Source: Tetramitus jugosus
Taxonomy: Eukaryota > Heterolobosea > Eutetramitea > Acrasida > Vahlkampfiidae
NCBI GenBank assembly: GCA_937625935.1
Contig: OW569370.1
Span: 62,001-126,000 of the forward strand
DNA: 64,000 bases
Direction of reading: 5' to 3'
Made by a program: the position numbers and the translations under genes. The notes under the pieces are model-generated. The model was not told the DNA's origin and ran no database searches. It saw only the letters and a list, made by a program, of their open reading frames with translations. Positions 1 to 64,000 of the stretch are shown here, in pieces. Each line of letters starts with the position of its first letter. Position 1 is the first letter of the stretch.

Positions 1-1
1 T

Positions 2-616
2 CGCTTCTATGTGAGTAAGCCAAACAATGTCATCACATCAATGCAATTCTTCCTGGGTGCCATTACCTATCCTGCATTTTTCGTCTGGGCCGTTTTGTTG
101 TTGCTCGTCAGTGTCATCTACTGGTTCATAAAGGAGAAGGGCAAGAAGAATATGGCCGTGATGAGCGAAGTGGAAAAGAAACGTTTTAGACAAATTGTAC
201 TGATCGTGTTTGGTTCGGTACTGTGTGCGTTTGGTGTGGCCTTTGCGATCGTGGTACCATTTTTCACAAGGCGTGAGACAAATGATGTGTGCTGTGTGTA
301 CTTTACGAGACGATTCAACTCGAATCAAACACCTGTGCAAAACTATGGTAACAATTGCAAGTACGTGTCATTCCTCAACGAAAAACAAAAGCTGCAAGAT
401 TATAAGAACAACTGTTTTGCTCAAGAGTCATACACAATCAAGTACAAGGCTCATATCTGGTGGTGGCTATTGCTCTGTGGAACCATACCTGGTCTCATAC
501 TGTACACTGTCGGTCACATATGCATCACAGTCGGTGTGTACAAGTTGCTCAGATTAGTCAAGAAGCAACACGTGGCACAAGGCGTCACAAAATTCCAAGT
601 AGGTTTCAATCACTAG
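2..616 (+). CDS. Multi-pass membrane protein, 5' end cut by window edge
   Basis: The frame is open from the first bases of the window, so the gene starts upstream; the GTG at 11 is not a real start. The visible ~204 residues have three hydrophobic segments: one near the N-terminus (TYPAFFVWAVLLLLVSVIYW), one in the middle (IVLIVFGSVLCAFGVAFAIV) and one near the C-terminus (WWWLLLCGTIPGLILYTVG). Between the second and third lies a ~60-residue stretch with five or six cysteines that probably forms a disulfide-linked lumenal or extracellular loop. The tail is basic. I do not recognise a family. An AATAAA lies 19 bp after the stop (635-640). GTGAGTAAG at 11-19 looks like a donor site, but the uninterrupted frame argues against splicing there. 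Confidence 0.6.
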   Translation, partial: RFYVSKPNNVITSMQFFLGAITYPAFFVWAVLLLLVSVIYWFIKEKGKKNMAVMSEVEKKRFRQIVLIVFGSVLCAFGVAFAIVVPFFTRRETNDVCCVYFTRRFNSNQTPVQNYGNNCKYVSFLNEKQKLQDYKNNCFAQESYTIKYKAHIWWWLLLCGTIPGLILYTVGHICITVGVYKLLRLVKKQHVAQGVTKFQVGFNH

Positions 617-682
617 AATTCACCTCGAACAACGAATAAACAAGTAAAACAGATCTAACAATTGACACAATAAGTTGTTTGA

Positions 683-1054
683 TTATATATCATCCTTGTC
701 CACTGGTTCAAACAATCCAATCATGTGCCCGTCAGGTGCTCTAAGTGATGCAATCTTTCCATGCGAAGGATACTTGATTGGTCCGTCCAATGAAGCTCCC
801 AGCTCTATGCACTTGTAGATGACTCGATCCATCTGTTCGACATTGAAGCACAAGAATGGTGAGTATCCGGTCGTTGCAGGTGCTTCTCCCTCGACCTTGT
901 TCAGCGCAATTTTAATTTGACCTGATTCAAGCTCTGCCCAGTGATCATTCACGAAATTTACTTTGCATCCAAGTGCTTCCTTGTAGAATGTAACAGATTT
1001 GGGAACATCCTTGATCAGGAGCATGACATTCTTGAGAGCAATTCGTCCACTCAT
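683..1054 (-). CDS. VOC / glyoxalase-bleomycin resistance family protein
   Basis: A 123-residue protein of the size of a single VOC (vicinal oxygen chelate) module pair. It has the family's opening beta strand (KNVMLLIKDVPKSVTFYKEA), the 'FYKEALG' helix, a second half beginning FLCFNVEQMD, and the closing strand APDGHMIGLFEP, whose Glu is the usual C-terminal metal ligand. VOC proteins include glyoxalase I, dioxygenases and epimerases; the substrate cannot be read from the sequence. It is divergent from the SAP gene, and the 168-bp gap holds an E2F-like palindrome. The start is the only ATG that gives the complete first strand. Confidence 0.8.
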   Translation of the reverse strand: MSGRIALKNVMLLIKDVPKSVTFYKEALGCKVNFVNDHWAELESGQIKIALNKVEGEAPATTGYSPFLCFNVEQMDRVIYKCIELGASLDGPIKYPSHGKIASLRAPDGHMIGLFEPVDKDDI

Positions 1055-1115
1055 GTTTTTAGTTTGGTTTGGTCGGCGAAAAAAGAATTTGATTTGTTGA
1101 TCCTTCAGTCAAGTG

Positions 1116-1127
1116 TTTGGCGCCAAA
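1116..1127. promoter_or_regulatory. E2F-like palindrome TTTGGCGCCAAA
   Basis: A perfect 12-bp palindrome matching the classical E2F/DP site (TTTSGCGCSAAA). It sits 95 bp upstream of the SAP-protein ATG and 61 bp upstream of the divergent VOC gene. An identical copy occurs at 27781-27792. The assignment to E2F is by motif only. Confidence 0.5.
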
Positions 1128-1222
1128 AAGTCCAAATTTTTTATCGTTAGCCACACCATAACTCTTCTGGGAATTCACAAAACAGAACAAGCAGCAAGAA
1201 GTTCATCACTGTTATTTCAATA

Positions 1223-2839
1223 ATGATTGTCATATCAAGAGCAAATGTTATCAGGAGGAGAAGGAAGCCTCTGGTGCTACCAGAGCAACACAACAAGGAG
1301 AATGAACCCAAAACAACAGTTGATCTTAAAAATTCTTCTTCTTTAGTTAGCAAACAGCCGCAACAACCATCGATGGACAGTGTAGTGGGAACACCTAGGA
1401 GAGGTCTTCAAGATCGTAAAGCATTGGGTACTCTGACTCCTACTGCGAAAATCAATAACCCAACAACAACTGTTGTCACTTCATTGGTTTGGTCAACACA
1501 TACCGAACAACAACCAACAAAAACAAACGCTGACGATGATAAAGAAGGACCATTGAAACGCAGACGAAACAAACGGAAAAGAAACTACACTATTCTTCAA
1601 AGTGCACCTGAAGAGACATGTGACATTAGTGCAGCAGCTGTACTTGTAGTTTCAAATGAAAACAAAAGCAGTTCCGCAAGCAACGAAACAGAAGTCACTG
1701 AGATACAGCCTTCTATGGAGTGTATAGAAATGGAGGAGGCGACCCAGGAACCACAAACAAAAGTTATCTCTAGAAAGAATGTCAAACGAAGACGCAGAGT
1801 ACAGTTAGCAGAGGAAAGAAACGAACAATTCTCGGTGGAGGCAAGAGACGTACATAATCAAATTGATCACTCTAGAGCAAATCAAGCCTGTAATGATGCT
1901 GACGATGAGAGAACTCCAGTCACTCCAGTCGCGCCCAAGGATTCCTCCATTTTTGTTGCTGTGGGCAAGTCACCAAGAACGCCCTGTCGTCTCACACCAA
2001 GAACACCAATGTCGCGAAATCGAAATCGATTAATGACACCTCGATCTACCAGTAGAAGCACCAGTCGCAGAACAAGCTTCTTTTTGTCACCGAACACTGT
2101 TGATATCATGAAGCAAGATGGACGCTATGTTCAAACACCAGTTTTTGACCGTACAATGTCATATCAAAACTTTGTCAACCTGCGAAAGTACAAACGAAAG
2201 AGTACTGAACATCGACCATCGATTGCCTTGGGAATCTCTGTGTCTGATCTGGTGCAATGGTATACGCTAACCGAGCTGAGGTCATACTGTACTTTAAACA
2301 ACAGCAAGTCATGTGGAACGAAGCAGGAGCTTGCAGAACGAATTGTGTCAGAGGTGATACCTCGGCAGGGACCAAACCTCCTCACAACTCCAATGGCAGT
2401 GAGCAAAAACGAACGACACAGGAATGCCTCTCATGCTTCGAGTAAATACTTGTATTTTAATGTTTCGGATGACGAGGATATTGGGCGAGACGATGATAAT
2501 GACTATGGAGAACAGGAAATCTTGTCAGAAGAGTTGCAGTATCTGCGGTTTGAACACGATCCTAACTATGTGTGCCGGAAGCGATCTCGTTCTGCAATAA
2601 TACAAAACAATGAAGAGGAAGAAGGAGAATACAGTCTAAACTTTGACTATTCCAAAGAATCGAAAACAAGACTAGCCAACTTGAGTGTATTGGATTATTA
2701 TCAGGGATTGAAGCTGTACACTCCAGAACTCATGAAGCAATATTGCCGACAGCATAGTCTAATCCATTCTGGCAACAGACAGACACTGAAAAAACGAATA
2801 TTGTCATACATTGAGAAGACTGATGTATGGAAGCAGTAA
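1223..2839 (+). CDS. Nuclear protein with two SAP-like motifs, KEN box, D-box and CDK sites
   Basis: A 538-residue, mostly disordered basic protein. A SAP-like helix-extension-helix (LTELRSYCTLNN...TKQELAERI) lies at about residues 347-374, and a second (LMKQYCRQHSL...RQTLKKRILSYI) closes the protein; SAP motifs bind DNA. The N-terminus carries KEN (25-27, in HNKENEP) followed by RKALGTL (65-71), a KEN box plus D-box as in APC/C substrates such as securin. About a dozen S/T-P sites cluster at 245-285 (KSPRTPCRLTPRTPMSR), typical CDK targets. The basic block VISRANVIRRRR at residues 3-14 is repeated as VISRKNVKRRRR near residue 180. Together with the upstream E2F-like site this suggests a cell-cycle-regulated chromatin protein. 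The family is not recognised; the degrons are inferred. Confidence 0.7.
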   Translation: MIVISRANVIRRRRKPLVLPEQHNKENEPKTTVDLKNSSSLVSKQPQQPSMDSVVGTPRRGLQDRKALGTLTPTAKINNPTTTVVTSLVWSTHTEQQPTKTNADDDKEGPLKRRRNKRKRNYTILQSAPEETCDISAAAVLVVSNENKSSSASNETEVTEIQPSMECIEMEEATQEPQTKVISRKNVKRRRRVQLAEERNEQFSVEARDVHNQIDHSRANQACNDADDERTPVTPVAPKDSSIFVAVGKSPRTPCRLTPRTPMSRNRNRLMTPRSTSRSTSRRTSFFLSPNTVDIMKQDGRYVQTPVFDRTMSYQNFVNLRKYKRKSTEHRPSIALGISVSDLVQWYTLTELRSYCTLNNSKSCGTKQELAERIVSEVIPRQGPNLLTTPMAVSKNERHRNASHASSKYLYFNVSDDEDIGRDDDNDYGEQEILSEELQYLRFEHDPNYVCRKRSRSAIIQNNEEEEGEYSLNFDYSKESKTRLANLSVLDYYQGLKLYTPELMKQYCRQHSLIHSGNRQTLKKRILSYIEKTDVWKQ

Positions 2840-2992
2840 AGAAGTCAATTTTTTTGTTATCTTCCCTCAACCAAACCAAGAAAAAATGAAAGGGAAGAAC
2901 ATCATATGATGTGAGGTGCTAATAAAAAGCAAACAGAATGAAAGTGAGAAACAAACACATCAGCTAGAAACGCCATCATAACTCAAAAACAA

Positions 2993-4261
2993 ATGAACGC
3001 GAGAGTAAAGGCAGTCCTCCTGACATGTATTGTGGTTTTCATTGTGTTGCAAGGAGTATTCGATATCAAGCGGTCAAAGGTAATTCGACCTGGTAGTGCA
3101 CAAGTAGACTCCCAAGATCTGATAAGAAATGAACCTGATGAAGTCTTACCAATCGGTAACGTAGAATCATCCTTCAACCTTACTAAAAAGTATCTCATTA
3201 CAGTTCACAAGTCAGGGTTGAACAATTATGTCAGGGCTTTAGCTGATGCCGCGTACCTTTTGGTACAAATGAATGACACGAGTATCACACTACTCATACA
3301 TCCGAACATACAGAACGCACACTCGAAATCGAAAGCATTCACCAACGGGGGAAGAGGAAAGATTCTATTCCCTAAGATTAGTGAACGTAGTCTACAATTC
3401 TCTGAATTATTTCAACTTCCAACAGGTTCTCTTCACACCGTAGTTCATCGAGATAATGGGAATGCCACTACGAGAGTGACAAATAACTTTCGATTGAACT
3501 ATGAGATTGCAACTCCAAAGTTGTTACGTGCTTTGATCAAGGAAACAAGTTCGAATCGATCACCATTCAAAGTTGGTAACTGTTGGAGAGAAACCAACAT
3601 CGTCGAACAGAAATCGAAAGAGTTTATCAAATGTATTGCCCGCCACTTTCGGAACGATGCCCAACTAGTAGCTCTTCATATGCTGTCAACAAAAAATTTG
3701 GGAGTGGAGAATGTTCCTGATTTACAACCATCTCTCTATGAAATGATCTATGCCACATTTCATACACAGAACAGTATTGATATTAGAGAGTCAACCATCA
3801 TGATTCATCTGAGATTGGGAGATTTCAAGAAATATTGTACTGGACAAATTGATTGTTATTTCGACATGGCCGATGTGGAGCCTCATATTCTACAACTCCA
3901 AAACACTACAGGTGCCAAGCATGTTCTAATCATGACTAATCCCATTCCGAAATTCAAGAGGGACAACGATCCGACAATTGCGATTATCCGTAAACATCCA
4001 GACTGGCACTTAAGTATGGACATGATTGAACAAAGCAAGAGCATTCCCCGCAGGATGAAACAAGATATCAATGCATTTCTCGTATTGGAAATGGCTGCTG
4101 CTATTTCTTCCAAGTACTTCGTTGGAAATCGAATTTCGACCGTAGCTCGATCCATTGCTCTCCTTCGAAAGAGACAGAATAAGGCTCAAAGCACTGCCAT
4201 CAGTTTCACAACACTGGTAGGGGTCCCAGGTTGTTTCCAGTGTGCAGACCTTTTTGTATGA
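2993..4261 (+). CDS. Type II membrane glycosyltransferase, fucosyltransferase-like
   Basis: 422 residues. A single hydrophobic segment at residues 8-22 (VLLTCIVVFIVLQGVF) after a short basic N-terminus marks a Golgi signal anchor. The lumenal part has HLRLGDF near residue 269, resembling the HxRRxD motif of GDP-fucose transferases, and a later segment AAAISSKYFVGNRISTVARS that matches the 'FIGN..S..S' donor-site block of the alpha-1,2/alpha-1,6 and O-fucosyltransferase superfamily. Several N-glycosylation sequons are present. The likely role is transfer of fucose from GDP-fucose in the Golgi. The Leu in place of the usual second Arg of motif I is a caution, so donor and acceptor are uncertain. 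Confidence 0.55.
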   Translation: MNARVKAVLLTCIVVFIVLQGVFDIKRSKVIRPGSAQVDSQDLIRNEPDEVLPIGNVESSFNLTKKYLITVHKSGLNNYVRALADAAYLLVQMNDTSITLLIHPNIQNAHSKSKAFTNGGRGKILFPKISERSLQFSELFQLPTGSLHTVVHRDNGNATTRVTNNFRLNYEIATPKLLRALIKETSSNRSPFKVGNCWRETNIVEQKSKEFIKCIARHFRNDAQLVALHMLSTKNLGVENVPDLQPSLYEMIYATFHTQNSIDIRESTIMIHLRLGDFKKYCTGQIDCYFDMADVEPHILQLQNTTGAKHVLIMTNPIPKFKRDNDPTIAIIRKHPDWHLSMDMIEQSKSIPRRMKQDINAFLVLEMAAAISSKYFVGNRISTVARSIALLRKRQNKAQSTAISFTTLVGVPGCFQCADLFV

Positions 4262-4462
4262 TAAAGAGACACAAGAAGAGACACAGCTCTCTGAATTGGA
4301 ATGTCCTAAAACCCGGTTGTATTTGTGGCATTCCTGTCGTAAAATTGTACCACAACAAAAATCTCCTTTGTTCCGGTCAGTTCAAAACAAAGATCAAACA
4401 ACAACAAACAAAAACAAGTACAATTCTTTGAACAAAACAAGTAAGATCTGAGTGAGTGAAAA

Positions 4463-5944
4463 ATGGTGTTTCATCGTTTGTTGAACCTTGTATCTCCCAT
4501 GGGTGACCTACCTAGACCTACTGGCCGTTTCCAAAACAATATCGCTACTCAGGAACTGTTGTTGCATGAAGAGAAGCTCTTGTTGTGCAAGGTGTGGTAT
4601 CCAAGCAACATTGACTTTACCAATAGCACCACTAGTTGTAACGAAGAAGAAGAAACCTTGTTCCATCGATCTGAATACGTTCAATCGAAATACTTTCCCT
4701 ATTTGAGCTCTGTGCTCAGTATGCCACTGTTTTTGGTGCGTAGATACTTTTCCATTGGAGTTCACAGTTGGAGGCGAGGATCATTGGACAAGATAAATGA
4801 GATGTCAACGAAGGATGAAACACTCAAGCAATACCAAGAAGAAGCAGAACTTGCACTCCATTCATCCATTGACAAGTATCCATGTGTTGTATTTTGTGCT
4901 GGTCTCTATGGCATGCCAGAACACTATACTGCCATTTGTGAGGAGTTAGCATCGCATGGCTATGTTGTGTTGGCGCCGTATCATACGGATGGGAGTTGTC
5001 CTGCAGTGTTGACCGAAATGGGGGAAATTCATTGGGAGCAGGGCAAGGAGCACTATGTCGATGTGACTCGAATGGAGGACAAGGAACATGTCAAGACTGG
5101 AATGGAAAAGTATAGAGCGAGTCAAATTGAGATTCGAAGCTTGGATGTGTTGGAAGTGTTGAAAACATTGGAAGAGTATTGCAATCATGATGGATCTGTA
5201 AATAGTAGTAGTAGTAATCATACAAATGGTGGTAGTAGTGATCATAATAATGGCGATGTTTATCATGCAAAGGCGTTCCCAGGATTCGATATATTCAAGA
5301 ATCGGATCGATATGAATCGGTTGGCATGTATAGGACATAGTTTTGGTGGTGGAACAGCTGTGAGTGCAATTACGTGGATGCACGAACAAACCAATGAACC
5401 TTACTTTAAAATTGGAATATCTCTGGATGGATGGATGGAACCATTGAATTTTGGCAATGATCTGTCTAAACTGAGCCTAGACACAACAATAACAGCAGCT
5501 CACAACAATGGTAGTGGATCTGAATCGACAACTGAACCATTTCTACACCGATTAATCAAAATGAACCAAGCTCTTTCGATGAATGACAAGAGCAAGCCAC
5601 CAGTTCTTGCATTCATCAATAGTGAAGTGTGGCAATGGGAGGAAAACAAGAGAATTATGAAGCAAATTGCCGATTATTGGAGCAAAATGTCGCGAGTGTA
5701 CATGTGGTCCATGCCACAATCCGGACATCACAATTACAATGACATTGGCTTGTTGATGCCAAAGTTTGGTCGACTGATCAAGATCCTAAAAACAAATTTG
5801 GACCCTGTGAAGCACATGGCAGATTTGAATCAAAATTTGGTAGATTTATTGGAGCTTCATTTGAATTCTGCACAGAACAGTGCATCCCTCGAATCGAAAT
5901 TTGATTCATTCATTTACCAGAGCAAGCCAAGCTCCAACGAGTAA
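4463..5944 (+). CDS. Platelet-activating factor acetylhydrolase (plasma/type II family)
   Basis: 493 residues of the alpha/beta-hydrolase PAF-AH family, which removes the sn-2 acetyl or short oxidised acyl group from phospholipids (EC 3.1.1.47). The triad is readable: nucleophile Ser293 in GHSFGGGT, Asp322 in SLDGWMEP (compare LDAWM in the mammalian enzyme) and His422 in SGHHNYNDI. The typical ELASHGYVVLAPYHTDGS strand-loop and an N-terminal region starting at MGDLPRPTGRF are present. A Ser/Asn/Gly-rich insert of about 30 residues precedes the nucleophile elbow. No signal peptide is seen, so it is probably cytosolic like PAF-AH II. It converges on the F-box-like gene with only 32 bp between stops. 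Confidence 0.88.
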   Translation: MVFHRLLNLVSPMGDLPRPTGRFQNNIATQELLLHEEKLLLCKVWYPSNIDFTNSTTSCNEEEETLFHRSEYVQSKYFPYLSSVLSMPLFLVRRYFSIGVHSWRRGSLDKINEMSTKDETLKQYQEEAELALHSSIDKYPCVVFCAGLYGMPEHYTAICEELASHGYVVLAPYHTDGSCPAVLTEMGEIHWEQGKEHYVDVTRMEDKEHVKTGMEKYRASQIEIRSLDVLEVLKTLEEYCNHDGSVNSSSSNHTNGGSSDHNNGDVYHAKAFPGFDIFKNRIDMNRLACIGHSFGGGTAVSAITWMHEQTNEPYFKIGISLDGWMEPLNFGNDLSKLSLDTTITAAHNNGSGSESTTEPFLHRLIKMNQALSMNDKSKPPVLAFINSEVWQWEENKRIMKQIADYWSKMSRVYMWSMPQSGHHNYNDIGLLMPKFGRLIKILKTNLDPVKHMADLNQNLVDLLELHLNSAQNSASLESKFDSFIYQSKPSSNE

Positions 5945-5976
5945 AGTCAATAGTCAAACGTATTACATCACATTGT

Positions 5977-7032
5977 TCAACGTGGCCTATTAAGTAGTTC
6001 GGTCAGTACTTGCTGCGCGTAAGAAACTTCCCCTTGTAGATTTCGAGGTTGATAGACTGGGTTGAGTTGAGGAGATTGTGAACTTGGCCATTGACTTTCA
6101 CTTGCAAGTTTGTTTGGCTCTGGTGATATCAATCCGAAGGGAGGAGGTGGTGGAGGTTCCAGACCTCCGAGTTGAGCATTGAACTTTTGAGCGCGATGCT
6201 TCATATCAATCTTCTTGATTGCATCACTAAAATCATGTCCCAACTCATCCATGGTATATTTTTCACAAAAGTCTCTCTTTCTCGATTCAATGTCGTCCAA
6301 ACTGAACCAGTGCTGACACCTACTACATCGAAGAACCTTCTCTTGCTCTGTCTTTCTCAATTTGAATGCTTTCATAAATGACTCTCTGGGATTGACACCA
6401 CCGTGGAGCACACCGACGCGCGAACACGAAGCTGTCCAGTAATTTGTCGCCTGTTTCTTCAGACTCACATATTGTTCATACTGCAATGTCATACTGGAAT
6501 CGAGCATTATTGCACTATTCTCGTTGTGGTCGTTCTCGCCCCTTTCGCCATTCATCGTGATCAGTTTGACTTGATCATAACTCAAAGTATCCCAGTCGAG
6601 CAAATTGCGAACAGCATTGTAAAATGGCTTGGAAACAAATTGAATTGTCATGAGCAATTCAATGGCATCGACATAGAGCATCATGTGGAACAAGATGTCA
6701 CTGTGAAGAAAGACAGAGTGATCATATTGTTGTTGACTCTCCGAAGCACTTGCACCACCATTTGCACGTTCTTGTTCTTGTTGTTCCGAGAGCTGAAAAG
6801 TGCCTTGAACAATGTGTTGCATCTTATCATGCACCTTGAGCTCAATTCTCAACCTTTGAATCTCACTCACAGGCAAAGATAGCGGTTGTTCACCTTTCTG
6901 GATCAATATGTCAATGATTCGATTTCTTTCATCCCATGGAATGTAGTACTTCCATTCAACATCATCTCTGTAGTAAAGACGCAGAACACGATCTCTGGTC
7001 ATTTTTTGTTTTTTCTTTCTCTTTGAGGTCAT
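5977..7032 (-). CDS. F-box-like protein with CxxC segment and poly-Pro
   Basis: 351 residues, starting at the ATG at 7032 (the frame opens six bases earlier with GTG). The N-terminus is strongly basic (TSKRKKKQK). A degenerate F-box-like helical stretch (FLHSDILFHMMLYVDAIELL...VSKPFYNAV) lies near residues 110-143. It is followed by a cysteine pair, RCSRCQHWF, with a later Cys (DFCEKY) that may form an incomplete zinc site, and a seven-Pro run (GLEPPPPPPFG) in the Pro/Ser-rich tail. An SCF adaptor role is inferred from the F-box only; no substrate-binding repeat is recognised. It is divergent from the next gene across a 110-bp gap holding a TTGGGCGGGA box. Confidence 0.6.
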   Translation of the reverse strand: MTSKRKKKQKMTRDRVLRLYYRDDVEWKYYIPWDERNRIIDILIQKGEQPLSLPVSEIQRLRIELKVHDKMQHIVQGTFQLSEQQEQERANGGASASESQQQYDHSVFLHSDILFHMMLYVDAIELLMTIQFVSKPFYNAVRNLLDWDTLSYDQVKLITMNGERGENDHNENSAIMLDSSMTLQYEQYVSLKKQATNYWTASCSRVGVLHGGVNPRESFMKAFKLRKTEQEKVLRCSRCQHWFSLDDIESRKRDFCEKYTMDELGHDFSDAIKKIDMKHRAQKFNAQLGGLEPPPPPPFGLISPEPNKLASESQWPSSQSPQLNPVYQPRNLQGEVSYAQQVLTELLNRPR

Positions 7033-7102
7033 TGTCACTTGTTTCTTTGTGAGAAAATCTCTGTCCGTAAAAATATTCTTTTCTGTTCGTGAGAGTCAAT
7101 CA

Positions 7103-7112
7103 TTGGGCGGGA
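7103..7112. promoter_or_regulatory. Possible E2F-like box TTGGGCGGGA
   Basis: A GC-rich decamer in an otherwise AT-rich divergent promoter between the genes starting at 7032 (-) and 7143 (+). It resembles non-palindromic E2F sites (GGCGGGA). Weak evidence alone; noted because two perfect E2F palindromes occur elsewhere in the window. Confidence 0.25.
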
Positions 7113-7142
7113 TAATGTCAGAGTTCCAAGGAACAAAAACAA

Positions 7143-8932
7143 ATGACAGAAGCGACTGGTGGTGAGCACAAGGATAGAATTTGCCTTGAACAGGTTCTTC
7201 TCCTGGGTACAAGTTATACGTTTCTCAATCATGAACCGAAATGCCAAGCCATGATTGAAAGCTTGCTAAACGAGTCGCAATTATTGCGAACGAGACAAAC
7301 TGTGAAGGATTGTGTGGTTCTGACACAAGAGGAACTGCTGCATCTGGAGAAGAGTGAAATGGTGGACAGTTCAGAAACGATAAGCAGAAACAATAAGGAG
7401 AAATTCGTGCACATTGTATTGGCATTGGATCCTGTACGATTATTACCGAAAGAATCGAACAATTTCTTTGGTGGGAGGTTCATTGACAAGGACAGTGAAA
7501 TTGTCGTGTATGTCAAAGTAGATCTGGGTGTATCCTACTTCAAGACAATAGATGATAGTTCTGTGCATGTTCAAGTGTTTCAACCATCAAGGCTAAACGA
7601 TGTCTCCTCCAGCACTGCTGCCAAACAGCTGAAAGGATTCAAGGTGTTTGGTAGTTTACGATTTATGAAAAAGAAAAAAGACAACAACAGAGAATCAGAA
7701 GATGATACCATTGATTCTGTGCCATTGTTGAAGTTGGCAACACAAATGAACCAGAACAGAAATGATTTCGGTTTGTCCTTGTTGCTCCAGAGTGCAATCA
7801 TTCGATTCTTCAAGAGCTATTCTCGCTTCAGTGCGTTGTTCGATGACATTGTGAGAGGCAGCGTATTGTCTCGAATTGTCCAGTTGGTGCGATCAGAGAT
7901 ACAGACTTGCAATTCCAAGTGTTTGGTTTCAGGAAGAAAGATTACTTTGGGATATAGACCTGGCTTCGTGAATGCAATGAAGTATCTGGATCTTGCAAGA
8001 ACGTCTGGCTTTGGGTTCTCACTGCTGAGACATTATCTCAAATATGAGGAACCTCTCCTGCGATACATGTTGTCCAATATATGTACGGAACAAGAAGGCT
8101 ATCTTTCACCGTTCCCCTGCATCTATCATGAGAACCAGTTAAAATGGGGACGATTCGAGGGTATGAGACGTGCCAATAATTTATTGACTAGCATTCCGAC
8201 CCTCAATCGTCTGAAAGCGCTATTGGATGATCGTTTTCTTCAGACGGGCAAGGTCCGTGTGCTGTCAGATGACATTGTATGTATGCTCTCTCATGCCTCC
8301 TCTTTACACATTTGGTTAACTTTGGTTCGCATTTCAGATTAATCAAGTGCTGTGGTTAGTGTTGTCGAACAGAGTTTTCTTGAGTCCAACAACAGTACCC
8401 AACAGTAAAGCGATCTTTGGAAACAAAGCAAAGTTGTATGCATTCCTCTCGGTGGATAAAAGCTTTGAGGAGCAATACGAAAGTTTGTATCATTCATTTT
8501 GAACAGAATATCTTTCTGACTTACGTACTTACACTTTCATTATTGTCATTTTCATCAAAATCAGAGGAGAAGGCGGAATATCAGAACCAAAACGAAGTCA
8601 GAGACAAGATATCACTACTCTATCCACAAACTCATGAAAATCTCTGTTGGACACTCTCATCACCCAGAACCAATTCCGAACACTATTTTAGGTTCGTAGA
8701 AACAAAAACACCCGTTGTCCCAAACGTTCTCGAGTATGGTCTTATTGTCAAATATTTTGGAAAAAAGGAGACATCTTCGTGGGAAGAGAGATATGGACAG
8801 AGTGTGCGCCCAGAACTGGTGGTTCCTCGATTGTTGATCTGGTACGACAAGAAAGTGAAGGAACCAGAATCGGCCATCACTTCACTGGACGTCATCTCCT
8901 GGTGCGATCAATACAAGGACACGCAATACTAG
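7143..8932 (+). CDS. Unrecognised 548-residue protein, three exons
   Basis: Exons 7143-8276, 8338-8482 and 8565-8932. Intron 1 (61 bp, GTATGT...CAG) and intron 2 (82 bp, GTTTGT...CAG) restore one open frame; without them the frame closes. The predicted protein is soluble and mixed alpha/beta with no signal peptide or membrane segment. It has a beta-rich region near 85-150 (EKFVHIVLALDPVRLLP, SEIVVYVKVDLGVSYF), a helical middle and a C-terminal region ending PRLLIWYDKKVKEPESA. I do not recognise a domain. The splice model is well supported by phase; the function is unknown. Confidence 0.65.
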
Positions 8933-9101
8933 AATCGTCAGACGGTACTCAAGGAATAATAAAAAGAGAATTGCTTGAACTCCTAATTTGTAATCCTCTA
9001 AACACATACGTACATTGTATTGTTACAAATTGAAGGGTTTTGTTTTATTGCACAATAAAATCGGATAAGTAACTTACTTATGTCGTCCTCTCCTCCATCA
9101 T

Positions 9102-9716
9102 CTAATAAGTGCTTCCTTCTGTTGGCTGAGAGAGTGACTTGTTCTTTGGAGATCTCATTGCATCTCTCAACGCAGTCAAAATCGTTGCAATTGTCTCATT
9201 TCTGTTCCAAGCGGGTCCCAACTTTGTAAAGACACTCTTGTTGATCTCACCATTTGCTCCCACGCAATCCATGTTGATTCTCGTCACAAATCGAACCACA
9301 GGTGGTTGATCAGGGTACTGTTCACCACATGAAATGTTGACAGTGTAAATTCTTTGATCAAATTTGGTCTGTTTCATTCCATTCGCCGAACAAAAATCAA
9401 TCAATCAATCAATTATATAGTAGATCACACACCACCATTCGTTTGATTCATTTTCATTCATCATCCCAATAGATAAAAACAAAATAGTAAATATGTTGTT
9501 GAACAACAAAAAAATGAAATGTTCGAAAATGTGGGTGGTGGTTGTGGTGGTGGGTGACACACATACACTAGGTGGACCAATAATGGTTCCAGTCCATTCT
9601 CTCATCAAAATATCGTTACCATCTTTGAGACCGTAGCTGATGCTGTAGTCTCCGACGCCTTTTTCACCATTTTCCAATTCTTCCAAGAGTCTGAAATTTC
9701 TAGGTACCTTTGCCAT
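9102..9716 (-). CDS. MMS2: Ubiquitin-conjugating enzyme E2 variant (UEV1/MMS2)
   Basis: Exons (minus strand) 9567-9716 and 9102-9368; the 198-bp intron begins GTATGT. Splicing joins GTIIGPPS to TKFDQRIY, exactly as in human UBE2V1 (GPPRTNYENRIY). The 138-residue product opens [20 protein letters not shown], the UEV signature, and has [16 protein letters not shown]. There is no HPN motif and no active-site Cys, as expected of UEVs. It is expected to pair with Ubc13 to build K63-linked ubiquitin chains in DNA damage tolerance and signalling. The intron carries a GT-rich tract. Very close to family length. Confidence 0.93.
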
Positions 9717-9877
9717 CTTGTTGTTGTTGTTTTGTTGTGCTTTTGTTTTTTTTGGTGGTTTTCTTGCGGATAATTTTAGATCGAGTTCCAGACGGAAATC
9801 GAACGACGAGGGTTTGATTTACAATTTTCTTGTTGTGAAACAGTTTGAAAACAAGTTTAATGACTACACTCGAGTGA

Positions 9878-12444
9878 CTATTGCTTTTGTTGAGCATAGT
9901 TGTGGAAATAGAGAGCTTGTTGTGGCTGTTGATCCTGTCCGACAGATAATTGTTGATGATCTGATGATGATGACGAGTGAGGGCTTGCTTCCGGTGAGAC
10001 TGAAGCTCGGTTCAAGTCAATTCCACCAACAGTCGACATGGAATACAGAGGAGTGTCTTGGTTAGGTGATTGTCTTGGGAATCCGTTCAGTTGCTGCTGT
10101 TGTGGGGATACAGTCGCTACACTGGGGTGGATCACTGGATTCGCTAGACTCTGCTTTTGTGCGATAACCTCCTCCATCTTGCTCATCAGGTGAGTGTACT
10201 TTTGTGTGATGATGTCATATCGATTGCTCAATATTCTGATGTTGGCCAAGTCCTTTCTCAACACATCGACCAAGTCCTCCTTTCCTGTGCCAAACTCCAA
10301 GTGAACCAATGCAACGAGCACAATGCCTCTGAGAGTAATGGCAGTCACATTATAGTACGCTACATCATTGTTTCGAATGTTGTCCAATGAACGATCAGCA
10401 ACAAATCGAATAAAATCAACGTTTGGTGCCGGTTGATCAATCAACACTTGCAATCTCATTCCATCGAACGCCAATCGGAACGATAATCGCAGAGTGGCAA
10501 TGTTCAGTGTTGGTAGACCATGGGCCACTAGATTCAACTTTGCTTCCAACGCCTTTTGTGCCTCGTCAATCAAAAACATTTGATCATTGAATGAATTGAC
10601 ATCGAGGTGCTTGATCGGATTGGTTGCATCATCGAAAAACATGCCAATAATTTCCTTGGTTGCCTTGAGCCAACGAACCTTGTCACTGTGCTGATAAATG
10701 GTCATCTCCATCAGGGCAATGTACTTGACCATTTGCCATCGATGAGCAATGTTGTAGTCTGGCACTTGATTCAACAGATTGGCCAAGAAGGAACACTGGT
10801 TCTGAATAATGATTCCTGCGTGATCTCCCTCTCCCGATGTTGCATAGTAACCTAGAGTGGCATACGCGGAAGCAAGATTCATTCCCTCGGACAATAGTTC
10901 CTTATTGTTCAACACGAAGGGATTCTCAGTGGCTGATACACGACCGTGTCCACAACAGAGCTTCATACTATAGTACCAGGCATACTTGTTGAAAATCATG
11001 TACGTGTCATGAGCCAATCTCTTCTTACCATGTCTCTGTAAACACCATGTCACTACACTGACAAACAAGAGCTTGGCAGAGTTGATATTACTAAAGTCCA
11101 GACCATCTCTATAAATGACACTCAACACTTCGTCAAACAATTGACGTGACATGAGTGGAAAATCAGCACTGTTCAATCCAAAGTAATACTCGATCAGTTC
11201 AGAAATGTTCAACTGTCTCAGAATCATCACAAGTTCATCATTGTCAACAACAGCAGCAGCTATAGAAGAAGCAGCAGAAGACACAGCAGAGACAGGAGTA
11301 GTCACAGTTGATGTGCTCTGATGAGAACTCATGATTGATACTGGTGGCATTGGCATTGGATTGAACTGATTCTGTAGTTGATAATGTGCAATACTTGGTG
11401 GTGCTTGTTGTTGCAGTTGCTGTTGCGGTTGTTGTTGTTGTGGTGATGTGTTGCCATACGTGTTGTTGGATGACACTGATGATGAAGATGAAGAAGATGA
11501 TGTAGTGGAAGCAGTAGGTGATGACAATGGTTGATTTCCATAACTAGTCATTCTGTACTGTGGTTGCTGTTGTTGTTGTTGTTGTTGATAATACTGTTGT
11601 TGTTGCATTGTTCGTGATTGCAAATTGGCTGCTGTCAAATTGGATGATGTAGATGAGGATGGTGTCGATGGTGATGAGAATTGCATAACTGATACATGAG
11701 GTGGTAATTGTTGTTGTTGTTGTTGTGCAATGGATGCTGATGAGGATGAAGATGATGTTGTGGCGTATTGTTTCATGGAAGAATCAATAAATATCATTTC
11801 TCCATTTTCAGTCTTTGTTCGTTTTGTTACATTGTTTGATTGTTGATCAGATTTTCTTTTCATATTATTATGATGATGATGATGATGATGATGACTACTA
11901 TGACCATCGTTATTGTTGTTGTTACTACCATTACTACTATTTTCATTTGGGCTCATGATCACATTACTACTATTCGCATCAGCTCCATCACTCAAAGAAT
12001 TCTCATCTTTTGACTTGGGAACATTGGTTCTCTTTTTTGGTTCTCTGTACACGCATTGCTTACTCGTTTTTCTACAATAGGAACATCCCTTGACCAATTT
12101 ATCACATTTCCCTTTGTAACAATATATTGCATGAGAATTATTTTTTTGTGCAAAGTGTGTGTTGATAAAAAGTGAATGGACATACGATGAGATTGTCTGC
12201 AGTTAATACATGCAATCTTGCATTGATTCTTTTCTTCTAGTGTCATTTCTGATGTATTCAATTGTAATTGTTGTTGAGACGATGTTGGACTGCTTCTATT
12301 ATGATTGTTGTGATTGGATGAAGCATCGTCGTTTCGATGAGGAGATGCTGATTCCAATTTTTGAGGTTGGTACACTTGAACAAAGTGAAATTTTTGTTCC
12401 TCAATGTTACTGTTGTTACTTGGATTATTATTGCTGTTGGTCAT
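9878..12444 (-). CDS. Zn2Cys6 (Gal4-type) transcription factor with Q/N/S-rich regions
   Basis: Exons (minus) 12186-12444 and 9878-12111; the 74-bp intron starts GTATGT and cuts the zinc finger. The spliced product of 830 residues has Cys at 79, 82, 89, 96, 99 and 106, giving C-x2-C-x6-C-x6-C-x2-C-x6-C, the Zn2Cys6 binuclear cluster, followed by the basic linker REPKKRTNV. Neither exon alone contains the full cluster. Residues about 120-330 are His-, Gln-, Asn- and Ser-rich. From about 370 on a long helical region resembles in layout the fungal 'middle homology' regulatory region, though I cannot prove homology. It is likely a sequence-specific DNA-binding regulator; targets unknown. The divergent promoter (12445-12661) is shared with the RPC7-like gene. 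Confidence 0.85.
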
Positions 12445-12661
12445 TATCTCTATTTTATTGGGAAACTACCGTGTGCGCACACTTTTTTGTGTTGTTGTTC
12501 GTTTTTTGCGGGTGGATGCGCAGTCCACCCTTTTTTTCCGGATCGTATCGCAGTTTGGACAATCACCGCTCCTTCTTCAATCAACACAAGGAACCGCGCA
12601 AGACAAAAACGCACAAGTTTTCTCCGAAAATTTCTTCTTCAAGAAAGAAACAACAAGAACA

Positions 12662-13744
12662 ATGATCAGAGGAAGAGGCAGAGGACGTCCCGCCAGAGGA
12701 GCAAGCGGAGGAGGAGGAGGTTATCCACCATCAAGAGGAAGAGGTCGGGGCAGAGGTGCATCCCATCCTCCAGCAGGCACAACAACAACAACAACTGAAT
12801 ATCCTTCCACACATGAAGTATCCACTTCATCAACCAATAATACGAATAATACGAATAGTGATGATCCATTTGCAAACATTACTGGTGGTGGAGGTATTGG
12901 AAGAACTTCAGTCACTGCTAAAATGCCCTCTTCTCATCAACAGCAGCATCATAACAATGGAGATGCATCGACAAGTGGTGCAAAGCGGTTGCCCAGTGGA
13001 GGTGATCATTCCAATTCGGACAAGTATCAATCACCGCCTCTCTATCCCGTATGTACTCACACTATTTTATTATTTTCATGAAAGATTCAAACAAAAAACG
13101 AACAAGTAGAAAGCTAACACCATTATCATCATCATACGATGGCTGTATATTATTATTATTATTATGATAAAATATGATGACTATATTGCAAAAATCAGGA
13201 AGTAGCCATAGATAAGCGATCAGTGAAACCACTCATGAGTGAAGATCATTTTCTATTGAGTAAGCATCGATTGTTGCGCTCCAGAAATCGAAATTCTCCC
13301 TACATGCTCAAACGAGAGAAACTGTATGACTTGTCAACAACAACGACACCGTCATTGAGAGGCACCGTTCGGTTAAACAATGGAATCAGTGGCATTGACA
13401 ACTTTGGACTAGGAAACATTTGGTTAACACCTACTTATTTCCCATTAGAATTGGCACAAGATTCTCTAAAGAAGGTGAAGCGTGTCAAGAAGAAGAAGCA
13501 AAAGAATGCAGAAACGTTGTTTAAGCAGTTTGGTTCAGAGGATGCTACTGCAGGTGGTGCAGACAATGATGGAGGGGACGAAGAAGGAGAAGAGGAAGAT
13601 GAAGTCATTGTGGAGGACAATGGAGATGACTATGACTTTACAGATGATTATCAGTACACTCGTAATGACGATGATGATGATATGGGAGATGATGATACGC
13701 TGAACGCTGCAGGTGCAGGTGACGATGGCCCAATCATTTACTAA
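12662..13744 (+). CDS. RNA polymerase III subunit RPC7 / Rpc31-like
   Basis: Exons 12662-13048 and 13199-13744; 150-bp intron, GTATGT...CAG. The 310-residue product starts with an RGRGRGR-rich tail (MIRGRGRGRPARG), has PPLYP just before the splice and SPYMLKR after it. It ends in a Lys-rich then strongly acidic tail with DDYDFTDDYQY and final IIY. This order (Gly/Arg start, PPLFP, a 'PYxx' segment, acidic C-terminus with Y-x-x-x-D) is that of RPC7/Rpc31, which with RPC3 and RPC6 forms the initiation subcomplex of Pol III. The middle diverges, so the call rests on layout and short motifs. BRF1 in the same window is another Pol III factor. Confidence 0.6.
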
Positions 13745-14058
13745 ATGAAAAAATTGTTTTATTTTGTGTTGTTTCAATTCTTTTATTCCACATCAAGAAT
13801 TCATCTGCTTGGATGGGTGCGAAATCTTGTGCATCTGGAATTCCTGGACAAGATCTCTTTTCGAATTGTGAAATGGAAAACGACCAGTGTTCCCATAGTT
13901 CCAATCGAACCCAAAAATAAGTATTATTCTACCGACCCGAAGATTTGACATGCCGTCGTTCGACATCAAACTTGTGAATCGCCAAAAACCGAAAAAACAA
14001 ACAGAACAACAAGACCACCATTGGTGCAACATCCTCACCTTAAAACCAACACACAAAA
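13745..14058. other. Intergenic, 314 bp
   Basis: Between the RPC7-like stop and the copine ATG. AT-rich with no frame that looks coding and no clear repeat. It must hold the RPC7 3' end and the copine promoter. Confidence 0.5.
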
Positions 14059-15929
14059 ATGGAACCACCAATCACTGAAGGATTATCATCTCTTGTTGAG
14101 CTGTACATTAAGTGCCTCAATCTGAAAAATATGGATCATTTTAGCAAATCTGATCCCGTATGTACTCTTTCTCATCTGTCTCTCTGAGTGATTTGACTGC
14201 ATTCTATCCGATCTGTTGTTCATGACATGTTCACTCATCCAAAAAAATCATTGTTTCTTGTTGGTATTGCTATTGATGATTGTTATTGTTGTTGTTGTTG
14301 TTGTTGTTGTTGTTATGAATGATGATAATGATGAATGCTTAGTGCGTTGTTGTGCAAATGGATGAACAACCACCGAGAAAACAGTGGAAGGACATTGGAC
14401 GAACCGAAGTCATAAAAAACAATTTGAATCCAACGTTCAAAAAAACGTTTTCAATCGTGTACAAGTTTGAACAAGTGCAGAGCTTGCGATTCATGGTGTA
14501 CGATGTGGACAATGCAACGGCATCGCTAGAGGATGATGATTTCATTGGTTGCATGACTTGTTCATTGGCTGAGATTTGTGGATCGAGAGGTATGCAACTC
14601 GTGAAACCATTGGTGAATCACAAGGGAAAAATCAATGGTCGAATTGTGGTGACTGCCGATGAGATGAACAAATCGTCGACTACCGATGGAAACAGAGATG
14701 ATTTGATAGAGTTGGGCTTCAGAGGAACTCATTTGGCAAAGAAGGATTTGTTTGGTAAGTCAGATCCTTATTTTGTGGTGTCAAAGATGGTGAATCAGGA
14801 TTATTTGAATGTGTATGAGAGTGAAGTCGTGAAACATAATTTGAATCCCATGTGGAAACCGTTTAAACTCACGAGATCAAAGCTCTGTAACGTCAATAAT
14901 TCATTGCCTCTGCGATTTTCGTGCTATGACTGGGATCGATATTCTTCACATGATTTTATTGGATCGTTTGATACGACGCTGGGCAATATTATTGCCAACA
15001 GTGCTGACAATCCCAATTTTTCATTCCAATTGATTGACAACAAAAAGGGAAAGAATAAGCAAACGGGAAACATTCATATCACGACGTGCTCGATCCAGAA
15101 GCAGTACAACTTTTTGGAGTATATCCAGGGTGGTTGTCAGCTGTCCTTGATGGTTGCTGTTGATTTTACTGCTTCCAATCAAAATCCAAAGATTCCTGGC
15201 TCGTTGCACTATTGTGATCCATCAGGTATGAACATGAATGAGTATGAGAAGGCAATTCGCAGTGTTGGAGACATTTTGGCATACTATGATCATGATAAGA
15301 AGTTCCCAGCATTTGGTTTTGGTGCAAAGATGCCCGATGGACAAGTGTCTCACTGCTTTTCATTGGGAGGAAATCCGTTTGATCCAGAGTGTGTAGGTAT
15401 CGATGGTATTTTGTCTGCTTATAAACAGGCAATTTATAATGTTGAACTGTGGGGACCAACGAATTTTGCTCCGGTGATTCGCACAGCCACCAAGTACGCT
15501 TCCCAGCACATGAGTCAGGAGAACCAACAATACTTTGTCTTGCTCATTATCACGGATGGTGCGATCAGTGATATCGATGACACAATTAAGGCAGTGATCG
15601 AAGCAAGTGAGCGTCCATTGTCTATTGTGATTGTGGGAGTAGGTGGTGCTGACTTTTCGAACATGGAGGTGCTGGACAGTGATACACAGCTACTCACCAA
15701 TGGCTATGCTACAGCAAAGCGAGATATCGTTCAGTTTGTACCATTCAGAAGATTTGCCAATCAACATTATTCTGCTCTGGCAGCTGAGACGCTAGCTGAG
15801 ATTCCACATCAACTCCAGGAGTACATGCGAATGCGTAACATGATTCCAAATCCGAGAGTTCAAGTCAATATCAGTCCAGCTGAAGTAGTTCCAAGTACGG
15901 TCAATATTACATACAATCCAAATGTCTAA
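14059..15929 (+). CDS. Copine (two C2 domains plus copine/vWA domain)
   Basis: Exons 14059-14157 and 14343-15929; the 185-bp intron (GTATGT...TAG) holds a pure GTT run. The small first exon supplies the start of C2A (LVELYIKCLNLKNMD, loop DHFSKSDP). The 561-residue product has C2A (1-120) with DVDNATASLEDDDFIG, C2B (about 150-270) with KKDLFGKSDPYF and DWDRYSSHDFIG, and the copine vWA-like domain (about 290-520) with LMVAVDFTASNQNP and LIITDGAISD. Copines are Ca2+-dependent phospholipid-binding proteins of the inner membrane face. Asp residues of both Ca2+ loops are kept. Without exon 1 the first C2 domain would be headless. Confidence 0.93.
14286..14314 (+). repeat. GTT microsatellite in copine intron
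   Basis: Nine to ten GTT units in a row within the copine intron, about 30 bp before the acceptor. The window has many trinucleotide runs, mostly inside genes as Gln/Asn/Thr tracts. Confidence 0.8.
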
Positions 15930-15959
15930 ATCCTCTGGCTGTGCCTCTAAAATACAGGC

Positions 15960-16919
15960 TCAACATATGACACATTTATCCTTTCGTATCATCACTTGCT
16001 TTAGCTGAGAGCATTTGGCAATTGTGTCATGAAACTCAACTCCTAAATTATAACCAGTGAGAGCACTTGTTTCAATATAGAGCACGCACTTGTGATGCTT
16101 TGCCAAGAATTCCCCTTCTTCATAATATACAGAACTATTCCGAGATTGAGATGTAGCTCGTAAATCAACTTTTGTACCCACTAACATGACAATGGCTTCT
16201 GGACAGTGTTGCATGATTTCGGGCATCCACACGCGGCAAATGCTTTCGAAGCTCTGATTGTTAACCACAGAGAAACACATTAGAAATACATCAGTCTGTG
16301 GATAGCACAATGGTCTCCACGAGGCATACTCGCTTTCTGTAGCAGTGTCCCAATACTCTATCCGTCGTGTAGAATCGTTCCAATTCGACTTCACCTCGTG
16401 GCACTCTAGGGCAGTTGTGTGGTAGTTGCCGTCACCCTCATCAGGAAATGAACCAAGCCCAACTCTCGCTTTCAAACAAGACTTTCCTGTTGTTGTGTCA
16501 CCTACAATAACAACCTTTACTCGTTCATCGACCACTTTTGTCGATTGAAAACGAGCTAGGTATCGATCCAATTCGTCCAACCCAAAGTATCGATGATGAA
16601 AGCAATCCAAGATTGGTGGAACAGCCGAGATGGCTTTCTGCCGCTGCTCTACTTGATAATCTTTGTACATTCTCTTCAATATCAACAGTTTTTCTCTGTC
16701 ATTGCCCACTGTGACAACTTGTTCCAAAACATTTGATCTTATCGGTTCATAACATGGAGATTGAAGCACAGAGATGAACAATGAGGACCAAAGAATGTTG
16801 TGGCCTGTCAATTCAAACCACGTCCATGACTTGTTCACCAATCGAATGTTGAGCCAGTCATTCTTGTTCAAAAAGCAAAGGATGATGAGCGCAACATCAT
16901 CTGGCAACTCCTCAATCAT
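15960..16919 (-). CDS. F-box / Rho-family GTPase fusion protein
   Basis: 319 residues in one exon. The N-terminus is an F-box (IEELPDDVALIILCFLNKND, then LRLVNKSW-type helices). After a ~70-residue linker comes a Rho/Ras-type GTPase domain (about 132-319): P-loop GDTTTGKS at 140-147, G4 GTKVDL, G5 ETSAL and a C-terminal CVIC that fits a CaaX prenylation box. The G3 motif is altered: WDTATES in place of WDTAGQE, so the Gly and catalytic Gln are missing and hydrolysis may be slow or absent. An architecture linking SCF ubiquitin ligase to a membrane-anchored GTPase switch is unusual. It converges on copine with 30 bp between stops. Confidence 0.88.
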   Translation of the reverse strand: MIEELPDDVALIILCFLNKNDWLNIRLVNKSWTWFELTGHNILWSSLFISVLQSPCYEPIRSNVLEQVVTVGNDREKLLILKRMYKDYQVEQRQKAISAVPPILDCFHHRYFGLDELDRYLARFQSTKVVDERVKVVIVGDTTTGKSCLKARVGLGSFPDEGDGNYHTTALECHEVKSNWNDSTRRIEYWDTATESEYASWRPLCYPQTDVFLMCFSVVNNQSFESICRVWMPEIMQHCPEAIVMLVGTKVDLRATSQSRNSSVYYEEGEFLAKHHKCVLYIETSALTGYNLGVEFHDTIAKCSQLKQVMIRKDKCVIC

Positions 16920-17129
16920 GTGTAAGTGTGACTTTGCTTTTCTTCTGGCGAGAGTTACTCAATAGGGCACCCCAGATCAGAGCTCTTTGGTCGTAGTGAC
17001 AATTCACCGAAGGAAGAGAGAACTTTCGTAAAAACTTTGCCTTTTCGGAAGGGAATATTTACTAGTTTTTCCGCACCAAAACAACAAAACAACGAACAAA
17101 CAACAACAACCAATAATAATAAAAAAATC

Positions 17130-18487
17130 ATGTCTGCCAGAAGAGCATCATCCAAGCTGTTGATCAACAATCACCTCATTCACAGCAACAATCGTACCAA
17201 TCCACTACTCTTCCAAAAATTGATCACACCAACAGTATCCACTTTTCCTCTCTTCAGAGCATGTCAACAACCACAACAACAATTGAGAAACTATGCTGTC
17301 TTTCATGGTGCACCTAGTTCACCAGCTCATGCCGTCCGTAGTCATCAATTCGTACGTACAACAACAAAAAAATTATTTTTTTTTTCGCGCAATCAAAGAA
17401 AAAGCTTTCTAACACGCATGCACACACACACACACATATGAAAAAAAAACCAAACAACCAACATTTGTAGGGATTTGTCATTGTACCACAAGGTGAAAAA
17501 TGGGTCGTTGAACGATTCGGTAAATTCAAGACTGTGCTCGACGGTGGCATCCACTTTCTCGTTCCATTGATTGACGTGATTGCATACAAGCACAGCACCA
17601 AAGAACTCGCATTCAACATTACCAAACAAACAGCCATCACAAAAGACAATGTACAGATCAATATTGATGGTGTAGTGTACGTTCGAGTTCACGATCCAGA
17701 GAGAGCTTCCTACGAGATTGAAGATCCATTCTTTGCGTTGAGTACGTTGGCTCAAACGACCATGAGATCCGAAATTGGTAAAATTTCATTGGACACTACG
17801 TTTGCAGAGAGACAAAATTTAAATGTTGCCATTGTGGAAGGATTGGAGAGAGTGGCCAATGCGTGGGGCATCTCTATTCGTCGTTACGAGATTAGAGATA
17901 TCACTGTACCAGAACAAATTAAGCTTGCGATGGATTTGGAGGCTGAGGCCGAGAGAAAAAAGAGAAAGACCATTTTGGAGTCGCAGGGAGAACGTGACTC
18001 TCAGGAGAATTTGGCACATGGTCGAAAAATTGCGACAGAGTTGATCTCAGAGGCCAATATGATTGAAGAGATGAATATGGCGAGAGGTGAGGCGTTTGCG
18101 ATTGAACAAAAGGCTGTTGCGTATGCCAATGCAATCAAGCAACTCACTGATGCGATTAATCGTGAAGGTGGTGAACGTGCTGTGGCGTTCAAGGTGGCTG
18201 AAAAGTATATTGAGAGTTTTGGTAATTTGGCCAAGCGTGGCAACACTATTATTGTGCCAGCCAATGTCAATGACGCTGCTGGAATGATTACTCAAGCTGC
18301 CACCATTTTTGACAATGTGTTCCATAAGAAGGGTGGTCAACAGGGATCAGGTGCCGTACCTGTTATCTCCAAGGAACACGCGCTGAATGAGATGATTGGA
18401 AGATTGAAGGATGTGAGATCGAGTGGAGTTGCTGCACCTGAAGATGCAGAGGCGTTGATTGAAGAGTTGGAGCACAGCAAGAAGTAA
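17130..18487 (+). CDS. STOML2: Stomatin-like protein 2, mitochondrial (SPFH/prohibitin family)
   Basis: Exons 17130-17351 and 17471-18487; 119-bp intron (GTACGT...TAG). 412 residues. The first exon encodes a basic, acid-poor presequence ending in RNYAVFHG, fitting mitochondrial import. The second begins GFVIVPQGEKWVVERFGKF, the STOML2 signature, followed by the SPFH band (DVIAYKHSTKELAF, LAQTTMRSEIGKISLD), the coiled region rich in Ala/Glu and a STOML2-type end (NTIIVPANVNDAAGMI). STOML2 scaffolds cardiolipin- and prohibitin-rich inner-membrane domains and respiratory complexes. There is no N-terminal membrane hairpin, which also separates STOML2 from classic stomatins. Confidence 0.94.
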
Positions 18488-18702
18488 GTAATCGTCATGT
18501 GACAACCAATAAACAAAATGAACGACACAGGGTGAGAAGTGAAGAAATCTTTTATGAATGGCTGTCACGTACACCATTGCACCAGAAGTTGATGTTACTG
18601 TTCTGTCGTCTACCTGTTGGTTATCGGACAACACATGATCTCTTTTTGAATCAATTTGTCTGCAGAAATAAGGTCGGAATATCAACTTCACAAAAAAATA
18701 AA

Positions 18703-19563
18703 ATGCAACAACTGAGCCGAGATGAATTGTTTGTCATTTACGAGTACTTTGATCTGAAATCCATTTTGAACTTTGGTCTCGTGTCTCACGATACCAGCAA
18801 GTGGCTGAATGATGGAAATTCTTGCATCTGGTCACCAAACAGTCACCGCTTTACTTACTTTACTCAATTGGATGAACAAGAGCACAAGTGGAAGATTGAT
18901 CAATATTTGAGAAAGTTTAGCACGTATAAGGCCATTATTCACCAATTCTTGTTGTACCGGTTCTGTGAGGATGAAGATGAAGAAGCAGATGATGGAACTT
19001 CAACTGAAAGCAATAAGAAGATTGCTAAAACCTTGTTAAACAACGGAAGAACGATAATGGTTGATGTTAAGAAGTGGCAAACATTCAAGATCAATGTACC
19101 ATTGGAACAAGGTCAAGTGTACGCTTGGGACTTTGTGTTGGATGAGTATTCAAACTCGTTGAACACATATAATGTACTGCTCGGTCTCAGTACATTTGAA
19201 ACCGATGTGAGAGGTGTGAACTTGAAACGTGCACTCATAGGAACTGAACGAAGGATTGGTATGGCTCTCAATGTTGGTCAAATGGAGGTTCACTATGGCA
19301 ATTATCACTCACGGTCATATGCCGGAAAGAAGTGGAATCAGTGTGCGAAGAGTGGTGATGTATTCACGTTCAAACTCGACACCAAAGGATCCAAGTACCA
19401 TATTGTGACAACGGATAATGCTAATCTCACCATCTACCTGAATGGGTCACTGTTGACCTCACTCGTCGTATCTCTCCATTCAGGAGGGAAGTCGTTCTAC
19501 CCAGGTATTTCTACGATACACAACCAAAAGATTACGCTACGACCCAGCCACATGCACTTCTAG
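18703..19563 (+). CDS. F-box / SPRY-like protein, copy 1
   Basis: 286 residues from the ATG at 18703. The frame opens at 18499, but the tandem paralogue starts at the equivalent position (MRRLSDDELY), so the internal ATG is preferred. F-box-like N-terminus (LSRDELFVIYEYFDLKSILN, LVSHDTSKWL). The C-terminal half is SPRY/B30.2-like: YAWDFVLDEYSNSLNTYNVL, GDVFTFKLDT, LTIYLNGSLLTSL and FYPGISTIHNQKITLRP. SPRY domains bind protein partners, so this should be an SCF substrate adaptor. An acidic insert (EDEDEEADD) separates the halves. The partner protein is unknown. Confidence 0.72.
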   Translation: MQQLSRDELFVIYEYFDLKSILNFGLVSHDTSKWLNDGNSCIWSPNSHRFTYFTQLDEQEHKWKIDQYLRKFSTYKAIIHQFLLYRFCEDEDEEADDGTSTESNKKIAKTLLNNGRTIMVDVKKWQTFKINVPLEQGQVYAWDFVLDEYSNSLNTYNVLLGLSTFETDVRGVNLKRALIGTERRIGMALNVGQMEVHYGNYHSRSYAGKKWNQCAKSGDVFTFKLDTKGSKYHIVTTDNANLTIYLNGSLLTSLVVSLHSGGKSFYPGISTIHNQKITLRPSHMHF

Positions 19564-19677
19564 GATATCACAACTGTACATGGCACATCATTGTTTGTTA
19601 CTCCTAATTGGCACTGTGACTGATCTTGAACCTCCGTTTCACTTTACAAAAGAACGGTCAAATACCAGACTCTTTTT

Positions 19678-19706
19678 CTGACTGCGTCACTTTGTGACGA
19701 AGTCAG
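19678..19706 (+). other. Near-perfect hairpin upstream of second F-box/SPRY gene
   Basis: Two 13-base arms (CTGACTGCGTCAC and GTGACGAAGTCAG) pair with one mismatch around a TTT loop, ending 27 bp before the ATG at 19734. A smaller GTTCA/TGAAC inverted repeat follows at once. No run of Ts follows, so it is not a bacterial-type terminator. It may be a 5' UTR structure or a binding site. Confidence 0.6.
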
Positions 19707-19733
19707 GTTCATCTGACTTGAACAAAAAAACGA

Positions 19734-20549
19734 ATGCGACGATTGAGTGACGACGAGCTGTATGTAACATACGAGTACTTTGATCTGAAATCCATTTTGA
19801 ACTTTGGTCTCGTGTCTCACGATACCAGCAAGTGGCTGAATGATGGAAATTCTTGCATCTGGTCACCAAACAGTCACCGCTTTACTTTCTTGACTCAATT
19901 GAATGAACAAGAGCACAAGTGGAAGATTGATCAATATTTGAAAAAGTTTGGAACTTACAAGACCATTATTCAACAATTTATGTTGTACCGGTTCTGTGAG
20001 GATGAAGATAAAGTTGAGAATTCAAATGGTGAAACAAATAGGACCCTCAAAACACTGGTGAACCTCAGAAGAACAATAATGGTTGACCTTGGAACGTGGC
20101 AAACATTTAAGATCAATGCACCATTGAAACAAGGTCAAGTGTACGCTTGGGACTTTGTGTTGGATGAGTATTCAAACTCGTTGAATACATACAACGTGCT
20201 GCTCGGTATCAGTACGTTCCACAAGGACAAAGGAAGTGGTCAATTGAAGTATGAGCTGATAGGGACTGAACGAAGGATTGATGTGTCTCTCAACGTGGGT
20301 CAAATGCAGCTCCACTATGGCAGTCACCGTCGAACGTCATTTAAGGATGAGTGGGATCTTCGAGCGAAAACCGGAGATGTATTTACTTTCAAGCTCGATA
20401 CAAATAACAACATCAGTATCTATCTGAATGGATCATTGCTGACATCATTACTCGTACCTCTCAGTTCAGGGTATACCTTCTACCCAGGTATTTCGACGAT
20501 ACACGACCAAAAGATTACGCTACGACCCAGCCACATGTACATGGAATAA
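19734..20549 (+). CDS. F-box / SPRY-like protein, copy 2
   Basis: 271 residues, a tandem paralogue of the preceding gene with the same F-box and SPRY-like layout (YAWDFVLDEYSNSLNTYNVL, NISIYLNGSLLTSLL, FYPGISTIHDQKITLRP). It lacks part of the acidic insert of copy 1. A stretch of 116 bp in the F-box region (19771-19886) is identical to copy 1 (18740-18855), whereas the SPRY half differs at many positions. This fits recent duplication or gene conversion of the Skp1-binding half with divergence of the partner-binding half. The start is the first in-frame ATG. Confidence 0.72.
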   Translation: MRRLSDDELYVTYEYFDLKSILNFGLVSHDTSKWLNDGNSCIWSPNSHRFTFLTQLNEQEHKWKIDQYLKKFGTYKTIIQQFMLYRFCEDEDKVENSNGETNRTLKTLVNLRRTIMVDLGTWQTFKINAPLKQGQVYAWDFVLDEYSNSLNTYNVLLGISTFHKDKGSGQLKYELIGTERRIDVSLNVGQMQLHYGSHRRTSFKDEWDLRAKTGDVFTFKLDTNNNISIYLNGSLLTSLLVPLSSGYTFYPGISTIHDQKITLRPSHMYME

Positions 20550-20730
20550 TAAACACATCAATATTTATTTCTCTTAGTTTTTACTCGTTGCAAGATGCAT
20601 CTGGCGACAGCAATCTATGTGAGAGATCTGTAGTTCTCTTGGCCATTCAAACTGTTGGCCATTTTCCGACGCCATGTGAATTTCTGCGCACCTGTACCAA
20701 AATTTTCATTTGGAATTTCGACGCATAACA

Positions 20731-20744
20731 CCGTCGGATAATTG
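20731..20744 (+). promoter_or_regulatory. 14-mer shared by 6PGDH and G6PDH upstream regions
   Basis: CCGTCGGATAATTG, 128 bp upstream of the 6PGDH ATG. The exact reverse complement lies at 24064-24077, upstream of the G6PDH ATG. A coordinated cis-element is inferred. Confidence 0.45.
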
Positions 20745-20871
20745 ATCGCGAGATCTGATGACGATCACCCATCCACGCTGTCCCTTGCTCAATTGAATCC
20801 ATTCTCTCCTTCCAACAAAAGCAACAACAACCAACAACAAAAGCTACGACACTCTCACATACATTTATATC

Positions 20872-22326
20872 ATGTCAACCACAAAATCAGACATTGGTCT
20901 CATTGGTCTCGCCGTCATGGGTCAAAATTTGGCTCTCAACATTGCTGAAAAGGGCTTTAGCATCTCAGTGTACAACCGTACCTATGCCAAGACTGTGGAT
21001 ACTGTCAAGAGAGCTGAACAAGAAGGCAAGGGTTCATTCAAGCTACAGGGATTCGAACACATTGAACCATTTGTTCAATCATTGTCCAAGCCAAGAAAAA
21101 TCATCATGTTGGTGCAAGCAGGCAAGCCAGTCGATGCCACAATTGAACTGCTAAAGAGTCATTTGGAAGATGGTGATACGATTATTGATGGTGGAAATGA
21201 GTGGTTCTTGGAGACGGAGAGAAGAGCAAGAGATTTGGCATCTTTTGATCCATCAAGAAACATTCATTACATGGGTATGGGTGTCAGTGGAGGTGAGGAA
21301 GGTGCAAGATATGGACCTAGTTTGATGCCTGGTGGTCCTATTGAGAGTTATCATGCCATTGAACACATTTTGAAGAAGGTGGCTGCTCAGGTCGACGATG
21401 GTCCATGTGTGACCTATATTGGACCTCGTGGCAGTGGTAACTATGTCAAGATGATTCACAATGGTATCGAATACGGTGATATGCAATTGATTGCTGAAGT
21501 GTATGACTTGTTGAAGAATGTCGGTGGTTTGAGCAATGAAGAATTGCAACAAGTGTTCACCCAGTGGAATCAAAATGAATTGCAAAGTTTCTTGATTGAA
21601 ATTACATCGAGAATCTTTGCAAAGAGAGACGAGAAGGATCAATCCAAATTCCTCGTCGATCAAGTGTTGGACAAGTCAGGAAGCAAGGGAACAGGAAAGT
21701 GGACCATTCAGGAGTGTGCTGAACGAAGTGTTCCATGTCCTACGATTGCCTCTGCCTTGGACGCAAGATACATGTCATCCAGAAGAGACGAAAGAGTGGC
21801 TGCCAGCAAGGTCTTGCAAGGTCCATCTGCCGTCAGTGGTCAAGTCGACAAGCAAGCATTGGTCAACGATTTGAAGAATGCTCTGTACTGTGCCAAGATT
21901 TGTTCTTACACTCAGGGAATGAACGTGTTGAGAGAGGCAAGCAATGAATTCGGATGGGATTTGAAGCTCGGTGAAATTTCCAGAATATGGAAGGGTGGTT
22001 GCATTATCCGTGCAATCTTCTTGGATAGAATCAAGGCTGCTTATGACAAGAACAAGGATCTTCCATCATTGTTGATGGACGGTGAATTTGCAAGAGAGAT
22101 TGCCGAGAGACAGGAATCTTGGAGACGTATTGTCACTTTGGCAGTCAGCCAAGGAATTCCAGTTCCTGCATTGAGCGCCAGTTTGGGCTATTATGACTCT
22201 TACAGAAGACTCAGATTGCCAGCCAACTTGATCCAAGCTCAGAGAGATTTCTTTGGTGCTCACACTTATCAGAGAGTTGATGACAGCAATTGGTTCCACT
22301 CTGACTGGGCAACTCCAAAGCTATAA
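20872..22326 (+). CDS. PGD: 6-phosphogluconate dehydrogenase, decarboxylating
   Basis: 484 residues, full length for the family (EC 1.1.1.44): 6-phosphogluconate + NADP+ to ribulose 5-phosphate + CO2 + NADPH in the oxidative pentose phosphate pathway. It has the N-terminal dinucleotide fold DIGLIGLAVMGQNLALN, the substrate/catalytic segment GSGNYVKMIHNGIEYGDMQ with the catalytic Lys, the VLDKSGSKGTGKWT block and the C-terminal tail with GAHTYQRVD. No targeting peptide, so cytosolic. The start is the ATG just before the fold. It converges on UAP1 with 71 bp between stops; G6PDH, the enzyme two steps earlier in the pathway, is 1.9 kb further on. Confidence 0.97.
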   Translation: MSTTKSDIGLIGLAVMGQNLALNIAEKGFSISVYNRTYAKTVDTVKRAEQEGKGSFKLQGFEHIEPFVQSLSKPRKIIMLVQAGKPVDATIELLKSHLEDGDTIIDGGNEWFLETERRARDLASFDPSRNIHYMGMGVSGGEEGARYGPSLMPGGPIESYHAIEHILKKVAAQVDDGPCVTYIGPRGSGNYVKMIHNGIEYGDMQLIAEVYDLLKNVGGLSNEELQQVFTQWNQNELQSFLIEITSRIFAKRDEKDQSKFLVDQVLDKSGSKGTGKWTIQECAERSVPCPTIASALDARYMSSRRDERVAASKVLQGPSAVSGQVDKQALVNDLKNALYCAKICSYTQGMNVLREASNEFGWDLKLGEISRIWKGGCIIRAIFLDRIKAAYDKNKDLPSLLMDGEFAREIAERQESWRRIVTLAVSQGIPVPALSASLGYYDSYRRLRLPANLIQAQRDFFGAHTYQRVDDSNWFHSDWATPKL

Positions 22327-22397
22327 ACAACATCTTTCACATGTCTTACTGTACACAATCAGAGAGTAGTATCAACTTTTTCTTGTGGCCGTTTTTA

Positions 22398-23894
22398 TTA
22401 CTGTAATAAAAGAGGCAGCGTAAACTCCTTGTCCTTCACAAGTTCCTCCAGTCCTTCGCCTGCATAGCTCAGCAGTGGAGATATTTCACAGAGTGGTTGC
22501 TCGATGGCAGGCTTTCCATTGTCGTTTTCATTGGTGAAACGACCACCAGCCTGTTTAATGTACAATTTACACACGCGACTCAAATCTTGTCTGCATGTCT
22601 CTGGTGAGTCACTCAATCCTTCATTGGGTCCATTCTTCAATGGAGAGAATTCAAGTTCACGATCCACCTCGAGGATCGCCACATCGTCAGCAAATTCACA
22701 AATATCAAAGTTGAAGAGCTCCAATTTGATTCCGTTTGGCTTTGTTGGATTCACATCATCGATGCATGAAACAGTCTTTTTTGCCACGTGATAAATCTTG
22801 TGAATGTCCATTTGTCTGGCACACTTGTGCAAAAAGTCAATCGAATAATAAAAATTGACAATATTGGCCGCATTGAATGCCAACTCTCCCGTCTCTGCAT
22901 CTCTTCTCTCTGCCATCTCCTTTGATATCTCAGAGTATTCTACAACGTGGAATCGACCATTCTTGAGAGCAAACACACCGACACGCTCATGTGGTTCCGC
23001 TTTCGGAACGACCTTTGTACCGAAATCAACACCTCGATCGGCACAAAATGCCATAAAAATTGGATCTGCTGGCTTGACGAGCACATTGTCAATCGAATAG
23101 GAATGAATGTGCTTGATTCCCCTGTTCAGCATATCTGCATACAGCATACTGTGCTCTAGAGCTTGATAGACACCTCCATTGCCATTCGGTGCCATGGCCA
23201 GTGTAAACTCATTCTCCATCATAATCTTACCATCAAAATCAAAGCATGGCAACGATTCCTGACTAAAGAAATACGTCTGTGATTTCTTCAATCCAAAATA
23301 ATCATTCTCTTCAAAGTACACTCTCGTTTCTTCATCGTTCTGCGGACTTGTCAACACATAGTACGGTATTTCACAATTTTCTCCCGCCAATTTTTGTAAT
23401 TGGAGTATTCTCTCTGTTTGGATCTGAAAGAGGGATTTGTGACTCTGGAGACCCATATCGTACATGCCTTTGGGATCCCTACTGCCTAATCGTGTGCCCT
23501 GACCTCCCGCCAACAATAAAATCGCGACTTGATTACACCGGAGTAATTCAATTCCCCGATCGTACAATTTCTTCATGGCTTGGATGTCATGAGAGAGATG
23601 ACTCAATGAATCAATGCATGATTTGGGTGGTGGACTAATCTGTCTATAATGTTCCTCATCTCTACTGAGATTAGGTGTCGTAGATTGAAGAAAAATTTGA
23701 TTCAAATGATCAAAGTCGAACAATGAGAGCTGAGAGAGCAGAGATTGTTGTTGTTCTGGTGTCAATGAATCATAGTACTGCAACAAATGAAGCTGATTGG
23801 ATGATTGCAACAGTGGATACAATTGATCATATGTTTTGATTGTATTTGTTGAAAATGATGTTGGTGTTGTATTTGTATTTGTAGTGGTGGCCAT
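22398..23894 (-). CDS. UAP1: UDP-N-acetylglucosamine pyrophosphorylase
   Basis: 498 residues from the ATG at 23894; the frame opens earlier with a TTG that is not a credible start. It makes UDP-GlcNAc from UTP and GlcNAc-1-P (EC 2.7.7.23) for N-glycans, GPI anchors and cyst-wall polymers. The UTP-binding signature LLAGGQGTRLGSRDPKGMYD is intact, as are YYVLTSPQNDE, the GNGGVYQAL loop, KVVPKAEPHERVGVF and the KLELFNFDICEFAD strand. Asn/Thr-rich N-terminal extension. Divergent from G6PDH across 297 bp. Confidence 0.96.
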   Translation of the reverse strand: MATTTNTNTTPTSFSTNTIKTYDQLYPLLQSSNQLHLLQYYDSLTPEQQQSLLSQLSLFDFDHLNQIFLQSTTPNLSRDEEHYRQISPPPKSCIDSLSHLSHDIQAMKKLYDRGIELLRCNQVAILLLAGGQGTRLGSRDPKGMYDMGLQSHKSLFQIQTERILQLQKLAGENCEIPYYVLTSPQNDEETRVYFEENDYFGLKKSQTYFFSQESLPCFDFDGKIMMENEFTLAMAPNGNGGVYQALEHSMLYADMLNRGIKHIHSYSIDNVLVKPADPIFMAFCADRGVDFGTKVVPKAEPHERVGVFALKNGRFHVVEYSEISKEMAERRDAETGELAFNAANIVNFYYSIDFLHKCARQMDIHKIYHVAKKTVSCIDDVNPTKPNGIKLELFNFDICEFADDVAILEVDRELEFSPLKNGPNEGLSDSPETCRQDLSRVCKLYIKQAGGRFTNENDNGKPAIEQPLCEISPLLSYAGEGLEELVKDKEFTLPLLLQ

Positions 23895-24063
23895 ATTGTT
23901 GTTGGTGTTGGGGTGTGATTGTGTCCACGCAAGCAAACGAAGCTCGTTCAAGGGTTTGTGTTTGTGGTTTGATGACGTGGTTGTTTAGCATGCTCGAGAA
24001 AGAATCAGTCACTGGAATGTTAAAAATAAAAAATTACTGGAAACTCTGTTGGGAATTTCTGCG

Positions 24064-24077
24064 CAATTATCCGACGG
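24064..24077 (-). promoter_or_regulatory. 14-mer shared with 6PGDH upstream region (inverted copy)
   Basis: Reverse complement of CCGTCGGATAATTG at 20731-20744. It lies in the divergent UAP1/G6PDH promoter, 114 bp upstream of the G6PDH ATG and 169 bp upstream of the UAP1 ATG. Confidence 0.45.
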
Positions 24078-24191
24078 AGTGATCTCGATCCCCCAACAAG
24101 TTGTTGCTGTCATTCAACAGCAGGCGACACAAACTAAACACCGCAATCACAGCAACAACAAGAAAAGCAACTCTTATCAACTCAATATAGA

Positions 24192-26037
24192 ATGTCTTCC
24201 TCTTCCTCTTCACCAGCCAGAAGAAACACCACTTCCAAGCCAGATGATTCCTTTGTGTCCAGTCTAGCTAAAACCTGTAAGGATGTTGAGAATGTAACAT
24301 TTATTATTTTCGGTGCTTCTGGAGGTATGGTATCAAGTATTCTAGATCTAGACGTGTGTGCCTTTTTGTTGTTGTCACATTGCTAATCCTCTCATGATCA
24401 TCCTCTCATGTTTGTTCGTTCATTTGGTTGTCATCCAATGTTTTGTTGTTTGCTGTATTGTTTGCATGTGTGTGAACAATTGATGTCATGTATCATCAGA
24501 TCTTGCCAAGAGGAAGATTTATCCTGCCATTTTTGACATTTTCAAGAGCGGTTATGCACCAAGAAATTGGAGAGTGGTCGGATATGCAAGAAGTGCCATG
24601 TCCATGGATCAACTCAAGGAGAATGTGAGACCTTTTATGAGTGAGGGCAAAGAAGGCAAACTGGAGGAATTCTTCAAGCACTGTAGCTACTTGAGTGGTC
24701 AATATGACAATGATGAAGACTATCAAAAGTTGGACCAGTTTATTACAGAGCAGGAGGAGCAATGTGAGGCTTGTTCACACGGAAAGGCCAATCGTATCTT
24801 TTATTTGAGTTTGCCACCCAATGTGTTTTTGGATGCTGCGATCCGAACGGGTAAGAATTGTAAATCAAAGAATGGTTTCAGCAGAATTGTGATTGAGAAG
24901 CCATTTGGTAGAGATTTGGAGAGCTTTGAGGAGTTGTCTCGTGGGATCAATGCCATTTATTCGCAGGATGAAATTTATCGTATTGATCACTATATCGGTA
25001 AGGAAGTGGTTCAGAATTTGTTGGTTCTTCGATTGGCAAACGTCATTTTTGATCCACTGTGGAACCGATCTGCCATTAAGTCTGTTCAGATCATTTTCAA
25101 GGAGCAGTTGGGTGTCGAGGGCAGAGGTGCCTATTTTGACAACTATGGTATCATTAGAGATGTGATGCAGAATCATTTGATGCAGATTTTGGCATTGATC
25201 AGTATGGAACCACCAACTTCTCTCTCTGCAGAGGACATTAGAAGTGAAAAGGTGAAGGTTTTGAGAAGCATTGAGCCTGTCACAAGAGAAAACATTGTCA
25301 TTGGTCAATACAAGGGCAAGGGAGATCAACCAGGTTATAGAGAGGATAGAACTGTGCCAGAGGACTCATTGACACCAACATTTGCTGCCTGTGCATTGAA
25401 GATTAAGAACAGAAGATGGGACGGTGTTCCATTCTTGCTCATGTGTGGTAAGGGATTGGACGAAAGAGTGGCTGAGATTAGAATTCAATTCCATGAAGTT
25501 CCTGCAAACTTGTACACATTTGCGTCAGTCACACCAAATGAATTGGTCATTCGTGTTCAACCAAACGAATCCATCTACTTTAAGATTATGAACAAAGTTC
25601 CTGGATATGGTGATCGATTGACTGAATCACAGTTGGATTTCACCTACAAGTCCAAGTATAGCACCAGAATTCCAGATGCGTACGAAAGATTGTTGTTCAA
25701 TGTGCTGAGAGGTGATGAAACTGATTTTGTGGCAGAAGAAGAGTTGAGGATCTCATGGAAGATCTTCTCTCCATTATTGCATGAGTTGGAGGAGAAGCAC
25801 GTTGCGCCAGAGTTGTATCAATTCGGCAGCAAGGGTCCTGATTCTCTTCATTATTTGGCCGGTACGTGTTTCGTTGATCTCTAATTGCTTTCATCCATTC
25901 GCTAACTCTAAACCCTTAATATCTAATTTGCACTGACCATTAATATTTATGATTACGTTATTCATTTTGCAGCCAAATACGGTGTCAAGGTAGGTTCAAG
26001 CAACAATTCATCTTTTAATAACAACAGCGAGAAATAA
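24192..26037 (+). CDS. G6PD: Glucose-6-phosphate 1-dehydrogenase
   Basis: Exons 24192-24324, 24500-25861 and 25973-26037. Introns of 175 bp (GTATGG...CAG) and 111 bp (GTACGT...CAG). Splicing rebuilds FGASGDLAKRKIYPAIF across junction 1 and SLHYLAAKYGVK across junction 2, both family signatures. 519 residues. Other marks are the EKPFGRD segment and the active-site RIDHYIGKE. The enzyme makes 6-phosphogluconolactone and NADPH (EC 1.1.1.49), feeding the 6PGDH encoded nearby. The C-terminus is unusually Asn/Ser-rich (SSNNSSFNNNSEK), and a further splice at AAG/GTAGGT near 25990 cannot be excluded. No lactonase fusion is seen. Confidence 0.94.
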
Positions 26038-26260
26038 TTGTTATTTCAAACATCAATACCATTGTTCTCAACAACTAACCAATATCCTTATCCCTCATAT
26101 TATCATTCTGGCATGTACATAAACTCACAGTGGGCTCACGATTGAATACAATCACAATAAATTCACTGTTATTTTTAGAATTGTTCAGCAAGTCCTTTAT
26201 CAGGTCAACGGAAAAGTTCTCATCCTTTCCAAATACAACCAAATTACGATTAGATCTTTC

Positions 26261-27778
26261 ATGAAGAGGAGATTGGACCACATAGAAGAGAGTCACCATC
26301 TGGTGCAAAAAGTCATCAAGAGTGCACCAGACCCAAGGATCCTTGTCAGTTTTAGCAGTGAGTTCCTGGGAGATGTATTGCTTGGAATATTCCAATATTT
26401 ACCAGAGGTGAGACAAATTGGTCTCGATTGTGCCCTCGTGTGTTCAGGTTGGTTCAAGGTGATACACAAAATGGAACATTCAGAGACTTTGTGGAAATCT
26501 GTGGCTATGCGCAAGTGTTTTGTTCAGTTTTTTGTCTATCTGCAGAGGCATTTGGACATGGAGTCCAGTATAGCTCGAATCCAACGACATAGCAATGTGA
26601 GAGTACATCGAATTTGGTATCATGTTGTGAAGACAATGCGTGATAGCTCGTATGAAAACTATTTTTCGAGTGCGTACTATGTGATTGTGAAGCAAATGGG
26701 ATTTGACATGGATTTTGCTGAGGAGTATGTCGAAAGGAACTTGAAAGCCATGTCTTACGACAATGAAAAATATAGTATGATACCGTTTACCACTAGAGAT
26801 CCTCATAGGAGACACAACGTCAATCGAGGCAAGATTTCATCAGAGGAAAGATACCAGAGCTACGATTCTTCCATTCCGATTGGTTGTTCTAAAGTTGGAG
26901 GATTGTGCGATCTACCTGTCGAATTTCCCTGGCCAAAGAACGAAAGAGCTGGCCACAATTCTCTGTCACCAGCTCACTATGATTTTGTAGCTCAATTCTG
27001 TCTTGAGAAAGTGACCGAAGTCATACCGTCCAATACACCCCTGCCAACGAATGGAATGTTGTACTTTTTCTTGTTGCTCGATTGCAAGAATGGAGCGAAC
27101 ACTGATCATGGCGTGTCGATATTGTATCTATCTAGGCATGAGATTGAAGTGAAAGGAGGCCTTGTTCGAAAATCAAAGCCAAGTTTGAGTTACAGAGATC
27201 CTGCTTGTCCATTTCCACTCATCTCAAAAAATAATGCTGCGATTCAGTACTTGATTCTGCCACATATGGTGTCATTTCCTTCCGTCAAGCACACACCAAC
27301 CAGATTCACAGAGTACATTACACAGTACATCCAACGTCATCCAAAGAAGGAAGAGGATTTTGAACAAATGAAGAAGCTTCTGACACCGCTGTCTACGTTG
27401 ACTCTGATTGATGACACTGAGTCAACACTGAACTATCTGAATCGTGTGGAAGAACTGAATGAGTTGTTCCCGATTCGTATTGTCAACTGCCGAAAGTGCT
27501 TGTTACCTTTATCAGATCAAGATATCATTTCCGACATGATTTTAGAGCTGTTGTCCATCAGATCTGACACAACGCACGTCCACTGGGTTCACGAGGAGTC
27601 AGAAACAGTGTTGGGCGATCCCAGAAACTATGTAGAGCTCTTTTCTTTCTGTGGAGCAGAATATTCACTGAATGTTAACGCTAAGGTGTCTCAGTGGCTA
27701 TACTTTATGATGAAACACCATTTGATTGGTCGACAATATCACAAAGCTGTAATTGTGCAAAGGCTTCAGATGGTCTGA
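26261..27778 (+). CDS. F-box / DUF1963 (YwqG-like) fusion protein
   Basis: 505 residues, one exon. An F-box (SSEFLGDVLLGIFQYLPEVR, ALVCSGWFKVI) occupies residues about 31-75. From about 205 on the sequence fits the YwqG/DUF1963 layout: SKVGGLCDLPVEFPWPKN, DFVAQFCLEKV and LPTNGMLYFFLLLDC, i.e. 'S+xGGxPxLPxxxxWP ... FxAQxxL ... LPxxGxLxFF'. YwqG domains are common in bacteria and of unclear function. The fusion suggests an SCF adaptor using a bacterial-type fold as its recognition domain. Domain assignment is by motif reading, fairly strong for the core and weak at the C-terminus. Confidence 0.75.
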   Translation: MKRRLDHIEESHHLVQKVIKSAPDPRILVSFSSEFLGDVLLGIFQYLPEVRQIGLDCALVCSGWFKVIHKMEHSETLWKSVAMRKCFVQFFVYLQRHLDMESSIARIQRHSNVRVHRIWYHVVKTMRDSSYENYFSSAYYVIVKQMGFDMDFAEEYVERNLKAMSYDNEKYSMIPFTTRDPHRRHNVNRGKISSEERYQSYDSSIPIGCSKVGGLCDLPVEFPWPKNERAGHNSLSPAHYDFVAQFCLEKVTEVIPSNTPLPTNGMLYFFLLLDCKNGANTDHGVSILYLSRHEIEVKGGLVRKSKPSLSYRDPACPFPLISKNNAAIQYLILPHMVSFPSVKHTPTRFTEYITQYIQRHPKKEEDFEQMKKLLTPLSTLTLIDDTESTLNYLNRVEELNELFPIRIVNCRKCLLPLSDQDIISDMILELLSIRSDTTHVHWVHEESETVLGDPRNYVELFSFCGAEYSLNVNAKVSQWLYFMMKHHLIGRQYHKAVIVQRLQMV

Positions 27779-27780
27779 TT

Positions 27781-27792
27781 TTTGGCGCCAAA
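27781..27792. promoter_or_regulatory. E2F-like palindrome TTTGGCGCCAAA, second copy
   Basis: Identical to 1116-1127. It starts 2 bp after the stop of the F-box/YwqG gene and ends 86 bp before the ATG at 27879, so it is placed to act on that gene. Confidence 0.5.
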
Positions 27793-27878
27793 AGAAAAAA
27801 CCGTTGAACCACAGAAACAACTTCAAAAATTTGCAAGAATAATTTGCGAAGAACAAGCCTTGTTGAGAGTACGGGACA

Positions 27879-29855
27879 ATGAATTGTGATGAATCTCCAA
27901 CGAGCGACTACAGTGGTGAGGATGTGAACTGGGATGACTACTTTGAGACTTGTTCCTCATCTGATGAAGAACAGCAGGAAGAACCTGAGCACAAAGACCC
28001 ACCAAATGAATTGATAAACAACAACCAACCGAGAAGAACATTGTCTTTTGCATCACATTCACATGTCAATTTCATAGAGCCAGATGACAACATGTTGAAT
28101 TCCGTGGCACCAGATGACCAACAGAGCAAGCGAAGGCTTCATGGTTCCTCTCTTCAGTTTGACATGTCTTTTGGCTCGCCTCTCTTGCCGAGTCGTCCTT
28201 CGATTCGCAGAGTGACAAGCGAGCAGATGCATCTGGAGTCTTGTATAGAAACTGAAAGGGCATTGGAGCAATTAAGTCGCGAATATATCAAAAACCCTCG
28301 GTTACTCTCAAAAACTCACCACTTTTCTCGAATGATCAAGTCTGGTGATCGACTGTCGTCAATATCTGTTGTAGAGCCAGAGAAGCAAGAAGCGAGACGT
28401 TCTTTTTCTCCATTGACATGGTTTTATTCCATTTTTCCACTCGCTGTGTTGGTATTGTATGTGGTGTTCGGTGGTTTGTTATCATCATCCGATAAGATCC
28501 ATCACACGTTAAGTGGTTGTGATGTAATTGAGTTGCAAAAGTTGATGAACAATCACCAATCAAGTATTATATCCACCATCAAACTATCAAAGAGTCCTAC
28601 AACAATTTTACACGCTGTTTCATGTGTTAAGGTACTCGAGGAGTTATGGACATCCAGTCACACAAATAGAAGTTTGTTGTGCCAAAACGTATACACAAAG
28701 TCTCATTCTGGATTGCAACCAATTCAGGAACAGATGGAGCTTGCTTTGAAGTGTGGAGAAAACAGTCAATGTATTCTTGAAAGAATAGACATAGTACAAT
28801 TTATGTTAGACAAATGTGATGAACCAACCACATTTGTCAATCTATTTGATGATGATGAGTTGAATACGCCTATTCGTAAGTGTCTGAAGCACTATAGTTT
28901 GTTTGAAAATTCGAATATCAAGCTGTGCTCCAAGTTGGTAGAAGCTGGTGCTGATCTCGCGATTCGATATGCACATTTACGCAATGGTAGTCTACTTCAC
29001 GATACTGATTTGGATGTTCGAGCTGTGCAATTCATCGTAGAACATGCCAGCTCCCCACAAGATATGATCCATATCTTGAATATGAAGGACGAGGACAGCA
29101 GATCGTATGTCTTCAACACGAATGATATAGGAGCTTTAGAGCTTCTCTTATCGATCAACATTGAAGAGCAAACTCATGACAAGGACTTGTATGGTATATC
29201 TGCGCTCGGATACAGACTTTATCGAATGGCTTTGCAGGAAACTGACATATCGAGAAGTTTTCTCGAAACTTTTGAGTTTTTGCTTCACAGCTATAGGCGA
29301 GTGTTTGAACCATTGACCAATGAGGATATTGCACTATTGGCGCCATGGATCATTCAAACTGGAGACAGCTTTGATACGCACATGACAACATTGAAGGCTC
29401 TCCTATTGAGCGAACAGTATTGGGCATCTGTGAAGACTGCTAAGCGAGTGATACCATTGTCATTCGTGCCTATCCACTACGATAGTATAGATTCAGTGAC
29501 AGCAGTTTTGCCAAACAAGGAGAATTCCACGGTGTGTTTGGTATTGGACTTTGTTCACTCCAACGCTGAGCTAGTCCAACGATTGCTATCCGCAGACAGC
29601 GAAACAGACCTCGTTACGCACATGACGAATTCGCTCATTCAGTCAGTAGAGCTCCAGGTCTCCTGTGACAACAACTCTGTGTGCGAGTCTTTGTCACATG
29701 AGAACAACCACCAACATTTTGATGAAGAAACCAACTCATTCAAGTACCAGTGGGATGATATCCAAGATGATTTTGCCATTCTTGTCTTGACATGGCGTGG
29801 TGGCAAATCTCCTGCTGTTTCCTGGTCCTCGCAACTCAATTATCGTCGGAACTGA
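27879..29855 (+). CDS. Single-pass membrane protein with ankyrin-like repeats
   Basis: 658 residues. Residues 1-170 are acidic then Ser/Arg-rich and probably cytosolic and disordered. One strong membrane segment (FYSIFPLAVLVLYVVFGGLL) lies near 178-197, with no signal peptide. The rest is helical with ankyrin-like pieces: GCDVIELQKLMNNH, KLVEAGADLAIRYAHLRNGS and DIGALELLLSINIEEQ. The layout resembles the ankyrin part of the window's F-box/ankyrin protein. Topology and function are inferred only; no enzyme motif is visible. An E2F-like palindrome sits upstream. Confidence 0.55.
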   Translation: MNCDESPTSDYSGEDVNWDDYFETCSSSDEEQQEEPEHKDPPNELINNNQPRRTLSFASHSHVNFIEPDDNMLNSVAPDDQQSKRRLHGSSLQFDMSFGSPLLPSRPSIRRVTSEQMHLESCIETERALEQLSREYIKNPRLLSKTHHFSRMIKSGDRLSSISVVEPEKQEARRSFSPLTWFYSIFPLAVLVLYVVFGGLLSSSDKIHHTLSGCDVIELQKLMNNHQSSIISTIKLSKSPTTILHAVSCVKVLEELWTSSHTNRSLLCQNVYTKSHSGLQPIQEQMELALKCGENSQCILERIDIVQFMLDKCDEPTTFVNLFDDDELNTPIRKCLKHYSLFENSNIKLCSKLVEAGADLAIRYAHLRNGSLLHDTDLDVRAVQFIVEHASSPQDMIHILNMKDEDSRSYVFNTNDIGALELLLSINIEEQTHDKDLYGISALGYRLYRMALQETDISRSFLETFEFLLHSYRRVFEPLTNEDIALLAPWIIQTGDSFDTHMTTLKALLLSEQYWASVKTAKRVIPLSFVPIHYDSIDSVTAVLPNKENSTVCLVLDFVHSNAELVQRLLSADSETDLVTHMTNSLIQSVELQVSCDNNSVCESLSHENNHQHFDEETNSFKYQWDDIQDDFAILVLTWRGGKSPAVSWSSQLNYRRN

Positions 29856-30033
29856 GACCCTCAATCTGGTCGAGACTTTATCATGGTCAAATAATCGGGC
29901 AGAACATCCGAACAACAGAAAAAGTCAGCGAAGAACTGGAAGTTGAGCAGCAACCGATGTCGGACCGGTTTTATTTACGATTTTTTCTCTCTGAGAGACA
30001 GATAAATCAATCGAACTTGAATCGTGATTTGTT

Positions 30034-31199
30034 ATGTCGCTCTTGTTCTACTCAGAGGCCAGAACTCACGATATTAAAAAGGACTATGACTTTCACAAGG
30101 TCTTAGGCTCGTATGTAGTCTTTCAGAGATGATGTGTGATTGCTGGTCTTTTTACTCAACTCTCTTGTTTTACTGACATTATTTAGAGGTACCTTCTCTA
30201 CTGTGAGGTTGGCCACACAAAAGAGTGATGGCAGACAAGTAGCTATCAAGATTATCGAAAAATCAAACCTCGAAGTAAATACGGACAGCTTAAAGACCGA
30301 GGTCAAAATTCTGAAAAGTGTAGGTCCAACGATTACCGATTTCAATGGTTTTGTTCAGCTTCTCGATTATTTTTCTGACACCAATTTTGTGTTGTTTGTA
30401 CTGAGAACAGGTGAATGATCAGAACATTGTTGATCTCATTGATGTTTATGAGACAGAACAAAGAGTGTATCTGGTTATGGAGTTGTTGACTGGTGGAGAG
30501 TTGTTTGACCGTATTGTAAACAAGTATCCCAATGGCTACTCTGAAGTAGTAGCTGCTGAATTGTGTAAAAAGATTGTGAACTCTGTCAAGTATTTGCATA
30601 GCTTGGGGATTGTTCATCGAGATTTGAAGCCAGAAAATCTTTTGTACGCCAGTGAAAGCAATGACAGTGATATTAAGATTACCGATTTTGGACTGGCAAA
30701 GATTGCCAATGGAGAATTCTTGCTCAAAACAGCATGTGGTACTCCCAACTATGTCGCGCCAGAAGTATTACTAAATGAAGGTTATGACAGCTCTGTTGAT
30801 ATGTGGTCTATTGGAGTTATATTGTATATTCTTCTCTGTGGATTTCCTCCATTTTACTCCGAGAACACTCCAGAGTTGTTTGAACAAATCATTAATGGGA
30901 GTTACGACTTTCCATCACCTTACTGGGACAAGGTTTCGTCATCTGCCAAAGATCTAGTCACAAAACTGCTGCAAGTTGATCCCAAAAGAAGATTTACACC
31001 TGAGCAGGTATTGAGTCATCCATGGATCAAGAATCTCTCAACAAGCAAAGATCATCGACCAGAAATTATTAACCAGCTAAAGAAGTTTAACGCCAAGAGA
31101 AAGTTCAAGATTACTGTCGAAGCTGTTTTAGCTGCCCAGAAACTTCTCGCAAAGCTAAGAAATAAGCAACTGTTCTCAGCGAAGACAAAGAACAAGTAA
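30034..31199 (+). CDS. Ca2+/calmodulin-dependent-type Ser/Thr kinase (CAMK group)
   Basis: Exons 30034-30110, 30187-30319 and 30411-31199; introns of 76 bp (GTATGT...TAG) and 91 bp (GTAGGT...CAG). Splicing rebuilds the Gly-rich loop GSGTFSTV and the EVKILKSVNDQNIV segment. 332 residues with all kinase motifs: Lys47 in VAIK, Asp141 in HRDLKPEN, Asp162 in DFGLAK and VAPEVLLNEGYDSSVD. After the kinase fold the tail LKKFNAKRKFKITVEAVLAA resembles the autoinhibitory/calmodulin-binding segment of CaMKI/II. It is a small CaMKI/DAPK-like enzyme without extra domains. Calmodulin binding is inferred. Confidence 0.92.
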
Positions 31200-31637
31200 G
31201 TGTCTGCCCCTTGCCACTCATATCGTAAATAGGCTACAGAGCTCTTTCATGTTTACAGATCTGTTCAATCAAAGAGCTGGGTGAACGATGTTTGGTTATT
31301 CACTCGGAAAAAACAACCGACTTTTCTATCTGGGACTGACTTTTCAGGAATCGTAAATCTACCCGATCAAGTCGGTTTCTATTTTTGCGCGCGAGTGAAA
31401 TTAAAAAAATCCGCGTTTTGGAATAAATTTTCCTGAGTGGCTGAGCTCTGAGCACCTTGCTTGTGATATATTATGGTCTCTCACCCGATAAACAACCGAA
31501 AGCACACATTAATTTAAGCGATCCTTTGTCCGGAAAGCAAACAACTCAACCGAGAACGAAACATTAAACTGTTGATCGACACACAACACAGATCGCCAGA
31601 GCACTTTAGTTTTTTGATCCCAGACTCGCAGACAAAG
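31200..31637. other. Intergenic, 438 bp
   Basis: Between the kinase stop and the first ATG of the patatin-like gene. The frame of the latter is open from 31572 but only with a TTG. There is a GC-rich box TTTTTGCGCGCGAG near 31383 in AT-rich surroundings. No gene seen. Confidence 0.5.
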
Positions 31638-33791
31638 ATGCTCGCAGAAAATAACACCAACAACAACAAATATCATCATTCTTCGGGTGATCACACAACT
31701 GTTGGCTATTATTGTGTCACAGATGACAGCAACAACCATGACCACAATCAAAACAATAATAATAATAATATGGATGATACAATGATTCACTGTGAAGAAA
31801 ATGATGACGCCGAACTTCCTCAACTACTACTACAACCATCGTCACAACAACAACAACAACAACGGCAACCAATAACAATGTCAACAACTACTACATTCAT
31901 CATGTTGATTAAACGATTGTTACTCATTGTGTTCTTCCCACTTGTTCTCCTCCAGTGGAGCTATCGTCTGTTTGCTCAAGCAATTCACTTTCTCTCCGTG
32001 TGCATTCAAGAGCACCAGGCAGAAAAGGAACTTCAAATCCAGTTACAGTACGAGTTGAAGCACTGTGTACAATCGTATAGTGAGTATCGTGAAAAAGCAT
32101 TGGAACTTGATCGGCTCACTGGCATGGACATTTGGAAGAGGTGCAATGATGATTTGATTTATGATTATGAACAAGTGGAGAATCGATTGTTTCATTTGAG
32201 AGCTTTCATGTATAGACATGCACCATCAGTAGCACCTAACAGCTCTTCTTCATATCAACAACAAGTATTGCAGCATCAAGCTGCTGCAACAATACCGTCT
32301 CCAATGTCTGCCATCAGAGACAAGAGTAGTGTGAGAGACATGTTGATGCAACTGAGAAGTCTATCTCATCGCAACATTTTTGGTATTTGTCATCCACAGT
32401 TGTTTTCGTGTCAAATTGGAACAAAGTCCTTGATTGAGGAATTTATTGATGAATATTGTAAAGTGTTAAAATTTATTGCGCAGACAGATTTTGGAGCAGA
32501 AGTGTTGAGCGAGTTGGACAAGTTTCAATTCCTCAAGGAGACAACGTTGGCCATTGGAAGAACAGCGTTGATGCTCTCTGGTGGAGCATCACTTGGCATG
32601 TATCACTTTGGAGTGCTCAAATCACTTTATGAACAAAATTTACTGCCCAAGATTATCAGTGGATCGAGTGCCGGTGCCATTGTTGCTGCCATGTTCTGCT
32701 GCAAAGCTGATTCTGACTTGCATCAACTCTTTGAACAAAAGTATTTCAAGTTGGAGGCGTTTGAGAACCTGGATCAACGCAAATCACCCATTCGTAAATT
32801 CTTGCGCTTCCTGAAGAGTGGTGTGTTCATGGACAGTTCGAGACTGGAGAATTGTCTGAGAGAGAACATTGGTGATCTGACGTTTGCTGAAGCGTATGAA
32901 ATATCGGGTAGAATACTGAATATTACAGTGAATAGTAGCAAGGGCTTCACGATGCCATCTCTGTTGAACTACATCTCTGCTCCCAACGTTCTCATATGGT
33001 CAGCTGCTGTCTGTTCTTGCGCTGTGCCTGGTGTGTTCAGTCCTGGACGGTTAATGGGAAAGGATGAGTTGGGTAACATTGTGCCGTATCATCCATCTGG
33101 TGTAAAGTTCTGTGATGGAACATTCTGGGCCGATCTACCTCAAACTCGTCTCAGCGAAATGTTCCATGTCAACTTTACCATCTGTTCTCAGGTGAATCCT
33201 CATGTCATACCATTTCTTTCAGACGATGACAGTCAGTCTGGTGTAGCGTATGCAGGAAAGATGTTTCTGCTGGGAGAGCTCAAGTATCGCGTACAGCAAC
33301 TGTATCAACACGGAATGGTTCCAAAGTGTTTCAATTGGTTTGAAGCCATCGTGTGTCAGAACTATACAGGTGATGTAACGATTCTGCCGGCTGGGCCAGT
33401 GACGTTAGAAGTGTTGAGCAAACTGTTGAAAAATCCGAGTTGGGAGTTTATCGACCAATGCATCCAGATTGGTCAGCGGAGGACATGGCCCAAAACATCC
33501 ATCATTCGAACAAAGTGCAAGATTGAGATGGCATTGGACGAGTGTATAGAAATTGTACAGCAAAAGATTTTGGCTCAAATGAAAGTAAACAACTTGGATT
33601 ACACGAACTTTAGACATGTGGAATACCTATTCAGGAGTTTACCAGTGTCGAACACGATCAAATCGATTCTGAATGAACGACACCAGGAACAGAAACAACA
33701 GTTGGAGCGAGAGCAAGAACACACGCGAATTATTGTAGAAAAGGTCATCATTGACCACGAGGAACATGAACGAACAATATATTCATCATAA
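31638..33791 (+). CDS. Patatin-like phospholipase / triacylglycerol lipase (SDP1/TGL3-5 type)
   Basis: 717 residues from the ATG at 31638. The N-terminus is Asn/His/Gln-rich. A hydrophobic segment (IKRLLLIVFFPLVLLQWSYR) near 95-115 is followed by the DUF3336-type helical region (SEYREKALELDRLTGMDIWK). The patatin core has the oxyanion loop SGGASLGMYHFG (from about 313), nucleophile Ser344 in GSSAG and Asp493 in CDGTFWADLP, then FTICSQVNPHVIPF. This is the DUF3336 + patatin layout of plant SDP1 and yeast Tgl3/4/5, which mobilise stored triacylglycerol on lipid droplets. The catalytic dyad is intact. Confidence 0.9.
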   Translation: MLAENNTNNNKYHHSSGDHTTVGYYCVTDDSNNHDHNQNNNNNNMDDTMIHCEENDDAELPQLLLQPSSQQQQQQRQPITMSTTTTFIMLIKRLLLIVFFPLVLLQWSYRLFAQAIHFLSVCIQEHQAEKELQIQLQYELKHCVQSYSEYREKALELDRLTGMDIWKRCNDDLIYDYEQVENRLFHLRAFMYRHAPSVAPNSSSSYQQQVLQHQAAATIPSPMSAIRDKSSVRDMLMQLRSLSHRNIFGICHPQLFSCQIGTKSLIEEFIDEYCKVLKFIAQTDFGAEVLSELDKFQFLKETTLAIGRTALMLSGGASLGMYHFGVLKSLYEQNLLPKIISGSSAGAIVAAMFCCKADSDLHQLFEQKYFKLEAFENLDQRKSPIRKFLRFLKSGVFMDSSRLENCLRENIGDLTFAEAYEISGRILNITVNSSKGFTMPSLLNYISAPNVLIWSAAVCSCAVPGVFSPGRLMGKDELGNIVPYHPSGVKFCDGTFWADLPQTRLSEMFHVNFTICSQVNPHVIPFLSDDDSQSGVAYAGKMFLLGELKYRVQQLYQHGMVPKCFNWFEAIVCQNYTGDVTILPAGPVTLEVLSKLLKNPSWEFIDQCIQIGQRRTWPKTSIIRTKCKIEMALDECIEIVQQKILAQMKVNNLDYTNFRHVEYLFRSLPVSNTIKSILNERHQEQKQQLEREQEHTRIIVEKVIIDHEEHERTIYSS

Positions 33792-33834
33792 AATTATGTT
33801 TGTAATTGTCATCACTATCTCTATGAGGGCGAGC

Positions 33835-35241
33835 TTAGTTTTGTTCCTCACGCCAAATATCCACTAAAACATAGTCGTAACTGATGTAGCTCTTCTTAGC
33901 GTCATCATAGCCTTGAACAGCCTTTGTCTTGATTGCTGTCGAGTCAATTCTCTGCATTCCAACAGTGTAAGTTGGATTGCTCTCAAATGTAGTAGAGAAG
34001 GAATAGTTGCCATATCGAGAATCGACCAAAGATTGAGCCACAATTGTGAACTCTCTAGGATAGCGTCTCTTGTCGTCAACATCATCGTCTGGGGATGAAA
34101 AAATATCCTTTGACTCTTGTGGACTTCGTGGCTGCTCTCTTCCCCAGAGAGATGACTTCCAGGGCGCGAACTTTACATATTTTAATGTCGCACCGGATAC
34201 GTGGTCCATGGAAATAACGAGTTCGTCCTCACGTGTAAAGTACGAGTCTTGTACCATGGAAGTCTTCCAATAATTGTCCCTGTCGGGAGAGCTCCTATGC
34301 CCGGTCAAGTTAAACATGTGAACACCATTGTTTCCATACACTGTCAAGTGAGCAACTTCAATGCCCTTGTGCTGCTGCTGTTCGCTCATGGAACTCTCCA
34401 CATAGAGAGCAGTATTCTCATCGATACCGAATGCCAATGGAGATTTGACATGATCGGCCAATCGGATCAATCTTCCCTGTCTTCCTCTCTCTGAAAAGTG
34501 AGTGTCCACTAAACCGAGTGAAAACAGACCGAATCCACCCTGTGCATCATACGACAGATACGAGGAACGAATATCGGGTGAACCATCCTCGAACGCACCA
34601 TACACTACAGCCTCCCAACTCTCTCCACCAGTGATCATGGCCGGTTTTGGTGCCTGAATCGCTGTTCCTGCACTCGTTCCCGCAACAAGCACACTACCCT
34701 CATTAAACAATTGTCTCAATCGAGCCAAGAATGGAGAATCCACCTGCAGCGCACCATCTGGACCCTTCTTCTCACAGAAACATGTGACAAGTCTCGATTG
34801 ATCTCCACCAGAGAAGAACACCATATTCACCTGATTCAACAGTTCAATCACCTTTGGATTCTTGTTATTGTCAATGTGATCCAAATCAATTGGTACCCAA
34901 ACAGTCTTAATCTCATACTTTTCATCACTCTTTTGCTGAAACAAATCGGCATAGTATTGAGGGCTGTCTGGATCACCGGATGCCGCTGTTACTACAGCAA
35001 TTTGAATCAATTTCCTTGTAGAGTTACGACTACTACTACTACTGGATAATAACTGAGGAGTCTTTTGCCACATGGCATCAAAAATGTGGTTGTTGTTGTC
35101 ATCCAAATTTCCACCAATGAGAAACAATTTACTGCTGCTCAGCATTTTGTGATTGTTTTTGGCGGCATGGGCGGCATGGGAGACAATGAATAAGAGGAGC
35201 AAGAAGGCAGCAAGAACCAAGTGAAGGGAAGAAGTGGACAT
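33835..35241 (-). CDS. Secreted cyanophycinase-like peptidase (family S51)
   Basis: 468 residues with a clear signal peptide (LVLAAFLLLLFIVSHAAHA). The S51 fold motifs follow: LFLIGGNLDD, VFFSGGDQSRL, nucleophile Ser190 in GTSAGTA, then LGLVDTHFSERGRQGRLIRL and FGIDENTAL. These match cyanophycinase, which cleaves the bacterial storage polymer multi-L-arginyl-poly-L-aspartate to Asp-Arg dipeptides; family members also act on other beta-Asp bonds. The C-terminal third is not recognised. Secretion or lysosomal targeting suits digestion of bacterial prey. Substrate is inferred. Convergent with the lipase gene (43 bp between stops). Confidence 0.85.
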   Translation of the reverse strand: MSTSSLHLVLAAFLLLLFIVSHAAHAAKNNHKMLSSSKLFLIGGNLDDNNNHIFDAMWQKTPQLLSSSSSSRNSTRKLIQIAVVTAASGDPDSPQYYADLFQQKSDEKYEIKTVWVPIDLDHIDNNKNPKVIELLNQVNMVFFSGGDQSRLVTCFCEKKGPDGALQVDSPFLARLRQLFNEGSVLVAGTSAGTAIQAPKPAMITGGESWEAVVYGAFEDGSPDIRSSYLSYDAQGGFGLFSLGLVDTHFSERGRQGRLIRLADHVKSPLAFGIDENTALYVESSMSEQQQHKGIEVAHLTVYGNNGVHMFNLTGHRSSPDRDNYWKTSMVQDSYFTREDELVISMDHVSGATLKYVKFAPWKSSLWGREQPRSPQESKDIFSSPDDDVDDKRRYPREFTIVAQSLVDSRYGNYSFSTTFESNPTYTVGMQRIDSTAIKTKAVQGYDDAKKSYISYDYVLVDIWREEQN

Positions 35242-35470
35242 TTGATGATGAATGAGAACAAAGCTTTGTTTGGTCTGGTGGTTGGTCTTCTTGTGTGTTT
35301 TGTGTCAACTGAATCGCGCAGAGAAAGTTTCGGATTGCAATTATTCCATTTTTGTGGAGAGAGGCGAACAGGAAAGTGTAATCCCGATTCTACGGTCCTC
35401 TTTTGCTGTCTCGAAACTAGTGACCAATCCAGTTCATGCTCTATCATCCCATGAAGCAAAATATTCTTTA

Positions 35471-37312
35471 TTATTCTTGACTTACAACTTGGAACCATTG
35501 ATCAAAAGTGAGACCATCAGGATCAAGTTTCTCTGTTTCTTTTGTCACTCCATACTCTGCCAACAGACGCGTGATGTTACCGAAAATTTTAGAATCTTCT
35601 GTGTGTATCCCATATCTATGGTAGGCCATGCGCAACGCACTCATATAAGTATTTTGATAAAACTGATTGTCACTGAAAAAGAATAGTGTTGGATCTGCAC
35701 CGCACTCGAGCAAACATCTCATCTTCTCGTAACTTCCATACGTAAAATGAAAATTGGAGATTAAACTCAAGAGTGGTGGGAAGTTTGAGGCAATCTTGTT
35801 TGGATCCGCTCCATTATTTGCAAGGAACTGGAACATTTTGATAGAGTAAGAATGTCTGGATCTATTATAGATCAGATTGTCGAATATCGACAAGTGAGAA
35901 ATACATCCGCCAGCGTCCAACAACAGCTGCATGCATTGGATAATCTCCAGTTCATTTGTGGCTCTATATGCTCCGAGTAGGGACAAAAATGGATCATCAA
36001 TAGCAGAATAATAATGCTTTTGTTCAACCACTGGTTTAATCCTTAATCCATGCGAGTACAAGTATCGGATCAACTCCAAAGGCGTCGATGATGTCTTGGA
36101 TATGGTAGCTGAATGAAAGGCATGCCCTGATATCGATGAAATATCAACTTGATACTTTTCAATAATTGACTGAACCCAAGACCATTCGTAATCAAAAATG
36201 GAAGGATAGCGTCCATCGTAGTACACTGAACGACTACCCAAAACTGCGTGAAGCATTTCTTTTCGATTGGGCTCGTACACTTCTTCAAGAATGAGTTCCA
36301 TCATATCCACACTAACAAACTCTTTGATGGCAGTCGAAAGAGGTATACCCCACATCAATGTTTCATCTATTCTCATATTTGAGTTGAAAAGGAGTCTCTT
36401 TTGAGTGGTCTTATTCTGAACAATAGCTTGGTTGTGCAGAGGAACAAACTCTCTCAAAATATCCAAATTTTTCGTTTTGATTACGAGGAGAAGTGGTGCC
36501 TTACCATTACCTTCTTCACTTGCATCACTGTGATATTGATTCACAAGTTGCTTCAGAATAAGAATAATTCTTTGCACCAAAGAGGCAGCATCTTCACTGG
36601 TATCAAGTTCTTCCTTTAGTCGTACTATTCCACTGAGGAAATAAAAGAGGAAGCTCTTGGTGTTGTTCTTGATGTTCCAGATACTGATTTCTTGACGCTG
36701 GATTCGCTTCAATTCTTCCTCATTCTCCTCAGATCCTTCACCCTTAAACGCACTCAAATCATTGTTCTTCACTGCTTTTTCAAACAAGTCAAACATCTGC
36801 GTCATCGATTGTGCCTCTCTCATTTGCTTCAAAATCTGAGTCATATTGGTTCTCAACCGCCGAAGCACACCACCATAGAACAATTGTTTCAAACTGTTGT
36901 AAACGGAAAAGACAGCGTACTGTCGACTAAAGTTTTCATCATTGTCATCAGTTTCATGAACTACTCGATTTTCATCATCATCATCGCTACTATTCACATC
37001 ATTGCCCTGATGAGTCCTCCTACTGCGCGATTCAAATCGTCTCAAAAGTTCTTCTTGATTCTCCAATTGCTTTCTCAATTGACGAACAAGATTTTTGCTG
37101 TTACTTTTATAATTTTCAGGCAGTCTCAAATACGCAATCTCAGCAATCAAGTAATAATTGAGTTGATTCATCCAGATGAACTTTGCATGGTCCGATGTCA
37201 TCTGACTGTGCAATGCAGAGCACGTGAGAAGTATAGAGCTCAAAGAACGCAAATCACTCAGAAAAGAAGTAATGTCATACAGACAATCGAATGGGAGATT
37301 GATGAGCGACAT
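35471..37312 (-). CDS. F-box / ankyrin-repeat protein
   Basis: 613 residues from the ATG at 37312; the frame opens 18 bases earlier with TTG. F-box: INLPFDCLYDITSFLSDLRS then LLTCSALHSQM (about 4-40). The middle is helical with acidic insertions. From about residue 280 ankyrin-like units appear: KAPLLLVIKTKNLDILREFV, IFDNLIYNRS...FLANNGADPNKI, PPLLSLISNFHF and MRCLLECGADPTLF. Probably an SCF adaptor whose ankyrin face selects the substrate. It shares general layout with the membrane ankyrin-like gene at 27879 but has no membrane segment. Confidence 0.75.
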   Translation of the reverse strand: MSLINLPFDCLYDITSFLSDLRSLSSILLTCSALHSQMTSDHAKFIWMNQLNYYLIAEIAYLRLPENYKSNSKNLVRQLRKQLENQEELLRRFESRSRRTHQGNDVNSSDDDDENRVVHETDDNDENFSRQYAVFSVYNSLKQLFYGGVLRRLRTNMTQILKQMREAQSMTQMFDLFEKAVKNNDLSAFKGEGSEENEEELKRIQRQEISIWNIKNNTKSFLFYFLSGIVRLKEELDTSEDAASLVQRIILILKQLVNQYHSDASEEGNGKAPLLLVIKTKNLDILREFVPLHNQAIVQNKTTQKRLLFNSNMRIDETLMWGIPLSTAIKEFVSVDMMELILEEVYEPNRKEMLHAVLGSRSVYYDGRYPSIFDYEWSWVQSIIEKYQVDISSISGHAFHSATISKTSSTPLELIRYLYSHGLRIKPVVEQKHYYSAIDDPFLSLLGAYRATNELEIIQCMQLLLDAGGCISHLSIFDNLIYNRSRHSYSIKMFQFLANNGADPNKIASNFPPLLSLISNFHFTYGSYEKMRCLLECGADPTLFFFSDNQFYQNTYMSALRMAYHRYGIHTEDSKIFGNITRLLAEYGVTKETEKLDPDGLTFDQWFQVVSQE

Positions 37313-37444
37313 TGGTTTTGTTTGTTTCAAGTTCTGTTTTGTGGTAAATTCTTAAAAAGATTGAGTCAAATTAAGAAAAAACATGCTAAAATTCCGAACT
37401 AGAACATCTTCCACGACAAAAAAAAACCCCATCAACCGTTCTCA

Positions 37445-38845
37445 ATGCGTGTGCTATTTTATTTGTTGTTGATTCTTGTTGTCGCTTGTATCACCACATT
37501 AGCTTCTTCTCAACAGGAACTAAGTGGCATTCAAGTTCATGTTGCGCTCACTGGCAAGCCCAATCAGTACTCCATCATGTGTATCACTGATTCGTTTGCT
37601 TGGGTGAGACAACAACAACAATTGGAATCACTCGTTTTCGAGTATAAGCTCAACAATGATTCATCATATATCCCAAGTGATGCTCCATGGCGGTCCTACA
37701 CCTACAAATCCAATGCTTATTATGGCGCCAATGTTCACGAATTGTTGTTTACAGTTCCAAATGACAAAAATAATGATCGTTCTCCTGTTGTTGTACATTA
37801 TCGTATCGGAATTTCATCAGACAGTGCCATTCGATACACAAAAACATTTTCCTTTGTTGCTCATGCGCAGACGAGAGCGACAAACAATCGTAAGAGAGTG
37901 ATTGACTATGCGAATAAGAAGAGAATGAGAGGTGCTGTAGCAAACAACAAGTTTGTTGTTGCGGGAGATGAGGAACAAGAAGAGGACAACTCTTTCACAT
38001 TTTTGACGTTTGGTGATATGGATACGACGTATCCTGCTCAAGAAACCATGGCTCATATTCGTGATTTGATCTCTCAAGGTTCCAAGCAACCAAAACAATC
38101 AGACTTTATTCATCTCATTATTCATCAGGGTGATATTCCATATGCATGGTCAGAGGAAAAGTGGGATCAATGGGGCAAATTAATTGAGCCAATTGCTAGC
38201 TCCCTACCTTACATGACAGTTCCTGGCAATCATGAATCGAATTATGATTTCACCTCGTACAGAAACCGTTTCTCTAACATGACTTCAATGAACAGTCGCT
38301 CACCTCAAGGTAACATTTACTACTCATTCGACTATAGAACAGTCCATTTTATTGGATTGTCTTCTGAGCATGACTTTTCTGTTGGATCTCAGCAATATCA
38401 GTGGTTATTGAATGATTTGCAGAGTGTAGACCGAAGAAAGACACCATTTGTGATCACGTTCTCTCACAGACCTCAATATTCATCCAACATGAATCATGGA
38501 AGTGCATTGGATTTCAGACAAGCAATCGAACCTGTTTTGGTCAAGTACAAGGTTGATCTGTCACTGTTTGGTCATGTGCATGCCTACGAGAGAAGTTGCC
38601 CTATTGTTGGTGCTGGCAAGTGTGGAGACAACGGTGTGACAAACCTTTGTGTTGGAACTGCTGGTTTCGAACTGAACAGAGACTGGGAGGAGAAGCCAGA
38701 ATGGTCCATGTATCGTGAGACAAGCCATGGTGTGGCCAAAATCAAGGTCAACGGTTCAAAGTCTCTCCAGATTTACTATCTGCCAAATGGCGAGGACAGA
38801 ATCGGAGACGAACACGAAATCTTTGTTCGACCAGAGTTTCAATAA
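37445..38845 (+). CDS. Purple acid phosphatase, secreted
   Basis: 466 residues. Signal peptide LFYLLLILVVACITTLASS. An N-terminal fibronectin-III-like domain (about 28-150) precedes the metallophosphatase domain, with the five metal-binding motifs in order: FGDMD, QGDIPYAW, GNHES, FSHRPQY and FGHVHAYER. These give the two-metal (Fe3+ plus Fe/Mn/Zn) centre that hydrolyses phosphate monoesters at acid pH. Length and layout match plant-type and amoebal PAPs. Expected in lysosomes or secreted. The first motif is GDMD in place of GDxG; the metal-binding Asp is kept. Confidence 0.93.
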   Translation: MRVLFYLLLILVVACITTLASSQQELSGIQVHVALTGKPNQYSIMCITDSFAWVRQQQQLESLVFEYKLNNDSSYIPSDAPWRSYTYKSNAYYGANVHELLFTVPNDKNNDRSPVVVHYRIGISSDSAIRYTKTFSFVAHAQTRATNNRKRVIDYANKKRMRGAVANNKFVVAGDEEQEEDNSFTFLTFGDMDTTYPAQETMAHIRDLISQGSKQPKQSDFIHLIIHQGDIPYAWSEEKWDQWGKLIEPIASSLPYMTVPGNHESNYDFTSYRNRFSNMTSMNSRSPQGNIYYSFDYRTVHFIGLSSEHDFSVGSQQYQWLLNDLQSVDRRKTPFVITFSHRPQYSSNMNHGSALDFRQAIEPVLVKYKVDLSLFGHVHAYERSCPIVGAGKCGDNGVTNLCVGTAGFELNRDWEEKPEWSMYRETSHGVAKIKVNGSKSLQIYYLPNGEDRIGDEHEIFVRPEFQ

Positions 38846-38952
38846 TAGTCCGATATAAATTCTTGCAAATTCTCGAACTTTTTTGACCACCAAGATAACA
38901 AAGCAATTTTCATTTTGAAAGCAACGAACAACGATCACTCACAATCGCCCCA

Positions 38953-40173
38953 ATGAACAAACAAATATCATCTCGCTTTGTTCGAGAGTACCTAACTGAA
39001 GAAACTGATAATCAACCCCTGTACAACAAACTCGAAAATCACAAACAATTCTCACTGGTTAGCGACTTGTTCAAATATTCAGAGACACAACTCATGAGTA
39101 TGCTCGATCTCAGTATTTATCAAGTGAGGCATCTCATGCAAATCATGATCCAAAAATTTGTGTCATTTGATGTTCGAACGGCACATGACATGTTGACTGA
39201 AAAGAGAGGCAACACAGCAGCAGCAATATCAAATGATTTCAATCATTCGATTGTAAAGACTGGTATATCGACATTGGATCAAATTTTGCATGGTGGCTTA
39301 CCAAATGGAATGATCACAGAAGTGTCCGGACCTTCGGAATCAGGAAAAACAGTCTTCTGTATGCAATTGGCCGTTCGACGATTGTTAATGAAAATGAAAA
39401 TGATGAGAGAACAGCAACAGAAACAAAAGAAGAAGAATAATCAACAGACAAACGAAGATGGTGGTGATGCAATGGTTGATGATGATGATGAAGCAGAGGA
39501 TTTCGATGAGGCGTCAGTCATGTCTGAAACGAGTCAAGTGCTGTACATTGATTCGGAGCGCAAGTTTGACACCCGATTCCTGTTGAAGATTACGCAGTCC
39601 ATGTGCTCCGAGGTGGAATTTGCTGCTGACAATGAAGATCAACATGTCAACAAACAACAACAGGAAATGATGGTCGAGCATGTGATGAAGAATATTAAAC
39701 ATGTGGAAATGAATAGTCAACAACTGACCAGCTGTGTTCAATACTTGAACGATACAAAGCTGGAAGAAGATATCATTGAAAATGATATCCGACTGATCAT
39801 TATTGATAGTGTGTATTTTATGGCAAAGTCGAGCTCAGGTGAGCAAAGAGAAAGAAACTTGGCCAATTTGGCAGCTCGCCTCAAACAATTGGCAAATCAG
39901 TTCCAGATATGTATCGTTGTGACCAACAATATGAACATTATCAAGGATAGACTTGGTCAGGTGGTGGCCAGGAATGCAGAAATGGGATACATGTGGTCAC
40001 ATGCGATGAATGTGCGCCTCGTTCTAGACAACCAAAACATCGTCATTGATAAATCTCCCATGTGTGCTGAGCACTCGATACCGTATCATATGAAAAATGG
40101 GACGATTGAGTCGGCGGAGGTGGCTGCTTTTAACGAACAACAAGACTTGTATGCTCCGCCCAGTAAGAAATAA
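38953..40173 (+). CDS. RAD51 paralogue, RAD51B-like
   Basis: 406 residues. The N-terminus is helical and HhH-like (SYQ-type: LDLSIYQVRHLMQIM). The RecA core follows: TGISTLDQILHGGLPNGMITEVSGP, Walker A GPSESGKT at 126-133, LYIDSERKF, Walker B-like LIIIDSVYFM, CIVVTNN and MWSHAMNVRLVL. The order and the 'GPxxxGKTxFCxQ' and 'W.H..N.RL.L' segments fit RAD51B best among paralogues. A Lys/Asp-rich insert (about 150-185) lies between Walker A and the IDSE strand. Role: homologous recombination mediator, probably in a BCDX2-like complex. Paralogue identity needs a tree. Confidence 0.8.
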   Translation: MNKQISSRFVREYLTEETDNQPLYNKLENHKQFSLVSDLFKYSETQLMSMLDLSIYQVRHLMQIMIQKFVSFDVRTAHDMLTEKRGNTAAAISNDFNHSIVKTGISTLDQILHGGLPNGMITEVSGPSESGKTVFCMQLAVRRLLMKMKMMREQQQKQKKKNNQQTNEDGGDAMVDDDDEAEDFDEASVMSETSQVLYIDSERKFDTRFLLKITQSMCSEVEFAADNEDQHVNKQQQEMMVEHVMKNIKHVEMNSQQLTSCVQYLNDTKLEEDIIENDIRLIIIDSVYFMAKSSSGEQRERNLANLAARLKQLANQFQICIVVTNNMNIIKDRLGQVVARNAEMGYMWSHAMNVRLVLDNQNIVIDKSPMCAEHSIPYHMKNGTIESAEVAAFNEQQDLYAPPSKK

Positions 40174-40509
40174 ATATTCAAGGGACCAAAATGGTGAGAT
40201 TCGGCTTATCGGATAGCGCAATCATACGATTTCGCTTCGCCTTGTTTTGGTCTTCCTGCGACAATTTTGGTGTGAAGTGTCATTGTTGTGATGTTATGAG
40301 GGGTTGCGGTTCAAACATTTCCTTGGTTGAAAGAGACGTTGTTGTTTGGAGAATGGAACATACAGATTTTGCGGAATTCGAGCAGTCAAAAGTCACAAAC
40401 CTGGATGTCACACAAAATTATGATGTTTTCCACCAAACACAAACATCACAAAAAGTACTTCATCCACACAAACAAACGAAAACCAACATAACACGCAAGT
40501 TGTGCCTTC
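40174..40509. other. Intergenic, 336 bp
   Basis: Between the RAD51B-like stop and the ATG of the multi-pass membrane gene. A frame open over 40191-40559 crosses the start of the next gene in another phase and is not coding-like. Nothing else seen. Confidence 0.5.
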
Positions 40510-42394
40510 ATGATGATGATGTGGCGCCAATCATCCCCAACCTCTACTTCCTCCTGTAAAAACAATGACCAATCTCACCACAACAACAACTGCAATTCTA
40601 CTACTATTTCACCAACAATAACGACGAAAAAAAAGAATACAACAATAACAACACCAACAAATCTATTTCTATTGATCATTTTAGTACTTGCAATCTTACT
40701 CTTGTTATCATCATCGTCGTCATCACTCTTCAACCGTCAATATCATAATAATGATGAATTCAATAATCTATCATCATCACCATTCACAACAACAACAACA
40801 TCGATAACAAGCACAACCGACACGAATAGCACAAGTAGCGATAGCGACAGTAGTTCTAGTCGCCTTCGAAATTTTGTCAGTAAGTACCTCTTCAGAAGAA
40901 GAAACAATACAAAAAAATTTTTTTTTTGCACAACTACAACAATAAGCTTTTTACTAACGGCACCAACAAACAGATTTCAGTCGTTTCCGTATCAAGCTAC
41001 CCAGATTCACTGCAAAGCTAAAGAAAATCAGTGAACCCTATTTTGATCCCATGAGTCGAGATTATTGGTTCTCTATCGCATGGATCTGTCTACTCGGTAT
41101 CATTCTCACTGTTGGTGCCTTCTTGTTCACCATGACTTTCCAACCGTTGCGTCAATGTGGACTCTTTGGTGGATTTGAACCCATGGACGGCTGTTTTCGA
41201 TGTCGCGACTTGAATACGAGTCAACGACGAAAGCCATATCAACGACTCGACATTTTATCACTCAAGACTGTGCTACTGGTGTTGACATTGATTGCCATTG
41301 GTTCATGCATCACTGGTGCCATTGGAAATCAATTGTTTCATCGTCATTTTCGAACGGCGAGCAGTGCGTTGCGATCCACGGGCAATCAACTCGTGAATCG
41401 CACAGAAACAGTCTATGTCACGTTGGCCAACTATGGATTGACAAATGAGGAAACATCGGTACAGATTGAAGAACAGATTCAAGCGTTGAACACGTCGAAA
41501 ACACAGGTGAATTCTCTGGTGACGGATATGCGACGATTCAATGTTCTTCGATTCATCATGCTGTACATTATCATGGTGCTTGTCGTGTTGGCTCATTTGC
41601 TCGTCATGGGAGCCGCGCTGTTTCACACAAAGACACTGACGGATTATGCGAGTAAGGCGTCCATGTATGTGCTCGTTGCAGTGTGGTTCTTGTTTACGGC
41701 TCATTTCGCAGTCACGTTGGTGTTGGGTGATGCGTGCACAGATATGGACAGTTATGTCAATTATAAGCAACAACAAGAGTTACTATCACTCAATAGCAGC
41801 AGCAGCAGTGGTAGTGGTAGTAGTAGTAGTTTAAAGTTCAATGGTATGTATTCGAATGATACGATTCTGTTGGCGTCGAGAAACTTGTTGAACATGGTGG
41901 TGGGTTGTGCGCAGCCCAATGGCACACTGATTGCGTCGATTGATATAACCGATGAACAAATGAATGAAGTTGTGGACCAGTTGAACATTTATCTGCATGA
42001 GCAAGATCCGGCGAATGGTAATTATACGTACACGTTGTACACTATGGACGAAGCAAAGAATTTGACGTGGGTGCAGGCTGACACGATGCACTACAACAAC
42101 GTGGTCAATATTACTAATGTGATACACAATCTAGATGATGCACGCATGGAGATACGAGCGGCCAATCAGTGTGAATTCTTGGATGATGGTTATCGGGCGA
42201 TACGGAGCGATGCCTGTGTTGGTTTGCTGTCGTCGTCCAACATTTTGTGGATCTCCTTCTTGGTCATGTCAGTTGCCATGACAATGACGGCTGTGTTGAC
42301 CAACTTTGCATACAAGAGATTCCGTAAGAGAGCGTATGTTGTATTGAAGTCCAAGCACAAGACAACAATGGGAATTATACATGTTCAGATCTGA
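40510..42394 (+). CDS. Multi-pass membrane protein, about six membrane segments
   Basis: Exons 40510-40879 and 40974-42394; the 94-bp intron (GTAAGT...CAG) joins RLRNFV to NFSRFRIKLP in frame. 596 residues. The N-terminus is Asn/Thr/Ser-rich with one membrane segment (LFLLIILVLAILLLL). Then come four segments between about 165 and 350 (WFSIAWICLLGIILTVGAFL, TVLLVLTLIAIGS, FIMLYIIMVLVVLAHLLVMG, MYVLVAVWFLFTAHFAVT) and one near the end (LWISFLVMSVAMTMTAVL). Loops carry N-glycosylation sequons and paired cysteines. Layout resembles tweety- or prominin-like proteins, but I see no diagnostic motif. Start is the first ATG of an ATG run; others nearby are possible. Confidence 0.65.
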
Positions 42395-42412
42395 GAACGA
42401 CACGCACAGAAC

Positions 42413-42441
42413 TGTTGCAACAAGATATAAGAGTCTCTGAG
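42413..42441 (+). repeat. 29-bp repeat, copy A (leader of 7TM-RGS gene)
   Basis: Starts TGTTGCAACAAGATATAAGA and is identical over 29 bp to 45969-45997, with weaker similarity for about 45 bp beyond (shared CCACACAT and a T-rich tract ending TCAGA). It lies upstream of the RGS ATG. Confidence 0.85.
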
Positions 42442-42605
42442 CAACTTCCACACATAAATTTTTTTGTTAGTTTGATTCTGTTCAGATACTTTTCCTTTGT
42501 GACTCTTTTGGCAAGAAGCACCTCTAGGCCAAGCGGAAAAACGCGAGGATATTTTATTCCCTCGTGTCATCTGTCCACAAGAACAAAGGAAAAAAGATAG
42601 AGCGA

Positions 42606-44537
42606 ATGAAAACAACCCGTATTATTGTTGTGTTGTTGCTACTGCTGGCAGTGGTGCATTTGACACACCAACTCAATACCAATACGGAACTCATTAATTT
42701 CAGATATCATTGCTCCAGTGTGAATGCACAGAGCATTCCATCATCGCCGTCAGCAGCGGCAACAACACAAGTCATTTATTCAACGGTGTACTACATGAAT
42801 GATGTGATTGACGAGGGACAACTCATTGTCAGAGAAATTAGTAAAAATGAGACGCTAGCGACCATTATGGTTGGTTTGGACCATATCAATGTCACTCTGC
42901 AATTGCATGTCACTTCTGTGACAAATGAAAGTAGTGGTATACTTGTGCAGTACGTTGACACAAGTAACGCGGGTGTGACAAATGAGCAGTTGGTTGTGAA
43001 TTCTTCTGAGGTGATTCATACAGAGTACTTTGATATGAGAGTCAAGTCACAGTACAGGAAAGATGCATACTATCAGAGAAAATTGCAGTTTTACACACTG
43101 GATTTCTCAAATGTGTTCAAAAATGCTCGATTTCAATTTATTCAGTTGAATTCTACGAGTAGTAGCAGTAGTGGTAGTACGACATATCTCGTTTACCCGG
43201 ATGCAAAAGTATGTCAGGACTTCACGGTGACCCAGACAACAAACTATTACTTTCAGATTGCATTTTCCATCTCGACCATTATCGTCGCAGGTATCCATGT
43301 ACTTCATGGACTATGGCTATTGCTTGCTCAGATAATACTGGGCAAGTTTTCACTTGTGAGAAGTCGTTTGCTCTCTGAAGTTCCTAGCGGATTTGCTGTG
43401 AATGCGTCCGATGTGGTCGTATTGATTATGTTCAGTGTCGATGTATTCTGGATATACAAGTATGGTATCAGAAGTAGCTCACTGTTGATTATCAGTGCGT
43501 ACGTTAGATCGTGGCTCATCTATGTTGCCTGCGTGTCCTATGTGTTGAACTGTCTCAGATATCTATTACTGCTAAACTTTTACAGATTAGTGAAGCACGG
43601 AAACACAGTATCAAAGTACCATAAGATCTTAACCTCTCAATGGATGTTCATCGTAGGACTCGTGGTGTTTGCATCGATAATGTTGGTTGGTTGTGTGATT
43701 ACGCTGAGTGTCATAGGAATCAAAGCTTTGGCAGTGCAAACCTATTTGGTCACTATTCTTGCTATTGTCTCATGTGTTGCTGCTGTTGCTTCTGGACTGG
43801 TCTCTATTGTCTTTGAACTTGTGGTGAATTACAAATCAATCAAAAAGTATGGATTGATTTCATATTTTAGAAGAGATCCGCTGTACATTCGACTACAGAT
43901 GTTAGGTATCGTATTTCTGATTGCAGTCGGAATTGCTTATGGAGCTCTGTTCAGCTTTTTGGAGCCAAATTATCGCAGTATTAGTTTAACATATGGAAGA
44001 GTGTTTGGCTACGTTGTCGTATACTTTTTGTTTGGATTGATTCTCAGGATTATCATGGCTGGTGCATTCATATGGCCACTGCAACTGATCCAACTCTCAC
44101 ATGGAGATAAGGTACAGTTTGAGTTCAAATTCGAAGAGCTAATGTCTGATCCGGAGTGTTATGACCTGATGTATGAGTATTGTTCTCGTGAGTTTTCCCT
44201 GGAAAATCTGGTGTTCTGGAAGTATGCGCAAGACCTCAAAGGAAAACCAATTGACTATCAAGCAATGGTCAAAATGGCAGACAAGTACATGAAACCTCTG
44301 AGTCCTCTGCAAATCAATTTACCCAACAAGACTGTGAAAAGCTTTTTACAATTGATTACCGACATGGAAGCAAATCAGAAAACGGAGATTGAATTCGATT
44401 CTATGTATAACGTTATCCGTTCAGATCTGTTGATGAATTTGGATGACACTCTGAAAAGATTTAGCTCTACCGCGGCTTTCAAAGAGTGGGAGCACAAACA
44501 TGCAACTTCAAAGGAGCTGATTGAAACTCAGTTCTAA
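42606..44537 (+). CDS. Seven-transmembrane protein with C-terminal RGS domain
   Basis: 643 residues from the ATG at 42606 (the frame opens at a GTG at 42564). A signal peptide (IIVVLLLLLAVVHLTHQ) leads an extracellular region of about 195 residues with several sequons. Then come about seven membrane segments (e.g. AFSISTIIVAGIHVLHGLWL, WMFIVGLVVFASIMLVGCVI, LGIVFLIAVGIAYGALF, GYVVVYFLFGLILRIIMAG). The cytosolic end is an RGS domain (about 515-635): FEELMSDPECYDLMYEYC, SLENLVFWKYAQDLKG and LMNLDDTLKRFSSTAAFKEW. RGS domains speed GTP hydrolysis by G-alpha. This receptor-like 7TM-RGS layout is known from plant AtRGS1. A ligand cannot be predicted. Confidence 0.88.
   Translation: MKTTRIIVVLLLLLAVVHLTHQLNTNTELINFRYHCSSVNAQSIPSSPSAAATTQVIYSTVYYMNDVIDEGQLIVREISKNETLATIMVGLDHINVTLQLHVTSVTNESSGILVQYVDTSNAGVTNEQLVVNSSEVIHTEYFDMRVKSQYRKDAYYQRKLQFYTLDFSNVFKNARFQFIQLNSTSSSSSGSTTYLVYPDAKVCQDFTVTQTTNYYFQIAFSISTIIVAGIHVLHGLWLLLAQIILGKFSLVRSRLLSEVPSGFAVNASDVVVLIMFSVDVFWIYKYGIRSSSLLIISAYVRSWLIYVACVSYVLNCLRYLLLLNFYRLVKHGNTVSKYHKILTSQWMFIVGLVVFASIMLVGCVITLSVIGIKALAVQTYLVTILAIVSCVAAVASGLVSIVFELVVNYKSIKKYGLISYFRRDPLYIRLQMLGIVFLIAVGIAYGALFSFLEPNYRSISLTYGRVFGYVVVYFLFGLILRIIMAGAFIWPLQLIQLSHGDKVQFEFKFEELMSDPECYDLMYEYCSREFSLENLVFWKYAQDLKGKPIDYQAMVKMADKYMKPLSPLQINLPNKTVKSFLQLITDMEANQKTEIEFDSMYNVIRSDLLMNLDDTLKRFSSTAAFKEWEHKHATSKELIETQF
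44501..44533 (+). repeat. 33-bp repeat, copy 1 (end of RGS coding region)
   Basis: Identical over 33 bp to 45834-45866; begins TGCAACTTCAAAGGAGCTGA. It encodes the last residues of the RGS protein and stops at the third-last base before TAA. Confidence 0.9.
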
Positions 44538-44654
44538 TCATTGGATGCGATATTGATCGTGAATTTGTACAACCTCGAACGATTGAAGACATGTTTACTG
44601 TAAAGAAATATTCGAACTGCAAATAAGTTTGACTCTCAGTAAACACTCTTCGCA

Positions 44655-45714
44655 TTAGTCATTAACACAAAGTCCCGAAAGATAATTATCTTTTGAGTTA
44701 ACCTCCTCAGTACCACAAACCGAGCAAACCTTGAATATCTCCTTCGCTGACCATTGGCTAGAAAATTTTTCTAAGTCCTCAGTTATCTCATCCTTTTCGT
44801 TTAAACTCAAGGCTTGATCTGTTCTGGTGACGGAAATGAAAATCTGCTCCAGAAAGTTCATTTTCTTGGTTGTACAGGTATCAAACCAATCTGAGTCTTT
44901 GTTTCTTGTCTTTTCGAGCTTCGCTAATGCAGGTGTTGCGTTAAATGCACAAACAAAAACGTCTTCCGGTTGAGCCAGGCCAATTACAAAATCCGAGTAC
45001 ACGTCCATGAATCCCTTCGCTGCCCATGCCGCCTTCCTAGAATGGGCCCAAACAGCTTCCATAAAACGACCACGAACCGATTGCGTTGTTTTACCAGCAT
45101 AATAATGAGTCCTTTCATTGAATCTCACAAAGACCATGTATATTGCCTGAGTATCCTCCGCACCACGGAAACAATTTGGCCCACTCAGAAAATTCTTTGA
45201 ATTTTACATCTTCACTTAACCATGTGGGTGGACGCTCATGTGGGGTTTTCTTTTTGGCGAATGTGCTCAGAGTAAGGCTCTTGGACTCATTCTTGTAGTC
45301 ACCAAAGAGCATTCCATTGTAAGCTGATTCCGAGTACTTCCCTTCATCGATCTTATCAAAGGCTTTCTCTTCACCACCCTTCTTTTCTACGGTCCTAAAG
45401 AGCGATTGGAGCGACTTTTTCTTGGCAGACACAGATTGATTGTTATCTTCGATGATGCCGATCACTCTCTCCTTGATAAAGTTAGAAGAAGCGCTTATAG
45501 CCTGAAGCAATCTATCTGGCTTCTCGACTTTCATTTGCTCCATTCGAGACTCGAGCATTTCCATGTCTGGATCCTGCATGATCGAATTAACTTCTTTGTT
45601 TTGGGTTTGTTGATTCAGGAAATCCTTGAAATTTTTGTTTGCTTCTCCAGACACGTTTGAGGCTAACAATAAAAATCTCCCAACGATTACAATGCTTTCC
45701 CTGATGTCTGACAT
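44655..45714 (-). pseudogene. GIY-YIG nuclease-like gene with internal frame shift
   Basis: Two overlapping minus-strand frames: 45714-45115 (199 codons) and 45137-44655 (160 codons). The second has a GIY-YIG-like core. In its frame just upstream of its Met lies AIY, then HYYAGKTTQSVRGRF (Tyr-Ala-Gly for YIG, conserved Arg) and, later, a Glu in NFLEQIFI. So the catalytic Tyr, Tyr, Arg and Glu are all present. Its C-terminus has CSVCG and a last Cys. Because the AIY strand precedes the only Met, the domain must be entered from the first frame; the switch falls within 45138-45206. A one-base change, a sequencing error or programmed shifting could explain this; no credible intron fits. The first frame encodes a helical Lys/Glu-rich region. 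A different frame at the 5' end (from about 45735) hints at a second shift. Confidence 0.6.
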
Positions 45715-45833
45715 CCTTCGTACTTTCTGACATGTTGAGGGAGTTGGAGTTTGTAAAAGTTAAAGATAGAACCACTGACAGACAAATACAGTAATCATTA
45801 TCCACACAAGATCACGTAAGCAACCAGAAAATC

Positions 45834-45866
45834 TGCAACTTCAAAGGAGCTGATTGAAACTCAGTT
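45834..45866 (+). repeat. 33-bp repeat, copy 2
   Basis: Exact copy of 44501-44533 outside any gene, about 120 bp beyond the 5' end of the GIY-YIG-like gene. Sequence after it differs from that after copy 1. Confidence 0.9.
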
Positions 45867-45968
45867 ACTTATCAAAACCACTGCCATTGACATGTTGATT
45901 TTGTGAATTCAATTTAGGGCCATATGCAAGCACAAGATGCACGGGCAACAAAGAAATCATACAAGAAG

Positions 45969-45997
45969 TGTTGCAACAAGATATAAGAGTCTCTGAG
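45969..45997 (+). repeat. 29-bp repeat, copy B
   Basis: Exact copy of 42413-42441. No RGS coding start follows it; the next bases are AT-rich and non-coding. Confidence 0.85.
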
Positions 45998-46379
45998 AAA
46001 CCACACATTTCATCTAGATAATATATTTGTTTGTTTTGACCTTTGGTCAGAGTCCCAATTTTCTTATTTTCAATTATTCCCTTCTTTTAGTTGTCAATCA
46101 TCCACCTAAGATCACACACATACAGCAACAGTACCAATATCTGACAATGATGGTTATAAAAAAATATTTACGTTTTGGTTTTTGTGAAAGTTGTTGTTGT
46201 TGTTTGTGCATCATCATCGTCAACCAATTCCACCACCCTTACATCATCATTATCGCGCATCTGACAGGCATGAGAATTGAAATGAATCATAATAATAATA
46301 TGATGACGATTGTGCGTTCCCTCAGAGAGTAGTATGTTATCATTTGGTTAGTTGATCATTCATCATCATCATCAATAGC

Positions 46380-46395
46380 TGTGTGTGTGTGTGTC
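46380..46395 (+). repeat. GT dinucleotide run
   Basis: Eight TG units in a row, 14 bp beyond the NDUFA13 stop codon (which is on the minus strand), in its 3' flank. Confidence 0.8.
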
Positions 46396-46408
46396 TAACA
46401 TTGAAATT

Positions 46409-47141
46409 TTAAGCATTTTGTTCACTCTCCAACAGTCCAGTACCTTCAAACACTGCCAATTCAGTGAGCATACGTGGATACTTGAAGCTCTTCTTATCAT
46501 TGTAGAATTGTTCATTGACGTTAAAGTTTTCTTCATTTTCCATCAATTTTGCCACCTTTTTCATAAATGCTCTCTTCTTAATAGTAAATCTACATTATTA
46601 GTATTATTCATTTCATACGTTAATGATCACATTATTCGGTTATTATTGTATACATGAAAAATCATCATCATCATTATCGTCATGTTCGTTGTTTTTCATC
46701 ATCCAATATCATGATCAGGATATCAGGCAGGATCAATCATCATTCATTGATTCATTGATTCAAGATTAAAAGTGTTACTATTTTTGAAATCAAACGCACA
46801 CAAAAACAGAATAAAACAACATACGAAATATCGTGCTCGGCCTGCAAGAATGGAGTCATAGCAAGCTGTAAATCTTCTTCTTCTCTCTTCAAATGAGTCT
46901 TCTTCTTGTACCATGTCAAATAACGATACCATCCAATACCCATGATCGTGCTAACAACCAAGATTGTTGTACCCACACCAAAGAACTTGTTTGGCATGTT
47001 TCTCTTGATACGAGCAGGCTTGAAACCACCTGGTGGAGGCACATCCTGCAAAACTTGACGTGGTGCACTGACAGAAGGACCCATGTCGGTAATTCTTTGA
47101 CCAGCATTTCTAGCTGGGAAGCGATTCATTATGCGTTGCAT
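46409..47141 (-). CDS. NDUFA13: NADH dehydrogenase subunit NDUFA13 / GRIM-19
   Basis: Exons (minus) 46825-47141 and 46409-46589; the 235-bp intron starts GTATGT and ends TAG. 165 residues. Exon 1 has the family signature QDVPPPGGFKPARIKRNMP, one membrane segment (GVGTTILVVSTIMGIGWYRY) and the charged coil ending MTPFLQAEHD. Exon 2 continues FTIKKRAFMKKVAKLMENEE and ends near LTELAVFEGTGLLE, matching the end of GRIM-19 in order and length. Exon 2 has no Met at its start and lies in what looks like a gene desert. Accessory subunit of respiratory complex I in the inner mitochondrial membrane. Confidence 0.92.
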
Positions 47142-47300
47142 TCGTACGGTAGTCGTTTAATTGATTTCGAGTATTGTTGTGTGGTGATGAACAAAAAAAA
47201 TGTTTTTTGCGTTGGATTTCTCCATCATCCATTTTTCTGTCGGAGCGATTTAGTGATCGGAGATAATAAGTTACAATGTTTACAAAATTGAATGTTCAAA

Positions 47301-50300
47301 CTATTCCAAAAAGTCCATGAGTTTGTCTTCGATACGGATGGCCTTGACAGTGTATGCACTCTGAGCTAACTGCTCGCCTGTGTTGACATCTACATCAGGC
47401 GAGGTTGTTTTCAAGGTGTTTGTCCTTTGGAGGATATCCGAAGCGAATCGCATTGCCACTGCATTGGTTTTGTCGTAAGATTTACAAAACTTTTGAATAC
47501 ACTTGTCCACGACCCTGCAAATGCACAATAAATGGTGTGAGTAGCTTCTTCTTACAAGTAAAAGTTGACATTAAGTTGTACAAATGACTTACTCTAGGGC
47601 CTCCTTTAGAGGTTGTTGGAGATAGGTCGGTATCGTTTGACAGAATTTCGAAATAGTTAACACAATAGCAATACCAGACTTGCACTCGGTAAAGAACCTG
47701 GTTGCTACGGACTCTGAAATCTTGCCAGACGCATCCAAGAATCCTCTACATGCATAGTTTTGAGCATCATTTTCGTCCTTTGTTTCCGATTCTGGCTCAG
47801 ATTCTGATGATGAGTGTTCAGACTCACTTTCATCCGAGTTGGTTTCTGTGTCTTCAACAGAGCTTGATTGAGTGTCACTGTCACTGTCATCGCTATCGGA
47901 ATCAGACGAGCTGTTAGATGAGGAGGTGCTTCCACGACGCTTTCTAACTGGTCGCTTCTTTGCAGGGGTCTTTTTGACAGGTTGCTTCTTTTTGGCTGGC
48001 TTTTTAGTTGTTCTAGCCAATCGTATTGCAGATGCTTGCATGAGTGCTCTCTGATGTGCTGATTGAGTATTTAATTGAGCAGCACCGACACCAAATTGCT
48101 TCAACAACAAGTTCTTCAATTTCACAGACGCAACATCTCTGATGAGACCTTTGACCAACAAAGAAAAATCATGTCCCTGGAGATTCTGTACAAGCTCTGT
48201 TCCATCAATCAGCAACCTATCCAATTGACCCATACAGATTAGCGCATTAAGATAGGTTCGAAGAACGGGTACACTGATAATATCCACATGTAACTTGTTA
48301 ATTGCATAGTGATCAACGAGCTCAATGATTGCCCTGGCCGAGTTATCGGACCATAATGATGCAATCACTTCTCTTTGCAGTTCTACCTGACTTAAAATAA
48401 AATCTACATTTGATAGAGTCTTTTGCAATACTCTGTATGCATTTTCTCTCAAGGAAGGATTGTTGGATACCTCAAATATGGTGGGAGACAGAGTTTTCTT
48501 CGCGATTGGTTCAAACATTGTCCAAGAATTTGCTTGGGAGAACACCTTACCAATCAACACGACAAGCGTCATACCCTTTCTGTAGTCGTTACATACATAC
48601 AAGTCAATGACATCTTGTAGTGTACTGACTTCAATACACGTAATGTCTTGACCCAATATCTGCAACATCTTTTCTTCCAGTGCCAATACATGACTGAATT
48701 CCTTTCGCTGTACAAAACGTAGAATTTGATAATTAAGGGTTAGGTGATCAATTTCCTTAATCATATCCAATGGAATCTCATCCATTCCTCTGACCTTCGG
48801 AGGAAGATAATACGAATAGTCTCGAAGCTCTTTTTTAAATCTAGCGATAGATTCAGTACTGTTGAAGAAGGCATTGTGGTAAGCCTTCATTTGAGGTAAG
48901 TGTCTCTCCTTGCAGAACTCCAACAATCTCAATGCCTTTTCCAAATTATTGTCAGCTCGGTGTTTCTTTGCCAATTCCAAAATCTTCTCAAACGCGCTTC
49001 TCAATTGTCTATAGTAAACAATTTGTTCGATATCTCTTTCTTCAGTTTCGTTTTCATTGAATCTCGAGGTTACCAGTGGACTCATAAAGGTATTGGTTGT
49101 TTCAATCGTAGCAAACTCACCAGAATTACTTTGGCAATAGAAAGACATTGCCTTTGTCTTACTGCACAAGACATTACAAACAGAGTCAGTAAACGTGTTG
49201 TTGATCGTAGCAATGATATGATGAGGCTCCACTCTCAAGTTCCACAGCTTCACGGAATGGTCAACAGCACCCGATAGTAGTATATCACAATGAAAGTTGG
49301 ACCATGAGATACTCTTTACAATGTTATCATGTCCCTCCAATGCAATCACAGGAGTTCCATTATTGTATCTCATATCCCATATATTAATTACATTATCATT
49401 ACCACAAGTGGCTAGCCAGTGAGGAATCATTGGATGCCATTGAACGTCTCTGATGGCGTCAGAATGAGCATTGTCGCACTTCCACGATAGTAGGTTGCCA
49501 GTAACTGATTTACCAGTCTTATTGACCATTGATCTAATATCCAAAACTTTCAAACTACGACTCACACCACCAATGATCAACTGATTCGTGTTGTGCATGT
49601 TCCATGCAGCACAAGTCAATGGAGCATTGCTACCCTTGACAGTATTCAACGGTTCAGATTCTCTGTCTATTTGCCAAATGTGTAATCGATGATTCTCTAG
49701 AGCTAAGAACTTTGTTGGCTGTGCCACATCATTTGCTATGCTGTTCAATGCATCATTGGACGATTTGCTCGATTTTTCACCGCTCTTCTTCTTCTTCTTC
49801 TTTTTATCCTTTTTCGCCTTTCGCTTTGCAATTCGACGTCTAATTCTCTGCGCCGCAGTCACCTTGCTATCATCTTCATCACTACTCTCACTGCTCTCGG
49901 ATGAATCATCATTGTCACTATTATCACTTCCATCATCACTATCATTGTCAGAATCAGAAGAATCGCCTCTCTTCTTTTTCTTGCCCATTTTCTTCTTGTT
50001 CATGAGACTGGACAATGTCGGTCCAGTGTTCACTATCTTGCTTCTCGCATCGTATGGCACCGGTTGAATATACACTCTTGTCATGCGATTCGATTGTGTA
50101 TACTGTTCTGGTGATGGTGCCACATACTGGTCAGTATTGAGTGACGGTAAATGATACACGGTGCATTCTGCGTTGACCAATGGTTTCGATGATACTTTAC
50201 TGCCCATCATGAGTGACATATCAACACGATTCATGTACACTGCTCCCTGATCCGATGCCATCATCAACACATTTCCACACAGGTCCAAGTGATTGACTGG

Positions 50301-50606
50301 CCCTGGTGCATCACATGTGCTCAGCACTTGAATCTCTTGTTTTTGTTGTTTGTTGTTGACAGATGATGAGCAGAGAAATTGAAGTTGTTGAGAGTTGGGA
50401 GTGGACTCTGATCGAACAATTGTGTCATTGTAGTCGGATATGGCCATTGAGGTAACGGAGCTAAGGCCTTGTTGAGCATTGTCCAATGATCGAACTTTGA
50501 TGAATTGTTGTTGTTGAGTGTCAGTGGTGATTGGTTTGTATCCTCTGGAGGGTAATGGTTGGCGCCATTGACTACTCGCAGGCAACACATTGGCACGGTT
50601 GTTCAT
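47301..50606 (-). CDS. Large WD40-repeat protein with Ser/Asp-rich and Lys-rich segments
   Basis: Exons (minus) 47593-50606 and 47301-47514; the 78-bp intron (GTAAGT...CAG) joins LKEALE to VVDKCIQKF. 1075 residues from the ATG at 50606; the frame opens with a TTG further up. WD40 repeats lie at about 110-520, e.g. AHSDAIRDVQWHP...LATCGNDNVINIWDMR and GHDNIVKSISWSNF...LLSGAVDHSVKLWNLR. A long insert of acidic Ser/Asp then Lys-rich sequence (about 205-280) interrupts the propeller. Helical repeats (about 545-880) follow, then a Lys/Pro-rich AKKRPVRKRR stretch and a Ser/Glu/Asp tail. Layout resembles WDR17-like scaffold proteins; family uncertain. Confidence 0.8.
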
Positions 50607-50794
50607 TGCTTGATGGCTTAGATACTTGTGTTTTCGCGCTTTTTTTGTTTTTTGAGTAGACAAGTAATATCCCGACCTTCTTTTTTGCTGAAAGTTCAAT
50701 CAAGTCTGTGAAGCATCGCAAGCCAAAAAAAATCGGCTTTGAACAAGAAAACACTTGAACAATCAAACAACTTTTGTTGGAAAAAGAATCACAT

Positions 50795-53290
50795 ATGACG
50801 ACATCATCAACCTGTTGTTCATCATGCAACAGTGTAGACACAATCGAATATGACAATGTGGGAGGCACATTTACCTATGTTTGTCGCGTGTGTGGTCACG
50901 TGGAAGACGAGAACATTATTGCCACGGATAAGATTGAATTTTCAAAGAATGATTCGAGTCATGCCACAGTTCAAGGGCAGAACTACTCTTATCGTGACAC
51001 TCAACTCGGTGGTTATTTAATGGGATCACACGCCTCCGCCAGTTCAATGAACCGGGGTTTTGGTTACCGGAAAAATGTAATCTCCGAAGCCATACGGAGT
51101 GACCCTGGATCCAATGCACTGCAGCGACAGTCCAAGGCCAGGAGTCAAGTCTATGATCGTATCAACAAGATTTGCTATGCGCTCAAAATGCCAGACTACA
51201 GCACGGAACAAGTAAAGTTCCTGTTGGATCAAATGATACGGAACCACAATACAAAAATGGTGGAAAAATACAAAATCTTGAACAATAGTCAAGGCAACAA
51301 CGAACAGGAAGCTTATGACGAAAACTACGAAGAAGATTACGGCGGAGAATATGGCGAAGACGAATATTACGAAGGAGATGATTTTGAGCATCATAGCTAT
51401 AGCTCTCATAGCACAAATGATCAAGCAACAACAAAAACAACGACAACCACAAAAAAGCAAAGTAACAACAATGCACTCTCCAAACGAAAATTCCTATCAT
51501 TCACTCAAACAAAGCGAATGCAATACATTTTGGCCGCATGCATCTACATTACTTGTCGTCAAAGCAAAAAGCCAATTACACTGTTGGATATTGCTGAACA
51601 GATTCAATTGAATGTGTTCAAACTAGGTAAAGAGTACAAGAATGTGTTGACGACGTGTCGGTTGAGCATTGAAGTTCTCGAACCTGAAATTTTGGTCGAA
51701 AAATTCATCAATGAAGGACTGTACTCTGATCCGCCATTGTTTGAGAAGATGGAATCATCATCAGAAGACAATCATATGAACACTATTCATTCTTCTAATA
51801 TGAATACGAGTAGTCCCACTTGTACGATGACTGCTCATCAACATGGCAATGACATGTTTTCGACTGGATCAGGGACAAACGCAACAACAACAACGAGTGC
51901 TGTTGACAACAATAATTATTTTTATAATGATTATATTAATGACAATGATGAGTACATGTATCAGGATACGTACGATGGAATGAGTGATTGTGATTACTAT
52001 GGAGGTGTGTCTGGTGTTGGTATTGGTGCGAGTGGATTTGAGAGTGAAATAATGACAGAGTTGCAGATGCACGAGTTGATGAGCGTTACTGTTCGTCTCG
52101 TGCGTCTCGCGTCCAAAGAATGGATCAACACGGGGCGGAAACCACAGGCCATTGTGGGTGCTGCGATAAAGATTTGTGCCGAAGCCATGGGATTCAAAGT
52201 TCGCTTTGATCAATTGGCTAAAAGAACAGCGTCTGGTCAAGTTGCGCTGAGAGATCGACACAGAGAGATGTTGGCACTGTTGACAACACTGAGTTCTTCA
52301 CTGCCATGGGCCAAAAACCTGAATCAAAAAATGATACAGAAACAGTTGCCATTCCTGCTGCAGTACTGTGAGGCATTGAGAGAGTTGCATCGAGCAAAGA
52401 TTGACTTTAGTATCAAGAATGAAGATGTGAAAGAGGAGCAAGAAGTGATCGTGTTGTCCGATAGTGAAGATGAGAGTGATGATGCCGTTGTAGTGGTCTC
52501 CACCTCTGAAGCATCGACTGACAAATCCAACGCATCCAACTCATCGACGTCACCATCGTCATCGAATCCCTCCAATTTCGTCATTCCTGAAGATTATCTG
52601 ATTAAGGCTTCTAATGTTAAAACTAGGATCGAAGCACTTAATGATATCAACAAGCTAGTGTTCAGTGGAAGTCAAGCAATGCCTCATTCCTTTGTCAAAT
52701 CGCAGATCGAAGTCCAGAGAAGAAGAATGAAAATTAGGCAGGCGAGGAGTCGCTTATCTCGTGCTATTACCTCGAACACCAAGAGAGAACCAAAGAAGGA
52801 AGAGGAGTCAGACATCTTTGATACGAGTAGTTTAAATTTTGTCAAGGAGGAAACAAGCAATCAACTGTCCCCAACACTGAACAACTCTCCCACTGATATG
52901 ACCAATCACACAATTCCTGCACCGTTCGTCATTACCGCTGAAGACATTACGTCGACAACCGTTGCCGTCAACACGAAGAAACGTACCTTGGATGCCGAAG
53001 ATTTAGAGATTCAGAGAATGCTTCTCGAAGGTGTTAATGAACAAGCACTCGAGTCAGGCAACTATCTACTGCGGTCATGTGGTGATACTGCTATACCCCT
53101 GTCCCTGTCGGAGCATATTACTGAGCAGGACATGGGAGATGAAGAAGTGAGCTCGTATCTCAAGAGTCAAGAAGAAGTTGACATTTATAGAATGCTCTAC
53201 AGAGAATTAGGTGAAGATATTGACGGTGAGATCACAGTTGCCCGAATGAAGAGAAAGAAGAGAAGATTGGAGCAACAGAACAATGCGTAG
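50795..53290 (+). CDS. BRF1: TFIIIB subunit BRF1 (TFIIB-related factor)
   Basis: 831 residues from the ATG at 50795; the TTG further up is not a credible start. Zinc ribbon with CSSC (8-11) and CRVC (30-33). Two cyclin folds: the first with ARSQVYDRINKICYAL and later ILAACIYITCRQSKKPITLLDIA; the second with TVRLVRLASKEW and GRKPQAIVGAAIKICAEAM. The C-terminal GDEEVSSYLKSQEEV segment matches the Brf1-specific TBP-binding homology region, which sets it apart from TFIIB and BRF2. It recruits Pol III to tRNA and 5S genes. An acidic Glu/Tyr/Asp insert of about 75 residues splits the first cyclin fold and an Asn/Asp-rich insert separates the folds. It shares a 188-bp divergent promoter with the WD40 gene. 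Confidence 0.88.
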   Translation: MTTSSTCCSSCNSVDTIEYDNVGGTFTYVCRVCGHVEDENIIATDKIEFSKNDSSHATVQGQNYSYRDTQLGGYLMGSHASASSMNRGFGYRKNVISEAIRSDPGSNALQRQSKARSQVYDRINKICYALKMPDYSTEQVKFLLDQMIRNHNTKMVEKYKILNNSQGNNEQEAYDENYEEDYGGEYGEDEYYEGDDFEHHSYSSHSTNDQATTKTTTTTKKQSNNNALSKRKFLSFTQTKRMQYILAACIYITCRQSKKPITLLDIAEQIQLNVFKLGKEYKNVLTTCRLSIEVLEPEILVEKFINEGLYSDPPLFEKMESSSEDNHMNTIHSSNMNTSSPTCTMTAHQHGNDMFSTGSGTNATTTTSAVDNNNYFYNDYINDNDEYMYQDTYDGMSDCDYYGGVSGVGIGASGFESEIMTELQMHELMSVTVRLVRLASKEWINTGRKPQAIVGAAIKICAEAMGFKVRFDQLAKRTASGQVALRDRHREMLALLTTLSSSLPWAKNLNQKMIQKQLPFLLQYCEALRELHRAKIDFSIKNEDVKEEQEVIVLSDSEDESDDAVVVVSTSEASTDKSNASNSSTSPSSSNPSNFVIPEDYLIKASNVKTRIEALNDINKLVFSGSQAMPHSFVKSQIEVQRRRMKIRQARSRLSRAITSNTKREPKKEEESDIFDTSSLNFVKEETSNQLSPTLNNSPTDMTNHTIPAPFVITAEDITSTTVAVNTKKRTLDAEDLEIQRMLLEGVNEQALESGNYLLRSCGDTAIPLSLSEHITEQDMGDEEVSSYLKSQEEVDIYRMLYRELGEDIDGEITVARMKRKKRRLEQQNNA

Positions 53291-53352
53291 ATCAAACCTG
53301 CAACACAAAAGTAAATTATTGTCAAACAAAACATTTCAACAAGCGTTCGGTT

Positions 53353-55698
53353 TTATAGAGTTGGCACTTGGAGGCTAACCATCTTTTCTCTTTCGTCTTC
53401 TGCCTCAGACAGGAGTTTATCAGCAGGTTTATAGGTGCTCTTTCTTCTTTTGACCTTCTTTTCATCAATCTTGGCTCTCTTTGCCGATACGCTTGTGTCC
53501 AACTTCTCATGCTTCACTCTCTCGTGGTGCGCGGCAGTGCTCTCTGGACCTTGGTCGTCAGCACTTTCCTCAGCCTTCTTGACACCAAACTTTGGTGGAG
53601 GACCCATACCGAACATACCCATCATCATTGGTTGTTGACCACCTGATCCATCATTATCAGCACCTCCGAATCGAATTGATTTCTTCACCACAGGCTTCTT
53701 TTCATCACTGCTGGATGATGTCGATGATTCATTCGAAGAAGATGGAACATTGAACCGAATAGCTGGTTTTCTCTCTGCTGCTGGCTGTTGACTTGGTGCA
53801 GCAGACACTGGAGGTTCCTTGTTTTGGAACATGGCCAATCTGGCTGACAATCCTCCAACACTACCACCAGTACTGACAGTTGGCTTTGGAGACGTAGTTG
53901 TTGTTGTTACCTTCGCAGTCGTATCACTATTGGCAGTTGTTGTTGTTGTTACTTTGCTATTGGTAGCAGTGTTGTTGTTAACAACTGGCTTACTGATGCT
54001 TATTGCAGTTGTTGCGACCGGTGCTGGAGTAGACTCTTCACTTGTTGGCTTTGGTCTCACGAATACGGATTGAGCTCTCACAGCACGCTTCACTGGCTCT
54101 GGTTCTGCTGGTTGAGCGTTTTGGAACATGGCCAATCGAGAGGCCAATCCTCCACCACCACCACCACCACCACTTGTACTCGCTGTTGCTGTTGTTGCAG
54201 TAGTGGTTGTGGTACTTCCAATAGTGGCACGTGCCGATGGGGAAGTACTACTTGGCTTCACAGTTGTTGAAGAAGAAACAGTGCTTGTGGCAGTAGATGC
54301 AGCACTTGTAGTATTAGTGGTAGTAGTAGTGGTGATAGTTTTAGCAGCAGAAGCAGCAGTAGTAGTATCGGTCGTTTTTGTTGTTGTTGAAGTGTTAGAA
54401 TCAACTTTGGCAATTGGTGTAGTAGTCGTACTAGTAGCAGTGGTAGAAGAAGAAGAAGAAGCTGGTGTGCTGACATTTGGTTTTTCAGTATTTTCACTCG
54501 TGGACTTTGCACCACCAAATGTCACCTTTGGCTTCACAGGTGTAGTAGTAGCAGCAGCAGGAGTGGTGGTGGTTGTTGTTGTCGTGGAAGGAGTAGCTGT
54601 AGCAGTAGTAGTAGTAGTAGTAGTAGCACTCTTTGGTACAATAGGAGTAGTAGTGCTACTGTTATTGTTGTTAGTAGTAGTAGTAGATGATGATGATGAT
54701 GATGTTGGTAATGATTGGAAACGTGATAATCGATCCTTGAGAGAGAGACCACTTGAAGCAGCAGGTGAAGTAGCTTTGGTGTCAACTGCTGCTGCTGAGC
54801 TATTGTTGTTATTAGCAGTAGTAGTGATAGGCTTTTTTGCGATAGATGTAGTTGTTGTTGTTGTTGTTGTTGTTGGTTCAGCTTTCACAGTGGTAGCTTT
54901 GGCAACTTCAACAGTAGCTGTAGCTTTTGTTGGTTCAACAGTTTTAGCTTCAACTGCAATCTTCTTTTCAACAGTTGTTTTTTCGGCTACCTTTGTATCA
55001 ACTGTTGCTGTTGATGTTGTTGATATTGTATTCTTGTTGTCGCTGCTGTCATTGACCTTGGCTGTGGCAGCAAACTCTGGAGTGAGCGGCGTAATGGGAG
55101 AAACTCCTCCTCTGGGGGACATCCCTCCGAACATAACTGACCTTCTACGGACGACATCTTTTGCTCCGTTGTCGGTCGCGGTTTCTTTCTTTACGCTTCC
55201 TCCTGTAATGCTAGCGCTCTCTTCAGCAGTCTTGGCGTACAATGCGAGACGAGCGGCTAATCCTGCACCTCGTGGTGATCTACGTGGTGATATCAAACCA
55301 GACGTGGTCGTTGGAGGCTAAGCGAATCGAACACGTGAAAAAACAATTAATTGTATGTGTAAGCTTTCTTGCTTCACTCCTCAAGAAAGTTCAAAAGAAA
55401 AAATCATGTTTGTTTCCTATGAAGCAAAAAAAAAACTTACCTTCTCTTCCATGGTCGGTTTTTCAGGAACAGCCGATGTGGTTGTTGTTGCCTTGTTCAA
55501 TAAAATACTTGGAACTTTTGTTGTGGTTGATGAAGATGATGTTGTTGATGGAGTTGGAGTTGTTGTTTTTGTGTCAGAAGCTGATGCACTGTTGTTGTTG
55601 TTTACACTGGGTGGAAAGCTTCGTTTGACCACTGCTGGTTGCTGAGCAGGTGTGCTCGCTGCTGGCTTCTGTTGTTCCAAATTCTTCCAAAAGTTCAT
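53353..55698 (-). CDS. Thr/Ala-rich protein with RLAxFQ and FGG motif repeats
   Basis: Exons (minus) 55441-55698 and 53353-55317; the 123-bp intron (GTAAGT...TAG) joins TMEEK to PPTTTSG. 740 residues, mostly Thr/Ser/Ala/Val low complexity, starting MNFWKNLEQQKPAA. Two short motifs recur. One is a basic amphipathic RLAxFQ helix: RLALY at about 107, DRLSRFQ at 281, SRLAMFQN at 480, ARLAMFQN at 579. The other is a basic plus F(G/N)G/V stretch: RRSVMFGG at 144, KPKVTFGG at 350, AIRFNVP at 606, KSIRFGG at 632. The end is Lys-rich (KRAKIDEKKVKRRKS). It looks like a multivalent scaffold with short linear motifs. No known family. A long frame on the opposite strand is a shadow. Confidence 0.75.
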
Positions 55699-56156
55699 TG
55701 TTTTTTCTTCTGCGACTATTTAAAAAATTTTTGCTGCTACACACTGGTGGGACACACGAACGAGTACTGCTTATTATTCTCTTTGAAGAAAAAAGTTGAT
55801 GTTGTTCTTGTTTGTTGTTGTGAGCTATATCCTTCCTCCCTCTATTAAGAATAAATACTATAGGATGTGGTGTCGTGTTTTTATTTTCTGCTATTTTGTT
55901 TCCCCTTGAAATGCACACAGAGAATCCTATTGTCCATCATCACGTCACACATCCATTTACTCTAATTAAGAAAACCGATGACAGATGGTCTGATTACTCC
56001 GTCTACAAAAAACTGAAACTTCAATCAGAACGTCTGACCAAAAACTGTCCCCTAGCAGATCGCGCTCAAAACAAGAATCTGCGAACGAGAGGGGTTTTTC
56101 TCCTCAGTTAGCAAACGCAGATAAAAAAGCAAACAACAAGTATTCATCATCAAAAC
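55699..56156. other. Intergenic, 458 bp, divergent promoter region
   Basis: Between the Thr/Ala-rich gene (minus) and ACBP (plus). T-rich tracts flank each start. No repeat or frame worth calling. Confidence 0.5.
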
Positions 56157-56576
56157 ATGTCAAACGTTGAAGAAAGATTCCAATTGGCCATCAAGTACGT
56201 CCAACAAGGCCTAGCCAAAGAACAATACGCAGACTCCAATGAATTGACTGTTACTGATCAGTTGGAGTTTTATGGTCTTTTCAAGATTGCTACCGTTGGT
56301 GATTGCACTGAGACTGCACCATGGTCCATTCAAGGTTAGTTGATCAACTACTCTCCTCCTCACTTTTTTTTTTATTGTTGTTGTTGCTGTTTTTGATCAA
56401 AAACATGACTGACATATCATTTTCTGTCATCTCTTCACATAGTTGTTGCAAGACAAAAGTGGGAAGCTTGGAACAAGTTGAACGGTATGAGCCAAGAAGA
56501 TGCCAAGATCAAGTACATTGAAAAGTTGACTTCATTGGCACCAGAATGGGAATCTTACATTAGAAACAAGCAATAA
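56157..56576 (+). CDS. Acyl-CoA-binding protein
   Basis: Exons 56157-56334 and 56443-56576; the 108-bp intron (GTTAGT...TAG) joins APWSIQ to VVARQKWEAW. 103 residues, a single ACBP fold of four helices: EERFQLAIKYVQQG, TDQLEFYGLFKIATVGDC, RQKWEAWNKLNGMSQEDAKI and KYIEKLTSLAPEW. The acyl-CoA contacts (Tyr and Lys of the FYGLFKIAT and KW.AW motifs) are kept. It is a cytosolic carrier buffering medium- and long-chain acyl-CoA. Exon 1 without splicing ends six bases into the intron, so both exons are needed. Confidence 0.95.
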
Positions 56577-56749
56577 GAGCTCTTATTGCAAAAACAAGTA
56601 TTGCAATTGAACACCTACACTCTTTGAATACAACAACAACTCTTATTTAATTTCACCAACGTTCAAATTTCATTCTTGTTCATTGGGACACTTTTTCACA
56701 CAAAAATAACAAGCAAACAAACCAATAACACAACACACAAAAAACAAAC

Positions 56750-57439
56750 ATGGTAAAGATGGAAACTTGTCTCGGTGATATTCACATTCGTGAAAACACC
56801 AATCTCCCGCACAGTGGTTCCCGTGTATGGTCATCGAGTCACGTTCTCACAAAATACCTTGAAAAACATCGAAGAAAATTGAAAATCAAGGGCAAGGTAC
56901 TAGAGTTGGGTGCAGGATGTGGTATGAATGGTATCATGATGAGTCTCATTGGTTGCGACACTGTAGTGTTTACTGATATTGTGAGTGTGTTGGATCATTT
57001 GCAACAAAATGTGGAACTTAATTTGTTGAATCCATACTCGAGGAGTAGTAGTAGTCAATCAATGATTGATGCAAATGGAGGTGGTGGTAGTGGTGATGAA
57101 AAGAAAAAGTATGCTGTTCGGGCATTGGATTGGGAGAGTGAAGAAGACATGAACAATATTAAGCAAGAATTTGGATCATTTCAATTCATTATTGGCTCGG
57201 ATGTCGTTTATCAGGAGCAGTACATTGAACCATTGTTGAAAACGTTGCGCTTCTTTACAGAGGACCACACGAGTGCTCAGATTATGATTGCATATGAGAT
57301 TAGGAATGAGAGTGCGCATGAAATGTTTTTGGAAAAGTGTCCAGAGTTTGGATTTGAAGTGAAGGAGATACCGACAAAGTTGCAACATGAAGATTGCAGA
57401 GACGAGTTGGTGCTCATTTATCATTTGAGAAGATTATAG
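56750..57439 (+). CDS. METTL21/EEF-KMT-type protein lysine methyltransferase
   Basis: 229 residues. A class I SAM-dependent methyltransferase of the family-16 (METTL21/VCP-KMT/EEF2KMT) group: SGSRVWSSSHVLTKYL before the fold, motif I VLELGAGCGMNGIMMS, acidic loop VVFTDIVSVLDHLQQNVELN, the DWE segment, and motif IV FIIGSDVVYQEQYIEPLL with the SDVxY catalytic pattern. A Ser/Gly-rich insert of about 25 residues sits between motifs II and III. Known members methylate Lys on chaperones, VCP or elongation factors; the target here cannot be read. Confidence 0.85.
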   Translation: MVKMETCLGDIHIRENTNLPHSGSRVWSSSHVLTKYLEKHRRKLKIKGKVLELGAGCGMNGIMMSLIGCDTVVFTDIVSVLDHLQQNVELNLLNPYSRSSSSQSMIDANGGGGSGDEKKKYAVRALDWESEEDMNNIKQEFGSFQFIIGSDVVYQEQYIEPLLKTLRFFTEDHTSAQIMIAYEIRNESAHEMFLEKCPEFGFEVKEIPTKLQHEDCRDELVLIYHLRRL

Positions 57440-57569
57440 TGAACAACAACAAAAATCAAGGTGCACAAAACGAACTTTTAATCCTAGGGAAATCTCTGGT
57501 GAGAGAGATTTGTTTTTGTTGTTGTTATTTTTGTGATTGTTGTTGGGTCGCTAGTGGTGTGACCGTCAG

Positions 57570-59876
57570 TCACAAGTATTGATTTGCCACCGATAAATAC
57601 ACTTGTATCTTTGCTCTGTGTGGTGAATACAATTGCCGAAAAGGAACAAACAGTTAGTTCAAGAACATCAAATGGTGTGAATGATAGGAACAATGAACAA
57701 CATACCTTGTTTCTCGTGAGCAATGAGGATCTGATAGAATTTGCTGGCATGTGTTGAATGCTGCAGCATAATTTTTCACTAATAAATGGATGTAGGCACT
57801 CTTTTGTAAAGCGTTCAATAACATTATACTCGAGGGAGCAGATTGTCGAGAGAGCAACGATATTGCGTTTTGAATGCACTGATTGGCAGTTTCCAGAGAC
57901 ATGCTAGGTAGAGTGAATGGCAGGGAGCTGGAGCGTACAAACTCTGAAGATGAACTTACTGAGCATTGAGGACCGATGCCAGTGGGACTGTTGCTATGCT
58001 TTTGTTGATGACGATCTGAGGACATCAGAGGCAAGCCAGTCACATTTTGCGTCGCCGGTAATATCACCTTTTGAACAAAGATTCCATCGAGTTTGCTTTC
58101 CACGTACACAGATGCAACATTCTTCTGTTGTTTGTTTAGCGCTGTCAACCGTTCATTTTCAGCAATGCAACACTCTGTCAATCGTATCCAAACATATGGA
58201 TTATTGTACATTGTGTAGGCGCATCGATAGAGTGTATCGAATGCTCTGCTAAAGTTTTTCGCTTGCATTTCCTGAACACCTATATTGTACAGTATTCGCG
58301 CATCTGGCTCAGTGGATGCACTCTTTGACATGTCTCGATCATGAAAATCAACATTCGCTTCCATGAGCTTTGCAAAATAGAATGACGCAGGAGTATTACT
58401 ATACTCGTTGCTCGGAGTGGTAGTCTTGCTGTGTGAAAGATTCACTTGATCCAAATGCTCTCTCATGTGCATGTAAGCCATGTTATTATAGTAGACCATG
58501 GGAAGAACTTGTGGTCTAATGTGATTCATCAACTGCACACACTTTGATATAATATCCGACTGCTTGTTCAATGGACTTTGCTTATACTTTTCAATCAAAA
58601 TCTTTGCTTGCATCAGTGACGTAGTGACATCCTTCTTGCACGGAGACAAGTGCTGTGCATGGATGACATCCGTGTTGCCCGCATTGGACACTCGATGCAC
58701 AAACAATTGTGCAATAATTTTAAATTCAACGCAAGCAGATTCCACATCCGATACAAACAAGTAGTAGCGCATTCGATAAATGTGCAACCAAAATTTACTC
58801 TCGGCCACTGAAAAATATTGAAACGGCGCCGCATTCGTCGCTTTTCCTAATCGACTACCACCACTACCACTAGTATTCAAATTACTAGCAAGCACTGTCG
58901 TAGTAGGTTTCGTATAATAATCCATGACCAACGTTGACCGGAACACAATATTTAAATATTCGATAATTTCATGTGCCATTCGCGTGGATTCACTCTTCAT
59001 GACGCACTGACTCAACAAGCAATCCAACAATAAAAAACAAATTTTCAACACGTAGAATTCTTCATATTTTTCCAACAGGACACAACTCGTACTATTGAAA
59101 TCTCCCACACTATTATTATTACTACTATTACTACTATTATTACTATTCACATGATCACTCTTATTACTCTTTGAACTATTACTATTACTACTACTATTGT
59201 TGTTATTATTATTGATATTATTGTTGATATTGTTATTGTTTGTTGTTTCATGAGAAGGAATTAATTTGGATTGAAATTGTTCAAAAATGGGAAATAGGCA
59301 ATCAATGACATTGGCATATCTTTGAAAAATAAAGTGCAATAGTGCTTGATTGTACATGAGAATGGGATGATGATCCAAATCATCTCTTTTCACTTCACTA
59401 CTATTACCATTGTTATTATTACTATTATTACTATTATTATTATTATGATGAGAAGAATATTTTGATTTGAGTGAAGTCAAGTGATTATACAATGTTTCTT
59501 CTTCCAACAACAGCAATAATGATGATTCATCATATTGTCGATCATCATCTGTCTCACGCTTCTTATTTTCACTGATGACATTGTTTTGTAGTACTGTTTG
59601 TTGTTGTTGTTGTTGTTGTTTTTTCTTCTTCTTTTTCTTACTTGTATTTGTAGTTGAATTGTTGTGATTGTTATTGTGGTGATGAGAATTCTTTCGTTTC
59701 AAATAGTGAAGAATCATGAGATCATGATGAATGAGAAAGAGTGTGGAGGCAGAGGGTGATGCAGATGATTGTTCGGAACAGAGCTTGGTGTTGAGTCGTT
59801 CAATTTCTTGATCAATCATCAATGGATTGTGATTGTGAGTATGAATAGTGTGATGGTGGTTGTTGTTTGTTGTCAT
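57570..59876 (-). CDS. CNOT10: CCR4-NOT complex subunit 10 (TPR protein)
   Basis: Exons (minus) 57706-59876 and 57570-57615; the 84-bp intron starts GTATGT and ends CAG. The short last exon (AKIQVYLSVANQYL) is the less certain part. 738 residues. TPR-type helices include HPILMYNQALLHFIFQRYAN (compare the YYNQAVILYHLRQY segment of human CNOT10), YYNNMAYMHMREHL, ARILYNIGVQEMQAKNFSRA and NPYVWIRLTECCIAENERL, the last matching NPRLWLRLAECCIA. Poly-Gln, poly-Lys and long Asn/Ser runs interrupt the N-terminal half. CNOT10 with CNOT11 docks on CNOT1 in the deadenylase complex that governs mRNA decay. Confidence 0.85.
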
Positions 59877-60226
59877 TTGGGTTTTCTGAACTTTGGTTTT
59901 ATGTCGGGGAGGGATTTTGTGTTATTCTCCTTCGATCGACAAGGAGACAACCTGGAGTGCAAAGTAAGTCACAATGAAAAAGAGTCTTAGATCATTACCC
60001 TGTTTGTCGACTCTGTGCACAAGTTCCCTTCATTGCTCAAGTCTTCTATTGTTGTATTTTATGGCTTTTCTTTCTTCCAAGGAGCAATTCGAACCTTCAA
60101 GTTTCAGATGAGCTTCGTGTTTCCTGCAATCCTCAAAGGTTCAACTTCGCGTGAACTCAGTGGATGTGACAGATTCATTTAACTTCGGCGTTCAAAAGAT
60201 AATTATCTCACAAACATCACAAAACA
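59877..60226. other. Intergenic, 350 bp, upstream of first F-box/LRR gene
   Basis: Contains a stretch (about 60077-60108, CTTCCAAGGAGCAATTCGAA onward) that recurs in diverged form before the second F-box/LRR gene (about 62109-62140), so the duplication included upstream DNA. No frame called. Confidence 0.5.
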
Positions 60227-61912
60227 ATGTCTGAAAACAATGTCGCTATCAGCGATAAAAGCAATAATGATGAAACGATTGAAATTAGTTCTGTTCTGGA
60301 CAAGGATACATGGTCAAAAGTCATAGAATTTTGTGATACTCGCGAATGGTTGCAATTGAGTTACACTTGCAGAGGAATCAATCGATTCAAATACAATCGA
60401 TTCCTCATGGGCAACAAGCAGAGAACACTAAAGATCAATCTGAGCGATCAAGAAGTTGAACACTGGTTTCAATTGGGACAAGGAACATTGTTTAATGTTT
60501 ACATGGCATGGAATCGACATGTTGTGGATGATCATTTCCAATATTTGCAAGGCATCCACACACTCGATATTAGTCATTGTCAACAACTCACAGACAAAGC
60601 AATTGTTCATTTATCTGGCATTCACACACTCAACATGAGCGATTGTAGGGGTATCACAGATGATGTATTCTCTCACTTGATAGGAATTCATACACTTGAT
60701 ATGAGTTATTGCAGTCAATTGACAGAACAAGCTATTTCTTATTTGACTGGCATTCATACGCTCAGCATGAGTAATTGTCGTGGAATCACTGACAATGCAT
60801 TCCAATATTTGGCTGGCATCCACACACTCGACGTAAGTGCTTGTGACACTATCACAGACGATGCTTTTTCTCATTTGAAAGGTATCCATACACTCAACAT
60901 GAGTAATTGCGATAACATCACAGGCCAAGCTCTTGCTCGTTTGACTGGCATTCATACACTTGATATCAGTCGTTGCAGCATCACTGACGATGCATTTTTC
61001 CATTTGACTGGTATTCATGCATTGAATATGGCCCGTTGTAATCAAATCACTGACAATGCGTTTGTTCATTTGCCTGGTATTCACACACTCAACATGAGTG
61101 GTTGCAGTCAGATTACAGATCTAGCATTCCCTCACTTGACAGGAGTTCAGATACTCGATATGAATTATTGCAATCGAATCACAGATCAAGCTTTCCTCCA
61201 TTTGAAAGGTATTCATACACTCAACATACGAAGCTGCAATCGGATCACAGACGAAGCATTTTCTCATTTGACTGGCATTCATACACTCGATATGCTTTCT
61301 TGCAGGCAATTCACCGACCAAGCCATTTCTCATCTGACTGGCATTCATACACTCAACATGAGTGGTTGCAATCGAATCACTGACAGTGCATTCGATTATT
61401 TGGCTGGCATCCACTCACTCGATATAAGTGGCTGCACTAAAATCACAGACACTGCCATTTCTCACCTGGTCGGCATTCATACACTCGATATGAGTTCTTG
61501 CAAGCAAATCACCGACCAAGCTTTTCCTCATTTGAAAGGTATTCATACACTCAACATGAGTTCTTGCACCTCAATCACGAACAATGCAGTTGCTCATTTG
61601 ACTGGCATTCACACACTGAATATGGCTTATTGCAATCAAATCACAGACGATGCTCTTCATCATTTAACCAACATTCATTCACTCAATCTGAGTGGCTGCA
61701 AAAACATCACAGATGAAGCTTTTGTTCATTTAACCACCATTCATTCACTCAATATGGCTCAATGCCATCAAGAATCAATCACTGAGAAAGCACTCTTGCC
61801 CTTGAAGAATCTGCACGAACTCTATTGGTCTGATTATAATCGAGACACTAACTTTGTCGAAAGAGTGACTGGGCATTGTGAAGCACGTTCAATATCTCTC
61901 ACATGGAAATAA
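60227..61912 (+). CDS. F-box / leucine-rich repeat protein, 19 repeats
   Basis: 561 residues. F-box-like N-terminus (LDKDTWSKVIEFCDTREWLQ, LSYTCRGINRFKY) then a lead-in to residue 106, then 19 tandem units of 22 residues with consensus GIHTLxMSxCxxITDxAFxHL. This is a cysteine-containing LRR as in SCF F-box proteins of the FBXL/AMN1 type. Unit 7 lacks one residue and unit 19 has two extra. A shared cap (NLHELYWSDYNRD) ends the array. Probably an SCF substrate receptor. The 66-bp periodicity keeps other frames open on both strands, and those are shadows. Close paralogue follows. Confidence 0.9.
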   Translation: MSENNVAISDKSNNDETIEISSVLDKDTWSKVIEFCDTREWLQLSYTCRGINRFKYNRFLMGNKQRTLKINLSDQEVEHWFQLGQGTLFNVYMAWNRHVVDDHFQYLQGIHTLDISHCQQLTDKAIVHLSGIHTLNMSDCRGITDDVFSHLIGIHTLDMSYCSQLTEQAISYLTGIHTLSMSNCRGITDNAFQYLAGIHTLDVSACDTITDDAFSHLKGIHTLNMSNCDNITGQALARLTGIHTLDISRCSITDDAFFHLTGIHALNMARCNQITDNAFVHLPGIHTLNMSGCSQITDLAFPHLTGVQILDMNYCNRITDQAFLHLKGIHTLNIRSCNRITDEAFSHLTGIHTLDMLSCRQFTDQAISHLTGIHTLNMSGCNRITDSAFDYLAGIHSLDISGCTKITDTAISHLVGIHTLDMSSCKQITDQAFPHLKGIHTLNMSSCTSITNNAVAHLTGIHTLNMAYCNQITDDALHHLTNIHSLNLSGCKNITDEAFVHLTTIHSLNMAQCHQESITEKALLPLKNLHELYWSDYNRDTNFVERVTGHCEARSISLTWK

Positions 61913-62214
61913 CAAGACATACAAATTCAATTTTGGTAGGGTATATTGCGCGATCTCCCTCCGCGCTCTTTGATTCTTCGAGTTCGGGCCCACCGGCCAA
62001 TTTCGGCCATAAAAACTAACAACCGTAACATGGTAAATAGGAGAGCGCTTAAAGTCGAGTTTAGAAATTCACTACAGATGTCACACAAAGTCCTTGCACT
62101 TCAGTGTCTTCCAAGGAGGGTTTTGAACCTTCAAGCTTGGAATTTGCTTGCCGGCAGAGACATATCTCACGTTAACTCAACCTCCATGAATGACAACAAC
62201 AAAATATTGTCACC
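61913..62214. other. Intergenic, 302 bp, between F-box/LRR paralogues
   Basis: Includes a short GC-rich patch (GGGCCCACCGGCC, near 61986) unlike its AT-rich surroundings and the diverged copy of the upstream stretch noted before the first paralogue. No gene seen. Confidence 0.5.
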
Positions 62215-63555
62215 ATGTCTGCCAGTGATATGAGCAATAACAACGTAATAATTGAAATTAATTCTACCCTTTGCCGAGACTTATGGTCAAAAGTTATAGA
62301 GTTTTGTGACACGAGAGCTTGGTTGTTATTGAGTTACACTTGCAGAGGAATCAATCAATCCAAGTACAATCGATTCCTCATGGGCAACAAGCAGAGAACA
62401 CTAAAGATCGATCTGAGTGGTCAAGAAGTTGAACACTGGTTTCAATTGGGACAAGGAACATTGTTTAATGTTTACATGGCATGGAATCGACATGTTGTGG
62501 ATGATCATTTCCGATATTTGCAAGGCATCCACACACTCGATATTAGTCATTGTCAACAAATAACAGACAAAGCAATTGTTCATTTATCTGGCATTCACAC
62601 ACTCAAAATGCGTGATTGTAGGGGTATCACAGATGATATATTCTCTCACTTGATAGGAATTCATACACTTGATATGAGTTATTGCAGTCAATTGACAGAT
62701 CAAGCTATATCCTATCTGACTGGCATTCATACGCTCAGCATGAGTAATTGTCGTGGAATCACTGACAATGCATTCCAATATTTGGCTGGAATTCACACGC
62801 TTGACATTAGTGCCTGTGACAATATCACTAACAGTGGGTTTGCTCATTTGAAAGGTGTTCATGCACTCAACATGAGTAATTGTGAGAACATCACAGACCA
62901 AGCTATTTCTCATTTGACTGGCATTCATACACTCGATATAAGTAGTTGTAGTTCTATCACTTGCAATGCCTTTGTCCATTTAATTGGTATTCATGCATTG
63001 AATATGGCCCGTTGTGATCAAATCACTGACAATGCGTTCCTTCATTTGGTTGGCATCCACTCACTCGATATAAGTGGCTGCACTAAAGTTACAGACAAAG
63101 CGTTTTCTCATTTGAACGGTCTTCATACACTCAACATGAGAGGTTGCAAGCAAATCACCGACCAAGCTTTTCCTCATTTGAAAGGTATTCATACACTCAA
63201 CATGAGTTCTTGCACCTCAATCACGAACAATGCCTTCGTTCATTTGTCTGGCATTCACACACTAGATGTGGCTTATTGCAATCAAATCACAGACGATGCA
63301 CTTTGTTTGAAAAATGTCCATACGCTCAACCTGAGTGGTTGCAAAAACATCACAGACGAAGCTTTTGTTCATTTAACCACCATTCATTCACTCAATATGG
63401 CTCGATGCCATCAAGAATCAATCACTGAGAAAGCACTCTTGCCCTTGAAGAATCTGCACGAGCTCTATTGGTCTGATTATAATCGAGACACGAACTTTGT
63501 CGAAAGAGTGACTGGGCATTGTGAAGTTCATTCAATATCTCTCGTTTGGAAATGA
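62215..63555 (+). CDS. F-box / leucine-rich repeat protein, 14 repeats
   Basis: 446 residues, tandem paralogue of the previous gene with the same F-box region, the same 22-residue LRR units (14 of them) and nearly the same C-terminal cap. Units 1-8 align with units 1-8 of the first gene and units 9-14 with 14-19, so units 9-13 (five repeats, 330 bp) are missing here or were gained there. Long blocks are near identical at DNA level (for example the lead-in from LMGNKQRTLKI through MAWNRHVVDDHF), pointing to recent duplication or conversion. Unit 12 has lost one residue. The first in-frame ATG is used. Confidence 0.9.
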   Translation: MSASDMSNNNVIIEINSTLCRDLWSKVIEFCDTRAWLLLSYTCRGINQSKYNRFLMGNKQRTLKIDLSGQEVEHWFQLGQGTLFNVYMAWNRHVVDDHFRYLQGIHTLDISHCQQITDKAIVHLSGIHTLKMRDCRGITDDIFSHLIGIHTLDMSYCSQLTDQAISYLTGIHTLSMSNCRGITDNAFQYLAGIHTLDISACDNITNSGFAHLKGVHALNMSNCENITDQAISHLTGIHTLDISSCSSITCNAFVHLIGIHALNMARCDQITDNAFLHLVGIHSLDISGCTKVTDKAFSHLNGLHTLNMRGCKQITDQAFPHLKGIHTLNMSSCTSITNNAFVHLSGIHTLDVAYCNQITDDALCLKNVHTLNLSGCKNITDEAFVHLTTIHSLNMARCHQESITEKALLPLKNLHELYWSDYNRDTNFVERVTGHCEVHSISLVWK

Positions 63556-64000
63556 CCATAAGATTAAACTGAAAATGTCACAAAACTAATCGGCGATTGC
63601 ACTGAGTTCATGAATCAAATCTCCCCAACTGATAGAGCCAAGTATCAATCAATCATTGATCAGTTGTACCAGCGCTTCTTCTAACTTCCAAAGTGCATCA
63701 ACAAAAGTAGCACAGAGCGATGATACGATGAAACAAAACTTCCTTCAGAATTTTATGAACGTAGCTAACACTAGCCTCCAAACTGCTGTCAACCAGATGA
63801 ATGTACTACAACCGTGTAAACAACCATAACATGCTGAATCAACTCCTCTTCTCTTTTGTTCATTAATTTGGTGCATTGGAACCTGTTAGCTTTGATAGCA
63901 TCTCTGTACACTTTCCCCAAGTACGCTTGAACCTTTAGAAAGATATTTGATCATTGTTGGTTGGTTGTTGCGATTGACAAAATGTATTCTAACTGATAAA
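63556..64000. other. Right-edge region, 445 bp, non-genic apart from remnant
   Basis: Holds the coding-like remnant at 63566-63829. The last 170 bp are AT-rich with nothing recognised. Confidence 0.4.
63566..63829 (+). pseudogene. Coding-like remnant in two frames
   Basis: One frame from about 63566 reads TENVTKLIGDCTEFMNQISP and continues to QLYQRFF before TAA. A second, shifted by one base and overlapping it, reads SSNFQSASTKVAQSDDTMKQ, then NFLQNFMNVANTSLQTAVNQ, to a TAA at 63827. Both look like helical protein and together would make one ~85-residue segment. There is no start codon for the second frame in a useful place and no splice pair between them. It may be a decayed gene fragment or an exon of a gene beyond the edge. 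Family not recognised. Confidence 0.3.

Follow-up and report, generated by a model that had tools for sequence, protein, structure and literature searches.

On balance, the 64-kb window (the whole stretch of DNA analysed here) probably encodes a lineage-specific chromatin protein that is induced by E2F, phosphorylated by CDK and cleared by the APC/C, working in the manner of NuSAP1; this reading is drawn from sequence. We refer to the product as the SAP protein, after its two SAP domains, and the features on which the reading depends are collected in Table 1. In the proposed sequence of events, E2F/DP bound at the palindromic site TTTGGCGCCAAA would switch the SAP gene on around G1/S, and the basic tracts would carry its product into the nucleus, where the two SAP domains may keep it on DNA. 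CDK phosphorylation of the basic S/T-P cluster would tune DNA binding in mitosis, and the APC/C, together with Cdc20 or Cdh1, would recognise the N-terminal KEN box and D-box and remove the protein at mitotic exit. More probably than a securin, such a protein is a helper associated with chromosomes; whether its exact job there lies in spindle attachment, in compaction or in cohesion is a matter of guesswork. The novelty is modest, that of an orphan protein under a known combination of controls.

Table 1. Features of the SAP gene and related features. Positions are those of the window unless a locus is named.
Feature	Position	Strand	Remarks
Divergent neighbour, glyoxalase-domain protein	683..1054	-	123 aa; PF00903, E 2.8e-11
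TTTGGCGCCAAA, palindromic E2F-type site	1116..1127	.	95 bp upstream of the ATG at 1223
SAP-protein ORF	1223..2839	+	538 aa from first in-frame ATG; no visible intron
Basic tract RRRRK, NLS-like	1253..1267	+	residues 11-15
KEN box	1295..1303	+	residues 25-27
D-box RKALGTL	1415..1435	+	residues 65-71; next residues TP
Basic tract KRRRNKRKR, NLS-like	1556..1582	+	residues 112-120
Basic tract KRRRR, NLS-like	1784..1798	+	residues 188-192
S/T-P cluster	1913..2140	+	residues 231-306; 9 of 13 S/T-P sites; within a strongly basic stretch
SAP domain 1	2213..2362	+	about residues 331-380
SAP domain 2	2681..2821	+	about residues 487-533; best stretch 504-532
Separase-type gene	L052 (G000:C8:184500-193500), 2296-6414	-	TTTGGCGC 53 bp upstream of first ATG

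The SAP-protein frame was characterized by its codon usage, which resembled that of six neighbouring ORFs, while that of the other two forward frames did not (all nine 60-codon segments); in the reverse direction one frame was compared, across the entire protein, and it too differed from the neighbouring ORFs. The protein is basic (pI 9.4), with an acidic stretch (residues 400-480, pI 4.3) between the two SAP domains. A structure model of the full-length protein had a mean pLDDT of 38, and confidence was low outside the SAP domains, the N-terminus included. The protein is thus probably disordered outside these domains, although low pLDDT in a model built without an alignment is weak evidence of this.

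Profile searches upheld an earlier claim of two SAP-like motifs: both SAP (PF02037, 31.4 bits against a curated cut-off of 23.9) and SAP_new25 (PF18953, 39.7 bits against 26.3) matched two stretches of the protein. A single SAP domain, taken by itself when the genome was searched, reached 21.6 bits, under the cut-off. The genome (26.3 Mb in 56 contigs, of which the window is G000:C27:62001-126000) contains 17 SAP places, 12 of them above the cut-off. When the whole protein was searched against PDB by sequence no match was obtained, and a profile search of PDB with SAP recovered Hcc-1 (E 0.0011), with weaker matches to MKL1, Ku70, DEK and THO1. The two best rows of the profile search, designed repeat proteins with only 14 positions matched, and several picornavirus polyprotein chains that scored between SAP rows were taken as chance matches. 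Fold comparison placed the SAP domains of Hcc-1, Tho1 and others at the top, with those of FAN1 and Ku70 also in the lists, the likeness in fold being weak. Proteins of 1069 and 527 aa on C17 and C34 (L050 and L051) have a similar SAP module that starts RPSI; the modules are 31-32% identical over the stretch, and no further Pfam domain was found. These proteins were rejected as full relatives, since one SAP module is all that they have in common with the SAP protein, and TTTSSCGCSAAA is absent from the pieces fetched around them.

The KEN and RKALGTL words that the sequence-only reading had described in the N-terminus are both present at the residues it had named, within the region of predicted disorder, as expected of an APC/C substrate (again on the weak evidence of pLDDT without an alignment). 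Their frequency was gauged against shuffled sequences and a background of 144 further ORFs (200 aa or longer) drawn from the window and the fetched loci; some of these are perhaps not genes, and copies of the SAP protein itself had been removed. A KEN word by itself means little, since it turns up in 16% of shuffles and 14 of the 144 ORFs. The combination of KEN and the strict D-box pattern Rx[AP]Lxx[ILV] was found in 0.9% of shuffles and one ORF, and KEN with RxALGx[ILV], a pattern chosen after the sequence was seen, in 0.025% of shuffles. Genome-wide, the RKALG-type DNA pattern occurred at five places compared with four in the control and hence is not enriched. The words at the other four places, RKAFGEL (open stretch of 78 aa), RKAFGEV and SKALGAL (28 and 38 aa) and RKALGNF (584-aa frame), were each judged unconvincing as signs of a degron protein.

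An earlier claim of clustered S/T-P-R/K sites stands for the cluster and less so for the sites. The protein has 13 S/T-P sites, up to eight of them per 60 residues, a density that 20,000 shuffles never reached and that one of the 144 ORFs did; the surrounding residues 230-345 have a pI of 11.7. Only four sites are S/T-P-R/K (0.8% of shuffles reach four), and only two have the full CDK consensus S/T-P-x-K/R, a number reached by 20% of shuffles. The one background ORF with such a cluster, of 423 aa at L032 (G000:C4:138694-143705), has eight S/T-P per 60 residues, an internal E2F palindrome and no Pfam match. Prediction of APC/C substrates from KEN and cycling mRNA has been reported, with chromatin regulators prominent among them (PMC7758050).

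Could these words be chance occurrences in a long disordered protein? The SAP protein would then be an ordinary nucleic-acid-binding protein of mRNA export, RNP or repair, like THO1/Hcc-1, Ku70 or FAN1, with the upstream site serving the divergent glyoxalase-domain gene. The SAP-led profile and fold matches, the number of SAP places in the genome, the commonness of KEN and the divergent promoter all suit such a protein, whereas the rarity of KEN with a strict D-box and of the S/T-P cluster, together with a D-box form similar to that of cyclins, speaks against it. A chromatin protein would, moreover, be a likelier E2F target than a glyoxalase-domain gene, and we regard an ordinary SAP protein as unlikely.

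Genes expected of APC/C control were identified by profile. Among 182 WD40 matches, three were above the Cdc20/Fizzy family cut-off (414-437 bits; C36 and C42); Naegleria is reported to have one Cdc20 and one Cdh1 (PMC3195147). The N-termini of four cyclins, from 13 Cyclin_N matches, were read, and three carry R-x-[AP]-L-x-x-I D-boxes (QRSALGDISN, RAPLASISN and ERIALSNITT); no D-box word was recognisable in the fourth. RKALGTLTP and QRSALGDISN have the core R-x-A-L-G-x-[IL] in common, with a P at the end of the former where two of the cyclin D-boxes have N. As far as sequence can indicate, three Cdc20/Cdh1-type genes and cyclin D-boxes of similar form fit control of the SAP protein by the APC/C.

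The promoter had also been called E2F-like. TTTGGCGCCAAA is indeed present upstream of the SAP gene far above chance expectation, but the promoter is common to the glyoxalase-domain gene, which starts 61 bp from the site on the minus strand. The 12-mer occurs twice in the window against 0.003 copies expected, and 141 times in the genome against about 1.3 expected from composition and none for the reversed control. The second copy in the window (27781-27792) is followed 86 bp later by the ATG (27879) of a 658-aa ORF that matched no Pfam family. The looser TTTSSCGCSAAA matched 247 times on one strand and 258 on the other, each palindrome scoring on both, compared with four and two in the control.

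We examined 34 palindromic TTTSGCGCSAAA sites, comprising the 32 listed from C1 to C7:182125 and the two in the window; the window site, which L001 also contains, was counted once. Twenty-five precede the start of an ORF (150 aa or longer) by no more than 250 bp, as do 19% of random positions when the fetched loci are pooled with the window and 15% in the window alone (binomial P < 1e-11). Nine sites are away from ORF starts; six fall within an ORF, one of these also being upstream of another ORF. Thirty ORFs at or near the sites were scanned with Pfam and 18 scored above a family cut-off. Four of these (Nuf2, Ctf8, topoisomerase II and a BRCT protein) have an evident part in replicating or segregating chromosomes, and 14 have no plain chromosome role (e.g. 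ELO, EBP, mitochondrial carrier, TFIIF-beta, Hsp70 and POP1).

E2F/DP-domain matches were found at four places in three loci, on C22, C8 and C42, the last with two domains close together. The neighbouring E2F/DP DNA-binding domains on C42 (L054, G000:C42:86273-87078) are paired as in atypical E2F7/8-type proteins, and TTTGGCGC lies about 1 kb before the first of them (L054 790). MCM matches were found at eight loci, and upstream pieces of 1.5 kb were examined for the seven other than C38. The core TTTSSCGC is present in five of the seven and absent from L066 and L072. In four of the five, all but L068, it lies about 35-110 bp ahead of the earliest ATG in the frame that runs on into the gene; three of those frames (L069, L070 and L071) were Pfam-confirmed as MCM. 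By way of background, the 64-kb window contains seven TTTSSCGC matches, four of which come from its two palindromes, and the four cyclin pieces contain none. With an E2F-type site in the SAP promoter, E2F/DP genes in the genome and such sites at promoters genome-wide, TTTGGCGCCAAA is very probably the E2F site of this organism, E2F itself being the presumed binding factor; having an E2F-type site is not in itself proof that a particular gene is under cell-cycle control. E2F in such lineages is not new, because E2F families have been reported in lineages that include Excavata (PMC4862756). Among the matches listed in the open-licence literature, PMC3195147, PMC4862756 and PMC9036621 included, we found no study of securin or E2F sites in Heterolobosea.

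The same promoter evidence could point to an S-phase replication or repair factor, induced by E2F, bound to DNA through SAP and removed by APC/C-Cdh1 after use, as licensing factors are. The E2F core at MCM genes and near Ctf8 and BRCT genes favours this reading, as do the SAP domains of repair proteins such as FAN1 and Ku70 among the fold matches. Yet the SAP protein has no Pfam match to a catalytic or replication domain and no PIP-box word (sororin-type FGF, TFK, ABBA-like and CRY words were likewise absent), and its S/T-P cluster, KEN and D-box would fit a mitotic role equally well or better. A replication or repair factor accordingly seems rather improbable.

The sequence-only reading had also suggested a securin-like role. 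In human securin a KEN box near the N-terminus comes before a D-box of the RKALG type, and the SAP protein has the same order. Since three cyclins carry similar D-boxes, however, this likeness may be a generic D-box likeness. A lineage-specific securin would bind and inhibit separase until destroyed by the APC/C at anaphase; a separase gene is present in the genome, and an E2F core lies upstream of both it and the SAP gene. The Pfam securin family (PF04856) had no match in the genome or the SAP protein, and was silent in every control genome too. According to Eme et al. (PMC3195147), securins are found only in Metazoa and Fungi and the two are called non-homologous, so sequence unlikeness is compatible with a securin; PATRONUS was later reported as the plant securin (PMC7943633). 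In human securin a degron-bearing N-terminus is followed by the pseudosubstrate EIEKFFP and then by LPE (PMC6858450, PMC10317155). The SAP protein, on the other hand, lacks both an [SDE]xExxxP pseudosubstrate and NxLxPhiE (motifs from PMC6858450 and PMC10317155), and its single LPE (residues 19-21) precedes the degrons, an order opposite to that of human securin. With a basic pI and two SAP domains besides, it shares the type of degron, beyond which the securin-like label is not supported, and a true securin is very improbable. Hardly more credible is the idea that the lineage's missing guardian of separase is a securin, or a protector of cohesion, which SAP domains have tied to DNA; it would be made with separase under E2F, destroyed by the APC/C and a non-homologous replacement of the kind known between the securins of animals and fungi.

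No relative of the SAP protein was retrieved at E 10 or better from the protein database with either the whole protein or residues 318-538, nor was one found in scans of viral and prokaryote contigs. A diverged orthologue could escape the protein search, which depends on 5-residue words in common and on proteins of similar length. A neighbouring ORF for glucose-6-phosphate dehydrogenase (window 24598-25884) is 63% identical to its counterpart in Acrasis kona, 60% in Willaertia magna and 58% in Naegleria lovaniensis; it is also 100% identical to one protein tagged jgi only and 85-91% to four in jgi/lgn sets, which represent close relatives known from environmental sequence. Because the database thus holds proteins of N. 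lovaniensis, Willaertia and Acrasis, a well-conserved orthologue there is unlikely. The earlier assumption that the DNA comes from a Naegleria is probably wrong, given that this one enzyme is closer to Acrasis; judged by it, the organism is probably a heterolobosean other than the known Naegleria.

A cell-cycle-controlled chromatin protein, as had been proposed, gains from the genome-wide E2F-type sites, the E2F/DP, separase and Cdc20/Cdh1-type genes and the cyclin D-boxes, and we infer it with corresponding caution. Against it count the commonness of KEN, the number of full CDK consensus sites (only two), the unenriched RKALG word, the lack of any orthologue in the searches and the promoter shared with the glyoxalase-domain gene. 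So do the 14 Pfam-recognised genes near such sites with no plain chromosome role, the sites away from ORF starts or inside ORFs, and the two MCM and four cyclin pieces in which the core is missing. The SAP protein is a definite candidate for a chromosome protein specific to its lineage, within a group that has an unusual closed mitosis and spindle, studied in Naegleria. An E2F-type promoter set spanning MCM, separase, Nuf2, Ctf8 and topoisomerase II can be read directly from the genome, and therefore a signature of E2F site, KEN and D-box could be used to look for further unknown division proteins.

Among known systems, the securins (PTTG1, Pds1 and PATRONUS) offer, in the human protein, the same order of KEN and RKALG-type D-box, and the SAP protein differs from them in its basic character, its SAP domains and its lack of a pseudosubstrate motif. 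Hcc-1/THO1, DEK and Ku70 share the SAP sequence and may, on weak matches, share the SAP fold, and their overall architecture is unlike that of the SAP protein. E2F/DP targets such as MCM in the same genome resemble the SAP gene in having an E2F-type site shortly upstream of the ATG, from which the SAP gene differs in having no recognisable replication domain. The NUSAP domain (PF16006) had no match in the SAP protein or the genome, and the control genomes were silent too; the likeness to NuSAP1 proposed here is one of working mode, not of family membership or microtubule binding. NuSAP1 is described as a SAP-domain protein of the chromosome and spindle that the APC/C removes through its KEN box, and its SAP domain for chromatin binding and its KEN recognised by the APC/C are the features to which we liken those of the SAP protein, with the difference that SAP lies in the N-terminal region of NuSAP1 and two SAP domains lie in the C-terminal half of the SAP protein (PMC10650578).
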